From a virus: a DNA stretch of 48,552 nt. The notes below the pieces were generated by a model. The model was not told the origin of the DNA. It did not search any database and saw nothing but the letters and a program-made list of their open reading frames with translations. This document shows, piece by piece, positions 1 through 48,552 of this stretch (its first letter is position 1; each line of letters begins with the position of its first letter). Both the position numbers and the translations under genes were made by a program. The stretch lies in IMG/VR virus record IMGVR_UViG_3300046385_000146, positions 1-48,552 of that record, one strand, 5' to 3'.

Positions 1-1
1 A

Positions 2-280
2 CTTTTCACCGTGGCAGGCTATTCAACTAAAGATGGCAAGACCAAAGCTCGTTTTGCAACAGACATGACTCGTATCAAGACCTTGGTCAAGACCGGTCAC
101 ACTGACATCCAGCTCTATGAGTTGGCCAAACCTGCGACCAAGGTCGAGTCCTTGGAGTTCTTGCATGCCAAGAATATCTCTGGCATGGCAGGCGTATCTA
201 TCGCCGAAGAACTTGCCAAGCGCACCAAGCGCAAAGTTGCCGACCTCATCAAGAACGGCAACCAAACCAAAGCAGCCTAA
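2..280 (+). CDS. Small basic phage protein of unknown function, probably 5'-truncated by the window edge
   Basis: The reading frame is open from the first bases. A GTG at 11 could be a start, but no Shine-Dalgarno is visible before it, so the gene may begin upstream. The roughly 90 residues are Lys/Thr/Ala rich (start AGYSTKDGKTKARFATD) and end in a basic helix rich in Lys and Arg. No family is recognised. A GC-rich hairpin follows and separates it from the ligase gene. Confidence 0.6.
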   Translation, partial: LFTVAGYSTKDGKTKARFATDMTRIKTLVKTGHTDIQLYELAKPATKVESLEFLHAKNISGMAGVSIAEELAKRTKRKVADLIKNGNQTKAA

Positions 281-298
281 GCGGCGCCCGTGCCCACA

Positions 299-328
299 GG
301 GGGCAGGCAAATGCCCCCAATAAATTTT
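299..328 (+). terminator. GC-rich stem-loop, probable intrinsic terminator
   Basis: GGGGGCA (299-305) pairs perfectly with TGCCCCC (312-318) across a six-base loop, followed by AATAAATTTT. The U-run is delayed by six bases, so termination may be partial. It lies between the first small gene and the DNA ligase gene. Confidence 0.55.
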
Positions 329-341
329 AAAGGAAGTTGCA

Positions 342-1664
342 ATGTCTGAATCTTGTTACCGCGTTATCCGTAGCCTCGAAGAGCACCCAAGCCGACTGAA
401 TAAAGAAGCTATTGTTCTTGCAGAAGCTGAAGCAGGTAACGACACATTCTTTGCAGGCATGCGACTTGCTTATGACTCCATGATCACATTTGGAGTCAAA
501 AAGGTTCCCAAGCACTCAGGTCCTGATGGTCAAGGCTTGCCTTGGACTGCCTTTGCAAAACTTGCAGATGATCTTGCAACTCGCCGGCTCACAGGTGATG
601 CCGCTAAAAAAGCAATTGAGCTTTGCCTGTCAGTTGCAACACAAGCCGAGTGGAATGACTGGTACATGCGTATCCTAACCAAGGACATGCGAGCCGGCTT
701 TACTGAAGGCACCGTCAATCGTGTAACTGAAAAGAAGTTCCCACAATATGCAATACCTGTTTTTAGTTGTCAGCTTGCACACGATAGCGCGAATCATGAG
801 TCTAAGGTTGCTGGGCCTAAGCTCATTGAAGTCAAACTTGATGGTGCCCGAGTTATTACAGTGGTGCGTCCAGATGGTCGTGTTGATCAGTATAGCCGTA
901 ATGGCAAAGAGCTAGTGAACTTTCCGCATGTGAAAGCACAGTTGGCACAGATTGCTGGTCAGTTTACAGAGCCAATGGTGCTTGACGGCGAGATCATGTC
1001 AGGTACATTCCAAGACTTGATGAAGCAAATCCATCGTAAGTCAAGTGCTAAGGCCAACGATGCGGTGCTTAATTTGTTTGATGCTATTCCTCTTGTTCAG
1101 TTCGAAGCAGGTAAGAGTGCTACCACTCAAGAAGCTCGTAGCGAATGGCTGAAGACTTGGTTTGAGTCAAACGAAGCTGCATTGCCTAACGTTACTGTAG
1201 TAGCACAAGAACTGGTTGACTTGGATACTGACGCTGGCCAAAAGCGTTACCGAGAAATCAATGCACTAGCAATCGCCGGCGGATACGAAGGTATCATGCT
1301 TAAAGATCCTAACGCTGGTTATGTGAATAAGCGTACCGTTGCTTGGATGAAACTCAAGCCTTTTATTGAAGTTACCTTGAAAGCAGTTGCAGTTGAAGAA
1401 GGCACTGGCAAGAACGCGGGACGTATGGGTGCGGTGTTGTTTGAAGGTACAGACGATGGCAAGTTCATCCGCGTAAGCGTTGGCGGTGGTTGGAGCGACA
1501 AGGATCGTGATGACATTTGGCGCAGTCGTAACAGCGTTCCCGGACAACTTGGTGAAGTACGTGCAGATGCGCTCACACTAAATCAAGATAGTGATAATGT
1601 TTGGAGCATGCGATTCCCTCGCTTTAAAACCTGGCGCGGCTTTGTTGCAGGAGAAAAGTTGTGA
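342..1664 (+). CDS. ATP-dependent DNA ligase
   Basis: Seals nicks in DNA by ligase adenylation, AMP transfer to the 5' phosphate and phosphodiester formation. The nucleotidyl-transferase motif I is clear as VKLDGAR (residues about 164-170), the Lys being the adenylated residue. Motif IV (YEGIMLKDP) and motif V (AWMKLKP) follow, then a C-terminal OB-fold-like region. At 440 residues it is in the range of T4 gp30-type ligases. A Shine-Dalgarno (AAAGGAAG) lies about 8 bases before the ATG. It would join Okazaki fragments or repair nicks during phage replication. The next small gene starts on a GTG overlapping the stop codon. Confidence 0.93.
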   Translation: MSESCYRVIRSLEEHPSRLNKEAIVLAEAEAGNDTFFAGMRLAYDSMITFGVKKVPKHSGPDGQGLPWTAFAKLADDLATRRLTGDAAKKAIELCLSVATQAEWNDWYMRILTKDMRAGFTEGTVNRVTEKKFPQYAIPVFSCQLAHDSANHESKVAGPKLIEVKLDGARVITVVRPDGRVDQYSRNGKELVNFPHVKAQLAQIAGQFTEPMVLDGEIMSGTFQDLMKQIHRKSSAKANDAVLNLFDAIPLVQFEAGKSATTQEARSEWLKTWFESNEAALPNVTVVAQELVDLDTDAGQKRYREINALAIAGGYEGIMLKDPNAGYVNKRTVAWMKLKPFIEVTLKAVAVEEGTGKNAGRMGAVLFEGTDDGKFIRVSVGGGWSDKDRDDIWRSRNSVPGQLGEVRADALTLNQDSDNVWSMRFPRFKTWRGFVAGEKL

Positions 1665-1831
1665 TTCTATTTGATAAAGAATACAGCGGCGAAAGCATTG
1701 TAGACATGGATCGCGATGTCAATGAGCTCTTCTCAGACTCGTTGATTGACGACTTTGATATTCCACAAGATGACAACGGTGTCATGCAAGGCAGCTTCCG
1801 TGTCACTGTAGATTGGGTTCTGGCCAAATGA
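1661..1831 (+). CDS. Small acidic phage protein
   Basis: A 56-residue frame starts on GTG overlapping the ligase stop (GTGA), a typical coupled start; the ligase 3' end supplies GGAGAAAAG as ribosome site. Sequence: MILFDKEYSGESIVDMDRD then an acidic centre and FRVTVDWVLAK. Comparable short proteins with ESxxDxDRDV are common in phage genomes, from memory. Function unknown. Confidence 0.6.
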   Translation: MILFDKEYSGESIVDMDRDVNELFSDSLIDDFDIPQDDNGVMQGSFRVTVDWVLAK

Positions 1832-1852
1832 AAAAGTAGAGGCAGCAGAATA

Positions 1853-1966
1853 ATGACACCAAAAGAATATCTACAATCGTTGATTGAAGGAATGGAGATG
1901 GGCTCGTCTATCCCAGTTCAATTGTCTGAACTTAAATTTTTAATGGCACTGTTGGAGTCAAAATGA
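1853..1966 (+). CDS. Very small hypothetical protein (37 aa)
   Basis: ATG frame preceded by AGAGGCAGCAG. It reads MTPKEYLQSLIEGMEMGSS and ends LMALLESK, an amphipathic helix-rich peptide. It fills the gap between two other small genes in the same direction, which is the main support. Confidence 0.4.
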   Translation: MTPKEYLQSLIEGMEMGSSIPVQLSELKFLMALLESK

Positions 1967-1988
1967 ATGATGACCCAGCGTAAAAGAA

Positions 1989-2150
1989 ATGGCTGCACTT
2001 TGGAACAAGTGCATGCAGTTTATTGAAGCCCAAAGTATTAATTGCCCCGAAACAATCTATCAAACAGATTGGGTAATTGAAAACGCATACGAGTTTATCG
2101 AAGAAGTATGTGACATTGTTGGATACAAAGAATACGAGGATGACGAATAA
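1989..2150 (+). CDS. Small acidic hypothetical protein (53 aa)
   Basis: ATG frame ending in TAATG, which overlaps the next start at 2150, so the two are probably translationally coupled. It contains three Cys and an acidic tail (EYEDDE). No strong Shine-Dalgarno before its own ATG. Function unknown. Confidence 0.5.
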   Translation: MAALWNKCMQFIEAQSINCPETIYQTDWVIENAYEFIEEVCDIVGYKEYEDDE

Positions 2151-2374
2151 TGAAACTTTATCTACTTTACTACGACATCGACTACGGTAATCGCGAAGCA
2201 TGGAATACATTCTACACACCAGTAGAAGTTTTTGACAGTGCTGAAAAACGTCAGGCTCGCATTGACTTTATCAAACAACAAGTTGATGAAGACGGTGAGC
2301 CTGTTGAATACGAGTTTCATGAAGTTGATACTGTGCTGATGACTGATGCTTTGTCCCAGGAGTGGAAACAATGA
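2150..2374 (+). CDS. Small hypothetical phage protein (74 aa)
   Basis: Starts in the TAATG of the preceding gene and ends in the ATGA of the following one. Begins MKLYLLYYDIDYGNREAWN and has a predicted alpha/beta character (FDSAEKRQARIDFIKQQ helix). The length and style resemble accessory phage proteins; no recognised domain. Confidence 0.6.
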   Translation: MKLYLLYYDIDYGNREAWNTFYTPVEVFDSAEKRQARIDFIKQQVDEDGEPVEYEFHEVDTVLMTDALSQEWKQ

Positions 2375-2703
2375 GACTGATGCTGGGCACAGCTGAACGT
2401 CCAAGTTTGCTGGTCAACGTCGAGCAAGAATACAGTCCCACCCACTTTGACTTTTGGGTAGTAAATGGTGCTTGGGATGGCACGTACTACAATGGGTACG
2501 TCACTGTGCATCATCCCGATAACCCATACTCTAGTTTAGATAAGGTTGAAATACTTTGCGACAATCAAGACAGGTTGCGTAGTAGTGATTGGCCAGGTGG
2601 TTACCAAGAATTGTTCAATAACTTCCACGATGAGACTTATGTGGCGCCAAAATCCAAACCAGTCGAGCTACCCGCAAGCTGGGACGATGACATTGCTTTT
2701 TAA
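2371..2703 (+). CDS. Hypothetical protein, beta-rich (110 aa)
   Basis: ATG at 2371 overlaps the previous stop (ATGA) and has CAGGAG nine bases upstream; an in-frame GTG at 2362 is a less likely start. Aromatic and Asp rich (FDFWVVNGAWDGTYYNG), with a C-terminal PxxW-DDDIAF tail. Function unknown. Confidence 0.6.
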   Translation: MRLMLGTAERPSLLVNVEQEYSPTHFDFWVVNGAWDGTYYNGYVTVHHPDNPYSSLDKVEILCDNQDRLRSSDWPGGYQELFNNFHDETYVAPKSKPVELPASWDDDIAF

Positions 2704-2711
2704 GGAACACC

Positions 2712-2891
2712 ATGTCTTTTAAAATCGTTCCACGTTATGTTGATCACTTGTGGTATCCTATCTTGGTAAAGGCCGGTGGCGGGTACGTTATTCGTGAGTT
2801 GCAAGGTAAGAGCGTCAATGCGTGGAATGATCAGGTGAGACAACAGTACAAACAAGACACAAAGGACCACCCGCGGGGTTGGTGCATTTAA
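2712..2891 (+). CDS. Small hypothetical protein (59 aa)
   Basis: ATG preceded by TAAGGAACACC. It reads MSFKIVPRYVDHLWYPILVK, a GGGYVIRELQG turn, then a charged helix ending PRGWCI. The next ATG is the base after its stop. No family recognised. Confidence 0.55.
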   Translation: MSFKIVPRYVDHLWYPILVKAGGGYVIRELQGKSVNAWNDQVRQQYKQDTKDHPRGWCI

Positions 2892-3119
2892 ATGAGTTGC
2901 AATCATACAAGACGAACTGAACGTTGGGTCACTCAAGACTATTTCAGTGAAGAAATTGACGGAGAATGGCAATATGACACTGTTAGTACCACAGTAGATA
3001 TTGACTTACACAGATATAAGTGTACAATGTGTAATGAAGTCATGTACTATTCAGGCCGTGCCCGACAGTACTACGAAGAAGGTGTCAAGTTTGATTGGAT
3101 CGAAGGATTGAAAAAATGA
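2892..3119 (+). CDS. Small Cys/His protein, possible zinc ribbon
   Basis: Seventy-five residues with CxH near the start (MSCNHTRR) and a CTMC knuckle near residue 44, so a single zinc site is possible. Centre is aromatic and acidic. Starts immediately after the previous stop codon and overlaps the next gene. Zinc binding is inference from Cys/His spacing only. Confidence 0.6.
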   Translation: MSCNHTRRTERWVTQDYFSEEIDGEWQYDTVSTTVDIDLHRYKCTMCNEVMYYSGRARQYYEEGVKFDWIEGLKK

Positions 3120-3259
3120 TTCTAATATGCGATGACTACAATGAAGTTTATGTTTGGGTTGATGACGAAGATCACGACCATGAACTAAGCCCGCACTTTG
3201 ATTACGAAGAAGATGCTATTGCATGGCGAGAGCGTATCAAAAAAGAAGTGTCAAAATGA
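3116..3259 (+). CDS. Very acidic small protein (47 aa)
   Basis: ATG overlaps the previous stop (ATGA), and its own stop overlaps the next start. Contains VWVDDEDHDHELSPHFDYEE, strongly acidic with several His, then a short basic end. Unknown; tight coupling on both sides supports translation. Confidence 0.55.
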   Translation: MILICDDYNEVYVWVDDEDHDHELSPHFDYEEDAIAWRERIKKEVSK

Positions 3260-3459
3260 CAAAGGCTCTGCGTCCTGGTGACTCACACTTTACAATTGTA
3301 GACAAGTTCACTGTGACTGCTAGGGCTGGGTTTGAAATCAGCAATAACTGTCCTGCTGAATACAAAAGCATTTTTGTAACTGCGATCAATGCAGGGTGGC
3401 TCAAGCCCATTGCTTATGTGACCGACGAAGAATACATGGTCATGAAACTTTCAACGTAA
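3256..3459 (+). CDS. Small hypothetical protein (67 aa)
   Basis: ATG in the ATGA overlap with the preceding gene. Reads MTKALRPGDSHFTIVDKFTV then a compact beta-rich sequence. Upstream in-frame ATG at 3223 would overlap too much of the previous gene. Function unknown. Confidence 0.55.
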   Translation: MTKALRPGDSHFTIVDKFTVTARAGFEISNNCPAEYKSIFVTAINAGWLKPIAYVTDEEYMVMKLST

Positions 3460-3467
3460 CAAATACT

Positions 3468-3677
3468 ATGAACGAACAAATTCAAAAACTTGCTCTACAG
3501 GCTGGTGCAGTCAATGTCTGGGAATGGGCATCAGACGATGTTCTTGATACAAAAAGCATGGATGCTGAAAAGTTCGCCGAGTTGATTGTGAGAGAATGTA
3601 TTAGTGCGTTGGATGATGCTGACGGATCCGTACATCACAGTGAATGTCTATTAGAACATTTCGGAGTTGAATCGTGA
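3468..3677 (+). CDS. FAELIV-family small protein, copy 1 (dispersed)
   Basis: Sixty-nine residues: N-terminal MNEQIQKLALQAG, central EKFAELIVRECI, C-terminal CLLEHFGVES. The same three blocks recur in four adjacent genes at 14916-15962, so this is a paralogue about 11 kb away. The DNA for the central block is also nearly identical to that of the other copies. No catalytic motif; probably a helical adaptor or inhibitor-like protein, role unknown. Its stop overlaps the next GTG. Confidence 0.7.
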   Translation: MNEQIQKLALQAGAVNVWEWASDDVLDTKSMDAEKFAELIVRECISALDDADGSVHHSECLLEHFGVES

Positions 3678-3916
3678 TAACAGATCTGCGTGGATTTACT
3701 TTCACCTTGGGTTGCACTGTGGCCCGCCCTGTGTTGTTTGGCAACAGTCCCCAGATTGAACTTTGCAAAGTAACACGCATTGACAGCGGTAAGCTATATT
3801 TAGACGATAGCAAGGTTGCTATTAAATTTCCGCGAAGGCTGTTGATTATTGAACACGATCCCTTGATCAAACTCATGGACGATCATGCACAGGAACTCAA
3901 ACATGATCAGCTTTAA
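3674..3916 (+). CDS. Small hypothetical protein (80 aa)
   Basis: GTG start in the GTGA overlap with the preceding stop. Beta-rich first half (MITDLRGFTFTLGCTVARPV), then KVAIKFPRRLLIIEHDPLIK. Resembles a small SH3/Sm-like barrel in pattern only; function unknown. Confidence 0.55.
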   Translation: MITDLRGFTFTLGCTVARPVLFGNSPQIELCKVTRIDSGKLYLDDSKVAIKFPRRLLIIEHDPLIKLMDDHAQELKHDQL

Positions 3917-4166
3917 TTTTGACTTCTCTCCATTGGCACGAGAGTTTAAAAACTTGTGGTGTCGAAGTTGGGCTACCCCTTTCAAGAACAAGTTCATTGA
4001 GTTAGAGTTGCATACAACTGAAGCCTTGGTTGGCTTTAACTTTCTATGGACCACACGTCGAGATCATGCGGGAGTAGATGTTCAACTGTCCTTGTTTGGT
4101 CTATGCGCTCACTTTAACTTTTACGATAATCGACATTGGAACTATGAAATTGGTGCATATCAGTAA
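3903..4166 (+). CDS. Hypothetical protein (87 aa)
   Basis: ATG inside the end of the previous gene, with AGGAACTC upstream. Rich in Phe, His, Asn and Trp (FNFDFSPLAREFKNLWCRSW), with a His/Asn-rich C-terminus. No signal peptide or known motif. Last gene of the small-gene run before a late-type box. Confidence 0.55.
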   Translation: MISFNFDFSPLAREFKNLWCRSWATPFKNKFIELELHTTEALVGFNFLWTTRRDHAGVDVQLSLFGLCAHFNFYDNRHWNYEIGAYQ

Positions 4167-4227
4167 CTGGCTTATTAACAGAGCTCAGACCTTATTCTGT
4201 TCAATGAAGACTTGAAATTTAACTGTT

Positions 4228-4235
4228 AATAAATA
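4228..4235 (+). promoter_or_regulatory. Candidate late promoter box AATAAATA
   Basis: TTAATAAATAACTGC sits directly before the ATG at 4241. The box resembles the T4 late consensus TATAAATA. If it works as in T4, transcription would start about at the start codon, giving a leaderless or nearly leaderless mRNA. No Shine-Dalgarno is visible. Confidence 0.4.
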
Positions 4236-4240
4236 ACTGC

Positions 4241-4687
4241 ATGAAAAAAATATTAATTTTAATTGCAGCTCTGGTTGCGTCTGCAGGCGGTCATGCACAA
4301 AAGAAGTCACCGGAAATGAAGTTATACGACTTTACTATTACTCGCGTAATCGATGGTGACACAGTAGAGTTCAGAGCCCCATTTTTGCCTGCTCCTCTTA
4401 AACCTAAGATGGCAGTTCGTGTATATGGGGTCGACACGCCAGAAAAAGGATTCAGAGCCAAATGTGAATCAGAAGCCAAACGTGGAGCCGACGCAACAGC
4501 GTTTGCCAAACAAGTAATCACAGAAAGTAAAACAGCACGAGTTGCAATCATTGACTGGGACAAATATGGTGGTCGTGTGCTGGGAGACGTTATTTTAGAC
4601 AACAATGTTAGCCTGCGTGGATTGCTGATTCAAAATGGCTTTGCCCGCGAATACTACGGTGAAGCCAAACAAAGTTGGTGCGAATAA
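4241..4687 (+). CDS. Exported staphylococcal-nuclease-like (thermonuclease) protein
   Basis: Residues 1-19 form a Sec signal peptide (MKKILILIAALVASAGGHA). The mature part is a single SNase OB-fold domain. The catalytic trio of the family is visible: Arg60 (VRVYGVDTPE), Glu68 (same motif) and Arg112 (KYGGRVLG), with Asp40 and Asp65 as likely calcium ligands. It should be a calcium-dependent nuclease acting on DNA or RNA in the periplasm, for example on competing incoming DNA or on debris at lysis; that role is inference. It is preceded by a late-type box with no leader, and followed by a terminator. A second, degenerate SNase homologue lies at 6285. Confidence 0.88.
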   Translation: MKKILILIAALVASAGGHAQKKSPEMKLYDFTITRVIDGDTVEFRAPFLPAPLKPKMAVRVYGVDTPEKGFRAKCESEAKRGADATAFAKQVITESKTARVAIIDWDKYGGRVLGDVILDNNVSLRGLLIQNGFAREYYGEAKQSWCE

Positions 4688-4759
4688 TTGCAGTTACACT
4701 AGTGTTAACTGGTTTGATGTAGCTTGAAAATTACAATTACCCTATTACGGTACCGCTAG

Positions 4760-4786
4760 ATAGAGCACATTGGTTGCTCTATTTTC
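4760..4786 (+). terminator. Intrinsic terminator
   Basis: ATAGAGCA (4760-4767) pairs perfectly with TGCTCTAT (4775-4782) around a seven-base loop and is followed by TTTTC. It ends the nuclease transcript and abuts the next promoter, so the two form a terminator-promoter boundary. Confidence 0.7.
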
Positions 4787-4815
4787 TTGACTTGTTATAA
4801 GTATTTTGCTACAAT
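4787..4815 (+). promoter_or_regulatory. Sigma-70-type promoter, TTGACT-17-TACAAT
   Basis: The -35 box TTGACT (4787-4792) and -10 box TACAAT (4810-4815) are 17 bases apart. The ATG at 4822 lies six bases past the -10 box, at the expected transcription start, so the message would be leaderless. Confidence 0.75.
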
Positions 4816-4821
4816 AACTAG

Positions 4822-5340
4822 ATGAAAGTTATCAATGTTATTGCGGGGCCCGGAACAGGCAAAAGCACACTAGCGTCAGGCTTATATCATGAAGCCAAGC
4901 GTCGAGGGTGGAATGTGGAATTGGTCACTGAGGTGGCCAAGGACCTGGTCTGGGAAGGCAGACATTGTGCGCTGAGTAATCAGGCCTATGTGTTTGGACG
5001 GCAAGTTCAACGTATACACAGGCTAGAGGGACAGGTTGATTTTGTAATCACTGACAGTCCATTTTTATTGAGTGCTATCTATGCTCCAGTAGACTACCCG
5101 TCTGAATGGGAAAAGGTAGTAGTAGAACTTTGGAAACGTTACGACAATCACGTGGCATTTTTAGAGAGGGGCCCGTGGTTTGATGATTGCGGGCGCGTAC
5201 ATAATCTCCAGGAGAGCTTGGAGATCGATCAACGGATCGCAGTGCTTTTGAACAAGCATAACATAGCCCATACTCAGGTTAGTTATGGATATCAAAGTCC
5301 AGGTGAAGTTTTGGATGCCATAATGGCATCTGGAATGTGA
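4822..5340 (+). CDS. P-loop ATPase/kinase-like protein (AAA_28 type)
   Basis: A 172-residue P-loop protein. Walker A is GPGTGKST at residues 9-16, and a Walker-B-like VDFVITDSPF follows near residue 75. The pattern fits the small AAA_28/NadR-like kinase group common in phages, which may phosphorylate a nucleotide or nicotinamide ribonucleoside; the substrate cannot be read from sequence. The start is fixed by the close upstream promoter, which predicts a leaderless mRNA. The following gene starts about 30 bases after the stop. Confidence 0.75.
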   Translation: MKVINVIAGPGTGKSTLASGLYHEAKRRGWNVELVTEVAKDLVWEGRHCALSNQAYVFGRQVQRIHRLEGQVDFVITDSPFLLSAIYAPVDYPSEWEKVVVELWKRYDNHVAFLERGPWFDDCGRVHNLQESLEIDQRIAVLLNKHNIAHTQVSYGYQSPGEVLDAIMASGM

Positions 5341-5370
5341 CTGAAAGTGATCCCAATGAAAGGAGGACTT

Positions 5371-5925
5371 ATGGAAAAGTCAATTAAAGTTTTATGCTAT
5401 TTCTTGGCAATAGTAGCTGCGGTGTTGTTGGTGTCACACTTGACAGCGGCCAAGTTTCAAGCATTGGAGCAACAGCATGGTTTATACAACAACGATGTTG
5501 TTTCAATTCACACTAGAGAAAAGCAGTTAGAATGTCTTGCGCTCAATATTTACAGAGAAGCAGGGCACGAGTCGTTTGAAGGCAAAGTGGCAGTGGCACA
5601 AGTCACCATGAACAGAGTTGCTGCTGGCAATTTTGGCGCAGACGTATGCGGCGTAGTGTATCAAAAGAATGTGGTAATGGACCGAGTCATTTGCCAATTC
5701 AGTTGGGCCTGCGACAGCGTACACCGAAACAGGCCCATCAACAAAGCTGCTTATACTGAAAGTTACGAAGTGGCCAAAAAAGTTCTGCTAGAAGGATTTA
5801 GATTAAATATCCTCAATGACGCACTGTTTTATCATGCCGAGTATATTAACCCTAGATGGGCATTGGACCGTGTAGGACAAATAGGACAACACATTTTTTA
5901 CAAACAAAAGGAAGCCAAGCCATGA
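5371..5925 (+). CDS. Membrane-anchored SleB-like cell-wall hydrolase
   Basis: A 184-residue protein whose N-terminus is a signal anchor (FLAIVAAVLLVSHLTAA, residues about 11-27). The rest is a Hydrolase_2/SleB-type domain: CLALNIYREAGHESFEGK with the presumed catalytic Glu in YREAGHES, then VAVAQVTMNRV and CQFSW. The family cleaves peptidoglycan glycan strands. ATG at 5371 has an excellent AAAGGAGG ribosome site; a GTG at 5347 in frame is rejected for lack of one. The stop overlaps the next start (ATGA), pairing it with a small membrane protein. Likely an endolysin of the signal-anchor type or an entry-related hydrolase. Confidence 0.82.
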   Translation: MEKSIKVLCYFLAIVAAVLLVSHLTAAKFQALEQQHGLYNNDVVSIHTREKQLECLALNIYREAGHESFEGKVAVAQVTMNRVAAGNFGADVCGVVYQKNVVMDRVICQFSWACDSVHRNRPINKAAYTESYEVAKKVLLEGFRLNILNDALFYHAEYINPRWALDRVGQIGQHIFYKQKEAKP

Positions 5926-6221
5926 TCGACCTTAATCAAGTCAAAACATTTGTTCAAACTAAAATCTCTACCATTTCAGCAGAAACGTTTGGGTGGTTAT
6001 CAGTTATTATTCTGCACAGTGCTACCATTCCCAGCCTGCTGGCAGTGATGGCAGGCCTCACTGACAAGCTGCCCGGAGTAGATCTGGTGCTGTTAGTGTG
6101 GACTGGCCTGACGCTATTGTTTGTAAAAGCTACCATACAAAAAGACATGCTGAACATTGTCACAATTGGTCTTGGCTTTATTATTCAAGCAGTATTGTTG
6201 GCATTGATCTTCTTTAAATAA
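5922..6221 (+). CDS. Small membrane protein, holin candidate
   Basis: Ninety-nine residues with three hydrophobic segments: about 24-45 (GWLSVIILHSATIPSLLAV), 53-71 (VDLVLLVWTGLTLLFV) and 78-98 (IVTIGLGFIIQAVLLALIFF). ATG overlaps the stop of the wall-hydrolase gene, so the two are coupled. Size, topology and neighbour fit a holin, but no holin family is recognised, so this is inference from context. Confidence 0.65.
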   Translation: MIDLNQVKTFVQTKISTISAETFGWLSVIILHSATIPSLLAVMAGLTDKLPGVDLVLLVWTGLTLLFVKATIQKDMLNIVTIGLGFIIQAVLLALIFFK

Positions 6222-6284
6222 CCAGTCAATATAATTTTGCTACATACATAGAGTGCAAATTATTTTATACCAAAGAAAGAACAA

Positions 6285-6629
6285 ATGAGAAGATTATATC
6301 CAGCCAGGCTACTAGAAGTACGAGGTACAGATACCTTAGAAGTAGAACTAGACCTTGGCTTTAATGTGTACAGTCGCCAAAAGATTCGACTATTTGGCGT
6401 ATCGTCATGCGGCAAAGACAGCGAAGTAAAAGTGGTGCTAACAGAACTTTGTCGAGATGGTTTCATTGTTGAGCCTATTATTACCAAACGTGCCAAACTT
6501 GGTCGAGTACTTGGCTGGGCTTATCTCTCAAATGATCTGGGTGATCCCAGTCTCAATATCAATGAAGCATTAGTCGACCAAGAGCTGGCTACCAGTTTTC
6601 AAGTACACGATGAGGACGAGGACGAATAA
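6285..6629 (+). CDS. Degenerate SNase-like protein with acidic tail
   Basis: A 114-residue protein with the SNase fold pattern (DTLEVELDLGF, KIRLFGV, GRVLGWAYL, NEALVDQELA). Compared with the exported nuclease at 4241, the first Arg (Arg35) and the last Arg (Arg74) are present, but the catalytic Glu of the TPE motif is replaced by SSCGK. No signal peptide. The C-terminus is HDEDEDE. Probably not an active nuclease of the classical type; it may be a nucleic-acid-binding or regulatory derivative. Its stop overlaps the following ATG (TAATG). Confidence 0.72.
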   Translation: MRRLYPARLLEVRGTDTLEVELDLGFNVYSRQKIRLFGVSSCGKDSEVKVVLTELCRDGFIVEPIITKRAKLGRVLGWAYLSNDLGDPSLNINEALVDQELATSFQVHDEDEDE

Positions 6630-7363
6630 TGTACGAAGCAGGGTTAACAGCTAGAAAAATAGCTGAGTTTGATACTGCTATCTTTGACCAGTATCGTGCA
6701 TGGGAAGCTGCTTTTGATTGGGATCCAATCGATCAGCCAAATCGATACATTCGCGGCGATGGAACACATTTAATATACTTGCCAGTGAATCTGCAACGAA
6801 GTCGCGGTTTTGCTCCGCTGATGCGTGGCTATCCACGAGATATTTGGGAACTTTGGGAAAATATTTTAAAGCCACAATGTGAATATATTGCCAGCCTGAC
6901 AGGCATTGCGGACCCTGTTATTGTGCAAGCAGATATTGCAAGAATGAAACCTGTAACAGGAGATACTGTACTACACACAGATACTCGCTACAATCAACGT
7001 TATGCTCGTCGATACAATATTGCCATAAGCACTAATACTGATTGCTGGCTTTATCACCACAGCTATGATTTAAATACAGGTGGTAAGCGTGACCATATTG
7101 ATGAAGGCGAAGTGTGGGAATTGAATAATAAAATTGTGCATACCGCAGTAAATTATGGCATGACCTGGCGCACACATTTGGTCATTGATGTGATGCCAAA
7201 ACATTATTACGAACGCATGTGCGAACTTTATAATCCCTACGCCAAAGTGCCAAACCCACTGTCAAAGAATACAACCTACGATTATGACATTGAAGGTAAT
7301 TTAATACACGAGCCACTATTTGAAGATTTACCACACTGCTTCCCAGCAAGGACACACGTATAA
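6629..7363 (+). CDS. Aspartyl/asparaginyl beta-hydroxylase-like 2OG-Fe(II) oxygenase
   Basis: A 244-residue protein with the AspH-type double-stranded beta helix. The iron-binding HxD is LHTDT (His116, Asp118), the distal His is NKIVHTAVN (His171), and Arg181 (TWRTHLVIDV) is placed to bind 2-oxoglutarate. The family uses Fe(II), O2 and 2OG to hydroxylate Asp/Asn side chains or small molecules; the substrate here is unknown. It is cytosolic, with no signal peptide. It sits in a TAATG-coupled chain between the degenerate SNase gene and the 503-residue membrane protein. One of five such oxygenase-like genes in the window. Confidence 0.82.
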   Translation: MYEAGLTARKIAEFDTAIFDQYRAWEAAFDWDPIDQPNRYIRGDGTHLIYLPVNLQRSRGFAPLMRGYPRDIWELWENILKPQCEYIASLTGIADPVIVQADIARMKPVTGDTVLHTDTRYNQRYARRYNIAISTNTDCWLYHHSYDLNTGGKRDHIDEGEVWELNNKIVHTAVNYGMTWRTHLVIDVMPKHYYERMCELYNPYAKVPNPLSKNTTYDYDIEGNLIHEPLFEDLPHCFPARTHV

Positions 7364-8874
7364 TGAAATTTACAAACACAGACAAAATAATTGCTTATCT
7401 GGCACTGATAAGTGGACTAAGCATTAGTGCAGTCGCAGTTTATTATTCCGTGGCAGGATTGGTATCAATCTTTTCTGCCGCAATTGTGCCCATTGTGGTC
7501 ATGGGCGTGGCACTGGAAGTCAGCAAACTGATTGCCACACTGTGGCTCAAGCTAAACTGGAACCGTGCTCCGATTTTTATTAAAGCATACATGACCATTG
7601 CAGTTGGTATCTTGATGATTATCACTTCTATGGGTATCTTTGGTTTCTTGAGCAAAGCACACTCGGACCAAAGCCTGGTAAGTGGTGATGTGCAATCTAA
7701 AATTGCAGTGTACGATGAAAAAATTAAAGTAGCAAAGGATAACATAGATGCTAATCGCCGAGCACTCAAACAAATGGATGAGGCTGTGGACCAAGTTATG
7801 GGTCGAAGTCAAGACGAAAAAGGTGCAGACAAAGCAGTTGCGATCCGTAAAGGGCAGGCCAAAGAACGCGCTAGATTACTTTCTGACATTGCCACCGAAC
7901 AGAAAACAATTACCAAACTTAGTGAAGAACGGGCACCCATCGCCGCTGAAGTACGTAAGGTGGAAGCAGAAGTTGGTCCGATAAAATACATTGCTGCCTT
8001 TGTATACGGAGACAATCCTGATGCCAACGTACTAGAAAAAGCAGTGACCTGGGTTATCATTATCATTGTGAGTGTATTTGACCCGCTTGCAGTTATCTTG
8101 CTGTTAGCAAGTCAATACAGTTTCCAATGGTTCCGCAAGCAAGATGAGGAGGGCCGCAGCCCGTTAAGCTCAAGCGAAAGTTTGCCAGCCACTGTCGCAC
8201 CACCTGTGCCAGAGGAAGAAAAGGTTGTATGGGAAGGCATTGACCACAGTCGACTTTCGTCAGACTCTGACGAAGAAGTTGACGAAGAACCCAAGTACGA
8301 AATCTACGCTGGTAATCCTGACGACTTTAAAGATCCTTGGACTGAACAAGAAAAAGCAGACTTAGTCAAAGCAATGGAAACATTCCTTGATAACAACAAG
8401 GAACAATCAAATGCAGTACCCGAAGAAGAGCTTGAATTCTTAGCAGAATTTACTGACAAGTATCCTGCGTCAGACACTGACATTGAGGAATTATCTACAG
8501 CCAAAGATGAAGCCCGTGGTAAAGTAGTTGAAGAAGCGGTTACAATCACCGACGAGCCAGTATTCAAAGAAGCAGTAGAAGCAGGCATTTACAACCAAGA
8601 CGGTACATTGGTACAACCTGTCGAGACAGAAATCTTAGCCATTGGTATTGACGAAGTTGAACGCCCAGGTGATTACATTACACCTCCTGGAGACTTTGCC
8701 CCACCTGGTACACCAGGTGAGCAATGGGCTGTTACATCCGAGCCAGTTAAATCCGAGCAACAAGCCGACAGCAACTTGGATAAAATATATAAAGCAAGTT
8801 CTGAAGAATTAGCCAAGAAGCATCGCAGCCGTGGATGGTTCCATGCTGTGTTTCCAAAAAAAGACAACCAATAA
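7363..8874 (+). CDS. Large membrane protein with coiled coil and acidic tail
   Basis: A 503-residue protein in three parts. Residues 8-100 hold three hydrophobic segments (IIAYLALISGLSISAVAVYY; IFSAAIVPIVVMGVALEV; YMTIAVGILMIITSMGIFGF). Residues about 110-205 form a charged coiled coil rich in Lys/Glu. A further membrane segment (VTWVIIIIVSVFDPLAVILL) follows near 228-250. The last 240 residues are very acidic, low-complexity and Pro/Glu rich, ending in a basic amphipathic segment. Similar membrane plus coiled-coil proteins occur in large T4-like phages, from memory, with no known role. The order suggests two membrane anchors with the coiled coil on one face and the acidic tail facing the cytosol. 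Confidence 0.75.
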   Translation: MKFTNTDKIIAYLALISGLSISAVAVYYSVAGLVSIFSAAIVPIVVMGVALEVSKLIATLWLKLNWNRAPIFIKAYMTIAVGILMIITSMGIFGFLSKAHSDQSLVSGDVQSKIAVYDEKIKVAKDNIDANRRALKQMDEAVDQVMGRSQDEKGADKAVAIRKGQAKERARLLSDIATEQKTITKLSEERAPIAAEVRKVEAEVGPIKYIAAFVYGDNPDANVLEKAVTWVIIIIVSVFDPLAVILLLASQYSFQWFRKQDEEGRSPLSSSESLPATVAPPVPEEEKVVWEGIDHSRLSSDSDEEVDEEPKYEIYAGNPDDFKDPWTEQEKADLVKAMETFLDNNKEQSNAVPEEELEFLAEFTDKYPASDTDIEELSTAKDEARGKVVEEAVTITDEPVFKEAVEAGIYNQDGTLVQPVETEILAIGIDEVERPGDYITPPGDFAPPGTPGEQWAVTSEPVKSEQQADSNLDKIYKASSEELAKKHRSRGWFHAVFPKKDNQ

Positions 8875-8883
8875 GGACTTAAA

Positions 8884-9306
8884 TTGATCGATTCAAATGT
8901 TTACATCGTTAGTCCGCCAACACTATACCTTCCCGGTGGCGGACTGTCATTTTGCTTGATCAGCAATGACGAAAAGTGGCAAACTAATATCATTGAACTG
9001 TTTGAAAAAGAGTTGCAAAATCAACTCACGTTCTTTGCGACCGAAACTTCGATTCGAGACCCCAAGGCCTGGGTATGGTATTGGCACGTTGCTGGCAATT
9101 GTTCAATGATTGTGGTTGATGCAACTTCTTGTACTGAACATGAGATTCGTATGGCGCTGGCAATGTGCAAGCTAGATATGCCAGTCATCTTTCATGTCAA
9201 ACCAGGCAATGACGAGTTTGTTGCATTGCTTAATGCAATTCAAATTCCCAGCTTTACAGACATTTCAGAACTAATAACACTAATGGAGACAGCTCTTGCC
9301 AGATAA
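8884..9306 (+). CDS. Hypothetical Rossmann-like protein (140 aa)
   Basis: Starts on TTG with TAAGGAC seven bases upstream; no ATG gives a complete fold. Alternating strands and helices ([50 protein letters not shown]) look like a small alpha/beta sandwich, somewhat like nucleoside deoxyribosyltransferase-type proteins, without a clear catalytic motif. The end overlaps the clpX start by 11 bases, so the two are probably co-expressed. Confidence 0.6.
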
Positions 9307-10519
9307 CGCAAACTTGACTTGCAGTTTTTGCAACAAACACAGAGATACAGTTAAGGCACTTATTGCAGGCGACAGCGCTTATATTTGCGATGAATGCATT
9401 CAGCTATGCGTATCAGCACTGGGCAAAGATGAAACAACAGAATCTGCTAACATTGATGCTGGAGCAACACCTTTGGAAATTAAAAGCTACCTTGATCGTT
9501 ATGTAATTGGGCAAGACTTGGCCAAGCGTAGCCTTAGTGTAGCAGTTCGCAATCACTATAAGCGGCTGAGTCAAACCAACGACTTAATTAAAAAGAGCAA
9601 TGTGCTGCTGATTGGTCCCACAGGCTCTGGCAAGACATTATTGGCCAAAAAACTTGCTGAACGTCTTAATGTTCCGTTTGCAATGGCCGACGCTACTACA
9701 CTAACCGAATCGGGTTATGTGGGTGATGATGTAGAAAGTGTTATCCACAGACTGTTACAGGCCGCAGACGGTGATATCAAACGTGCCGAAACAGGTATTA
9801 TCTACATTGACGAAATTGACAAAAAAGGCCGCAAAAGCGAAAGCTCCAGTATTACCCGTGACGTGTCAGGCGAAGGGGTGCAGCAAGCACTGTTAAAACT
9901 GATTGAAGGCACTGAATGCCGTGTGCCACAAAACGGTGGTCGTAAGCATCCAAGTCAGGCAACCAATACAGTAAATACCAAAAACATTTTGTTTATTCTT
10001 GGTGGCGCGTTTGTGGGCTTAGACGAACAAGTTAAAAAGCGCATGACTGGTGGCACTCGGATTGGGTTTGGCGCAGAAGTAGGCGCAGCAGAAATTCGTG
10101 TTGACCACTGGTTGAATAACGTAGAACCCGAAGACTTTGTTAAGTTTGGAATGATTCCTGAGTTCATGGGTCGTATTCCAGTTATTGCTGCATTAGATAC
10201 ACTGGGCGCGGAAGATTTGGTACGCATTATGTGTGACCCCGACGACAGTATTGAACGTGAATACCAAGCTATCTTTCAAATGGACAGTGTAGAATTAGAG
10301 TTTACACCGGAATCAAGGATGGCCATTGCTCAATTAAGCATAACTAAAAAGACCGGTGCGCGTGGCCTAAGAAACATTATTGAACAAATTTTATTAAATA
10401 TCCAGTTTAATCTACCGGAAATGAGCCGCGAAGGATTAAGTAAAGTTGTAATTACTCAGCAGGCTGTGGAAGACCACAATCCGGTTAAGATATTTAAAAA
10501 TAAAGAAGCAACAGTTTAA
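9296..10519 (+). CDS. clpX: ClpX: ATP-dependent protein unfoldase with zinc-binding domain
   Basis: A nearly full-length ClpX (407 residues; bacterial ClpX is about 420). The N-terminal zinc domain has Cys9, Cys12, Cys31 and Cys34 (TCSFC ... YICDEC). The AAA+ module shows Walker A GPTGSGKT (107-114), GYVGDDVE, Walker B IIYIDEID (168-175), and the [21 protein letters not shown] and GGRKHP blocks. The ClpP-docking loop keeps RIGFGA (IGF at 256-258), and TGARGLR near the end is sensor 2. ClpX forms hexamers that unfold tagged proteins and feed them to ClpP. As no cytosolic ClpP is encoded here, it would dock on the host ClpP or act as a chaperone. TTG start overlapping the preceding gene. Confidence 0.96.
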
Positions 10520-10530
10520 GAAAGAACACA

Positions 10531-10782
10531 ATGAAAACAAAAGGAACAACAGTCACAGTCCGCGATGGCAACGTAGATAAAGCACTTCGTAAATTTAAAA
10601 AGAAGATTCAAGAAAGTGGAAAGCTAGAAGAACTTCGTGAACGTGAATCATACCAAAAGCCAACTACAACTCGACGACTGGCAAAGAACAAGGCAGTTCG
10701 TCGATATCAAAAACAAGTGGAATCAGACGAATTAGCAGGCAAACGTGCGCCCCGCGAAGGCAAACTTCGCCGTATGTACTAA
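10531..10782 (+). CDS. rpsU: Ribosomal protein bS21 homologue
   Basis: Eighty-three residues matching bS21: TVTVRDGNVDKALRKFKKK, ESGKLEELRERESYQKPT, then TRRLAKNKAVRRYQKQ. The block RExYxKPTxxR is the family signature. Bacterial bS21 is about 70 residues; this copy has some 12 extra residues near the C-terminus (DELAGKRAPREGK) before LRRMY. bS21 binds the 30S platform near the anti-Shine-Dalgarno and helps initiation. A phage version may replace the host protein and bias ribosomes to phage mRNA; that is inference. Placed between clpX and hsp20. Phage-borne bS21 is known from some marine and freshwater phages. Confidence 0.93.
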   Translation: MKTKGTTVTVRDGNVDKALRKFKKKIQESGKLEELRERESYQKPTTTRRLAKNKAVRRYQKQVESDELAGKRAPREGKLRRMY

Positions 10783-10790
10783 AATAACTC

Positions 10791-10819
10791 TTGACTTTTA
10801 GATAAGAAATAAATATAAT
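10791..10819 (+). promoter_or_regulatory. Sigma-70-type promoter of hsp20, overlapped by a late-type box
   Basis: TTGACT (10791-10796), 17-base spacer, TATAAT (10814-10819). AATAAATA (10808-10815) overlaps the -10 region and resembles the late box, so the gene may be read in both phases. The leader of about 80 bases can form two small hairpins (GTTA...TAAC and GTGAT...ATCAC) before AAGGAG. Confidence 0.7.
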
Positions 10820-10904
10820 TGTGTATGTTAGTGCCAAGAGGGCTAACGTACAATGTGATGCCAATAGGATCACAATTTTAGACTCGCTATAAGGAGACTA
10901 TATT

Positions 10905-11327
10905 ATGTCTAATAATCTACAGCCGTATCATAGATTTGGTATTGGGTTCGACCATTTGTTCAACGAATTGGATCGACTAATGCAAGTCGGTACCCCAAGC
11001 AACGGCGGATATCCCCCTTTCAACCTGGAGAAACTTGCGGAAAGCAATTATCGCATTACTCTCGCGGTTGCAGGCTTTACTGATAAAGATATCGAAATCA
11101 CACAACAAGAAAATGCACTTATTGTAACTGGTCAAAAGACTGAAGAAGATACTGCAAACTACTTGCATCGTGGAATTGCAACTCGCAACTTCAAACGTGA
11201 GTTTGTATTAGGTGATCGAATTGAGATTAAAACAGCCGCTCTCAAAGACGGTATGTTGGTAATTGATCTTACCGAGATTGTACCCGATGAAGCCAAGCCC
11301 AAACGTATTCCCCTAATCAAGGAATAA
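10905..11327 (+). CDS. Hsp20 / alpha-crystallin small heat-shock protein (IbpA-like)
   Basis: A 140-residue IbpA-type small heat-shock protein. After an N-terminal arm (GFDHLFNELDRLM) the alpha-crystallin domain runs from about residue 40 to 130 (NYRITLAVAGFTDKDIEI, ALIVTGQK, RNFKREFVLGD, GMLVIDL). The C-terminal anchor RIPLI fits the I-x-I/V oligomerisation motif. It holds unfolding proteins for refolding by ATP-dependent chaperones. It has its own promoter, a structured leader and a strong AAGGAG site. Hsp20 genes are common in T4-like aquatic phages. Followed by a strong hairpin and clpS. Confidence 0.95.
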   Translation: MSNNLQPYHRFGIGFDHLFNELDRLMQVGTPSNGGYPPFNLEKLAESNYRITLAVAGFTDKDIEITQQENALIVTGQKTEEDTANYLHRGIATRNFKREFVLGDRIEIKTAALKDGMLVIDLTEIVPDEAKPKRIPLIKE

Positions 11328-11334
11328 TCAAAGC

Positions 11335-11364
11335 GCTAAGGCAATCGCAATCGGTTGCCTTAGC
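11335..11364 (+). terminator. Ten-base-pair stem-loop between hsp20 and clpS
   Basis: GCTAAGGCAA (11335-11344) pairs perfectly with TTGCCTTAGC (11355-11364) around a ten-base loop. No U-run follows, so it may be a weak terminator or a 3'-end stabiliser of the hsp20 mRNA. Its last base is the first base of the late box CTAAATA. Confidence 0.55.
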
Positions 11365-11370
11365 TAAATA
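11364..11370 (+). promoter_or_regulatory. Candidate late promoter box CTAAATA (clpS)
   Basis: The same GCTAAATA string occurs before the genes at 41445 and 47524. It directly follows a hairpin and would start RNA about 20 bases before the clpS ATG. No -35 element is visible, as expected for a sliding-clamp-dependent late promoter. Confidence 0.4.
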
Positions 11371-11396
11371 TCATTGTCAACAAATTGGATACAAAC

Positions 11397-11708
11397 ATGT
11401 CGAATACAGCAATTCAAACAATTACTAAAACAGAAAACATCACCAGTGCCAAAGAGCCCGAACGTTATCGTGTTGTTATCTTGAATGACAACTCTACACC
11501 AATGGAATTTGTTATTGAGTTGCTTAAATTGATCTTTCACCACAGTCAAGACGCTGCCGTACAAATTATGATGCAAGTTCATACCAATGGTAAAGGTACA
11601 GCAGGTGTGTACTCGTATGAAGTAGCAGAACAAAAGGCCATGGAGTCTACACAAATCGCCCGTACAAACGGCCACCCATTGGGAGTTTCTGTTGAACTCA
11701 ATGGATAA
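11397..11708 (+). CDS. clpS: ClpS: adaptor for N-degron substrates of ClpA
   Basis: A 103-residue ClpS. The core YRVVILNDNSTPMEFVIELL, the VHTNGKGTAGVYSYEVAE block and HPLGVSVE match the family throughout. Residues that bind the substrate N-terminus in E. coli ClpS are kept: Asn and Asp of the ND pair, the Met gate of TPMEF, and the His of VH. The second Asp of the usual NDD motif is Asn here. ClpS delivers proteins with Leu/Phe/Tyr/Trp N-termini to ClpA, also encoded in this window. ATG at 11397 is preferred over a TTG at 11385. The stop overlaps the next gene. Confidence 0.95.
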   Translation: MSNTAIQTITKTENITSAKEPERYRVVILNDNSTPMEFVIELLKLIFHHSQDAAVQIMMQVHTNGKGTAGVYSYEVAEQKAMESTQIARTNGHPLGVSVELNG

Positions 11709-12315
11709 AGACGATATTGAGAATCTAATCATAGTAGATCTCGATGATACTTGTTTAGATACTCTATCGGGCTTTATTAAATGGCTTGGCAAGCATAATA
11801 GACTGAGCACAGCAGCCGCAAACCCTATAACATCAAGAAGCCTATTAGGCGATTGGCTAGGTATCTCAGATGATTTGGCCACGCATTGGATGCGTGACTT
11901 TTGTGAGCGCTCCTGGGAATGGGGCGCTCTTTATCCTGTTAAACAAGCACAGCAAATTATTCCAGAATTATATCTCAATGACTGGAACTTTATTGCAATC
12001 AGCCGTGGCGCAAGTACAATAGACCGTGGCACATTGCGTCGAGCAAACTTAGAACTTATTTTTCCAGGCATGTTCGAAGAGGTATACGCTATGCCAATGG
12101 GTGCAAACGTATATCCGCTGATCAAAGACTATTCGCCAGCTATCTGCATCACCGCTGATATCCCAGTTGCAGTAGCAAGCGCTCAGGCCGGCCACATCAC
12201 ATATCTATTAGATCAGCCTTGGAACAGGGACTACAACAATTTATCAGTGAGACGGTTTAATACCTGGGAAGAAATTGCACACGCACTGGATAATCTACAG
12301 AAAAGTCTAGCATAA
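11701..12315 (+). CDS. HAD-superfamily phosphatase, nucleotidase-like
   Basis: A 204-residue HAD protein from ATG 11701. Motif I is IIVDLDDTCLDT (nucleophile and acid Asp pair), motif II is the Ser of FIAISRG, motif III is a Lys in PLIKDYSPA, and a distal Asp (TADIP) fits motif IV. Similar short HADs act as 5'(3')-nucleotidases or polynucleotide 3'-phosphatases; substrate unknown. It starts 8 bases before the clpS stop. A hairpin at its stop codon covers the next start. A second HAD gene lies at 39107. Confidence 0.8.
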   Translation: MDKDDIENLIIVDLDDTCLDTLSGFIKWLGKHNRLSTAAANPITSRSLLGDWLGISDDLATHWMRDFCERSWEWGALYPVKQAQQIIPELYLNDWNFIAISRGASTIDRGTLRRANLELIFPGMFEEVYAMPMGANVYPLIKDYSPAICITADIPVAVASAQAGHITYLLDQPWNRDYNNLSVRRFNTWEEIAHALDNLQKSLA

Positions 12316-12327
12316 CTATTGTTATGC
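12310..12327 (+). promoter_or_regulatory. Hairpin containing stop and start codons
   Basis: GCATAAC (12310-12316), loop TATT, GTTATGC (12321-12327). The left arm holds the TAA stop of the HAD gene and the right arm the ATG of the next gene. A ribosome finishing the HAD gene would open the stem, which suggests translational coupling. Confidence 0.4.
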
Positions 12328-13313
12328 AATCAATCAATCAACGCAGAGTACTTTGGGCAGAGGTAAACCCAAACACATTACGTTTAACTGGTAAAACACA
12401 GTTGATACCAGTCAACTCCGACAATACACCAAACCCCAGTCACTGGACAACACTTGACACTTCGATAGCAGTTATGTTATCAAATGGCACAAAGCAGTTT
12501 GAAGAATATGCATTTATCAATGGGCGCGTATTAGAAGTTCCTCCTGAATTAGATCTGGCTTTTCTAACACATATTAGTCCCACGGCGTGGCCAGAGATTG
12601 CAGCCATTGATCATGCATGGACCAGTGTACCTTGGCTACCGCTGGACGTTCCGCGTATTGAGCCAGACGATTGGGATTTGTTTTGGCGGCTGTGGAATGA
12701 AAAGAACGCTGACATTACTCGAGCCAATCCACAAGAAAGTCAATACTGGAAGGGTCTGTGTTGTTGGTTAAATCCCTCTATTGATCACACCAAGTTCAAT
12801 TACTCTAACACAGTAGTCGATGATTGGAGCAGGCACTTTCCTCGAATGTTTGAGCAAATTCGAACCTGCTTACCATTCTTTAGTTTAGAAAAAATTGTGC
12901 TGTGGTCCAACGTCAATACTGTCAATCCGCACTTTGATCCAGATGCAGTTATCTATCCTTGGCCCGACAGCTTGCGTATCATGTTGTGGGACACCAATGA
13001 TCAGCCAACATTTTATGTCAACAAGTGGCCTGCACGAAGTGAAGAATTTAACCCAGCACCGGTTACCGTTCGCACAGGTGGCAAAGGGTATGGAATTAAA
13101 TCAGACCGGGTGCCGCGCCATAAACGCATGTATGTAAACTTGCCTGCTGACACCAATACCTTTGTGTTTAACAATGGCGCGTTCCTGCATGGTGCCGACT
13201 TGGCCAAGCCAAAGATTATTATGGCAGTCAAAGGTCGTCCCGACATTTACAAATGGCTCAGTGCATTAGAAGCCAGCTACAACAAGTACAAGGATATCGT
13301 AACCAAATGTTAA
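12324..13313 (+). CDS. 2OG-Fe(II) oxygenase-like protein
   Basis: A 329-residue protein. The C-terminal half has the iron-site pattern HxD...H: NPHFDPD (His203, Asp205) and FLHGADL (His289), with Lys295/Lys297 following where the 2OG-binding basic residue is expected. The N-terminal 110 residues (beta-rich, ending VPWLPLDVP) look like a separate domain of unknown role. No Shine-Dalgarno is clear; the ATG lies in the right arm of a small hairpin with the preceding stop. It overlaps the next oxygenase-like gene by seven bases, so the pair is probably made together. Substrate unknown. Confidence 0.68.
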   Translation: MQSINQRRVLWAEVNPNTLRLTGKTQLIPVNSDNTPNPSHWTTLDTSIAVMLSNGTKQFEEYAFINGRVLEVPPELDLAFLTHISPTAWPEIAAIDHAWTSVPWLPLDVPRIEPDDWDLFWRLWNEKNADITRANPQESQYWKGLCCWLNPSIDHTKFNYSNTVVDDWSRHFPRMFEQIRTCLPFFSLEKIVLWSNVNTVNPHFDPDAVIYPWPDSLRIMLWDTNDQPTFYVNKWPARSEEFNPAPVTVRTGGKGYGIKSDRVPRHKRMYVNLPADTNTFVFNNGAFLHGADLAKPKIIMAVKGRPDIYKWLSALEASYNKYKDIVTKC

Positions 13314-14206
13314 CATTTAATCGTAATACACTACCCGGTGATGAGCCAATTTCAAGCGTACTAGATAGAAAATTTCCGTTTAAAAACAGCAGTTGTAAAA
13401 GTATAAACCAATCTCCATTGGTCAAATTGGCAATGCCCAACGTCGACATAAATCAATTACTTGCTGCCACTTACAAGGCAATGGAAATATACGGCCAATG
13501 GAATTACAGGCTTGGCAAGACAGCTACCGAAAAACTCAGATTAGATGCAGGGTACGGTGGCATTGGCCTTACATATAATCCAACACATCACGATTTAAAT
13601 GAATTTGACATACACCAACAAGTACAAGGCAATGCCAAACCTGCCGCAGGGACAAATAACCCATTTAGTGTTTTAGACGCAAACACTCGCAGAATTTTTT
13701 CTAAGAGAAATTCACACTATGACACCTATGCGTTAAGCTATCGTACTCCAGCAAGCCGCATTGGCTATCTGGGCGAATTCTTAGACTCTTGTAAACGCAC
13801 AATGGTGCGGTCAGCAGTTCGTATCATTTATGCAGATCAAGAAGGACCAGTGGGAGATGGCAAATATGCCGGCGTAACATGGCACAGAGATGAAAGCATG
13901 TTTGAAAATCTACGTGTCAACATCCCACTTTTAACAGATCCAATTTTTCTACTAGAACAAGAAGGATATTCGCCTGAACATTTAGAATCAGGTTATGCAT
14001 ATAGTTGGGACACTCATGTATTGCACAGAGCGTATGCAACAGAAAAAACGCCCAAGCATAGAATACATTTAATGCTGGGATTCAGCTGCTGGTGGGATTT
14101 TGATGAAGCAACTGGTGCCTGGAGTCAAAATGAATTTTTTGGAAAAAAGCATCCCAAAGACATGTTAATTGATGGTGATGTAATTCCTGGAGTACAGTTA
14201 ACATAG
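13307..14206 (+). CDS. 2OG-Fe(II) oxygenase-like protein
   Basis: A 299-residue protein from ATG 13307; a start at 13253 would overlap the upstream gene far more. The iron triad is seen as VTWHRDESM (His193, Asp195) and THVLHRAY (His240), followed by HRIHLMLGF where Arg252 could bind 2OG. N-terminal 80 residues are less defined. It differs in sequence from its neighbour at 12324, so the two are not a recent duplication. Cytosolic. Target unknown: free amino acid, protein or nucleic acid base are all possible. Confidence 0.7.
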   Translation: MLTFNRNTLPGDEPISSVLDRKFPFKNSSCKSINQSPLVKLAMPNVDINQLLAATYKAMEIYGQWNYRLGKTATEKLRLDAGYGGIGLTYNPTHHDLNEFDIHQQVQGNAKPAAGTNNPFSVLDANTRRIFSKRNSHYDTYALSYRTPASRIGYLGEFLDSCKRTMVRSAVRIIYADQEGPVGDGKYAGVTWHRDESMFENLRVNIPLLTDPIFLLEQEGYSPEHLESGYAYSWDTHVLHRAYATEKTPKHRIHLMLGFSCWWDFDEATGAWSQNEFFGKKHPKDMLIDGDVIPGVQLT

Positions 14207-14295
14207 TACTTTATGTACTGTTGAACTGGTAGTTTATTGCATCCTTCTAAGCAATAAGTATATTACTTGCCAGAGTGCTGCACAGGAGTTGAACT

Positions 14296-14730
14296 ATGCC
14301 TCAAAAAAAGGACATAACCAAAACCAAGTTGTTTAGAATGGTACAAAGTTTTGACGAACATGACGCTAAATTTTGTCCTACAGTAGCAGACTGTAGAGAA
14401 GCGTTTAGAAACATCAATCGCAGTGTTTTCAACAACGAACTCAAAATGCCCAGTTTTAGATTGGTCTATACCAAAGATTTTTGGGGTGAATGCATAGGAG
14501 TCGCAGATGACACTACTCAAGTTCGAATGAAAATCAACAAAAGTTTTCTAAGCAAGCGACTATTCATCAATACTATTGCTCACGAAATGGTACACCAATG
14601 GGAATGGTTAACAAACGAAAACATGACACACGGTCCACAGTTTTTTTTATGGCGTGACCAGTTGGCCCAGTATAACATTACCCTTAGCAGAAGTTATAGA
14701 ATAAAACACTATCGCTTAGACAAAGCATAA
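14296..14730 (+). CDS. SprT-like zinc metallopeptidase-like protein
   Basis: A 144-residue SprT-domain protein. Zinc motif HEMVH (His96, Glu97, His100) is followed by a third likely ligand in MTHGPQF (His112), the family pattern. Upstream FNNELKMPSFRLVYTK is the usual SprT N-terminal block. SprT/Spartan proteins cut proteins crosslinked to DNA; the phage proteins are single-domain, and their substrates are not known. No C-terminal zinc ribbon is present. An AGGAG ribosome site lies about 9 bases before the ATG. Confidence 0.85.
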   Translation: MPQKKDITKTKLFRMVQSFDEHDAKFCPTVADCREAFRNINRSVFNNELKMPSFRLVYTKDFWGECIGVADDTTQVRMKINKSFLSKRLFINTIAHEMVHQWEWLTNENMTHGPQFFLWRDQLAQYNITLSRSYRIKHYRLDKA

Positions 14731-14787
14731 TTTAGTATTAAATTAGCATGACACTGACAATTTAGCAAAAATACAACACAAAAACGG

Positions 14788-14816
14788 TTGACATTCTGGT
14801 CCAAGTGCGCTATAAT
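14788..14816 (+). promoter_or_regulatory. Consensus sigma-70 promoter, TTGACA-17-TATAAT
   Basis: TTGACA 14788-14793, TATAAT 14811-14816, preceded by AAAACGG and followed by AACACATACACA, both shared with promoters at 19304, 21500, 22881 and 23308. It drives the FAELIV gene cluster through a leader of about 90 bases. Confidence 0.85.
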
Positions 14817-14868
14817 AACACATACACAGCAAGCATCCGATGACAGTTGGGTAACTAATCCGGACAGG

Positions 14869-14919
14869 ATGGGCGGGTGTTATGCGGAAGACGAACTGAG
14901 AAACGAAGGTTGGAAATGA
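14869..14919 (+). CDS. Possible 16-residue leader peptide
   Basis: ATG frame in the leader of the FAELIV operon: MGGCYAEDELRNEGWK, ending in TGA that overlaps the ATG at 14916 (ATGA). The arrangement would couple translation of the first operon gene to the leader. The ribosome site is weak, so this may be chance. Confidence 0.25.
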   Translation: MGGCYAEDELRNEGWK

Positions 14920-15164
14920 ACGAACGAATTAAAGAACTTGCTGAACAGGCTGGCGATTATGCTGACACATATGATGATGCTAATGGACCATTTTGGTTTC
15001 AAATGTATAACGAAAAGTTCGCCGAGTTGATTGTAGCAGACTGTATTGCACTTGCTGACAAATATGCCGCAGGTGGCGCAGGGTCCGAGTTTGATGTAGG
15101 ATATATCTCTTGTGCAGAAACATTGTCACAGGAAATGAAACAACAGTTTGGAGTTAAAGAATGA
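14916..15164 (+). CDS. FAELIV-family small protein, copy 2
   Basis: Eighty-two residues: MNERIKELAEQAG, EKFAELIVADCI, QQFGVKE. First of four adjacent paralogues, all with the same N-terminal, central and C-terminal blocks. The region between the blocks varies (Tyr/Asp rich here), suggesting divergent binding surfaces on a shared helical frame. Upstream GAAGGTTGG is a weak ribosome site. The stop overlaps the next ATG. Confidence 0.72.
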   Translation: MNERIKELAEQAGDYADTYDDANGPFWFQMYNEKFAELIVADCIALADKYAAGGAGSEFDVGYISCAETLSQEMKQQFGVKE

Positions 15165-15385
15165 ACAAGTTTGCTGACGAATTGGACGCACGAATTAATG
15201 AACTTTGGGAAGAATGCAAGACTCCTGAATGGACTCAAGACAGACCTACCTACGATCATCGGTTGTTCGCTAACATGATAGTTCAGGAATGTATTCTTGT
15301 TATTGAAGAAGAAGCAGAACACATTCATGCCGAAGGAACGATTGAAGCAATCGTTAATTTGGAAAAACATTTTGGAGTTGACTGA
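15161..15385 (+). CDS. FAELIV-family small protein, copy 3
   Basis: Seventy-four residues with the family plan but the most diverged centre: HRLFANMIVQECILVIEEE, then LEKHFGVD. The N-terminus MNKFADELDARINELWEE departs from the other copies. ATGA overlap with the previous gene, and its TGA overlaps the next ATG. Confidence 0.7.
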   Translation: MNKFADELDARINELWEECKTPEWTQDRPTYDHRLFANMIVQECILVIEEEAEHIHAEGTIEAIVNLEKHFGVD

Positions 15386-15615
15386 TGAACAAACGAATTT
15401 TTGAACTTGCTAAACAGGCTGACCTTATTCAATGGGACACACTTTCTTCCGGCGCTAAAACACCCGATCATGAAAGTGTAGTTAAAGCGCGAAAGTTCGC
15501 CGAGTTGATTATCCAGGAATGTATGGAACTTACTAAACAATGTTCTACAGGTAAAGGCTTATATGATTTGTTTGCCGATGAAATAATTGCAGAGCATTTT
15601 GGAGTTGAAGAATGA
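15385..15615 (+). CDS. FAELIV-family small protein, copy 4
   Basis: Seventy-six residues: MNKRIFELAKQADL, ARKFAELIIQECMEL, AEHFGVEE. Shares the DNA string TTCGCCGAGTTGATT with other copies, a sign of recent duplication or recombination. Overlapped starts and stops on both sides. Confidence 0.72.
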   Translation: MNKRIFELAKQADLIQWDTLSSGAKTPDHESVVKARKFAELIIQECMELTKQCSTGKGLYDLFADEIIAEHFGVEE

Positions 15616-15962
15616 ACGAACGAATTCGAGAACTTATCAAACAAATGGATCAAGCAGGTCTTCCATATGGCGATAACGCAATGACCGTCACAGACAAAGA
15701 CTTGGAATATTTCGCCGAGTTGATTGTGCGAGAATGTTTAGAAGTATTGCGGTTAGTACCGTATGACACTGACAGGGAATTTGGTGATGAAGTTATCTAT
15801 CAGGATGCAGTTAAGAAACATTTTGGAGTTGAAGTTGAACGAGGTGAACGAGTCGTTATTCCCGTTAGCATGGAGCATGCTGAGTTTATGATAAAGGTAG
15901 CACAGGATTATATTGACCAACACCATCAACAAATGGTTGACACACTAACAACAGGTAAATGA
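15612..15962 (+). CDS. FAELIV-family small protein, copy 5, with C-terminal extension
   Basis: A 116-residue member: MNERIRELIKQMDQAG, EYFAELIVRECLEVL, KKHFGVEVERGERVV. Unlike the others it continues past the FGVE block for about 40 residues (VIPVSMEHAEFMIKVAQDY and a His/Gln-rich stretch), giving an extra helix. End overlaps the next gene. Confidence 0.7.
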   Translation: MNERIRELIKQMDQAGLPYGDNAMTVTDKDLEYFAELIVRECLEVLRLVPYDTDREFGDEVIYQDAVKKHFGVEVERGERVVIPVSMEHAEFMIKVAQDYIDQHHQQMVDTLTTGK

Positions 15963-16141
15963 ACATGAACTTATTCAAAAGAGGTATAGATGCACTGCGT
16001 CAACCAGACCGTAATCCCAGATGCTATGAAATGACCGAAGATGAACGCTTGGCCAAATTGCGTGAGTGGAACAACCGTAATGTTTGGAACACACCCGAGC
16101 TATCAGAATCTGACAAAGTAAACCATTACAACGGAGCATGA
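15959..16141 (+). CDS. Small hypothetical protein (60 aa)
   Basis: ATG overlaps the previous stop. Sequence is polar and charged (MNMNLFKRGIDALRQPDRN, then EMTEDERLAKLREWNNRNVW). The Asn/Trp-rich end suggests a short helix hairpin. Function unknown. A second ATG at 15965 is an equal alternative. Confidence 0.5.
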   Translation: MNMNLFKRGIDALRQPDRNPRCYEMTEDERLAKLREWNNRNVWNTPELSESDKVNHYNGA

Positions 16142-16142
16142 C

Positions 16143-16295
16143 ATGAACTGGACAGCAGGTCTTGTTGCTATGTTTTTGTTATGGGTTCCTTGTATCGCCA
16201 TTGCAATTTGGATGCACAGAGCCAATGCAAAAATTGATCAAGAGTACAAAGAGCGCATGGAAGAAATCCGCAAACGATTTGGAGTTGAACTATGA
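16143..16295 (+). CDS. Small single-span membrane protein (50 aa)
   Basis: MNWTAGLVAMFLLWVPCIAI begins one membrane segment (residues 5-24), followed by a charged helix ending RKRFGVEL. The last residues echo the FGVE end of the FAELIV family just upstream, perhaps from recombination. ATGA overlap with the next gene. Confidence 0.55.
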   Translation: MNWTAGLVAMFLLWVPCIAIAIWMHRANAKIDQEYKERMEEIRKRFGVEL

Positions 16296-16420
16296 AAACT
16301 ATCTTTGCATGTGCCGGTGCCTTTGTGCTAGCCCTAAGTATATTAGGAGCACTTGGTGTTGGCAACTTTGTATTGATGTACAGTCCTGATAAAATTGCAT
16401 GTACCAAAGGCACACAATGA
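16292..16420 (+). CDS. Small membrane or secreted protein (42 aa)
   Basis: MKTIFACAGAFVLALSILGA is a single hydrophobic segment of signal-anchor type; the rest is a short polar tail (SPDKIACTKGTQ). Overlaps both neighbours by four bases. Unknown. Confidence 0.5.
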   Translation: MKTIFACAGAFVLALSILGALGVGNFVLMYSPDKIACTKGTQ

Positions 16421-16626
16421 TTTACATCTTGGTGATTTGGACCGTGGTTGGCGCTGGCGGCTATGGCAAGAATGCCGATCTGGCCAGATACGATTGGCGA
16501 CCCTTAGGAGAGTTTCACCTAGAAGAAGGACGCCTTGGCAAGAAGTCAGCACGAGAAATGTGTGAAGACGCTGCTCGTCAGCTGGGATTGAAAACTAAAA
16601 ACTACCGTTGCGTTCGAAGCAAATGA
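16417..16626 (+). CDS. Small exported protein, unknown (69 aa)
   Basis: ATG 16417 in ATGA overlap. N-terminus MIYILVIWTVVGAGGYG is weakly signal-like; the rest has two Cys (EMCEDAARQLGL, YRCVRSK) that could form a disulphide. Similar to short periplasmic phage proteins with a C-x-n-C pair such as the one at 22198. Function unknown. Confidence 0.5.
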   Translation: MIYILVIWTVVGAGGYGKNADLARYDWRPLGEFHLEEGRLGKKSAREMCEDAARQLGLKTKNYRCVRSK

Positions 16627-17330
16627 ATATGACAACTGTACCAGAAGTTCCCGAAGAAGTACGCAATAAGAAAATTCCAATTGCCAAAGCATGGGCATTG
16701 GTAGCTTATGCCGATCGCGTCAACGGCGGTGAGTATGTGAAGTTTCCCGAGTTTGATGCTGAGACTGGCAATGTTAAACGCAAGCCCAATCGCGAACTAA
16801 TTTCAGACCAGCTGGTTATAGGTTTTCGTAATGTAACTGATGAAGATGTTGCACACGGACAGAAGTTAGCTGACCATTTTCAAGGACTAGTGTTTGATGC
16901 ACTCAGTGGCAAGGCCAATGACTTTGATCAAAAGATTATCAACTTGATCACCGAATCAGAAGTACATGAAAAATTAGGTCTGGCATACATGGCCTGCTTG
17001 TGTGCTCGTTATCGCAAAGAGATTGTCAAGGAGTTTCGTCAAGAACAAATGTTCCGGCTAGGACACAGCAGTATCCATCAAGGCTCAATAGGCCAACACC
17101 TGCGGTTAGAAGTAGCTGTGCTGTCCAAGTTTGAAGGTCGAGCGTTCCCGGGTTCAGTAGTTCGTGCAACAGATGGCTCTAACTTGTACTTTTGGTCTTC
17201 AAGTCAAACCATTGACATGTGGCCTGACACACCCGAACAGTTTCCCATCGTAGGTGTAGTAAAAGCACACGGAACAGATCGAGATGGCAACCAAGAAACT
17301 CGACTGACACGAGTCAAGATTGTAATGTAA
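16623..17330 (+). CDS. Hypothetical phage protein (235 aa)
   Basis: ATG 16623 overlaps the preceding stop. A soluble 235-residue protein: a helical first half (KKIPIAKAWALVAYADRVNG, DEDVAHGQKLADHFQG, KIINLITE) and a beta-rich end (VVGVVKAHGTDRDGNQETRL) that resembles an SH3/OB-like tail. No motif recognised. It is the last gene of the operon started at 14788 and is followed by an intrinsic terminator. Confidence 0.65.
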   Translation: MNMTTVPEVPEEVRNKKIPIAKAWALVAYADRVNGGEYVKFPEFDAETGNVKRKPNRELISDQLVIGFRNVTDEDVAHGQKLADHFQGLVFDALSGKANDFDQKIINLITESEVHEKLGLAYMACLCARYRKEIVKEFRQEQMFRLGHSSIHQGSIGQHLRLEVAVLSKFEGRAFPGSVVRATDGSNLYFWSSSQTIDMWPDTPEQFPIVGVVKAHGTDRDGNQETRLTRVKIVM

Positions 17331-17332
17331 AT

Positions 17333-17352
17333 CCCGCCGATTGCGGGTTTTT
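17333..17352 (+). terminator. Intrinsic terminator
   Basis: CCCGC, five-base loop, GCGGG, then TTTTT, beginning three bases after the stop codon at 17330. Classical form. Confidence 0.85.
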
Positions 17353-17452
17353 GACTAACTATCTTACGCTTGTGCCAGTGCTGCGTAACCAGGTGTCAGT
17401 ATGAGTGCAGCAACAGGCCTTGGCAAGGACTTTACTGCGGAGTAGTTGATAA

Positions 17453-17460
17453 AATAAATA
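17453..17460 (+). promoter_or_regulatory. Candidate late promoter box AATAAATA (TauD-like gene)
   Basis: GATAAAATAAATAAAGC immediately before the ATG at 17465. There is no Shine-Dalgarno, and RNA from this box would start at about the ATG. Confidence 0.4.
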
Positions 17461-17464
17461 AAGC

Positions 17465-18313
17465 ATGCAAACAAAAAACATCTACGATTCATGGGGCACA
17501 GAGTTTACAGACATAAGTGATCTCTTTCAGCAAGACACGCAAGAATTGCGTAAGCTATTATATGATCGTAAGATGTTGGTATTTCACGCACCAGATTGGA
17601 CCAAATTAGAGTACTGGAATTTTTTAGCATTATGGGGTACACCATGGGAGCGTCAAGCATACATTTCCAGTACTGAGCGTTGGGAGTTGATTCCAGCCGA
17701 GGATGGCCAATTGCGCTATATAACTTCCATGAGCAACAAGTTGTCCAAGCGATTACAAGACTTTAAAATGCCGTGGCATGCAGACATTGCCAATCGTGTA
17801 GACGGAGGCATACAGTTCCCGCATCGTTGTATCTATATGAAAACAGTTCCTAATCCCTTGGCTGGTTACACTTACTGGCTGGACATGGAATTGGCTTACC
17901 CAGAAGTTCATCCCAAGTTGCGAGAACGTTGGGAAAAGCGCACAGTGGTTCAGCAGAACTGGCACCATCCAGGCCACAACCTAATTGAATGGTCCAGTAT
18001 GAAACAGCATCCGATTACCAAACGCTGGAGTCCCAGATGCAATTATCACGGCATTGCCGACAGCTGGATCTTGGACACCAAAGACTCAGCAGGCAACAGC
18101 ATGGGCACTGGTATTGTTGAAGAACTAATGGAAGCCATGGCCGAAGTCGCAGGTTGCACATACGAACAACGTTGGGAACCAAACGACATTGTACTGTACG
18201 ATAACTGGCCTTTTGTACATAGAAGAACCGCCCCTGACCTCAAACCAGGCCAAGAGCGGTTAATGTGGAGAGCCAACGTTGATCACGACATCAGCTTGGC
18301 TGATAGCTTTTAA
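17465..18313 (+). CDS. TauD/TfdA-like 2OG-Fe(II) dioxygenase
   Basis: A 282-residue protein with the TauD family layout. HxD is PWHADIAN (His105, Asp107), the distal His is FVHRRT (His252), and Arg265/Arg269 in GQERLMWRAN are placed to bind 2-oxoglutarate. DNWPFVHRR matches the family DNxxxxHxR block. Members oxidise small substrates such as taurine, carnitine precursors or amino acids. The phage substrate is unknown; roles in nucleotide or tRNA modification are also possible. It follows a terminator and a late-type box and converges with an HNH gene: the two stops share the palindrome TTAA. Confidence 0.82.
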   Translation: MQTKNIYDSWGTEFTDISDLFQQDTQELRKLLYDRKMLVFHAPDWTKLEYWNFLALWGTPWERQAYISSTERWELIPAEDGQLRYITSMSNKLSKRLQDFKMPWHADIANRVDGGIQFPHRCIYMKTVPNPLAGYTYWLDMELAYPEVHPKLRERWEKRTVVQQNWHHPGHNLIEWSSMKQHPITKRWSPRCNYHGIADSWILDTKDSAGNSMGTGIVEELMEAMAEVAGCTYEQRWEPNDIVLYDNWPFVHRRTAPDLKPGQERLMWRANVDHDISLADSF

Positions 18314-18873
18314 GCGTCCAGCTCAACATCCCAATACAAGTAGTCTCTCCAGGAGTCATGCAAGTTGGCATGGGTGCGTGGTAGCTTTCGGCCACGTGCA
18401 TACAAGTCCCAAGCTGTTGGTGCAACTACCTTTTTCAATGGAAACATCTTTGCTTCAGCAGGCAACATTGAACCTTTGCGATGGTTACATGGGCTACATG
18501 CTGCAACAACGTTGGTCCAGGAGCTAACACCGCCGTGAGCACGCGGAATAACGTGGTCGAATGTCAAGTGACGTGCTTCAAAGTGACCAGCACAATATTG
18601 GCAAGTGAACTCGTCACGTAGGTATACATTGTAACGGCTAAATGTTGGAGCAGCTTCGCGCTTGACGTAGTCCTTTAAGGCCACTACACTGGGCAAGCGC
18701 CAGGCGCGGTCTGCGCTGTGAACATCAACATCATATTCGGCTACTACACTCACACGATCTGAAAAGACAGCCTTGATGGCATCCTGCCAAGAGATTGTGC
18801 TCAATGGAAACATGCTAAACGGCTGAAAGTCGGCGTTAAGTAATAGTGCTGGGTATTGGTTGTCCTGGATCAT
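18310..18873 (-). CDS. HNH endonuclease
   Basis: A 187-residue protein on the minus strand. The HNH domain spans residues about 83-140: FTCQYC, LTFDHVIPRAHGG, WTNVVAACSPCNHRKG, with two CxxC pairs forming a structural zinc site and His/Asn of the ββα-metal fold. The N-terminal region (ALLLNADFQPFSMFPLSTIS) is the one usual in bacterial and phage COG1403-type HNH proteins. It may be a free-standing homing-type enzyme or a DNA-processing nuclease. It is one of few minus-strand genes, which favours independent acquisition. Its stop codon shares TTAA with the TauD-like gene. Confidence 0.88.
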   Translation of the reverse strand: MIQDNQYPALLLNADFQPFSMFPLSTISWQDAIKAVFSDRVSVVAEYDVDVHSADRAWRLPSVVALKDYVKREAAPTFSRYNVYLRDEFTCQYCAGHFEARHLTFDHVIPRAHGGVSSWTNVVAACSPCNHRKGSMLPAEAKMFPLKKVVAPTAWDLYARGRKLPRTHANLHDSWRDYLYWDVELDA

Positions 18874-18974
18874 ATTTGAGTCTTTAAAACAATACTTATC
18901 TAAGTCTATATTGTAAACTAAGTTAAGCCAAAAAACAAGAGCAAAATGATAAAAGTTAGTACCAAATTAGCCAC

Positions 18975-19003
18975 TTGACAAAGTTCAAAAAGTGTGCTAC
19001 ACT
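18975..19003 (+). promoter_or_regulatory. Sigma-70-type promoter, TTGACA-17-TACACT
   Basis: TTGACA 18975-18980 and TACACT 18998-19003 precede the 90-residue gene at 19035. The leader is about 25 bases with GGAGATG as ribosome site. The rest of 18874-18974 is A/T-rich with no recognised element. Confidence 0.65.
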
Positions 19004-19034
19004 ATGTTTACTATCTTAAAATGCCGGAGATGTT

Positions 19035-19307
19035 ATGTTAAGAATGAGCTTGCGCCAGCGACCATGGACACTGTTTGATCCTGCAGATAAAAATCACAGA
19101 GCATACTTTACAAAGTTCTTGCAAACTCGCTCCTGGCAACACTGCCCAGTTCAATGGATAATTGGTGATGATAGCCAAGATGTAGTGCATCATATTAGTA
19201 AAGTTTTGCTTGAGCATTATGCTGCCAAAGAATTTAGCCCAAAAAAGCGCAAAACTGTTGCAAAAAAGCCACAATCTACCCGTAAAAAAGTGCCGAAAAA
19301 CGGTTGA
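19035..19307 (+). CDS. Small basic hypothetical protein (90 aa)
   Basis: N-terminal two thirds are globular (RQRPWTLFDPADKNHRAYF), the last 25 residues are a Lys-rich tail (KKRKTVAKKPQSTRKKVPK) typical of nucleic-acid-binding proteins. It has its own promoter. The 3' end overlaps the -35 of the next promoter. DNA or RNA binding is inference from charge. Confidence 0.6.
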   Translation: MLRMSLRQRPWTLFDPADKNHRAYFTKFLQTRSWQHCPVQWIIGDDSQDVVHHISKVLLEHYAAKEFSPKKRKTVAKKPQSTRKKVPKNG

Positions 19308-19332
19308 CCATAGACCAAATAAACTGTATAAT
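19304..19332 (+). promoter_or_regulatory. Sigma-70-type promoter of the exported subtilase
   Basis: AAAACGG then TTGACC (19304-19309), 17-base spacer, TATAAT (19327-19332), followed by AAACGCATAAACACAAAGGA: the same promoter family as at 14788, 21500, 22881 and 23308. Confidence 0.8.
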
Positions 19333-19357
19333 AAACGCATAAACACAAAGGATCAGC

Positions 19358-21442
19358 ATGAAACGTAATGCACTAACTGTAGCAGTACTCGTAGCTTTAT
19401 ATGGCACAGCTTATGCACAGTCACGAGCCCTAAACTATGAAGCAAAAGAAACTGCCACAGTACTCACAGTAGGCGGTGTTACCAATGCATGGGCGCGTGG
19501 CATCACAGGCAAAGGTGCAACAATTGCCATCATTGACCAAGGCTTTGACCTTACACAAAAGGACTTTGTCTTTGCTGACGGCACTTCTAAAATTGCCGGC
19601 TACAAAAACTTTTATCCCAGCAAGTCCAAAGACTGGGGCTATCACGGCACCATGATGGCTGGCATTGCGGCTGCTTCTCTAAACAATTCAGGTACAGTGG
19701 GTGTGGCACCAGATGCAATGTTGCTGTTGGCCCAAGTTGGCGAAGGTGGTTTGTCAACTGGTATCAACAGTCAAGCTGTTGCCAAAGCGCTGGATTGGGC
19801 CAGCAGCCAGGGTGCCACTGTTATCAACTTGAGCTTTGGTTCAACGTATGACAATACTTACATCAAAGGCACCACACTAAATGCCGATAACACTTGGAAG
19901 CCAATCTCCACTTACAAACCAATGTATGGCCAGTCCACGCTGAACAACTACAAGATTGCCACCGACCGTGGATCTGTTCTTGTGGCAGCAGCAGGCAACC
20001 AGGCCTTGCCATATGCTCAGTATCCCGGTGCGTATGCAACACAAGTTGACAGTTCAGGCAAGTTGGTACTCAGTGGCCGCATGCTGATTGTTGGCTCAAC
20101 TGATGCTACTGGCAAAACTATTGCATCTCATTCAAACCGTGCAGGCCATGTGTGCACCAACATGTCTGGTACAACATGCAATGACCCATATCAGGTCAAA
20201 GACTTTTTTGTTGTTGCGCCAGGTGTGGCAGTGTATGGTTCGGTTGCAAACCAACAAGGTTTCAAAGACTTACAGGGCAATTTGAATACCAGTGGTTCTA
20301 TTGGAATGATTGGAACAAGCCCTGCGGCTGCTTATGTGTCTGGTGGTGTTGCGCTGATGAAACAAGCGTGGCCACAGTTGCGGGCTGAGCAGTTGGTCAA
20401 CATTGTGCTGAACACTGCTCGAGACTTGGGTGCCAAAGGTGTCGACGAAGTTTACGGGCACGGACTTGTAGATTTTGATGCTGCCACGCGCCCCGTGGGC
20501 GCACTGGTACTGGCCAATAACGCAAAGCTAACAGGCTCGGGTCCGCAAGGTAAAACTGTGGTGTTGGCAAAGACTGGTGTAGTTACTTCAGGGGCAGTAA
20601 ACTTGGGTACCAGCTCAGTTCTGCAAAATGCACAGGCCATTGACAGCATTGGTCGCAACTATACAGTTGACTTGACAAAAGCAGTTGGCTACAGCAATGC
20701 AATGAGCTATCAGTATGGTACTCCTTGGATGGCATTGGCTGGTGCAAATTATCGGCACTTTGCTACTCCCATTGGTCAGGATGGTGTGCTAACGCTAATG
20801 TCAAGTGATGGCGGCACGTCTGGTCAGTATGAATGGCAGCAAAGCGACAGCACTCGTCTAAAGTTTGAAGTTGGTGCGCTACAAGAGAAGTTGGGCTTTC
20901 TAGGCACACAAGGTGACGGCGCAATGGCATTTGGTGGAAGTAACACTGTATGGTCTGGCTTTGGATTTGATCAAAAGATTGCAGGCAATACCAGTTTGAT
21001 TGGCAATTACACCATGGGCGTGACTCGTACTTCTAATGTAGCAGACGGCATGGTTCAATTGGGCTCTACTGTGATTGCAGATTCGTGGAAGCTGGGTGTA
21101 GCACAAAGCAACATCTTGTTTGAAGGTCAAACTCGTGACACACTGAGCTTTGCAGTTGCAACACCAGTGGCGGTGCGTCAGGGTTCGGCTACAGTAACAG
21201 GTGTCACTGGTTATACCTACACTGACAATGCTGATGGTACCACAGATGCCAACCCCATCACACAAACAGAACGTGTGAGTTTGGCACCCCGTGCTCGTGA
21301 GATGGATTTGGTATTGGGCTATACTGTTGCAGTTAAAAACACAACCAGCGTAGGTGTAAACTTAGTTAAACAATTTAACGCAGGTGGCCAAGCAGGTGTG
21401 CAAGCAACAGGCATGTCGATTATGGCTCGTAGTGTGTTTTAA
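19358..21442 (+). CDS. Exported subtilisin-like (S8) serine protease with possible outer-membrane C-terminus
   Basis: A 694-residue secreted protease. Residues 1-20 are a signal peptide ending AYA. The S8 triad is complete: Asp60 (IAIIDQGFD), His96 (YHGTMMAGIAA) and Ser321 (GTSPAAAYVSGG), with Asn214 (AAGNQ) as oxyanion residue. VGVAPDA and VINLSFGS are usual S8 blocks. Residues about 375-694 are Gly/Thr/Ser rich and beta-like, and the protein ends SIMARSVF with a C-terminal Phe, the hallmark of outer-membrane beta-barrel ends, so it resembles a bacterial autotransporter protease. It has its own early-type promoter and terminator, and probably came from a bacterial host. Role in infection unknown. 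Confidence 0.88.
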   Translation: MKRNALTVAVLVALYGTAYAQSRALNYEAKETATVLTVGGVTNAWARGITGKGATIAIIDQGFDLTQKDFVFADGTSKIAGYKNFYPSKSKDWGYHGTMMAGIAAASLNNSGTVGVAPDAMLLLAQVGEGGLSTGINSQAVAKALDWASSQGATVINLSFGSTYDNTYIKGTTLNADNTWKPISTYKPMYGQSTLNNYKIATDRGSVLVAAAGNQALPYAQYPGAYATQVDSSGKLVLSGRMLIVGSTDATGKTIASHSNRAGHVCTNMSGTTCNDPYQVKDFFVVAPGVAVYGSVANQQGFKDLQGNLNTSGSIGMIGTSPAAAYVSGGVALMKQAWPQLRAEQLVNIVLNTARDLGAKGVDEVYGHGLVDFDAATRPVGALVLANNAKLTGSGPQGKTVVLAKTGVVTSGAVNLGTSSVLQNAQAIDSIGRNYTVDLTKAVGYSNAMSYQYGTPWMALAGANYRHFATPIGQDGVLTLMSSDGGTSGQYEWQQSDSTRLKFEVGALQEKLGFLGTQGDGAMAFGGSNTVWSGFGFDQKIAGNTSLIGNYTMGVTRTSNVADGMVQLGSTVIADSWKLGVAQSNILFEGQTRDTLSFAVATPVAVRQGSATVTGVTGYTYTDNADGTTDANPITQTERVSLAPRAREMDLVLGYTVAVKNTTSVGVNLVKQFNAGGQAGVQATGMSIMARSVF

Positions 21443-21505
21443 TACTCAAGTACTACACAAGTGTTGCAGAAATGCAACACTTTTTTTTGGCTAAAACAGT
21501 TGACA
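21440..21505 (+). repeat. Terminator-promoter cassette, copy 1
   Basis: About 66 bases nearly identical to 22822-22886: a run from the stop codon through AATACTCAAGTACTACAC, a GTGTTGCA-GAAA-TGCAACAC hairpin, a T-run, GGCTAAAAC and TTGACA. The copies differ at two bases and in T-run length. Confidence 0.9.
21461..21488 (+). terminator. Intrinsic terminator of the subtilase gene
   Basis: Eight-base-pair stem GTGTTGCA/TGCAACAC closed by a GAAA tetraloop, then eight T. Ends 19 bases after hairpin start of the cassette and 12 bases before the next -35 box. Confidence 0.93.
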
Positions 21506-21528
21506 GTTTGGACAAGAACCAGTATAAT
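21500..21528 (+). promoter_or_regulatory. Consensus sigma-70 promoter, TTGACA-17-TATAAT
   Basis: TTGACA 21500-21505, TATAAT 21523-21528, then AAACACATAGACAGCAACAA leading to the AGGA ribosome site of the gene at 21562. Confidence 0.88.
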
Positions 21529-21561
21529 AAACACATAGACAGCAACAAACAGGATTTGAAC

Positions 21562-21930
21562 ATGGCACGTGAAACAAAAGCACAACGCGAAGCTCGTTTA
21601 GAAGCAGAGCGCCTGGCACAAATGGCAGTGGCAAAGTCTACCTACACTGAACGCATGATGTCAGTGCTGGCCCGTGCTACAAAGGAGAACTTTGAACTGA
21701 GAGTACTGGACGACGAGTTTGTGGTTAGCAATCGCGACGACAGCCGCGCAACGCCTTACTTCGTGAAGCCTGTGTGGAGTGAAGTGGCAGACGTTAATCT
21801 GTTTGAACTGGAAATGGCAGTAGAAGACAAGGAAGAAGCTCGTGCTGAATCAGAACGTCGCTACCAAGCCAAGCAAACTGCCCTGGCCAAGTTGAGCAAG
21901 GAAGAACGTGAGCTGTTGGGGCTCGTTTAA
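21562..21930 (+). CDS. Hypothetical protein with charged helical ends (122 aa)
   Basis: ATG 21562 follows AACAGGATTTGAAC in the standard promoter leader. N-terminus MARETKAQREARLEAERLA is a long charged helix, the middle (FELRVLDDEFVVSNRDD) is beta-like, and the end is again helical (KEEARAESERRYQAKQTALA, EERELLGLV). This helix-strand-helix plan occurs in many small phage proteins. Function unknown. Confidence 0.65.
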   Translation: MARETKAQREARLEAERLAQMAVAKSTYTERMMSVLARATKENFELRVLDDEFVVSNRDDSRATPYFVKPVWSEVADVNLFELEMAVEDKEEARAESERRYQAKQTALAKLSKEERELLGLV

Positions 21931-21947
21931 TTTAACTGGAGTAATAG

Positions 21948-22187
21948 ATGACTGATAAACAACAAAAGCCAGAGATTGTGTTTGCACCGGGCTGCTTTGA
22001 CAACTTTGATGGCACACAAGAAGAACTTGATGAACTGATTGCGTCTATTAACCAAATGGTTGAGTCCGGAGAGATCTTTGAAAAGGCTCGCCCAATTGAC
22101 TTAGACAACCCGTCGGATGAAGACATGGATCTCATTGAACACTTGATGGGCCTTGAAGCTGAAGCAACGGAACGTAAATTGCAATAA
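21948..22187 (+). CDS. Small acidic hypothetical protein (79 aa)
   Basis: ATG with CTGGAGTAATAG upstream. Strongly acidic: FAPGCFDNFDGTQEELDELI and IDLDNPSDEDMDLIEHLMGL. The block PGxFDxFDGTQEELDEL recalls small proteins common in phage and bacterial accessory regions, from memory. Function unknown. Confidence 0.6.
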   Translation: MTDKQQKPEIVFAPGCFDNFDGTQEELDELIASINQMVESGEIFEKARPIDLDNPSDEDMDLIEHLMGLEAEATERKLQ

Positions 22188-22197
22188 GGAGTAGACG

Positions 22198-22380
22198 ATG
22201 ACTTGGGTATTAGTATTATTTTTGCATGCTGGCATGCTGAGTGAAAAAGACTCAATGGCTTTAACCACCGTGCCTGGATTTAAATCGGAAGCCGCTTGCA
22301 TGACTGCCGGTAAGCAAAGCGAGGCATTGGGCAAGCGCACCACCAAAGAAGTTAAATTTGTTTGTTTGAAGCAGGAGTAA
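22198..22380 (+). CDS. Small secreted-type protein with Cys pair (60 aa)
   Basis: ATG with AGGAGTAGACG upstream. The N-terminus MTWVLVLFLHAGMLSEKD is a short hydrophobic lead. The rest has ACMTAG and FVCLKQE, a C-x24-C spacing seen in small periplasmic phage proteins. No lipobox. Function unknown. Confidence 0.55.
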   Translation: MTWVLVLFLHAGMLSEKDSMALTTVPGFKSEAACMTAGKQSEALGKRTTKEVKFVCLKQE

Positions 22381-22383
22381 ATC

Positions 22384-22824
22384 ATGGGCTTAGATATGTA
22401 CTTGAATGCCAAACGTTTTCTTTGGCACAGTGAAAGTGATTTGGCCACCAACATCAAAAACAACTTTCCTGACTTGCCGGAACACATGCAAGTTCAGGAA
22501 GTTACCGTCAAGGCCATGTATTGGCGCAAAGCCAATGCTATCCATAAATGGTTTGTGGACAACGTGCAGGAGGGTGTAGACGACCATCGAGAGTTTGAAG
22601 TGTCTCTTGAACAGTTGGAAGAACTGTTAGAAGTGATTGAAGAAGTACTCGACAATCCAGAACGTGCAGGTGCTCTGCTACCTCCACAAGAAGGTTTCTT
22701 TTTTGGAGGGAAGGAAATGGATGAATGGTACTGGGAACAACTAAAACGTACCCAAAGTAAACTGCAAGAACTGTTTACACGTGACTGGCGATCCTGGGTC
22801 TTTTACTATAGAGCCAGCTGGTAA
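22384..22824 (+). CDS. Conserved phage protein of the MGLDMYL type (146 aa)
   Basis: Begins MGLDMYLNAKRF and contains VKAMYWRKANAIHKWFVDNV, the two conserved blocks of a protein family seen often in phages and prophages, with no known function. The middle (VSLEQLEELLEVIEEVL) is a helix and the end is aromatic (EQLKRTQSKL, WVFYYRASW). AGGAG precedes the ATG by about 6 bases. The stop leads directly into the second terminator-promoter cassette. Confidence 0.75.
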   Translation: MGLDMYLNAKRFLWHSESDLATNIKNNFPDLPEHMQVQEVTVKAMYWRKANAIHKWFVDNVQEGVDDHREFEVSLEQLEELLEVIEEVLDNPERAGALLPPQEGFFFGGKEMDEWYWEQLKRTQSKLQELFTRDWRSWVFYYRASW

Positions 22825-22886
22825 TACTCAAGTACTACACTAGTGTTGCAGAAATGCAACACTTTTTTTGGCTAAAACGGTTGACA
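22822..22886 (+). repeat. Terminator-promoter cassette, copy 2
   Basis: Second copy of the 21440-21505 repeat, 65 bases, starting at the stop codon of the MGLDMYL gene. Terminator and promoter are intact. Confidence 0.9.
22843..22869 (+). terminator. Intrinsic terminator
   Basis: GTGTTGCA, GAAA loop, TGCAACAC, seven T. Same structure as at 21461. Confidence 0.92.
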
Positions 22887-22909
22887 ACAGGACCAAAGAG
22901 CCGTATAAT
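22881..22909 (+). promoter_or_regulatory. Consensus sigma-70 promoter, TTGACA-17-TATAAT
   Basis: TTGACA 22881-22886 and TATAAT 22904-22909, followed by ATACACATACACAAACAAAC and AGGA before the ATG at 22941. Confidence 0.88.
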
Positions 22910-22940
22910 ATACACATACACAAACAAACAGGACACCAAA

Positions 22941-23282
22941 ATGAAGGTTTTGATTACTACACAATTCATGGAAAACTACGGTGCTCATGATTGGGATGGT
23001 AAAGGCGAATGCCCGCAGTACTGGAAAATGAAGGGCGGCGAGGAGTACTTTTTGCCATTGGAAGGTTTCAATCCGGACCATGAATTTGCTGAAAAGCGAC
23101 TCCAAATGATTGTAGATGGTGTCCGCAATCAAGTTGAATGGGACGAACAATGGAGCCGCCAATATATTGTCAGCTACTCTATTGTGGCAGATGATTACAT
23201 GACCGAGTTCGAAAAGAGCCAGTTGGAATACGATGGTGAGATTCGTTTCCCTGCAAAAGTACTGGCAGAAGGTGTTGTATAA
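22941..23282 (+). CDS. Hypothetical protein (113 aa)
   Basis: ATG 22941 is preceded by ACAGGACACCAAA in the shared leader. It begins MKVLITTQFMENYGAHDWDG and has a Trp-rich centre (QVEWDEQWSRQYIVSYSIVAD). The KVLITTQxxENYGAHxWDG start is a block that recurs in phage small proteins, from memory. Soluble, function unknown; own promoter on both sides of the gene. Confidence 0.65.
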   Translation: MKVLITTQFMENYGAHDWDGKGECPQYWKMKGGEEYFLPLEGFNPDHEFAEKRLQMIVDGVRNQVEWDEQWSRQYIVSYSIVADDYMTEFEKSQLEYDGEIRFPAKVLAEGVV

Positions 23283-23307
23283 AAACAACACACAATAACC
23301 CGGCCAG

Positions 23308-23336
23308 TTGACTGGTTATCAGTTCAGTGCTATAAT
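23308..23336 (+). promoter_or_regulatory. Sigma-70 promoter, TTGACT-17-TATAAT
   Basis: TTGACT 23308-23313, TATAAT 23331-23336, then AAACACATACACAAACAAAC and AGGAG before the lipoprotein ATG. The downstream 30 bases are nearly identical to the promoter at 22881. Confidence 0.85.
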
Positions 23337-23367
23337 AAACACATACACAAACAAACAGGAGTTTAAA

Positions 23368-23739
23368 ATGAAACGAATTTTAGCAGTAGCATTGGTTAGT
23401 GCATTGTTCACTGGTTGTGCTTCTACTACCAGTGTGCAATCAAAGTCCAATAAGCCTTCGTTTGGTGCAAAAATTCTTTGTGCAAATGGATTATGTTCAG
23501 CAGAGATTACTGAATGGCATAACAAAAAAATGTTTGAAGCAGCGAGCGCAAACTGTGCCAAGATGGGGTTTGTGGTAACCTCGCAACAATTTCCGCAATG
23601 CGTACAAAATCAAATTATCAATGCCAGGACCAGGGCAATTGCAGAAAATAGTGCCAGGCAGCGCGGATGGCCCGTGCCATCCGCTGATGCAGACGAAATG
23701 ACAAGGCTGAATCAGCCAGTTCAGGCAGTTGATCAATGA
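23368..23739 (+). CDS. Exported lipoprotein
   Basis: A 123-residue precursor with a clear lipobox: MKRILAVALVSALFTGCAST, cleavage before Cys17. The mature part has further Cys (ILCANGLCSAEI, ANCAKMG, FPQCVQNQ), suggesting two disulphides in the periplasm, and a polar C-terminus. Residue +2 is Ala, so outer-membrane sorting is expected. Could act in superinfection exclusion or envelope modification; this is inference. The reading frame continues past its TGA for 33 codons that look coding (see the next entry). Confidence 0.8.
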   Translation: MKRILAVALVSALFTGCASTTSVQSKSNKPSFGAKILCANGLCSAEITEWHNKKMFEAASANCAKMGFVVTSQQFPQCVQNQIINARTRAIAENSARQRGWPVPSADADEMTRLNQPVQAVDQ

Positions 23740-23838
23740 TTTCAAAATTATGATTGCTGCGCCCAATTGGGTAACAGAGTCGAGTGCACAGACATGCGTG
23801 ACGCACAAGAAGTTATCGATCACATTCGTTCACTTTAA
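23736..23838 (+). pseudogene. Coding-looking remnant or read-through extension after the lipoprotein
   Basis: After the TGA at 23737-23739 the same frame stays open to TAA at 23836-23838 and reads FQNYDCCAQLGNRVECTDMR then DAQEVIDHIRSL, a plausible small protein. The only ATG near its head (23736) is out of frame with it by one base. It could be a frameshifted small gene, a gene starting at TTG, or a read-through tail. Confidence 0.3.
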
Positions 23839-23847
23839 GGAAAAATC

Positions 23848-24096
23848 ATGGAAAAACTTATCGACATCGCTGATGAAATCCTTACCGCAATTGTTTTCAG
23901 TATCGGTGGCTTTTTGCTTCTTAGCTTTTTGCTGAGTTGGCCAGTTTATCTGCTGTGGAATGGTTGCTTGGTTGGTGCAGTTACCGGTGTCAATGAAGTC
24001 ACTTGGTTGCAAGCCTGGGGTATCAGCTTCTTGTTTGGCCTCCTGTTTAAAAAACCTCAACTACTTCTAAGTAAGGCACACAAAAAGGATTTTTGA
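23848..24096 (+). CDS. Small membrane protein (82 aa)
   Basis: Two membrane segments: residues about 14-36 (IVFSIGGFLLLSFLLSWPVY) and 53-66 (WLQAWGISFLFGLLF), with a basic tail KKPQLLLSKAHKK. TAAGGAAAAATC supplies the ribosome site. Function unknown. Confidence 0.65.
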   Translation: MEKLIDIADEILTAIVFSIGGFLLLSFLLSWPVYLLWNGCLVGAVTGVNEVTWLQAWGISFLFGLLFKKPQLLLSKAHKKDF

Positions 24097-24097
24097 T

Positions 24098-24256
24098 ATG
24101 CGTGAACTAGTAATTGCCCGAATGAAAGAGTTAGTAGACAGTGAGGACGAATTTGAAGATAGCTACGGTGCGCATCATGTGTTTGCAGAGTTTGATTCAA
24201 AGTCTGATGAATTCTTACTAGCCATACTTGAAGATTTAATTTGGCTTAAAGGATAG
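24098..24256 (+). CDS. Small acidic protein (52 aa)
   Basis: ATG three bases after the previous stop region with AAGGATTTTTG upstream. MRELVIARMKELVDSEDEFE, then FDSKSDEFLLAILEDLIWL. Likely two short helices. Function unknown. Confidence 0.55.
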   Translation: MRELVIARMKELVDSEDEFEDSYGAHHVFAEFDSKSDEFLLAILEDLIWLKG

Positions 24257-24259
24257 AAT

Positions 24260-24424
24260 ATGAATCTCAATCAACCACGCACAGAATTGATGCAACGATG
24301 CATGACTCGTTTGCAGGAAGATATCAGTATCGAAGAACGCATTAAGATCTTGCGAGTCATGGCCAGTACAGCACAAACCATGATTAATGATCTTGAATTT
24401 AACGAAATTACCACAACCGCCTAA
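24260..24424 (+). CDS. Small helical protein (54 aa)
   Basis: MNLNQPRTELMQRCMTRLQE followed by DISIEERIKILRVMASTAQT: two amphipathic helices. AAAGGATAG before the ATG. Unknown. Confidence 0.55.
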   Translation: MNLNQPRTELMQRCMTRLQEDISIEERIKILRVMASTAQTMINDLEFNEITTTA

Positions 24425-24432
24425 GGACTAAA

Positions 24433-24606
24433 ATGACCACCCTCTCTAACCGCGAAAAAAATACTGCCCACACTGTTCGTCAAGCGACCAAAGTACGCCC
24501 AGCACCAATGACATACAATTTTGAAGAACTAGAACGTGCAGTTCGTTCTTGGGTAGTGCCAGCAGTTGCGCAAGAAGAAGTTTATAGCCCATACTACGGC
24601 GCATAA
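24433..24606 (+). CDS. Small hypothetical protein (57 aa)
   Basis: TAAGGACTAAA precedes the ATG. MTTLSNREKNTAHTVRQATK, then an acidic centre and YSPYYGA at the end. Unknown; supported by ribosome site and order. Confidence 0.5.
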   Translation: MTTLSNREKNTAHTVRQATKVRPAPMTYNFEELERAVRSWVVPAVAQEEVYSPYYGA

Positions 24607-24620
24607 GTTAAAATAAAAAG

Positions 24621-24648
24621 TTGACAGATCCTTTAAAAACTGTATAAT
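24621..24648 (+). promoter_or_regulatory. Sigma-70 promoter, TTGACA-16-TATAAT
   Basis: TTGACA 24621-24626, TATAAT 24643-24648, with a 16-base spacer unlike the usual 17. Drives the ParB-like gene through a structured leader. Confidence 0.8.
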
Positions 24649-24658
24649 AGAAACATCT

Positions 24659-24692
24659 ACACAAGATACGCTTATTGTAAGACATCTTGTGT
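24659..24692 (+). promoter_or_regulatory. Strong stem-loop at the 5' end of the ParB-like mRNA
   Basis: ACACAAGAT (24659-24667) pairs with ATCTTGTGT (24684-24692), nine base pairs; inside, CTTA pairs with TAAG around TTG. It begins about five bases after the expected start of transcription. It could protect the 5' end from RNases or bind a regulator. Confidence 0.6.
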
Positions 24693-24733
24693 TGGTAGAG
24701 CATTGTCGCTCGTTTAACCTAAGGAAAAGTATC

Positions 24734-25798
24734 ATGGCAACTAAACGCCTAACTCGAAAACTGACTGACGTCATTGCAGAAGTTGAGCAACAGCTCAAAG
24801 CACACTACGGTGTAACACAAAAAGACATTGATGCATGGCGTGCTCGTGCTAAAGCATTGTCGCATAAATTCCCCATTAGCTTGATGATTAAAATTGAGGA
24901 CTTGTGGATTGACTACGAAGTTCAGCGCGATGTAATCCACAAGCATATCATCAACATTATGAAAAAGTGGGATCCGCGCATCTGTTCGCCGGGCTCTGCA
25001 TGTCGTCTCATTGATAAACCTAAAAACTATTTGTATGATGCACAACATCGTACCATCGCCGCTGGCATACTTGGGTTTGAAGAATTGCCATGTGCAGTTG
25101 TAGAAACAGACGACCCTAACTTTGCAAGCTATGCATTTGAAATGCTAAATGAAACTGGTGTTATGAAATTGACACCAGGAGACATTCATCGCAATGCCGT
25201 AGTTCGTTATAAAAACGGCAGTCGTGAATTAAAGAGTGTAACTGCCCGTACAGTACAAGATCAATTTGATGCACTTGGCATTGACCTCGAAGATAAGAAT
25301 ACACGTAAAAGTCCAAACCTGCGCGGCGACAACGATTACTTCTTTAGTCACTTCAAGTATGCGTACAAAGGCATTGAACAAGATGAGTCAGGTAAGGTCT
25401 TGCGTCAAATCCTTGACGCAATTAAATCTGTTTTTCCTTTGCAAGAAGAAATTGATCAAGGTGTCTTTATTGGCCTTGCAGAATTGCAACGTTTAGCAGG
25501 CACTAGCCCTAACATCAAGTTACCAGCTAACTGGATGAAGACCTTACTGCAAAGTCTTAAGGCAGAATTTAAGAGTTCTAGAATTGTTCACGACAAGGCA
25601 AAAGTACAATGGGCTCATTACAAAGGCGATGGTGCTACTTGGACTGCCCCAACTGCAATGAGCAACTTTATGCGCGAGTGCCATATCATTAGTGGCGGCA
25701 CATTGAACCTGCCTTACCATGGTGACGGTGCAAAGATGGGAATCGAAGAAGGTGTAATTGCACCTGGACTGTTTCCAGAAGAGCAAATGGTAGCATAA
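24734..25798 (+). CDS. ParB/Srx-fold (ParB-like nuclease domain) protein
   Basis: A 354-residue protein from ATG 24734, with TAAGGAAAAG upstream. Residues about 50-120 have the ParB N-terminal fold: LWIDYEVQRDVIHKHIINIM and YLYDAQHRTIAAGILGF, where AQHR replaces the usual GQHR/GEHR motif, then LPCAVVE. ParB-fold proteins act as CTPases, nucleases or kinases-like enzymes; phage versions without the HTH centromere domain are often of unknown role. No HTH is evident here. The rest is helical with a conserved-looking FKSSRIVHDKAK. It is followed two bases later by a likely partner gene. Confidence 0.78.
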   Translation: MATKRLTRKLTDVIAEVEQQLKAHYGVTQKDIDAWRARAKALSHKFPISLMIKIEDLWIDYEVQRDVIHKHIINIMKKWDPRICSPGSACRLIDKPKNYLYDAQHRTIAAGILGFEELPCAVVETDDPNFASYAFEMLNETGVMKLTPGDIHRNAVVRYKNGSRELKSVTARTVQDQFDALGIDLEDKNTRKSPNLRGDNDYFFSHFKYAYKGIEQDESGKVLRQILDAIKSVFPLQEEIDQGVFIGLAELQRLAGTSPNIKLPANWMKTLLQSLKAEFKSSRIVHDKAKVQWAHYKGDGATWTAPTAMSNFMRECHIISGGTLNLPYHGDGAKMGIEEGVIAPGLFPEEQMVA

Positions 25799-25799
25799 T

Positions 25800-26357
25800 A
25801 TGTTAAAAGAATCTCTCGAAGCATTTATTACTCCAGTATATAGCAAGACAAAGCGTAGCTCTGCTACCTATAAAACTGTAGCGACTCATTGTAGTACACA
25901 CATTGATCGTCTGGTAGGAGAATACCAAATGGTTAAAAATGATCAACAATGGCTTCGAGAGATTCGAAATGACATTGACTACTACTTGCGTCGGTACCAC
26001 AAGTACTGTATTGAAGAACGTGATGGCATGGAAGCACACTATCACGAAGTTGGTGCAGATGACGAAACTGACTTTGAACATTTGATTCCTGCATCACGTA
26101 TCAGGGACTTGCTGTTAGCAGGTTCAATTACAACAGAGCAAGCTCTTAATGCACCTACTGTAAAGTTGAGTCGTGCTAAACATATGGCTCTCAAGGATGC
26201 AGGTTGGGCATCAAAGACACCAAACATGTGGTTGCCTTTTAAAAGGTACAGCAGTGTATTTGAAGGAAGTTACCAAACACATGATGGCACTGCAATTGAT
26301 CCTAATAATTGGACACTTGAAAATCATTTTGAGTACTTTAAGCACTTGAAAATTTAA
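25800..26357 (+). CDS. Hypothetical protein, possible HNH-like (185 aa)
   Basis: Starts one base after the ParB-like stop (TAATATG), so co-translated. The central DFEHLIPASRIRDLLLAGSI and LSRAKHMALKDAGW look like the first part of a His-Me finger nuclease (EH-x-IP-x-S), as in some phage HNH proteins, but the distal Asn/His are not certain. N-terminal 80 residues are helical. Possible nuclease partner of the ParB-fold protein; low certainty. Confidence 0.6.
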   Translation: MLKESLEAFITPVYSKTKRSSATYKTVATHCSTHIDRLVGEYQMVKNDQQWLREIRNDIDYYLRRYHKYCIEERDGMEAHYHEVGADDETDFEHLIPASRIRDLLLAGSITTEQALNAPTVKLSRAKHMALKDAGWASKTPNMWLPFKRYSSVFEGSYQTHDGTAIDPNNWTLENHFEYFKHLKI

Positions 26358-26374
26358 ACAGACTATGCTATAAT
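26346..26374 (+). promoter_or_regulatory. Sigma-70-type promoter, TTGAAA-17-TATAAT, leaderless
   Basis: TTGAAA 26346-26351 lies in the end of the previous gene, TATAAT 26369-26374. The ATG at 26380 is five bases past the -10 box, so RNA would begin at the start codon. No Shine-Dalgarno is present. Confidence 0.65.
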
Positions 26375-26379
26375 AAACT

Positions 26380-26697
26380 ATGATCAGACACATCGCCTCC
26401 TCAGACATGCAAGTTGCAGTATACGGCCAGCCTGGCCCATATCATAGTGGACATGTTATGTGGGATGGTAATGCCCAAAAGTTTAAAGTAATTGACAGTC
26501 ACGGTGTGTCGCAAGACATGCATGGTGCCACTGTAAACATTTCAGCAGGTTCAGTATTCCAAGAAATGCAGTCGTGGTACTTTCAAAAGCGAGCCGAGGA
26601 AGCTGAACTCAAACGCCTGTGTGACACGTACCCCAACTTGGAAGAGGCTCGACGAGAGTTTGAAATGCTTAAACAACTGGTCAAGGAATACCGATAA
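26380..26697 (+). CDS. Hypothetical protein (105 aa), leaderless mRNA predicted
   Basis: First half beta-rich (MRHIASSDMQ-like start, VAVYGQPGPYHSGHVMWDGN), second half a long helix (QKRAEEAELKRLCDTYPNLE, AREFEMLK-like end). The helical part EExRxEFEMLKxLV is a common phage C-terminal block. The start codon is at the predicted transcription start. Stop overlaps the next ATG. Confidence 0.65.
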   Translation: MIRHIASSDMQVAVYGQPGPYHSGHVMWDGNAQKFKVIDSHGVSQDMHGATVNISAGSVFQEMQSWYFQKRAEEAELKRLCDTYPNLEEARREFEMLKQLVKEYR

Positions 26698-26915
26698 TGC
26701 ACAGTGACAAATGCACAGTAAAAGCAGTTGCATCTGGCAAGACCATGGATGCAGATGTAATTGCATTTCATGAGAAACGCAACTTAACAGTGGCAGTCAA
26801 TCGGAGTGTCAAACTGCTAATGGCATGGAATGGTCGCAAGTTTGAAGGCAAGGCTGCAGGCCTGGACTTTGAAAGCGATGGTCCCAAACAGATCTCAACA
26901 TACAAAGGACGATGA
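26697..26915 (+). CDS. Conserved small phage protein (72 aa)
   Basis: Begins in the TAATG of the preceding gene. The block NRSVKLLMAWNGRKFEGKAA is one repeatedly seen in short phage proteins of unknown role, from memory. Beta-rich, soluble. TGATGA at the end overlaps the next start. Confidence 0.62.
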   Translation: MHSDKCTVKAVASGKTMDADVIAFHEKRNLTVAVNRSVKLLMAWNGRKFEGKAAGLDFESDGPKQISTYKGR

Positions 26916-27208
26916 TGAATAATATTGAAGCAACAGCACAAACTCGTTTGATGCTTGAAAAGTTTTTCAAAGACCACGCTCATGTGGAAGTTACCTTTAC
27001 CAAGGTAGATGGCACAGTTCGCACCATGCCTTGCACACTCAACGAAGCAATGCTGCCTAAGGTGGAACAAATCACACCTGCACCTGATGCTCCGCCACCT
27101 CGAGTAAAGAAGCACAACCCTGCGGTGATGAGTGTGTTTTGCACTGACAAGCAGGAATGGCGAAGCTTTAGAATTGAAAATGTAATCAGCGTTGTTGTAA
27201 AGGAATAA
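26912..27208 (+). CDS. Sm-like/SH3 beta-barrel protein (WYL_2-type)
   Basis: Ninety-eight residues. VEVTFTKVDGTVRTMPCTLN, then a Pro-rich linker and FCTDKQEWRSFRIENVISV match the plan of the small SH3/Sm-like barrel proteins of T4-like phages (DUF2693/WYL_2). Possibly binds nucleic acid or a ligand. Start is in the ATGATGA overlap. Confidence 0.7.
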   Translation: MMNNIEATAQTRLMLEKFFKDHAHVEVTFTKVDGTVRTMPCTLNEAMLPKVEQITPAPDAPPPRVKKHNPAVMSVFCTDKQEWRSFRIENVISVVVKE

Positions 27209-27209
27209 T

Positions 27210-27539
27210 ATGTTGGATCTTTTTTTGGTAGGTGTAGCAGGCATTGCAGCAGGCTTTGCGTTGTGTACAATGCTGCTGGCGCGTGGCATTCGACAAGTAA
27301 TGGAATCAGAAGAATCTGAATCTATTCAGTCCATTGTAGAACAACTTGCTGCCAACTTGGTGTTTCTTCGGGTAGAACAGGCCAACAATCTTTGCTTGGC
27401 ATATGACGCTGTCAGTGGTGAATTTGTTTGTCAAGGCACCAACATGCAAGAACTGCTGGCCAACTTTGGCCAACGCTATCCAGGCAAGCGAGGTGTGTTG
27501 GTAGAACCTGAATCAGGAGAAGCACGTGAGCTCGTATAA
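27210..27539 (+). CDS. Small membrane-anchored protein (109 aa)
   Basis: N-terminal anchor LFLVGVAGIAAGFALCTMLL (residues about 4-23), then an acidic helix and a small soluble domain (VFLRVEQANNLCLAYDAVSG, FVCQGTNMQELLANF). Domain faces the cytosol if N-out. Conserved pattern in large phages; role unknown. Overlaps the next gene by 14 bases. Confidence 0.6.
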   Translation: MLDLFLVGVAGIAAGFALCTMLLARGIRQVMESEESESIQSIVEQLAANLVFLRVEQANNLCLAYDAVSGEFVCQGTNMQELLANFGQRYPGKRGVLVEPESGEARELV

Positions 27540-27720
27540 TGTAACCAAAATTGCCGCAGTAGATACCAGGCGTTTGCTGATTATTATTGGGCAGGATGGT
27601 GTGCCCATGGTATCAGTTTATGATGAACATACAGGACAGACTCTGGTGCGAATGACAGAGTCTATTGTGGCAAACTTGAAGTATGCAATTGCAGTATTAG
27701 AAACAGGAGAAACGCAATGA
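27526..27720 (+). CDS. Small hypothetical protein (64 aa)
   Basis: GTG start within the preceding gene with CAGGAGAAG upstream. Beta-rich (VDTRRLLIIIGQDGVPMVSV, EHTGQTLVRM), short helix at the end. ATGA overlap with the next gene. Unknown. Confidence 0.5.
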   Translation: MSSYNVTKIAAVDTRRLLIIIGQDGVPMVSVYDEHTGQTLVRMTESIVANLKYAIAVLETGETQ

Positions 27721-28058
27721 GTACGCAATGGGTCGTGCTGTTTGATAACGAAGGCTTGGACTCCTTGCTGCCTTGGGGCGAGCTTGCACAAGATCGCATA
27801 CTGGAAAAACTGTCGGGCGGGGAGATGAAAGCAGAAAATCCTCAGCACATTGTTTCTCGTTTGATGCTTCGTGCTAGATTTAATCAGCAACGGTCACCTG
27901 AAGTTTGGACTTATGAAACTGACAACGACATCATGTACGATGAAATGAGGTCACTGTGGGAATCAAATCCACAGTATATGGCAGATTTGATTCGCGAAAA
28001 AGGCGAACAGTTATACGGCGATAAACCTGGTACCAAGCGCAAGCAAGTTATTGTTTGA
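27717..28058 (+). CDS. Hypothetical protein (113 aa)
   Basis: MSTQWVVLFDNEGLDSLLPW then a helical, acidic sequence and the C-terminal GDKPGTKRKQVIV. ATGA-coupled to the previous gene with AGGAGAAACGC as ribosome site. Overlaps the convergent hydrolase gene by 11 bases with no terminator between them. Confidence 0.6.
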   Translation: MSTQWVVLFDNEGLDSLLPWGELAQDRILEKLSGGEMKAENPQHIVSRLMLRARFNQQRSPEVWTYETDNDIMYDEMRSLWESNPQYMADLIREKGEQLYGDKPGTKRKQVIV

Positions 28059-28608
28059 TAATTGCCAGGAGTTCTGGACTTTGTAGCACTTCATTGTGGC
28101 CATAGTCCAGGACTATTTCTTTGGCTGGCCCATACAGTTCACGTTGGCTCGATACAGTAACCACCCCATCGTTTTCACCGACACCAAACAAGTCGAATCC
28201 GTGTGTGCATACCACATTTGTCCAAGGCGCAGGCGCTTCAATCATGCGTGTCTCAGTGGTCCAAGGTTCCATGCGACTTAACATCTGCAACCATGGAATG
28301 TTAAAGTTGAACATTTTCCAAAAGCCTGCTTGTATAGATCCGCCCCATGGTGTAGCAATACTAATACCAGCAACTACCTGATCTGGATTACGTTGGGCCA
28401 AGTGCCAGGCATACAGGCCGCCCATTGAGTGGCCAACCACCGTGCACTTTTTAGGAAGTTCTGCTTCCATGGCCAACAGGTTCTTTTCGGGATGAGTCAT
28501 CATTCCCCAGGTTAATCTTGTGTGATCCTTGATTTGTGAGCCAACCCAGTTCCAAGATATTTTGGATGCATTAGCTCCATGGATTAGTACAATTTCCATT
28601 GACATCAT
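28048..28608 (-). CDS. Alpha/beta-hydrolase (lipase/esterase-like)
   Basis: A minus-strand alpha/beta-hydrolase of 186 residues. EIVLIHGANASKISWNWVG gives the HG oxyanion block, TVVGHSMGGLYAW the nucleophile elbow (Ser61), GENDGVVTV the acid region and DYGHNEVLQSPE the catalytic His. Such single-domain esterases occur in large T4-like phages with no known substrate; lipid or ester cleavage is a fair guess. Three ATG codons are in frame (28608, 28605, 28599); the last gives the shortest fold start, the first two lie nearer the AAGGA site. The start region overlaps the divergent dCMP-deaminase promoter. Confidence 0.82.
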   Translation of the reverse strand: MMSMEIVLIHGANASKISWNWVGSQIKDHTRLTWGMMTHPEKNLLAMEAELPKKCTVVGHSMGGLYAWHLAQRNPDQVVAGISIATPWGGSIQAGFWKMFNFNIPWLQMLSRMEPWTTETRMIEAPAPWTNVVCTHGFDLFGVGENDGVVTVSSQRELYGPAKEIVLDYGHNEVLQSPELLAIIKQ

Positions 28609-28627
28609 TTCCTTGTTATGCTATACT
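28599..28627 (+). promoter_or_regulatory. Consensus sigma-70 promoter, TTGACA-17-TATACT, leaderless
   Basis: TTGACA 28599-28604 and TATACT 28622-28627. The ATG at 28634 is six bases on, so the deaminase mRNA should lack a leader. The -35 box overlaps the start of the minus-strand hydrolase. Confidence 0.75.
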
Positions 28628-28633
28628 TACCAC

Positions 28634-29152
28634 ATGAAACCAAAAATCATTAACGCTCACATGCAAGTGGCTGAAATTTATGCAAAGCTATCAACTGCTC
28701 GGCGTTTACAAGTTGGTAGTATCATTGTCAAAGATGACAGAATCATTTCCATTGGCTACAACGGTATGCCGGCAGGGTGGGACAACACCTGCGAAGACAA
28801 AGTATATGACCCGGGCGCTGGTGGTTGGATGGACCCCGTAGAGTTTGACGCAAAATATCCATACCAAGAATGGCACGATGGCGCTCAACGGTTGGTACGC
28901 TATGGACTTAAAACCAAGCCGCAGGTACTTCATGCCGAGCGAAATGCCTTGGACAAGTTGGCAAAATGCAATGAAAGTGGTTTAGGATCTACCATGTTTA
29001 TTACACATGCTCCTTGTTTGGAGTGTGCCAAAAGCATATACGGTGCAGGAATAGCTCAAGTAATTTATAAAACCAATTATCGTTCAGAAGAAGGTGTAAG
29101 CTTCTTGAAGAATTGCAGAATAGATGTCAAACAAATATCCGCAGACGCTTGA
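28634..29152 (+). CDS. Deoxycytidylate (dCMP) deaminase
   Basis: Converts dCMP to dUMP for thymidylate synthesis. A 172-residue protein of the zinc-dependent deaminase superfamily: VGSIIVKDDRIISIGYNGMP, then LHAERNAL (zinc His100 and catalytic Glu102), and APCLECAKSI (zinc Cys128 and Cys131). The insertion between (GGWMDPVEFDAKYPY) may be the allosteric or dimer loop. Start at 28634 lies immediately after a consensus promoter, with no ribosome site, so the mRNA is predicted leaderless. No thymidylate synthase is in the window. Confidence 0.9.
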   Translation: MKPKIINAHMQVAEIYAKLSTARRLQVGSIIVKDDRIISIGYNGMPAGWDNTCEDKVYDPGAGGWMDPVEFDAKYPYQEWHDGAQRLVRYGLKTKPQVLHAERNALDKLAKCNESGLGSTMFITHAPCLECAKSIYGAGIAQVIYKTNYRSEEGVSFLKNCRIDVKQISADA

Positions 29153-29264
29153 TAAAGCAACTCTGTATATGGTGGTTGTTAGTGTTTTATCAAGATAACT
29201 GGTTTGACAACCGCATTATCTTTAAAAGCAGTTTGGGTTTGCTGCAAAATTGAGTAATTTAGAA

Positions 29265-29957
29265 ATGATTCGTTGGGTTATTGCCGTCATGATGCTGTGT
29301 TCATCTGTGTTAGCTGAAACTGTTGTGATTTCTACCACTGGCAGCAACCAAGCCCACATTCCTGATGCGCATGTGGTTACTCAAACTCAATATTCAAACC
29401 TGCGAGTGGCCACAGTGCGTCAATTGGATTCTGAGTGTGACGATGGGTTGCGCGAAGCTGTGTTGATTGACGGTCGTATTTTGTATGATAACAAATGGAT
29501 TAGTGATGTAAAAAGTCGTATTGTTGCTGCAAAGCCCTGTTACCAAAACGGTAGTGTGCGTGTATTTTTGTCATCCACCGGAGGCAGTGCGCAGAATGGT
29601 ATGGTGTTGGGTCAATTGCTTCGTGCTCGTCAAGCAACAGCATATGTTCCACCTGGTGGTATTTGCTTTTCTGCATGTGCAGATGCGTTTTTAGGTGGCG
29701 CATCAAGATTAATGGCGTCAGACGCTGTTTTAATGTATCATCCGTCATTTCAAATGTCCAATGGCCAGTTGGTGTGTGATAAAAAACACAGCGAAGCTTA
29801 CAACATCATTACAAAGTACTATCGACGCATGCTGTCGCAAGTTCCTGCTGCTATGCTGATCACAGACGGATGGAATTGCAACAAAGACACAGTATACGAT
29901 AAACCACAAGCGCAAGAGCGATCTTTATTAACAGAATCTGCTCAATCAAAATCTTAA
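29265..29957 (+). CDS. Exported ClpP/crotonase-fold serine protease-like protein
   Basis: A 230-residue protein with a signal peptide (MIRWVIAVMMLCSSVLA, residues 1-17) from ATG 29265; a TTG at 29250 is the alternative. VRVFLSSTGGSAQNGMVLGQ is the ClpP-type glycine-rich strand, ICFSACADAFLGGASR holds the likely nucleophile Ser136, and LMYHPSF the likely His159; the Asp is not certain. This is the COG3904-like periplasmic ClpP relative, not a cytosolic ClpP, and would not be expected to dock ClpX or ClpA. Two Cys pairs may form disulphides. It sits before a Bax-inhibitor-1-like membrane protein. Confidence 0.8.
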   Translation: MIRWVIAVMMLCSSVLAETVVISTTGSNQAHIPDAHVVTQTQYSNLRVATVRQLDSECDDGLREAVLIDGRILYDNKWISDVKSRIVAAKPCYQNGSVRVFLSSTGGSAQNGMVLGQLLRARQATAYVPPGGICFSACADAFLGGASRLMASDAVLMYHPSFQMSNGQLVCDKKHSEAYNIITKYYRRMLSQVPAAMLITDGWNCNKDTVYDKPQAQERSLLTESAQSKS

Positions 29958-30021
29958 ATTTAACAAGATCACTGAGCAATTGAGTTGACATGAGTAAACT
30001 CATTTTACCAAGGAAAATCAA

Positions 30022-30696
30022 ATGAATATTTCAATTTATCGATCTGTCACTGACACTAACCGAGCCATGGGCCGTGTGTATAAGCACATGAGTCTTGCTG
30101 TTGTGACCAGCATGCTGGTCAGTTATTTTGTAGGTACCAGTCCCGAATTGCTGGCTTTCTTCTTTACAGGTGCAATGAAATGGCTTGTGATCTTTGCACC
30201 ATTGGTGGCCATTCTTGGTCTTACCTTTGCTGCTGAAAAATTGCACAAAACTGCATTGCAAGTGTTCTTGCATGGCTTTGCAGCACTGATGGGGCTGAGT
30301 ATGGCCACAATCTTTGCAGTATACACCATGGGCAGTGTTTTTACAGCCTTTATGGGGGCGGCAGTGTTGTTTGGTACCATGAGTGCGTATGGATACTTTA
30401 CCAAGAAGGATCTGAGTTCCATGGGCCAAATGATGTTTGTAGGACTTGTTGCTATTGTGATTGCCAGTGTTATCAATATCTTTATTGGTAGTACAGTGAT
30501 GCAAATGGTTATCAGTGCCTTGGCCATCATTATCTTTATGGGCCTAACGGCGCATGACACTCAACAGATTCGTGAAATTGTGGTCGTTGACACAGAAACC
30601 AATCGAGAAGAAGTGTTAGGTGCTCTTACTTTGTACATGAACTTTATCAACCTGTTCTTGAGCTTGCTTCAACTGTTTGGCGATCGTAAAGAGTAA
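30022..30696 (+). CDS. Bax inhibitor-1 (BI-1/YccA) family membrane protein
   Basis: A 224-residue protein with seven hydrophobic segments. Family blocks are clear: MGRVYKHMSLAVVTSMLVSY, GLTAHDTQQIREI, and GALTLYMNFINLFLSLLQLF. BI-1/YccA proteins are pH-sensitive calcium leak channels or regulators of membrane proteases (YccA binds FtsH). Asp residues of the TAHDTQ block and the C-terminus fit the family. A phage copy could modulate FtsH or envelope stress during infection; this is inference. TACCAAGGAAAATC is the ribosome site. Followed by a small gene one base after the stop. Confidence 0.9.
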   Translation: MNISIYRSVTDTNRAMGRVYKHMSLAVVTSMLVSYFVGTSPELLAFFFTGAMKWLVIFAPLVAILGLTFAAEKLHKTALQVFLHGFAALMGLSMATIFAVYTMGSVFTAFMGAAVLFGTMSAYGYFTKKDLSSMGQMMFVGLVAIVIASVINIFIGSTVMQMVISALAIIIFMGLTAHDTQQIREIVVVDTETNREEVLGALTLYMNFINLFLSLLQLFGDRKE

Positions 30697-30697
30697 T

Positions 30698-30976
30698 ATG
30701 ACATATCACAATAGTCTGGAACGATTCCATTGGAGATTTGGTGTAACAGCTTTCCACCGGACCATGCCCACAGTGGAAACGACTCAAACTATGAGTGGCA
30801 TTGCGTATCAGTATGCAACCGCAGATATGTCAATTGCTACATTAGTACTACCACTTGACAACTTTTTAAAGTTGGTTACTGTAACCGATCAATTTGAGCA
30901 GTTGGAACAAGACCCTGCCACCAGCCAGCTGATCAAAGAAGCAAAAATTATTTACAAATTAAAACACGGGATTTAA
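30698..30976 (+). CDS. Hypothetical protein (92 aa)
   Basis: ATG one base after the BI-1 stop (TAATATG). MTYHNSLERFHWRFGVTAFH, then a central beta-rich part and helical end (FEQLEQDPATSQLIKEAKII). Probably co-translated with BI-1. No known domain. Confidence 0.6.
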   Translation: MTYHNSLERFHWRFGVTAFHRTMPTVETTQTMSGIAYQYATADMSIATLVLPLDNFLKLVTVTDQFEQLEQDPATSQLIKEAKIIYKLKHGI

Positions 30977-31011
30977 ATCTCAACAGTTTCAAAAATTAGT
31001 CACCTAATAGG

Positions 31012-31040
31012 TTGACACTTAGCAGGCTATCTAGTATAAT
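31012..31040 (+). promoter_or_regulatory. Consensus sigma-70 promoter, TTGACA-17-TATAAT
   Basis: TTGACA 31012-31017 and TATAAT 31035-31040. ATG of the 279-residue gene at 31064 follows AAGGAGAATTATC. Confidence 0.87.
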
Positions 31041-31063
31041 ACAAGTTACTAAGGAGAATTATC

Positions 31064-31903
31064 ATGGCTCACCATTCTAGTTACTGGAGCTGCACGGCTT
31101 TTGCAGATTGGCTTCGCGGCACAGCCAAGCTCAGTGCTGGCACAGCTGAACAATGGGACGACTGGACTACTCAGGCACAGATGAAGCACAACTTCCGTTA
31201 CTGGTTAGCAGAAGAAGGGTTGGATCATCTTCAAGACTTTGTTACATATCCTGTCAGGAAGATTTATGACCTCAAGTATTATATTAATAATCGCTTTGTT
31301 ACTCGAACCCACTCTCTTACTGCCCATGCTCGTAATATTAAGCCTGGTGATTGGTGTGACGTTGGTAATCGTTTTCTACCATGTCTCTTCAACGAACTGG
31401 TCGACTTCGTCGAAATCGAAACAGCATGGAGTCATATTGCATGGGGCAACAAAGCGGATCGTGCAAAATATGAAGCACCGTTCTGGGCAACCGGGTGGTT
31501 CCGCTGGCGCACGTGGCGGTGCCCGCAAGCAGGATTAGATCACCTTGATTGGGCAATGACTCTTACTAACGAAGAATGGTTAGAAGAAGGCAAGAAAGGT
31601 GAAGCAGTACCAACTGGTCAAGCACTTGCTGCAAAAGAAATCAAAGAACTTTACACATGGTGGACTGTGACATATCCAAATCGTCCTGACCCATATGATG
31701 CAAGTGGATGGACTGCGGCGTGTGAAGCACAACGACTTGCTAACGGTGGTAAGCTGAGTTTTAGCACACCAAAAGATCCTGCACTTAAAAAAGCGCAGGA
31801 CAAAGCTCATAAGTTGCTACAAAAAATCGAAGCACAATATGAAAAAGAAGACGAAGCTATGTTGATTCGTCTTGTTAAAATCCGCAACTCACTGTGGACT
31901 TAA
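31064..31903 (+). CDS. Conserved large-phage hypothetical protein (279 aa)
   Basis: A 279-residue soluble protein, strikingly Trp-rich (about 20), e.g. WDDWTTQAQMKHNFRYWLAE and WFRWRTWRCPQAGLDHLDW. The C-terminal 70 residues are helical and charged, with a coiled-coil look (AQDKAHKLLQKIEAQYEKED). Has its own strong promoter, consistent with early expression. Similar sequences occur in other large phages, from memory; function unknown. Confidence 0.7.
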   Translation: MAHHSSYWSCTAFADWLRGTAKLSAGTAEQWDDWTTQAQMKHNFRYWLAEEGLDHLQDFVTYPVRKIYDLKYYINNRFVTRTHSLTAHARNIKPGDWCDVGNRFLPCLFNELVDFVEIETAWSHIAWGNKADRAKYEAPFWATGWFRWRTWRCPQAGLDHLDWAMTLTNEEWLEEGKKGEAVPTGQALAAKEIKELYTWWTVTYPNRPDPYDASGWTAACEAQRLANGGKLSFSTPKDPALKKAQDKAHKLLQKIEAQYEKEDEAMLIRLVKIRNSLWT

Positions 31904-31913
31904 AGGAAAACTT

Positions 31914-32135
31914 ATGACAATGCCAGACGAACGCTACCGCGCAATGGTAGAAGGTATGAAACTTATCCAGGACTTGTTGATCCCGCAAGTGACTCCTCGA
32001 GTGCCGACTCATATTAGAGAACGAGCACGTTGGGTAATGCGACACTATCCAAATGCGTCGGATTTTGAAAGACTAGCAAGAGAAGCACCACAAATGCTTG
32101 CTACTAAAGATTTTAACGGTAAGGAAATCAAATGA
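31914..32135 (+). CDS. BPSL0761-family small protein
   Basis: Seventy-three residues: MTMPDERYRAMVEGMKLI, LIPQVTPRVPTHIRERARWV, MRHYPNASDFERLAREAP. This matches the small BPSL0761 family found across Burkholderiales chromosomes, prophages and plasmids. Function unknown. It is the best host clue in the window. Ribosome site AAAGGAAAAC. ATGA overlap with the next gene. Confidence 0.78.
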   Translation: MTMPDERYRAMVEGMKLIQDLLIPQVTPRVPTHIRERARWVMRHYPNASDFERLAREAPQMLATKDFNGKEIK

Positions 32136-32338
32136 AAAAAGAATTTGTAATCAAAGAACAAACCGGCTTTCGCATCCGAGTTCGAACTTGGAAGTGCGCT
32201 CGCCCAACTGATCTGAATGCACTAGATTTTGTACAAGAGATCTTAGATGATGAAGGCAATGTGTTAGATACATCAACATACAATTTTATGTTGTCAGACA
32301 TAGAACTTCGATCTCTAAAAGATCAATTGCCAGCATGA
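32132..32338 (+). CDS. Small hypothetical protein (68 aa)
   Basis: MKKEFVIKEQTGFRIRVRTW, then DLNALDFVQEILDDEGNVLD. Compact alpha/beta. Overlaps both neighbours by four bases. Resembles short Burkholderiales accessory proteins in style. Confidence 0.55.
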   Translation: MKKEFVIKEQTGFRIRVRTWKCARPTDLNALDFVQEILDDEGNVLDTSTYNFMLSDIELRSLKDQLPA

Positions 32339-32514
32339 CACACTGGACTATCACGCTTGAAGAAGCAGATGACGGTAGTGGAGATTTAGTTATGCCGCTA
32401 CCACAAGATCTATTAGATGGAGCTGGATGGAAAGAAGGCGACACCATTGAATGGATTGACAACAACAATGGCACATGGTCAATGAAGAAAGTGGAAGTTA
32501 CCAATGGCAAATGA
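32335..32514 (+). CDS. Small AbrB/SpoVT-like protein (59 aa)
   Basis: MTHWTITLEEADDGSGDLVM, PLPQDLLDGAGWKEGDTIEW. The G-D-L-x-x-P-L-P...W-x-x-G-D-x-I-E-W pattern matches the swapped-hairpin AbrB fold found in antitoxin-like proteins of betaproteobacteria. DNA binding as a dimer is likely by family; no toxin gene is next to it. Tail to tail with the GIY-YIG gene. Confidence 0.65.
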   Translation: MTHWTITLEEADDGSGDLVMPLPQDLLDGAGWKEGDTIEWIDNNNGTWSMKKVEVTNGK

Positions 32515-32517
32515 AAA

Positions 32518-33195
32518 CTATTTGTAACGACAATTATCACTATGATGCTGTTTATAGTTGCCCGGATCAAATGTATTGTTACAATGAGGACAGGTTTGTT
32601 TAATAGGCAGGGTTCTTGGACCTGTGCCGGGCTTCCAGCCTAATTGAAGATACCGTTCACACTCTACAGGATCCAATTGTTTTCTTTCAACTGTATTTTC
32701 AGGATTGTGAACCCACTTTTTGCCAGTGTTTGCCTCTTTTATCTTAGCAGCTTTTTCTGGTCGACACTTAGGTCGAACATTATAAGTAGGATCTTTAGCC
32801 GCAAATTTTGTCAATCTTGCAGCACTTATCTTAGAGATTGTTTCTTGTGAATGTTTATTTAAATCTCTAGCAAGTTTAGTGGCGAGAATTTTAGCGATTA
32901 TTTCCGGTGATGGTTTGCCAAATCCGCCCGCGCTATTTTCCGGTTTTAAGTTTGCCCAGTCGTCGCTGTCAACCACATTCCATAACTCACTATAATATAG
33001 ACCAAGTTCTTTGACTTCTTCATTTGAAGTGCATTCCTTGAGGATTGTAGTGGTATAATCGTACCCGTGTACTTTTAGATGATTGGTCCATCTGGTTCCA
33101 GAACCAGGATATTTGTGTGGATCTTTTCTTATTGTTTTGCCAAGATATTTTAGGCCGGTGACATTATGTGTCTTGACGTATAGATAAATAATCAT
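32518..33195 (-). CDS. GIY-YIG homing-type endonuclease
   Basis: A 225-residue minus-strand protein. GIY-YIG motif variants IYLYVKTHNVTGLKYLGKT at the start, then Arg in the KxxR-type region and a helix-rich NUMOD-like centre (KPSPEIIAKILATKLARDLN). The C-terminal CPHCNNTFDPGNYKQHHSDN is a C2H2-type zinc finger ending in Cys. The layout resembles T4 Seg-type free-standing homing enzymes. Minus orientation, insertion between two + strand operons and A/T-rich flanks support an acquired mobile gene. Confidence 0.88.
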   Translation of the reverse strand: MIIYLYVKTHNVTGLKYLGKTIRKDPHKYPGSGTRWTNHLKVHGYDYTTTILKECTSNEEVKELGLYYSELWNVVDSDDWANLKPENSAGGFGKPSPEIIAKILATKLARDLNKHSQETISKISAARLTKFAAKDPTYNVRPKCRPEKAAKIKEANTGKKWVHNPENTVERKQLDPVECERYLQLGWKPGTGPRTLPIKQTCPHCNNTFDPGNYKQHHSDNCRYK

Positions 33196-33256
33196 GCTGA
33201 TGTTCCTCCAGAACGTTAGAGCCGGTAGATATGTCGAGTATCGTGACCGGCACCTT

Positions 33257-33264
33257 TATTTATC
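33257..33264 (-). promoter_or_regulatory. Candidate late promoter box GATAAATA for the GIY-YIG gene
   Basis: On the minus strand GATAAATA lies about 60 bases before the ATG at 33195. It resembles the other late-type boxes. Not supported by a -35 element. Confidence 0.35.
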
Positions 33265-33271
33265 ATATCAG

Positions 33272-33300
33272 TTGACATTGGGATTAGCTTTCAGTATAAT
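33272..33300 (+). promoter_or_regulatory. Consensus sigma-70 promoter, TTGACA-17-TATAAT
   Basis: TTGACA 33272-33277, TATAAT 33295-33300, then ATCAACATAGGAGAAAATA before the ATG at 33320. It is divergent from the late-type box of the GIY-YIG gene. Confidence 0.88.
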
Positions 33301-33319
33301 ATCAACATAGGAGAAAATA

Positions 33320-33904
33320 ATGACACGAGTAATGAATCTACAGAATCCTGGCAATCACATCATGTCAGATCTTGAGACGCTAGGAACCAAGCCAAATAGT
33401 TTAATGCTTACTATTGGCGCAATTCGTTTTAATCCCTTTGCAGATGATACTGCCAATCCAATGGAAACAATGGATACGTTTTATCGACGTGTCAGTTTCG
33501 AAAGTTTTGAAGGACTTGATCATGTCATCGATGATGCCACCCTTGAATGGTGGGGCAAGCAAGACGAATCAGTTCGTGCAGAAGCGTTTAACGAAGAAGA
33601 CCGGCACGACATTCGTAATGTGCTTCGAGACTTTCACAAGTGGTGCGGCGGCGTTGACGCTATTTGGGCCAATGGTACCGGCTTTGACTTGAACATCTTA
33701 GAACACTTTAGTCGTGAGCTCAAGCGTGGCGTTGCTTGGAACTACTGGCAAGCTCGCGATGCACGTACACTGTATGCACTGGTACCTGGACTTGATCGTC
33801 CACAAGGTGCTGCTCACCATGCGCTGTGGGACTGCTGGAGCCAATTGGTTGGTGTTCAACGTGCGTTCAAAGCACTTGGCATTAAAGAGCTACGCAACCG
33901 TTGA
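33320..33904 (+). CDS. DEDD-family 3'-5' exonuclease (Rv2179c-like)
   Basis: A 194-residue RNase-H-fold exonuclease. Motif I is HIMSDLETLGTKPNSLMLTI (Asp17, Glu19), motif II TGFDLNILEHF, motif III AHHALWDCWSQL with the H-x4-D pattern, so it is of DEDDh type. The group includes exoribonucleases and phage 3'-5' DNA exonucleases; substrate not clear. ATG at 33320 has AGGAG seven bases upstream. A stem-loop covers its stop codon. Confidence 0.86.
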   Translation: MTRVMNLQNPGNHIMSDLETLGTKPNSLMLTIGAIRFNPFADDTANPMETMDTFYRRVSFESFEGLDHVIDDATLEWWGKQDESVRAEAFNEEDRHDIRNVLRDFHKWCGGVDAIWANGTGFDLNILEHFSRELKRGVAWNYWQARDARTLYALVPGLDRPQGAAHHALWDCWSQLVGVQRAFKALGIKELRNR

Positions 33905-33921
33905 TACTGCAATAAGTATCA
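33902..33921 (+). terminator. Stem-loop at the end of the exonuclease gene
   Basis: TGATACT (33902-33908, holding the stop codon) pairs with AGTATCA (33915-33921). No U-run follows, so it may be an mRNA 3'-end structure more than a terminator. Confidence 0.3.
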
Positions 33922-33991
33922 CAGAGGACTCTGGACATTCATCCCTCTCAAAATATTCTGCATGTCATTGCTAATCTAAGGAGATAACACA

Positions 33992-34531
33992 GTGGCAAAA
34001 TTTTATAGCACCAAGACCTATGGTACAGACAGAGGACTATCCTGCTGTTTTAGACAGTGGAGAGCGACTCACAGCCACTGTTCTACACTGCACGGATACT
34101 CAATTGGTATCAAGCTGATCTTCGAATCCAACACGTTAGACGACAAGAATTGGGTCATGGACTTTGGTGGACTCAAGCTATTCAAAGAATGGGCCGATGC
34201 TATGTTTGATCATACCTTGGTTATTGCTCATGATGACCCGCTGTTGGATCGATTCAAAGCCATGGCCGGCTGGAGTTCAAACCCTGAACATGATGGTAAA
34301 ACTGATTGCCTTCAAACAAAACCATATCAACGCCAAGGTGTGTGTGATCTACGAATCGTAGAAGGGGTTGGCTGCGAAATGTTTGCCAAACTATGCTACG
34401 ATGAAATGGCACGTATCTTGGATGTACTTAAACAAGGATCAGCAGGCCGTTATCCAGTCAACGCTGGTGTGCGGTTGGTAAGTGCAGAAGTGTTTGAACA
34501 CGGTGCTAACTCAGCAGTGTACCAAGGTTAA
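33992..34531 (+). CDS. 6-pyruvoyl-tetrahydropterin / 6-carboxytetrahydropterin synthase-like (QueD family)
   Basis: A 179-residue QueD/PTPS-fold protein starting on GTG with AAGGAGATAAC upstream. Family signs: catalytic-type Cys30 and CSTLHGYSIGIKL, WVMDFGGLK, MFDHTLVIAHDDP, and VFEHGANSA with the conserved Glu. The usual zinc motif HGH is HGY here, and the first family His is not obvious, so zinc binding may differ. QueD makes a precursor of queuosine and 7-deazaguanine bases. No other que/fol gene lies in the window, so the product is uncertain. Confidence 0.85.
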   Translation: MAKFYSTKTYGTDRGLSCCFRQWRATHSHCSTLHGYSIGIKLIFESNTLDDKNWVMDFGGLKLFKEWADAMFDHTLVIAHDDPLLDRFKAMAGWSSNPEHDGKTDCLQTKPYQRQGVCDLRIVEGVGCEMFAKLCYDEMARILDVLKQGSAGRYPVNAGVRLVSAEVFEHGANSAVYQG

Positions 34532-34547
34532 AATTTTAGGATATGGT

Positions 34548-34835
34548 ATGAAAGTAATTGCAAAATTTTATTGGGACTGCGGACGCATGGGCGAGATTGA
34601 AGGTTTATTTGTGTGTAACAAAAAAGACATCGAAGCTGCATACGGTAAACAAGTTTATTTTGGAGAAATCTTAGGTAAGCACAGTGAAGTACGCGGTACT
34701 ATCGACCAAGATGATATTACTATCCTAACCGAAGATCAAGACTTTATTACAAAGTTTATTGAAATCATGTGCAGTGGTAATATCAGTGGATACAATCCTC
34801 TTTCATACTTGTATGAAGAAGACGCCAGCGAATGA
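34548..34835 (+). CDS. Conserved phage hypothetical protein (95 aa)
   Basis: ATG 34548 with TTTAGGATATGG upstream. MKVIAKFYWDCGRMGEIEGL, FVCNKKDIEAAYGKQVYFGE. Beta-alpha pattern ending in an acidic tail. The KxxxGxxVYFGEILGKHSEV block is a known phage-protein pattern from memory. ATGA overlap with the next gene. Confidence 0.62.
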   Translation: MKVIAKFYWDCGRMGEIEGLFVCNKKDIEAAYGKQVYFGEILGKHSEVRGTIDQDDITILTEDQDFITKFIEIMCSGNISGYNPLSYLYEEDASE

Positions 34836-35107
34836 AGCAGCCGCTTTCCTGTGTTCATCGGGTGTTCTCTTTCTCATTGGACTGTCTGCCAAAGAACGTA
34901 GTATGGGTAATTGACTTAGGGACTTCAAGCGTTAACGGTGATTTACTAGAGCAATGCGCAGGATCCTCAACTGGTTGGTTTGGTTGGGGATTCCTAATTG
35001 GCAGTCATGACCATGCAGGCATGACTAATGCATGTTTGTTATTCGAGCACGAAGAAGACGCTATTATGGCCAAGTTAGTATGCGGAGAACAGTTATATGC
35101 AAATTAA
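34832..35107 (+). CDS. Hypothetical protein (91 aa)
   Basis: ATGA-coupled to the previous gene. Contains SSTGWFGWGFLIGSHDHAGM and EHEEDAIMAKLVCGE. Mixed hydrophobic, no signal peptide. Unknown. Confidence 0.5.
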   Translation: MKQPLSCVHRVFSFSLDCLPKNVVWVIDLGTSSVNGDLLEQCAGSSTGWFGWGFLIGSHDHAGMTNACLLFEHEEDAIMAKLVCGEQLYAN

Positions 35108-35303
35108 GTCATTTTTAGGCAAACAAATTGACAACAATATTGCAATCACCAGCCAGCCGCTTGTTGTACAGCCCAAGCATAGTGCAGCGCATCTTGAATC
35201 CCTGACGAAAAAACAAGTGGTTGAATATGCTCATAAGTATGGTATCGCAGTTAATTCTCGCAAGAAAAAACTTGAGCTAATTGAAATTATTCTAAGGAAC
35301 TGA
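35097..35303 (+). CDS. Small protein with SAP/Rho-N-like helical motif (68 aa)
   Basis: ATG lies 11 bases before the previous stop. [18 protein letters not shown], then [12 protein letters not shown] match the helix-extended loop-helix of SAP/Rho N-terminal domains, which bind nucleic acid. Followed by the HesB-like gene one base after the stop. Confidence 0.6.
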
Positions 35304-35304
35304 T

Positions 35305-35637
35305 ATGAGTCAAGTAACAATAACTGATAGTGCATTTGCAAGAATCAATGATTTGCTTGCTGAAGAAGCCAATCCCAACTTAAAGCTCAGAGCGTTTGTG
35401 CAAGGTGGTGGGTGTTCTGGCATGGAATATGGCTTTACTTTTGACGAAGAACAAAACGAAGATGACTTTACTTTTGAGCAGCACGGTGTTGAAGTGTTAA
35501 TTGATTCAATGAGTATGCAATACTTGGCAGGTGCTACTATTACCTATATCGAAGACTTACAAGGCGCAAGATTTGCCATCGACAACCCAAATGCACAAAC
35601 CGCATGCGGTTGCGGCAGTAGTTTTAGCCCTTATTAA
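35305..35637 (+). CDS. A-type iron-sulphur carrier (HesB/IscA/ErpA family)
   Basis: A 110-residue A-type carrier. The three ligand Cys are Cys37 (GGGCSGM), Cys101 and Cys103 (CGCGSSF), exactly the family pattern. It can accept and insert [2Fe-2S] or [4Fe-4S] clusters into client enzymes. HesB-like genes recur in T4-like aquatic phages. Clients here could be host or phage Fe-S proteins; none is obvious in the window, while the five Fe(II) oxygenases use mononuclear iron. ATG one base after the previous stop with AAGGAAC upstream. Confidence 0.95.
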
Positions 35638-35639
35638 TT

Positions 35640-35864
35640 ATGAATCCAAATTACCTTACAATGACTTTTGACCAACTCATGGAGCGTCAACAGTTTTTAA
35701 CTAAAAAATACAACACAGCATATGGCAGTGGTGCAAGCCCTGAGGTAGTAAGTCAACTACTGGCACATCTTGATGCAGTCAGGCATGCCATGTGGGAACT
35801 GGGTTATAAACAATCATTTAATGCATCCAATGGCAATGACCCATTCAAAGACAGCATTGCATAA
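35640..35864 (+). CDS. Small hypothetical protein (74 aa)
   Basis: ATG two bases after the HesB stop. MNPNYLTMTFDQLMERQQFL, helical, with LAHLDAVRHAMWELGYKQ. Similar short helical proteins sit next to hesB in T4-like phages, from memory. Unknown. Confidence 0.58.
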   Translation: MNPNYLTMTFDQLMERQQFLTKKYNTAYGSGASPEVVSQLLAHLDAVRHAMWELGYKQSFNASNGNDPFKDSIA

Positions 35865-35865
35865 T

Positions 35866-36342
35866 ATGCCTACTACAAATCTCAAAGAGGCAGACTTGGT
35901 CGAGCTGTTGTATCAGGGTAAGTCTGGACAACTCACAGTCAATAACGACATGCTTACAAGTTACAATGCTGGGTGCCTGGCACTTGGTCAAAAACCTGTG
36001 TTTATGGTCAGGGACTTGCCAGACACAGTGGAAGATGCAGTTGAGGAATGGAACATTCCTCAAGACATTGCAGAGTTAGACTTAGACGTTTACTTTGCCG
36101 AAAAGGTTTCCACTATCAAAGAAGCTGTTAGAGTTGCAGAAGAGCTTGCGCTGTACCGTGAAAGAAAAATGGAGCCAATGCTTCGTTTTATGATTTACCT
36201 GGTTAGAGTAATGCAAGAAAACAAAATAGTCTGGGGAGTTGGGCGCGGTAGTAGTGTAAGTTCATTCTTGTTATATTTGGCAGGACTACACAGTGTCAAC
36301 TCAGTTAAGTACAATTTAGATATTAAGGAGTTTATCAGATGA
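35866..36342 (+). CDS. Truncated DNA polymerase III alpha (DnaE/C-family) like protein
   Basis: A 158-residue protein. The last 40 residues match the DnaE palm segment: VWGVGRGSSVSSFLLYLAGL, then NSVKYNLDIKEFI. In full DnaE this GRGS block is followed at once by the catalytic PDFD-type aspartates, but here the gene stops before them. The N-terminal 110 residues are helical (DLVELLYQGKSGQLTVNN). It cannot polymerise DNA alone. A comparable short DnaE-like protein is annotated in some T4-like cyanophages, from memory. ATG at 35866 is the base after the previous stop region (TAATATG). Confidence 0.72.
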   Translation: MPTTNLKEADLVELLYQGKSGQLTVNNDMLTSYNAGCLALGQKPVFMVRDLPDTVEDAVEEWNIPQDIAELDLDVYFAEKVSTIKEAVRVAEELALYRERKMEPMLRFMIYLVRVMQENKIVWGVGRGSSVSSFLLYLAGLHSVNSVKYNLDIKEFIR

Positions 36343-36719
36343 GTAATTCAAGGTACAGAACACATACAGGACGAGAGTTCAATATGAGTGCCTTTGCAGA
36401 AAAGAATGGTGATGCCCGTGCCGTAGGTAATGTTTCCATGAATGCTCGTGGCGATATCATTGATGCAAAAGGCAATGTTAAAATTCCAACGCAAACTATT
36501 AGCCGTGCAGTGGCTGATGTAAAAAACAATGAAAGCAAGTCTGTGAGTTTAAAAGCAGATGAAACTATTATGCCCGTTAAAAACGCTGGTGTAGTTGCTG
36601 AAGAAACAGTGGGCCCAACAGTAGTTGCAACTCGCGATATTGAAACACCAGACGGTCCTGCTACCGAAGTAGAATACGCAGATGGTAGCATTGAAGTTAT
36701 CCCAAAGGGAATTGAATAA
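36339..36719 (+). CDS. Conserved T4-like phage hypothetical protein (126 aa)
   Basis: ATGA-coupled to the DnaE-like gene. MSNSRYRTHTGREFNMSAFA, then AVGNVSMNARGDIIDAKGNV, and a C-terminal EVEYADGSIEVIPKGIE. Beta-rich and low in Cys. Conserved in style among T4-like aquatic phages, from memory. One base separates it from the GroES-like gene. Confidence 0.62.
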   Translation: MSNSRYRTHTGREFNMSAFAEKNGDARAVGNVSMNARGDIIDAKGNVKIPTQTISRAVADVKNNESKSVSLKADETIMPVKNAGVVAEETVGPTVVATRDIETPDGPATEVEYADGSIEVIPKGIE

Positions 36720-36720
36720 T

Positions 36721-37095
36721 ATGACAATGATTCGACCTTTAGAAAATCGAGTACTTGCAGAATTGCTAGGACTCGACACAAGAGTAACTGCCAGTGGCAT
36801 TATTATTCAAAGTGAAAACGGCAAGGACCGCGGTATCCGTCCGCGCTGGGCTCGAGTACGTTTGGTAGGTGAGGGCATTGACTGGTGTGCACCGGGACAA
36901 TACGTATTGGTATCACATGGGCGATGGAGTCGCCAGTTTGAGTGTGAGCACAACGGTGAAAAGCTAAAGTTGGTCCATCTTGACAACCAGGAATGTCTTA
37001 TTGTCACAGACGACGAACCAATTGATGAGTTTGTTGGTGTAGGCATTGACACTACTCCAAACTCAGCTCGGGCCGAAGATTTCGGCGCACGATAA
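36721..37095 (+). CDS. GroES-like co-chaperonin
   Basis: A 124-residue protein with a GroES beta-barrel pattern: IRPLENRVLAELLGL at the start (family RPLxDRVLV), ASGIIIQ before the mobile-loop region, VRLVGEGIDWCAPGQYVLVS, KLVHLDNQECLIV at the end. T4 gp31 and some phage co-chaperonins replace GroES on GroEL for capsid protein folding; this protein could do the same. The mobile-loop hydrophobic tripeptide is likely in the GIIIQ stretch. C-terminal 30 residues are a polar extension. ATG 36721 is adjacent to the previous stop (TAATATG). Confidence 0.75.
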   Translation: MTMIRPLENRVLAELLGLDTRVTASGIIIQSENGKDRGIRPRWARVRLVGEGIDWCAPGQYVLVSHGRWSRQFECEHNGEKLKLVHLDNQECLIVTDDEPIDEFVGVGIDTTPNSARAEDFGAR

Positions 37096-37096
37096 T

Positions 37097-37125
37097 TTGA
37101 CATTCATGTTGTTATTTGTTACAAT
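37097..37125 (+). promoter_or_regulatory. Sigma-70 promoter, TTGACA-17-TACAAT, leaderless
   Basis: TTGACA 37097-37102 begins two bases after the GroES-like stop, TACAAT 37120-37125. The ATG at 37131 is five bases past the -10 box, at the predicted transcription start. Confidence 0.75.
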
Positions 37126-37130
37126 AACAC

Positions 37131-37295
37131 ATGAATGCAAACAACTGCAAAACTTGTTCTAAACCCTATTCTGTAAATTGCAACTACCGTCAAGGTCGTT
37201 GCCCCATCACCCTCCTTTACTGGAAAACATTATGCAAATCCAACCCAAAGATACAAGCCGGGGACACTTTTATGTCAGCCTGGCAAAAAGCCTAA
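37131..37295 (+). CDS. Small Cys-rich protein, probable zinc binder (54 aa)
   Basis: MNANNCKTCSKPYSVNCNYR, then QGRCPITLLYW. The CxxC...C...C pattern with NCxYRQGRCP is seen in small phage and betaproteobacterial proteins. Predicted leaderless. It overlaps the next gene out of frame by about 60 bases. Zinc binding is inference. Confidence 0.6.
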   Translation: MNANNCKTCSKPYSVNCNYRQGRCPITLLYWKTLCKSNPKIQAGDTFMSAWQKA

Positions 37296-37399
37296 TTCGT
37301 ATTGTAGCAGGTGGTGCATTGCTTGTTGGCCATGTTGCCGAAGCAGGTGCGTTACTAATCCTTGCTGAAGTCCTGGGCATTGCTGAGGAGATGGTATAA
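37232..37399 (+). CDS. Small membrane protein (55 aa)
   Basis: MQIQPKDTSRGHFYVSLAKS, then two short hydrophobic stretches (LIRIVAGGALLVGHV; AGALLILAEVLGI). Overlaps the Cys-rich gene in another frame, so one of the two may be shorter or unreal. Ends in ATGGTATAATG, near the next start. Confidence 0.5.
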   Translation: MQIQPKDTSRGHFYVSLAKSLIRIVAGGALLVGHVAEAGALLILAEVLGIAEEMV

Positions 37400-37524
37400 T
37401 GGGTATAATGGTAACTGCATTTGCATTTATAGTCGGCTTGTTTGTTGGCACCACAGTTGGCATTCTTGCTGCTGGATTGATGTGTGCTGCCGGTAAAGAT
37501 AAAACCAAGGATCAAGATGAATAA
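37399..37524 (+). CDS. DUF3789-like small membrane protein (41 aa)
   Basis: MGIMVTAFAFIVGLFVGTTV, then GILAAGLMCAAGKDKTKDQD: one membrane segment with G-x-F-V-G-x-x-V-G and a polar tail, the DUF3789 pattern found in many phages. Starts at the TAATG of the preceding gene. Confidence 0.6.
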   Translation: MGIMVTAFAFIVGLFVGTTVGILAAGLMCAAGKDKTKDQDE

Positions 37525-37708
37525 AATTGTTTTAACACGAAAGCAAATTGGCCAGCTTTCCGAACTAATGGATCGATTTGAAGATACCGAAATGTTTGTA
37601 CTTGAATCGGAAAGCAGCAGCGGTATTGGTCCCACAATCAGCGTTAAGATTGACCTGTTTGAAAATCTTGACACTAAAATTGATATTACAGATGTGAGTA
37701 ATTGGTAA
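37517..37708 (+). CDS. Small hypothetical protein (63 aa)
   Basis: ATG overlaps the previous gene end (AAGGATCAAG upstream). MNKIVLTRKQIGQLSELMDR, then VLESESSSGIGPTISVKIDL. Short helix and beta pair. TAATG overlap with the next gene. Confidence 0.58.
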   Translation: MNKIVLTRKQIGQLSELMDRFEDTEMFVLESESSSGIGPTISVKIDLFENLDTKIDITDVSNW

Positions 37709-37935
37709 TGTATAAAACAGTTTACACCGAAGTCGAAGTCGAAGTTGACGTAGATATTTCAGACTTTGAAACAGATGACCTGATCGAAGAACTTGAACGT
37801 CGAGGTTCAGCTGTTATGGATTACGGCGACGGAAAAGAAGTGCTTCGCATCATCTACGAAAAGCGCAGACTTGGCCAAGACTATCAGGCAGAGCTTGATC
37901 AGCTTATTTGGTTAGGCTTGGGAAAAGTGATGTAA
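37708..37935 (+). CDS. Small acidic hypothetical protein (75 aa)
   Basis: ATG in TAATG. MYKTVYTEVEVEVDVDISDF, TDDLIEELERRGSAV, then YEKRRLGQDYQAELDQLIW. The VDVDxxDFxTDDLIEELExRG block is a frequent phage small-protein pattern. Function unknown. Confidence 0.62.
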   Translation: MYKTVYTEVEVEVDVDISDFETDDLIEELERRGSAVMDYGDGKEVLRIIYEKRRLGQDYQAELDQLIWLGLGKVM

Positions 37936-37939
37936 TTAC

Positions 37940-38194
37940 ATGGCCAGCCTGACTGATTACTTTAATCAAAACGCATACAAGCCCAAATACTTCTTGGGCG
38001 ATAGAGTCTTTGGGTACTACAACCGAATTCCATTTGTAGGCACAGTAGGCAATGACCGTAATAAGGTGGGCGGCGATCCCAATCCACAAGTAACGATTCA
38101 TTTGGATTTGCCAATGCGGTTGACAAGTGGCACAACTTCATTTATAATTGTAAAGCACAAAGACATTAAACAAATACTAAAGGTACACGAATGA
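37940..38194 (+). CDS. Hypothetical protein (84 aa)
   Basis: MASLTDYFNQNAYKPKYFLG, DRVFGYYNRIPFVGTVGNDR, then a beta-rich PQVTIHLDLPM. Looks like a small SH3-type barrel. Overlaps the clamp-loader start by four bases. Confidence 0.6.
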   Translation: MASLTDYFNQNAYKPKYFLGDRVFGYYNRIPFVGTVGNDRNKVGGDPNPQVTIHLDLPMRLTSGTTSFIIVKHKDIKQILKVHE

Positions 38195-39114
38195 AAAAAC
38201 TATGGGTTGAGTCGTACAGACCTAAGGCAGTCGACGACTATGTGTGGATTGATCAAGATCAAAAGCACATGGTAGAAACTTGGATTGATCAAAAGTACAT
38301 TCCGCACCTGCTGCTGGCAGGTACTGCTGGATCTGGCAAGACCACACTGGCCAAAGTACTGGAACATGAGCTTGGCGTTGACCCTGCAGAGTTCTTACAC
38401 ATCAACGCAAGTCGCGATAACGGTGTAGACTTTTTGCGTAACAAGATCAACAACTTCTGCTCCACCATGAGCATGGGACCATTCAAGGTTGTATTGCTAG
38501 ACGAAGCTGATTACATTACTCCACCAGCGCAGGGCATCTTGCGTGGCATGTTGGAGCAGTATCATGAAGGTGTTCGCTTTATCTTGACCTGCAACTATCC
38601 CAACAAGATCATCCCTGCCTTGCACAGCAGACTGCAAACTATTACATTCAAGACCTTGGATGAAACAGACTTTACTCGTCGCTTGGCCACTATCTTGGTA
38701 ACAGAAGGTGTAGAGCTGGATGCAGACACGCTCAGCTTGTATGTTAAGGCCTGCTATCCAGACCTGCGCAAAGCAATCAATACAGTTCAAATGCGAAGCA
38801 CAAGTGGCCGATTAGAAGCTCCTAAGCAGGAAGATGCCGAAAGCGATTATAAACTAGCCATGGTAGACTTGTTCCGCCAAGGACGTATTCGTGAAGCTCG
38901 CAACTTGATCATCAAGCAGATCAGTTTGGAAGAATACGAAGACATGTATCGTTTCATGTATCGCAATTTGGACTTGTGGGGTGCAGATGTTGACACACAA
39001 GACTCTGCACTGTTGCTGATCCGCAAAGGACTTGTTAATCACAGCATGGCAGCAGACCCGGAGATCAACCTCAGTGCAACATTTGTAGAACTAGAAAGAC
39101 TGGCTCGTGGATAA
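38191..39114 (+). CDS. Sliding-clamp loader ATPase subunit (T4 gp44-like)
   Basis: A 307-residue AAA+ clamp-loader subunit. It starts WVESYRPKAVDDYV (the KYRP block of the RFC/gp44 family). Walker A GTAGSGKT (44-51), Walker B VVLLDEAD (100-106), then ILTCNYPNKIIPALHSRLQT, where HSRL corresponds to the family SRC motif with the arginine finger. Loads the phage sliding clamp on primer-template junctions with ATP. In T4, gene 62 follows; here an HAD gene does, and no gp62, clamp or polymerase is in the window. In T4-like phages the clamp also activates late promoters, consistent with the late-type boxes seen. Confidence 0.95.
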   Translation: MKKLWVESYRPKAVDDYVWIDQDQKHMVETWIDQKYIPHLLLAGTAGSGKTTLAKVLEHELGVDPAEFLHINASRDNGVDFLRNKINNFCSTMSMGPFKVVLLDEADYITPPAQGILRGMLEQYHEGVRFILTCNYPNKIIPALHSRLQTITFKTLDETDFTRRLATILVTEGVELDADTLSLYVKACYPDLRKAINTVQMRSTSGRLEAPKQEDAESDYKLAMVDLFRQGRIREARNLIIKQISLEEYEDMYRFMYRNLDLWGADVDTQDSALLLIRKGLVNHSMAADPEINLSATFVELERLARG

Positions 39115-39691
39115 AATTATTCTCACCGATGTGGATTCAATGCTGTTGGATTGGCAAACTGCATTTGAAGAATATGCAGAAGCTCGAGGCTATGTATTCA
39201 ATGAAAACAAGCGTATTGTGTACAGCATGGGCGCACAGCTTGGTATCCCACACGAAGAAGCTCGTAAACTGATCACAGACTTTAATCACTCCGAAGAGTT
39301 TGGTCGTATTGCTCCTTATCGTGACAGCGTTGAATACGTTAAACGCTTTAAAGATGAAGGCTGGAAGTTCGTTGCCATTACCACAGCAGGTGAACACCCG
39401 GATACTTGGCCTCTACGCCGCAAAAACTTAGATGAAGTATTTGGACCAGGTGCCATTGATGAGTTGTATGTGTTGCCGCTAAATGGCGACAAGGGTGTTG
39501 AACTTGTCAAGTACAAAGATTCTGGATTGTTCTGGCTAGAAGATAAACCTAGCAATGCAGTGCTAGGATACCAGTATGGGCTGAAGCCATTGTTGATGAG
39601 TACGTTTCACAATAGAACTTACGACGGTAGTGTAAAGCGAGTAAATACCTGGAAAGAAATTTACAGGATTATCAATGACACAGTTTCGTGA
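39107..39691 (+). CDS. HAD-superfamily phosphatase, 5'(3')-deoxyribonucleotidase-like
   Basis: A 194-residue HAD protein: motif I IILTDVDSMLLDW (Asp pair with Ser at the usual Thr position), FVAITTAGE motif II, Lys of NGDKGVELVKY region, and FWLEDKPSN motif IV. It resembles phage 5'-nucleotidase or pyrophosphatase-like HADs. It overlaps the clamp-loader gene by 8 bases and the next oxygenase gene by 17, so it belongs to one operon. Distinct in sequence from the HAD at 11701. Confidence 0.8.
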   Translation: MDKIILTDVDSMLLDWQTAFEEYAEARGYVFNENKRIVYSMGAQLGIPHEEARKLITDFNHSEEFGRIAPYRDSVEYVKRFKDEGWKFVAITTAGEHPDTWPLRRKNLDEVFGPGAIDELYVLPLNGDKGVELVKYKDSGLFWLEDKPSNAVLGYQYGLKPLLMSTFHNRTYDGSVKRVNTWKEIYRIINDTVS

Positions 39692-40487
39692 CCCATCAGT
39701 ACTAAGACCGTTTCCTCCAGAGCTTGAGCCCTACAAGGGCTTGATCTTTTGCCCACTTGATTTACCACCTCCGCCAGCCTTGGATGAAGAACGCTTGTTT
39801 GCATATATTCGTATGCGCGACGAACGTGATCGTGGAACACTAGCAGGTAGTGTAAGCGGAGCAACAGGACCTATCCCACTAGACAGTCCTTGGTTGCGTT
39901 ATACTGCCAGTTGGAGCAAGGAAAAGAACACTTACCCTTGGCGATTGTTGCACTTGATGAGAAGCGACTTTGCAAACGATGGTTGGGAATTTTATACAGA
40001 GTTTAAAGAATGGTTGCCGGAACTTGCTGCTTACTTTGAAAGTTTGCCGGTAAGCGAGTTTTATACCATGAGCTTGCTGAATCAAAAAGCCGGCACTGAT
40101 GTAGGCATACACACTGACCCTGACGTTTGGTTTGGATTACGCTTTTATGCTGTTAACCGCAGTGATGCTCGCATCTTCTTTCAAAAGGCCAAGAGTCCCA
40201 GTGCCAAGCGATTGCTTAACTTGACTCGTGATGAGAACGGCCAGATCAAGCAGTTACCGTGGAGCGACTTTGTAGAGGATGAAAAGATCTATGCACGGTA
40301 CCCGCAGCCATGCTTTCCATTCCACTTGACAACTACACATGCAGTTCATGGCGTTGAAGCTGTTCCAAGTGATCAAGAAAATGCTCGTGTAACTGGTTTT
40401 GTTATTTGTAGAGTAGACCCGGTTGCGTATGCTGATCTACTAAAGCGAAGCGTAGAGAAATATCCGGATTACGCTATTTGGTGGTAA
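39675..40487 (+). CDS. 2OG-Fe(II) oxygenase-like protein
   Basis: A 270-residue protein. The iron triad is VGIHTDPDVW (His146, Asp148) and HAVHGVE (His225), with Arg238 (ARVTGFVICR) at the 2OG position. Residues 152-170 (WFGLRFYAVNRSDARIFFQ) form the usual strands. The N-terminal 120 residues are Pro and aromatic rich and unassigned. ATG is 17 bases before the HAD stop. Ends just before a bidirectional terminator. Substrate unknown. Fifth oxygenase-like gene in the window. Confidence 0.75.
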   Translation: MTQFRDPSVLRPFPPELEPYKGLIFCPLDLPPPPALDEERLFAYIRMRDERDRGTLAGSVSGATGPIPLDSPWLRYTASWSKEKNTYPWRLLHLMRSDFANDGWEFYTEFKEWLPELAAYFESLPVSEFYTMSLLNQKAGTDVGIHTDPDVWFGLRFYAVNRSDARIFFQKAKSPSAKRLLNLTRDENGQIKQLPWSDFVEDEKIYARYPQPCFPFHLTTTHAVHGVEAVPSDQENARVTGFVICRVDPVAYADLLKRSVEKYPDYAIWW

Positions 40488-40515
40488 TAAAGGGGCTACT
40501 AGCCCCTTTATTTTA
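40488..40515. terminator. Bidirectional intrinsic terminator
   Basis: TAAAGGGGCT, loop ACT, AGCCCCTTTA: ten base pairs, with TTTTATT on the + side and a T-rich run on the - side. It separates the convergent oxygenase and PhoH genes. Confidence 0.9.
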
Positions 40516-41271
40516 TTCGTCGTCGCCGTAAATGCGAAGCACTTCGGTAACAGCTGGATGTCGTTCTACATGAGCACGATCGAACTTGACCAAGCTCATT
40601 CTTGAACTTGGATCAGCAGTTAGACGTTCAATGAAGTCACCTAAGCCGTTAACTTCAAATCCACGATCATGTTGATTCAAGTCGCCAGTGATAACCATCT
40701 TAGATCCTTCGCCGATACGAGTCAATAACATTTTCATTTGACTGACTGTGGAGTTTTGCAACTCGTCGCCAATGATAATGCTGTTCTTAAAAGTACGACC
40801 GCGCATGTAGGCCAATGGTGCAATTTCAATAACTCCTTCTAGCAGCATGCCTTCAATCTGTTTGACGTTCCAATAGTCACGAAGCACATCCATGATGGGA
40901 CGAGTCCACGGTGCCATCTTTTGTTCAAGTGTACCTGGTAAGAATCCATGCTGTTCATCTACACTCACTGCTGGTCGTGTCACAACAATGCGATCTACAT
41001 ATCCAGCTTTTAGTTGTTTTACAGCCCATAACGTGGCGATGAGAGTTTTGCCTGTGCCCGCTGGGCCTAAGGCAAATACCATGTCTTTTTTGGGATTTTC
41101 GAGGTAAGCAAGATAATCTTCTTGTCTTAAATTACGTGGGGTAATTTCAACTCGCTTGTACTTGGAGGGTTTTTCGTCACGGAAATTGTTTAACTCAATG
41201 ACCGCATTACCATCAAATCTTCTTTCACCATTACGATCACCAGCAGGTGTACGCTTCTTTTGGTTTCTCAT
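40513..41271 (-). CDS. phoH: PhoH-like ATPase
   Basis: A 252-residue minus-strand PhoH: Walker A ALGPAGTGKT (69-76), TRPAVSVDEQHGFLPGTLEQKM, Walker B SIIIGDELQN, MKMLLTRIGEGSKMVITGDLNQHDRG. PhoH is an RNA-helicase-like P-loop ATPase and a common marker in aquatic T4-like phages; its role in infection is not settled. N-terminal 40 residues are basic and polar. It is divergent from the late-type operon at 41445. Confidence 0.95.
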   Translation of the reverse strand: MRNQKKRTPAGDRNGERRFDGNAVIELNNFRDEKPSKYKRVEITPRNLRQEDYLAYLENPKKDMVFALGPAGTGKTLIATLWAVKQLKAGYVDRIVVTRPAVSVDEQHGFLPGTLEQKMAPWTRPIMDVLRDYWNVKQIEGMLLEGVIEIAPLAYMRGRTFKNSIIIGDELQNSTVSQMKMLLTRIGEGSKMVITGDLNQHDRGFEVNGLGDFIERLTADPSSRMSLVKFDRAHVERHPAVTEVLRIYGDDE

Positions 41272-41342
41272 CTTGCTCCTTTACAATAGTAACTGTATTG
41301 TTGGGCTGATAGCATTAATTTGTGATAAAATTTGTATGGTTT

Positions 41343-41363
41343 CAACCCAACTTTCTTGGGTTG
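41343..41363. other. Perfect inverted repeat in the phoH / 41445 divergent region
   Basis: CAACCCAA (41343-41350), loop CTTTC, TTGGGTTG (41356-41363). No T-run on either side. In the 173-base divergent gap; could be an operator or an mRNA 5' structure for phoH. The rest of the gap shows no strong -35/-10 pair on either strand. Confidence 0.35.
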
Positions 41364-41430
41364 ATTCATCGCTGAACCAAACTTATTTAACATCGTTGAG
41401 CGAACGGGGCAGGGTTAAGACATAAAACTG

Positions 41431-41437
41431 CTAAATA
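41431..41437 (+). promoter_or_regulatory. Candidate late promoter box CTAAATA
   Basis: GCTAAATATC is eight bases before the ATG at 41445. Identical GCTAAATA occurs before clpS and before the gene at 47524. Transcription would start at about the ATG. Confidence 0.45.
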
Positions 41438-41444
41438 TCTTACT

Positions 41445-41996
41445 ATGCCAAAGCAGAATTCTATTTACAAAAACCTGGACAACATCCACCGTAGTCCCAA
41501 TGTTATCGACACGCTAACAGAAATTGACCGTGTGCTAGACCGTATGGACATATATGCATACGAAAATTGGATCAAAGGCGAAATCGTCGACGGTCCGTTT
41601 GTTGAGCGTCACTGGGTTGAACTGACACTGATGTATCCGCTAAAAATGATGCCAAATCCCGACGCTGCCATGCGCTTGATTGCCAACGGCTGCAAAGTAA
41701 AGTTTGGCAAGGATAAGCTAACTACATTTGCCAAAGTAGAAGGGCCCAACGATTTAGTAACCACTGCTGACGGAGAACGTATTCCACGCCTGGTAAAGAA
41801 AACAGTATGGTTGGTAAATTTAAGAATGCCCGTCAGCTTGATTGACGTAAGTGAAGACATAAGCGATGTTGATGACATTGACTACGACAGCGTTGAAAAC
41901 GCATACAGCGAAGAATTAGACGGCGCAGAAGGCATGCAAGCAGAAGAAACTCCAGAAGAAGGTACAAATGATCAAACACAAGAAGTATCAGCTTAA
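41445..41996 (+). CDS. Conserved hypothetical protein with acidic C-terminus (183 aa)
   Basis: A 183-residue protein: first 50 residues helical (SIYKNLDNIHRSPNVIDTLT), middle beta-rich with HWVELTLMYPLKMMPNPDAA, last 45 residues almost all acidic and Gln/Thr. It is preceded by a late-type box with no leader. Similar proteins lie near structural genes in T4-like phages, from memory, but no function can be given. Overlaps the next gene by 29 bases. Confidence 0.68.
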   Translation: MPKQNSIYKNLDNIHRSPNVIDTLTEIDRVLDRMDIYAYENWIKGEIVDGPFVERHWVELTLMYPLKMMPNPDAAMRLIANGCKVKFGKDKLTTFAKVEGPNDLVTTADGERIPRLVKKTVWLVNLRMPVSLIDVSEDISDVDDIDYDSVENAYSEELDGAEGMQAEETPEEGTNDQTQEVSA

Positions 41997-42456
41997 CGAA
42001 AGTTTACGTCCTGGTGATTTACGTGACGTAGTAGCACCTATGATCGAAATCGATCGCTATAAGCCAAAATTGGGCACAGAAAGCGATACTGTTGTATTGT
42101 GCTTTAAGTGCGATACTGTTGAAGCCGCAGTTGATTTGGGCGCATATTTAGAATGGTCAGCTGCTGGCATAGAAGACGTTGAAGTCAGCGATGCAGTTGA
42201 CAAAGACGGTAAGTTTCATGTGTACTGCGAGATAATGCGGTTACCCGGTCTCAACGAAAAAATCATGAACATCATATCTGATGTTCAACATGCAACAGGT
42301 CCACAGGAATGGAAGTTTGTGGCCATGGATGGGCGCCGATCCAACTTGACATTGGGTGAATTAAATGCTACAATCATACAAGATCCAAAATTATACGATC
42401 TACCTCCAGAAAGTAGAGATTGGTATCTGAGAATGAAAAACTTAACAACTTATTAA
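41968..42456 (+). CDS. Conserved hypothetical protein (162 aa)
   Basis: A soluble 162-residue protein: YQLNESLRPGDLRDVVAPMI, then ferredoxin-like strands (DTVVLCFKCDTVEAAVDLGA, KFHVYCEIMRLPGLNEKIMN) and ends RDWYLRMKNL. The ATG lies within the previous gene. Always follows the same neighbour would be the expectation for a complex; that cannot be checked here. Unknown. Confidence 0.62.
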   Translation: MIKHKKYQLNESLRPGDLRDVVAPMIEIDRYKPKLGTESDTVVLCFKCDTVEAAVDLGAYLEWSAAGIEDVEVSDAVDKDGKFHVYCEIMRLPGLNEKIMNIISDVQHATGPQEWKFVAMDGRRSNLTLGELNATIIQDPKLYDLPPESRDWYLRMKNLTTY

Positions 42457-42461
42457 ACACC

Positions 42462-42683
42462 GTGGCTAAAGAAGAAAGTTTTATGATGAAGGGCCGTATC
42501 ATCGAGGCCCTACCAAATGCGTTATTTAAGGTGAGTTTGGAATCGGGAATCGAAGTACTTGGATTCTTATCGGGAAAGATGAGGATGCACCGGATCACTA
42601 TCATTCCTGGTGATGCAGTAGACATTGAAATGAGTCCGTATGATTTATCCAAGGGCCGTATCATGTTTAGACACAAAGGATAA
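42462..42683 (+). CDS. infA: Translation initiation factor IF-1
   Basis: Seventy-three residues from a GTG at 42462, giving VAKEESFMMKGRIIEALPNA at the N-terminus, which aligns with the MAKE start of bacterial IF-1. GALPNxxFKVSLESG, LGFLSGKMRMHRI, IPGDAVDIEMSPYDLSKGRI and MFRHKG complete the OB fold; PYDLSKGRI is the family signature. IF-1 blocks the A site on the 30S subunit during initiation. An upstream ATG (42420) would add 14 residues overlapping the previous gene. Together with bS21 and peptide deformylase it suggests phage control of translation. Function on host ribosomes is inference. Confidence 0.95.
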   Translation: MAKEESFMMKGRIIEALPNALFKVSLESGIEVLGFLSGKMRMHRITIIPGDAVDIEMSPYDLSKGRIMFRHKG

Positions 42684-42691
42684 GGCACAGC

Positions 42692-43288
42692 ATGCAGATA
42701 CTGAGCTGGTTACCTGACGTAGTATTTCACTTAATTTTAGTTTTAGGTGTGTTGACCATTGTAGCAGGTTTGGTATTGCAAATGGTGCCATTTATAAACC
42801 GATATTCATTGCCTATTCAGGTAGCAGGTGTTATCTTAACTGTTGTCGGCGCATGGTACGAAGGCAGCATTGCCAAAGATGCAGAGTGGAAGACTCGTGT
42901 TGCTGAATTAGAAATTAAAGTGGCACAAGCAGAAGCAAAGTCGCAAAAAGTCAACACAGAGATTGTGACCAAGGTTGTAACCAAAATACAAGTCATAAAA
43001 GACACTACAAATGCCAACACCAAATACATTACTGAATATGTCGCTAAAGATCTTGATGCTGACTGCAGGCTCACTAATGCTAGTGTCTTGCTCCACAACA
43101 TTGCCAGTCAAGGTGAAGTTCCCGGAAGCACCAGCAATACTGTTGGAGGAACCTCCCAAGTTAAAGCAAGTGAACTCCTCGAAACAGTCACCGAAAACTA
43201 CGGAACCTACTACCAAGTAGTGGAAAAGCTAAAGGGCTGGCAAGAATGGTATGCGGCCCAAAAGAAAATATTCGAAGAAACCAAATAA
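42692..43288 (+). CDS. Inner-membrane spanin-like protein (Rz-like)
   Basis: A 198-residue protein. N-terminus has two hydrophobic segments (about 9-31, VVFHLILVLGVLTIVAGLVL, and 39-56, SLPIQVAGVILTVVGAWY), followed by a long coiled coil (WKTRVAELEIKVAQAEAKSQ to about 105) and a domain with DADCRLTNASVLLHNIASQG. The periplasmic coil and the lipoprotein gene nested in another frame match the Rz/Rz1 spanin arrangement that fuses inner and outer membranes at lysis. Two membrane segments are unusual, as classical Rz has one; the first must leave the N-terminus outside for the coil to reach the periplasm. Confidence 0.8.
   Translation: MQILSWLPDVVFHLILVLGVLTIVAGLVLQMVPFINRYSLPIQVAGVILTVVGAWYEGSIAKDAEWKTRVAELEIKVAQAEAKSQKVNTEIVTKVVTKIQVIKDTTNANTKYITEYVAKDLDADCRLTNASVLLHNIASQGEVPGSTSNTVGGTSQVKASELLETVTENYGTYYQVVEKLKGWQEWYAAQKKIFEETK
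43038..43220 (+). CDS. Outer-membrane lipoprotein spanin (Rz1-like), nested in the Rz-like gene
   Basis: A 60-residue lipoprotein in a different frame, wholly inside the Rz-like gene. MSLKILMLTAGSLMLVSC is a signal sequence with lipobox LVSC; the mature part is Pro-rich (LPVKVKFPEAPAILLEEPPK) and polar at the end, as usual for o-spanins. An upstream ATG at 43011 in frame would put nine polar residues before the signal, so 43038 is preferred. Nesting is the lambda Rz1 arrangement. Together with its host gene it should disrupt the outer membrane at lysis. Confidence 0.85.
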   Translation: MSLKILMLTAGSLMLVSCSTTLPVKVKFPEAPAILLEEPPKLKQVNSSKQSPKTTEPTTK

Positions 43289-43314
43289 CTTACTAACAGC
43301 GCAATGCTGTAATC

Positions 43315-44124
43315 ATGGACTACTATAAAACTCTTGGCGTTGCACGGGGCGCTACCGAAGAAGAAATCAAAAAGGCTTATCGCAAACTTGCAATGACGCA
43401 TCATCCCGATCGTGGCGGCAACGAAGAAGAATTTAAAAAAATCAAAGAAGCATATGAAAAGCTCACCAGTGGACCAACCAGAGAAGATCACAATCACGGA
43501 CATGACTTTGGAGGGTTTCAAGACCTTCATGAAATGTTTAACATGGGTCGCCGCGGTGGCGGCCGTAACTGGAGCTTTGGTTCTGGATGGTCAGATGAAC
43601 TACGAAACCCCGATGTCAGCATTAGTGTTCCGTGCTCGTTAGAAGAAGCTCACGCTGGCTTTACTAAAGAAGTAGAATTTACACTACCGTCAGGTCAGGT
43701 TAGGCGCATGTCAGTGACATTCCCGCCAGGCACCACCAAAGACATTAAGATTCGCTTTGCAGGTGAAGGTGGTGTTTTAATGCCAGGTAGTACCCCAGGT
43801 GATCTGTATGTCAAAGCCAATATTGAAAGCCATCCTGTATGGCGTGTAGACGGCGGGGACCTGTTTGCCGCATTAGAAATAACAGTGTGGCAAGCCATGT
43901 TTGGTACAACAGTAGAGTTTGATGATATCAGTGGAGCGACCATGCAAATCACGGTGCCACCAGGTACACAGTCTAGATCACAACTTCGACTCAAAGGCAA
44001 AGGTATGAACATACGAGGAGCCCCTTTGCGTGGTAATGCTTATTTGGAAGTAGTGGTTCGAATCCCTGCACTAGCCGAATCAGATAAAACCAAAACAATC
44101 ATTGACTTGCAAGATAAAGTATAG
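43315..44124 (+). CDS. DnaJ/CbpA-type J-domain co-chaperone
   Basis: A 269-residue class-II DnaJ (CbpA-like). The J domain (residues 1-65) has [20 protein letters not shown] and HPD at 30-32 (THHPDRGG). A Gly/Arg-rich link ([14 protein letters not shown]) replaces the long G/F region and there are no CxxCxGxG zinc repeats. The C-terminal substrate domains follow ([29 protein letters not shown]-like block, LRLKGKGM). It would recruit host DnaK to clients. DnaK itself is not in the window. Confidence 0.95.
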
Positions 44125-44136
44125 TAAAATAACAGC

Positions 44137-44631
44137 ATGCTAGAATTTGTACAAGAACCCCACCCTTTATTATCGGCCCAATTACCACCAGTTGATCCAG
44201 GTATCAACCTAGAAGCACTAAGCAAGGATATGTTCTTGCTGATGTGGAGCAATGGTGGTATTGGCCTGGCTGCACCGCAAGTAGGTATGGCTGTTCGTAT
44301 GTTTGTTATGGGCCCACAATCAGGACCTAACTATGTTTGCATCAACCCAGAGATCGTCGAAGTGTCAGCCATTATGGAAACTGCCACGGAAGGATGCTTA
44401 TCCTTCCCAAGTTTATGGTTAAATATCAAGAGACCAACCTGGGTACATGCACGTTATACAACACTAAGCGGCGAAACAGTAGAACAACGATTTGACGGAT
44501 TGCTTGCAAGATGTTATATTCATGAACTGGAGCATTTGAATGGCATCACATTTACAAAGTACAGTTCAGAGTTGGGATTGAAACTGGCGCGAACTCGTCA
44601 GCAAAAGAAATTACGTAAAACTAAAGGGTAA
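44137..44631 (+). CDS. def: Peptide deformylase
   Basis: A 164-residue peptide deformylase with all three motifs: GIGLAAPQVG (motif I, 41-50), EGCLSF (motif II, Cys87 zinc ligand), and HELEHLNG (motif III, His129, Glu130, His133). It removes the formyl group of nascent chains. Family proteins are 160-190 residues, so this is full length. Phage deformylases are known in marine T4-like cyanophages. It lies two bases before clpA and after dnaJ, in a maturation/proteostasis block. No Shine-Dalgarno is obvious. Confidence 0.96.
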   Translation: MLEFVQEPHPLLSAQLPPVDPGINLEALSKDMFLLMWSNGGIGLAAPQVGMAVRMFVMGPQSGPNYVCINPEIVEVSAIMETATEGCLSFPSLWLNIKRPTWVHARYTTLSGETVEQRFDGLLARCYIHELEHLNGITFTKYSSELGLKLARTRQQKKLRKTKG

Positions 44632-44632
44632 T

Positions 44633-46846
44633 ATGAGTCAAGAAAACGAAAACAACGGTAAAATTAACGAGGTTATTGCTCGTGCTTTTCAAGAAGCCCT
44701 TAACCGCGAACATGAGTATGTAACGCTGGAACATATTTTGCGTGTTATGTTGGACGAAGAAGATATCCGCGATGTTCTAACAGAATTACAAGTCAATGTA
44801 CACGACTTAAAAGACGAAATTGACAACTGGTTGCGCGAACAAGAAGACATTCGTGTCGAAGGTATCACCAAGCCACGCAAGACTGCAACTCTTGAGCGTT
44901 GCTTTAACCGTGCGTACACACAAGCTATCTTTACAGGCCGCGGGCACATGGAGCCACTGGACTTGCTTATCAGCATTTCTTCGGAAAAGAACAGCTATGC
45001 CAATTTCTTTCTGACCAAGAATGGCATTACAAAAGAAACTATTATTGCTTATGTTGGCAAATTGAAAGATGGTGCCAGCAAAGAAAGCAAAGTTGCTAAA
45101 AAGCGCGACGGTGAAAAGATTCTTGCCAAGTACACCACAAACTTGAACAAAGAAGCAGAAAAGCATGCAATTGATCCGCTAATTGGTCGCGAGAAGGAAG
45201 TGTTCCGTTTGGCACAAACGCTGACACGTAAAAAGAAAAACAATGCTATCATGGTTGGTGAGCCTGGCGTGGGTAAAACTGCCATCGTAGAAGGCCTTGC
45301 TGTGGCCATTGTTCGTAATGAAGTGCCTGAAGTACTCAAGAAGAAAGTTATCTATAGCTTGGAACTGGGCAAGCTGATGGCTGGTACTCGTTACCGTGGT
45401 GACTTTGAAGAACGCATGCAACATGTTCTTGAAGCACTGGAAGAACGTGATGACATTATCTTGTTCATTGACGAAATTCACATGATCATGGGTGCAGGCA
45501 ACACCGGCGGTGGCAGCATGGACGTTGCCAACTTGCTGAAGCCTGCCCTGGAAAAAGGCAAGCTACGTTGTATTGGTAGCACCACCTACGAGGAGTTCCG
45601 TGAACACTTTGAAAAGGATCGTGCGTTGTTGCGCCGCTTTACAAAGGTTGACGTCAATGAGCCAAGCGTAGAAGAAACTAAAATCATGTTGCGCCGTGTT
45701 GCTCCTGTGTATGCCAAACATCACGGGTTGGCCATCAACGAAGAAGCAATTGATTTGGCAATTGACTTGTCAATGAAGTATATGTTGGATCGTAAGTTGC
45801 CCGACAAGGCAATCGACATCATTGATGCTTCTATGGCACGTATGCGAGTGTTAAACGCTGAAGTCAAAGAAATTACCAAAGACAATATTCGCCAAGAAAT
45901 CAGCGACTTGACTCGTGTGCCAATTGAACAGCTTGGCGAGCAAAAAGGCGTTGCTGTCACTGAACTCGAAAGCCGTATGCGTACAAACGTGTTTGGTCAA
46001 GACGAAGCAATTGAACGCTTGATGAATATGGTGTACATTGCCAAATCCGGCTTGAAAGAAGTAAATCGTCCAATGGCTAACTTCTTGTTTGTTGGACCAA
46101 CTGGTACTGGTAAAACAGAACTTGCTAACCAACTTGCCGAAGGTCTAGGCATGGAAATAATCCGCTTTGACATGAGCGAATACAAGGAGCCGCACAAGAT
46201 TGCTTCGCTGATTGGTAGCCCGCCAGGTTACGTTGGTTACGGCGAAGGCAAAGCCGGCTCAGGTAAGTTGATCAATGAACTTGAACGTACTCCTAACTGT
46301 GTGTTGTTGTTTGATGAAATTGAAAAAGCGCACCCGGACGTTATCCAAGTATTGCTGGGCTTGATGGACAATGGTATTGTTACTGGATCCGACAACAAGC
46401 AAGTAAGTGCTCGTAATGCATTTGTTATCTTGACATCTAACTTGGGTGCTGCTGATAGCGAAAAACAAGTAATTGGTTTTGGTGATGGCTTTAACTCCAG
46501 TGCCAGCGACGAAGCTGTAAAACGTTTCTTCAGTCCAGAGTTCCGCAACCGTTTGGATGCAACCGTTAAGTTTAACCGCCTGCACAAAGATGTTATTCGA
46601 CGTATTGCCGACAAGTTTATCAACCAGATTCGCGCACAACTTGCAGAACAGAATCAAACAATTACAGTTAACGACTCTGCATTGGACTACTTGGCTGCAA
46701 ATGGTTATAGCGAAACAATGGGTGCTCGACCAATGAAGCGATTGATCAACGAAGAAATTCGATTACCAGTTGCTAAACGTATTATCAAGGATGGTTTGAA
46801 TGTCCATGCTGTAACAAGCGATGGTACAAAACTAGTAATTTCATAA
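44633..46846 (+). CDS. clpA: ClpA-like AAA+ unfoldase, ClpP-docking
   Basis: A 737-residue double-AAA+ Clp protein. Clp_N repeats at 10-140 ([20 protein letters not shown] resembles the ClpA domain that ClpS binds). D1 Walker A GEPGVGKT (209-216) and Walker [10 protein letters not shown]2 Walker A GPTGTGKT (488-495) and Walker B VLLFDEIE. There is no ClpB-type middle domain between D1 and D2. The D2 loop has [10 protein letters not shown] with IGF at 614-616, the ClpP-docking tripeptide site (IGL in E. coli ClpA). Hence it is a degradation-type unfoldase that would use host ClpP. TAATATG join to the deformylase gene. Confidence 0.95.
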
Positions 46847-47472
46847 TGAAAGAACATAGCACTCAAAAACTATTTTGGAAGAAGTGGCCTTACAAAGCAA
46901 TCATTGGGATTTCTGCGGCGCGAAGTACATGGCACGGCGGGTACTCATTTAGCCACAGAAATAATAACGAACGTACTGAGGAATTTGCAAGGCTAAAGGA
47001 ATGGTTTAAGAATCATTTGCCCGAAGCTGGTATCCGTTGCGAAACACATTTAAGTGCGTTTTTATCAACTGAAGAAGAATTTGCAGAAGTACTTGATGCG
47101 TGGGGTCATAAAGTGCTTGAAGTTTGGAAACCCAAATCTGAATCAGCCAAAGATTTGCTTGTTGAGCACGAGTTTGATGTTGTCCGTGACCGTCTTTGGT
47201 ATGGCAAGTATTCAATTCGTGCAAGGATTCCATACAGTCATGAATTTAAAACTAATCATATTCCTGCCTTTAGAGAAGCAGTATTATCGTTGGGTGAAGG
47301 TAATTGGTACGCTGCTGGCCAATTGCTAGAAATTATCACTGCATCCAAAGCTGATCGTCACGGTTGGGGGCAACCCTTACACTTGTACCTTGCTAGTACA
47401 GAAGATGCGGCTATGCTACGACTACTGTGCGGCGACTACATAGAACGGTTTGAACGCATACGCAAACCATAA
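46846..47472 (+). CDS. Hypothetical protein, basic and Trp-rich (208 aa)
   Basis: Starts in TAATG of the clpA stop. KLFWKKWPYKAIIGISAARS begins a basic N-terminus; the middle is acidic and helical (STEEEFAEVLDAWGHKVLEV) and the C-terminus AAMLRLLCGDYIERFERIRK. No known motif. It could be a replication or packaging-associated protein of the T4-like set, but this is a guess. Followed by a hairpin with a late-type box. Confidence 0.65.
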   Translation: MKEHSTQKLFWKKWPYKAIIGISAARSTWHGGYSFSHRNNNERTEEFARLKEWFKNHLPEAGIRCETHLSAFLSTEEEFAEVLDAWGHKVLEVWKPKSESAKDLLVEHEFDVVRDRLWYGKYSIRARIPYSHEFKTNHIPAFREAVLSLGEGNWYAAGQLLEIITASKADRHGWGQPLHLYLASTEDAAMLRLLCGDYIERFERIRKP

Positions 47473-47487
47473 GTGCACTGCACAATA

Positions 47488-47520
47488 AAAGCCTCCCAAG
47501 CTAAATACTTCGGAGGCTTT
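47488..47520 (+). promoter_or_regulatory. Late promoter box in the loop of an RBS-hiding hairpin
   Basis: AAAGCCTCC (47488-47496) pairs with GGAGGCTTT (47512-47520), nine base pairs; one mismatch on, AAG (47498-47500) pairs with CTT (47508-47510), leaving CTAAATA (47501-47507) as the loop. GGAGG in the right arm is the ribosome site of the ATG at 47524. RNA read through from upstream would hide it; RNA started at the late box would lack the left arm. T4 genes such as e use this logic. As there is no U-run, it is not a typical terminator. Confidence 0.6.
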
Positions 47521-47523
47521 CAA

Positions 47524-47688
47524 ATGGCAAAAATATACGAAGAATTGATCGTAATCAAACTAAGCAAATTGCACAAGGAATCGCAGAGTGTAGGTACTCT
47601 TGTAGGCGATGACACTGTTGCTAACTTAGAAGCGATTGTACAACAACTTGTAGGTGAAGATGTAGTTGTTGAAGTAATCAAGGAGTAA
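47524..47688 (+). CDS. Small hypothetical protein, probable virion-region gene (54 aa)
   Basis: ATG 47524 with GGAGG eight bases upstream. MAKIYEELIVIKLSKLHKES then VANLEAIVQQLVGEDVVVEV. Small alpha/beta, like short T4-like proteins that sit at the head of structural operons. Its ribosome site is within the hairpin described above. Confidence 0.65.
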   Translation: MAKIYEELIVIKLSKLHKESQSVGTLVGDDTVANLEAIVQQLVGEDVVVEVIKE

Positions 47689-47692
47689 CAAC

Positions 47693-48058
47693 ATGAGTAT
47701 GCGTAATACAAACATGTTAGTTGCCAATGGTCAACTTGACCAAGAGGGTCCAGCAACTCGCGCTGACGGCTACTATGGATTTGCAGATGGTATGCAAACT
47801 GTAGGCTTTTATTTAAAAAACTTTGTAGGTAGAATCTATGTAGATGCTACACTAAGTGACAATCCCGGCAGTAACGATTGGTTCCCGATTGCATTAGGTG
47901 CCGCGGATTTCGTTGACTTTGAAACAGCACAAACTGGTATTGAAACTTTCAACATTGTTGGCAATTTTGTGTATTTGCGAGCTAAGATTCGCAGAAGTCA
48001 TGTAGGAAAACCAGTAAGCGATTTAGGCACTTGTGAACGAGTTGTGCTAAGTCTTTAA
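47693..48058 (+). CDS. Probable virion structural protein (121 aa)
   Basis: ATG with AAGGAGTAACAAC upstream, a strong site. MSMRNTNMLVANGQLDQEGP, GFYLKNFVGRIYVDATLSDN, FVYLRAKIRRSHVGKPVSD. Beta-rich with aromatic and Gly residues, a jelly-roll-like pattern common in small phage structural proteins. No exact family; virion role is inferred from position before a fibre-like gene. Confidence 0.62.
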   Translation: MSMRNTNMLVANGQLDQEGPATRADGYYGFADGMQTVGFYLKNFVGRIYVDATLSDNPGSNDWFPIALGAADFVDFETAQTGIETFNIVGNFVYLRAKIRRSHVGKPVSDLGTCERVVLSL

Positions 48059-48067
48059 GGAAACATT

Positions 48068-48552
48068 ATGGGTATCAGAGCAAGTTCAGGCGGGCAATTA
48101 GGCGGATCATCAAGCGGGTCAACGGGCAGCGTATTAACGCCCGAACAAGTCCAGGACATACTGTCAGAGGTAATTATTCCAGACACATCCGTACAAGGTT
48201 TAGCACTAACAGCAACTTATAACGATGCACTTGGCAAATTGGTATTGTCCTTGACAACTCCACCGTCGTCGCCAATTGCAAACGTTATCCCTGCCAGTAT
48301 CGAAGTACAGAAGCTTGGTTCAAGTCTAGGATCCGTTGAAGGTATTAACCTTGTAGGTAGCGGTGTTGGTTTAATTTCTGTATCTGACAATATTGCTACA
48401 ATTAACATCACAGGCGGTGATGGCACAGGTGGCGGTGGTGTTAGTATTGCTGGCGCAACTATTAACAGTAGCGGCAATTTAATTATTACACTAACAGACG
48501 GCACAGTTCTTAATACTGGACATGTTGTTGGTGCAGCCGGTGCAGCCGGTGC
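48068..48552 (+). CDS. Fibre-like structural protein, truncated at the window end
   Basis: ATG 48068 after AAGGAAACATT; open to the window edge (161 codons). MGIRASSGGQLGGSSSGSTG is a flexible start, then beta-strand/turn repeats (VEGINLVGSGVGLISVSDNI), Gly-rich GDGTGGGGVSIAGATINSSG, and VGAAGAAG at the edge, where a collagen-like GxY repeat may begin. Typical of tail fibre or whisker proteins. The C-terminus is outside the window. Confidence 0.75.
   Translation, partial: MGIRASSGGQLGGSSSGSTGSVLTPEQVQDILSEVIIPDTSVQGLALTATYNDALGKLVLSLTTPPSSPIANVIPASIEVQKLGSSLGSVEGINLVGSGVGLISVSDNIATINITGGDGTGGGGVSIAGATINSSGNLIITLTDGTVLNTGHVVGAAGAAG

Follow-up and report, generated by a model that had tools for sequence, protein, structure and literature searches.

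The window analysed here is the whole 48,552-nucleotide stretch of the virus record IMGVR_UViG_3300046385_000146. Its end is occupied by a late unit on the + strand, the first gene of which (47524-47688) is a conserved 54-aa gene (MAKIYEELIVIKLSKLHKE...) with 209 homologous places in viral contigs. It is followed by a virion structural protein gene (47693-48058, +; phrog_13657 / phrog_14467), an ortholog of PA5oct EST35_0299, and by a long open frame with Gly-Ala repeats (48068-48552, +) that runs off the window, is syntenic with the PA5oct structural protein EST35_0300 and probably encodes a virion fibre. The sequence-only reading had placed virion genes here, and this is borne out by the PA5oct ortholog of the 47693 gene, which is annotated as structural and marked ESI-MS/MS. 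Upstream, genes for a DnaJ-like protein, a peptide deformylase, a ClpA-like ATPase and a 208-aa protein fill positions 43315-47472 (+), and their transcripts would run into a hairpin that precedes the 54-aa gene. Further upstream lie another virion gene (41445-41996, +; phrog_12928) and a clear intrinsic terminator at 40486-40512, between the convergent genes 39675-40487 (+) and PhoH-like 40513-41271 (-).

The gene order PhoH, structural, DnaJ, ClpA, structural is common to the window and PA5oct, and both of the PA5oct structural proteins are marked ESI-MS/MS. The cultured Sinorhizobium phage Phosso has DnaJ, deformylase and Clp in that order, with homologs of the 54-aa and virion genes further along. 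Protein matches put the window near the jumbo phages PA5oct, Atu_ph07, Phosso and 121Q/RaK2. This link came through protein searches only, as a DNA search of the named phages with the hairpin region gave no match. Some homologs of the 54-aa gene (in L117-L122, L125, L126 and L130) come straight after another frame, with neither box nor hairpin in front of them (GTAAGGATTAAAATGG), and are intra-operon copies.

Positions 47488-47526 read AAAGCCTCCCAAG-CTAAATA-CTTCGGAGGCTTT-CAA-ATG, all on the + strand. The left arm, AAAGCCTCCCAAG (47488-47500), is present only in RNA begun upstream. The late-promoter box GCTAAATA (47500-47507) contributes its CTAAATA as the loop (47501-47507), and the right arm, CTTCGGAGGCTTT (47508-47520), holds GGAGG (47512-47516), the Shine-Dalgarno (SD) sequence of the 47524 gene, 7 nt before its ATG (47524-47526). 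The stem has 12 pairs and one mismatch, with nine outer pairs, a C-C mismatch and three inner pairs closing the 7-nt loop. The loop and the position of the GGAGG are therefore as first read from the letters, and the nine-base-pair stem originally proposed corresponds to the outer pairs, to which three more are added beyond the mismatch. The RNA fold of 47470-47560 has an energy of -22.7 kcal/mol (z = -4.35; 0 of 200 shuffles as good), and the hairpin at 47488-47520 is the sole inverted repeat in the last 1.75 kb of the window (46800-48552) at the search settings used. Hairpins scoring this high are not unique, since 14 occur in the window versus 1-4 in shuffles. The exceptional feature is the combination of a box in the loop with a Shine-Dalgarno in the arm, which was found at 8 of 998 TAARTA sites versus 9 of 70,504 permuted 6-mers, a 63-fold difference. 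The scan for elements of this layout also recovered two known cases, the leaders of T4 gene e and I-TevII. The element has no match in Rfam, and literature searches found no published description of it.

The sequence-only reading had likened this geometry to T4 gene e, and the likeness holds in detail. In both, the late box lies in the loop, the Shine-Dalgarno lies in the right arm and the left arm is lost from the late RNA (in the window, from the predicted late RNA); further, TAAATA-CTTA-GGAGG in gene e and TAAATA-CTTC-GGAGG in the window have the same 4 nt between box and GGAGG. The gene e leader differs in carrying TATAAATA rather than GCTAAATA in the loop (followed by CTTAGGAGG), in a second late box in its left arm and in the absence of a U-run. 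Moreover, the window element belongs to a different gene and phage lineage, and most of its relatives look like terminators too. Synthesis of T4 lysozyme was reported to be about 100-fold lower from the long RNA (PMC3014915). Similarly, the leaders of T4 I-TevI/II/III, segB and Aeh1 mobE form a hairpin over the ribosome-binding site only in early/middle RNA and have a late promoter inside (PMC2988022). Those leaders guard homing endonucleases, whereas the window element would guard a small conserved gene and virion genes.

Recognition of the box as a promoter depends on the relatives. In the window alone CTAAATA is not enriched (5 copies versus 6.2 expected) and the exact TATAAATA is absent, so that the window by itself could not have revealed a promoter. 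When the window was pooled with ten relatives (11 genomes), no 8-mer proved more enriched than GCTAAATA within 60 nt ahead of predicted starts, where 28 of its 44 copies fall (14-fold); AATAAATA comes next, and GATAAGTA and ACTAAATA are also high, which points to a TAARTA class. It occurs almost only on the gene strand, the exception being a distant 244-kb record that has it in both orientations. All three copies in the window are intergenic and just before a start codon; one of them, at 41430-41437 (+), is separated by 7 nt from the ATG that opens the virion gene 41445-41996. CTAAATA was also predicted from sequence as the late promoter of Aeh1, beginning at -12 (PMC1524935). Aeh1 thus shares the same seven-base box and has a diverged gp55, but it is a classical T4-like phage, while the affinities of the window are with the jumbo phages PA5oct, Atu_ph07, Phosso and 121Q. 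For CBB, a related jumbo phage, predictions include ATAAATA ahead of structural genes and also a protein for late transcription (PMC5259590). A homolog of the late sigma factor gp55 (phrog_12791, 2.7e-91) was found in a 285-kb relative (G013) that has the same hairpin before the same gene, and another gp55-type homolog in G011. Profile searches for gp55 in the 48.5-kb window contig and its closest relatives, all of them fragments, gave no match. Collectively, the invariance of the box in relatives, the 8-mer enrichment and the Aeh1 match agree with the late box originally proposed in the loop; its identity as a late promoter is well supported by sequence comparison, from which we infer promoter activity.

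The spacing between box and start codon indicates where late RNA may begin. When any TAARTA followed by an ATG-led open frame is counted across the relatives, TAARTA-N5-ATG is seen 69 times versus about 7 expected, a sharp peak at 5 nt; another 25 cases lie at 4 nt, and the counts dip at 9-14 before forming a second, broader rise at 16-27. At 62 of the 69 sites the base at -1 is a pyrimidine (T or C). The simplest reading would be late mRNAs that have no leader and begin with the A of AUG itself, six nt after the box, a distance that exactly matches T4 late spacing. The tenfold excess and the pyrimidine at -1 suggest that many late mRNAs in the jumbo lineage may be leaderless; in PA5oct the peak is not clear. 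One arrangement of this kind in the window is AATAAATAACTGC-ATG at 4228-4241, before a 148-aa frame at 4241. At the hairpin, the distance from box to GGAG is 4-5 nt in 15 of 15 uncultured phages compared, and 7 in Phosso. Together, the two distances predict that late RNA begins some 6 nt beyond the box, with either of the first two G of GGAGG (47512 or 47513), within the interval 47512-47515 that had been suggested for the late 5' end.

The layout is kept in about 16 uncultured relatives and, at a neighbouring gene, in Phosso. As the whole-element MAFFT alignment misplaced the left arm, the arms were trimmed into one shared register before pairs were counted, with left-arm registers set by hand from the folds, a procedure that favours structure. 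Among 16 distinct arm pairs so aligned, 96.9% of cells are standard-paired, both sides have changed at 6 of the 8 counted pairs and the box is invariant. The covariation score is 0.402, versus 0.237 (sd 0.023) for shuffled arms and at most 0.19 when the arms are slid. The inner stem varies widely, with pairing kept in most phages. The compensatory changes that had been proposed as a check are thus present, and on this comparative evidence the hairpin is one that selection appears to have kept. In Phosso the layout recurs although the stem sequence is unrelated, and GTAAATA/CATAAATA loops are seen in Phosso and L263/L272. A pattern built on the Phosso stem (at most 2 mismatches) had no match in Phosso, PA5oct, Atu_ph07 or 121Q; since the spacing it required was wrong even for the known Phosso site, the null result is uninformative.

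A scan of all viral contigs gave 36 hits versus 9 for a permuted box, 8 of the 36 belonging to an unrelated prophage-like family, and the layout recurs before several unrelated genes. Two other small genes (MKISDLDQPRIGDIVEF... and MKIRELTEASGYIARN...) are headed by this box-in-hairpin element in L024, L031, L038 and L021; the L034 copy of the MKISDLDQPRIGDIVEF... gene has the box 5 nt from its ATG without a hairpin. The prophage-like contigs (L169, L174, L175, L179, L183, L186, L188 and L193) have CCTCCGCTAAATAAACGGAGG before genes resembling head-tail connectors, in an SD hairpin with a similar loop, and show no sign of T4-type late transcription. Two more hairpins in Phosso (L143:19270-19320 and L144:11905-11950) lie just before genes with TAAATA or TAAGTA in the loop; no Shine-Dalgarno match was found in their arms, and they are possibly terminator-with-promoter elements. 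In some homologs of the 54-aa gene the box is kept but no hairpin surrounds it, which means that the gene can do without the gate.

Modelling of the RNAs shows how the hairpin could control access to the ribosome site. The Shine-Dalgarno is 0% unpaired in the long RNA versus 30-86% unpaired in the predicted late RNA, except in Phosso, where the modelled late RNA still pairs it with downstream sequence. Candidate sources of the long RNA are sigma70-like promoters in the upstream operon. One, TTGACA-17-TACAAT (11/12) at 42346-42374 (+), is conserved in position among relatives and is a possible early start of the dnaJ-def-clpA unit; another, TTGACT-17-TAAAAT at 44102-44130 (+), precedes the deformylase gene and has counterparts at a similar position in relatives. 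Across the upstream operons of relatives, 20 such promoters point forward and 3 in reverse, versus 8.2 by shuffling, and several relatives have them ~5.2-5.4, 3.4 and 2.9-3.0 kb upstream of the hairpin on the same strand. However, the late box at 41430 also lies in the upstream operon, so that the RNA arriving at the hairpin may be of late and not of early origin. Literature searches found no usable PA5oct transcriptome. The anatomy of a temporal switch, as originally proposed, is well supported by sequence; early RNA may arrive at the hairpin and would there be silent.

In most relatives the stem is directly followed by T5-T6 before the ATG, the U-run of an intrinsic terminator. Such runs are rare, as at least 5 T in the spacer between Shine-Dalgarno and start codon occur in 14 of 766 genes, and 8 of these 14 are hairpin elements. 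An intrinsic terminator was defined as a G+C-rich stem followed at once by a U-run of at least 5 of 8; the window copy has only TTT and is not listed by the terminator scan. L001 and L002 likewise have no U-run, and the Shine-Dalgarno pairing is kept in all three; at other genes, L180, L184 and L181 have strong SD hairpins and no U-run. In front of the same gene as in the window, the sister phages L226, L229 and L235 have first a separate terminator and then box and Shine-Dalgarno, and in PA5oct a separate terminator followed by a late box occupies the same intergenic slot. These phages thus have the same class of late box before the same gene or its neighbour, with terminator, promoter and Shine-Dalgarno in series, whereas the window lineage superimposes all three within a single 33-nt element. 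In the PeSL cassettes of T4-type phages an early promoter is combined with a stem-loop; the box in the window, in contrast, is of late type and lies in the loop. Given the U-run in most relatives and the separate terminator in the sister phages and PA5oct, the element probably also terminates upstream RNA in the relatives that have the U-run, where a block to transcription may matter no less than concealment of the ribosome site. With the U-run reduced to TTT, mainly the translational block would be left in the window copy. The translational gate of the sequence-only reading has sequence support, but that reading missed the terminator U-run present in most relatives. Elsewhere in the window, within 11335-11398, a strong hairpin, GCTAAGGCAATCGCAATCGGTTGCCTTAGC, ends in a GC that is also the GC of a GCTAAATA box before the gene at 11398; other relatives (L028, L033 and L044) show a hairpin immediately ahead of the box at a comparable gene. 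This is a terminator-then-box version of the same theme.

The 33-nt element is probably a gate of the gene e type between the chaperone/protease operon and the virion operon. RNA begun upstream would carry both arms and fold the hairpin, burying GGAGG and leaving the 47524 gene untranslated; the U-run that follows the stem in most relatives should stop the upstream RNA there as well. Late in infection, RNA polymerase with a phage gp55-type sigma factor would recognise GCTAAATA in the DNA of the loop segment and start RNA at 47512/47513, on the Shine-Dalgarno itself. Such RNA would be without the left arm and hence could form neither hairpin nor terminator, and would be translated from an 11-12-nt leader. 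What sequence comparison brings to this model is the box, its spacing, the conserved pairing, the fold and gp55 in a close relative; the start point and the fate of the upstream RNA we infer from these. The element would then work like the T4 gene e leader, judged by the sequence-testable features of a buried Shine-Dalgarno, a late box placed so that late RNA would lack the left arm, and pairing and box conserved among relatives, the new aspects being the lineage, the gene, the box and the terminator signature in most relatives. A broader proposal, advanced tentatively and with somewhat less than even confidence, is a three-in-one boundary element in which terminator, late promoter and ribosome site are overlaid in ~33 nt. 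With the late start on the first Shine-Dalgarno base, the promoter would switch its own RNA from terminated and hidden to extended and translated, a device reused at several genes across a large lineage of uncultured jumbo phages.

Of the other explanations, the one with most in its favour is that the hairpin is mainly an intrinsic terminator or insulator of the upstream operon, the loop box letting a new transcript escape and the hiding of the Shine-Dalgarno being a by-product. The T5-T6 runs directly after the stem, the share of the rare T-runs found in these elements and the separate terminators of the sister phages and PA5oct all speak for it, and temporal silence may not matter if the upstream RNA is itself late (box at 41430). 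It is nevertheless unlikely, because the copies in the window, L001 and L002 keep the Shine-Dalgarno pairing without a U-run, as do the strong hairpins of L180, L184 and L181 at other genes, and because control of T4 gene e, which has no U-run, is translational.

Two further explanations are less likely still. GCTAAATA could be the loop of an RNA element, e.g. the site of a phage translational repressor, rather than a promoter; T4 has loop-specific repressors such as gp43 (PMC3014915), and the loop here is invariant while the stem changes. Yet the box is enriched before many genes that have no hairpin, its fixed distance of 5 nt from the AUG and the pyrimidine at -1 are what one would expect of a transcription start and not of an RNA loop, and loops do vary in Phosso and L263/L272, which makes this explanation very improbable. 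Least credible of all is chance or shared ancestry only, with a strong Shine-Dalgarno happening to pair with an upstream CCTCC. Most relatives do share one ancestral locus, and the unrelated prophage-like contigs with CCTCCGCTAAATAAACGGAGG (8 of 36 pattern hits) have SD hairpins with the same loop word. However, the recurrence of the layout at several different genes, the different stem of Phosso, the 63-fold excess over permuted words, the 36 hits versus 9 and the compensatory changes have already largely refuted it. A promoter of the N4 type, in which the hairpin is needed as promoter, was rejected since many homologs of the 54-aa gene have this box in front of them and no hairpin.

For the gate of the gene e type, the comparisons suggest that a trick known from a handful of T4 genes has been kept by selection in very distant phages, whose virion proteins are only about 30-40% identical to those of cultured relatives. 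They further suggest that a T4-type hairpin of late promoter and Shine-Dalgarno can merge with a terminator into one compact element. As comparative data alone locate the predicted late start with an uncertainty of one or two bases, the late programme of such uncultured phages would become predictable, and the prediction could be tested in a cultured relative, Phosso.
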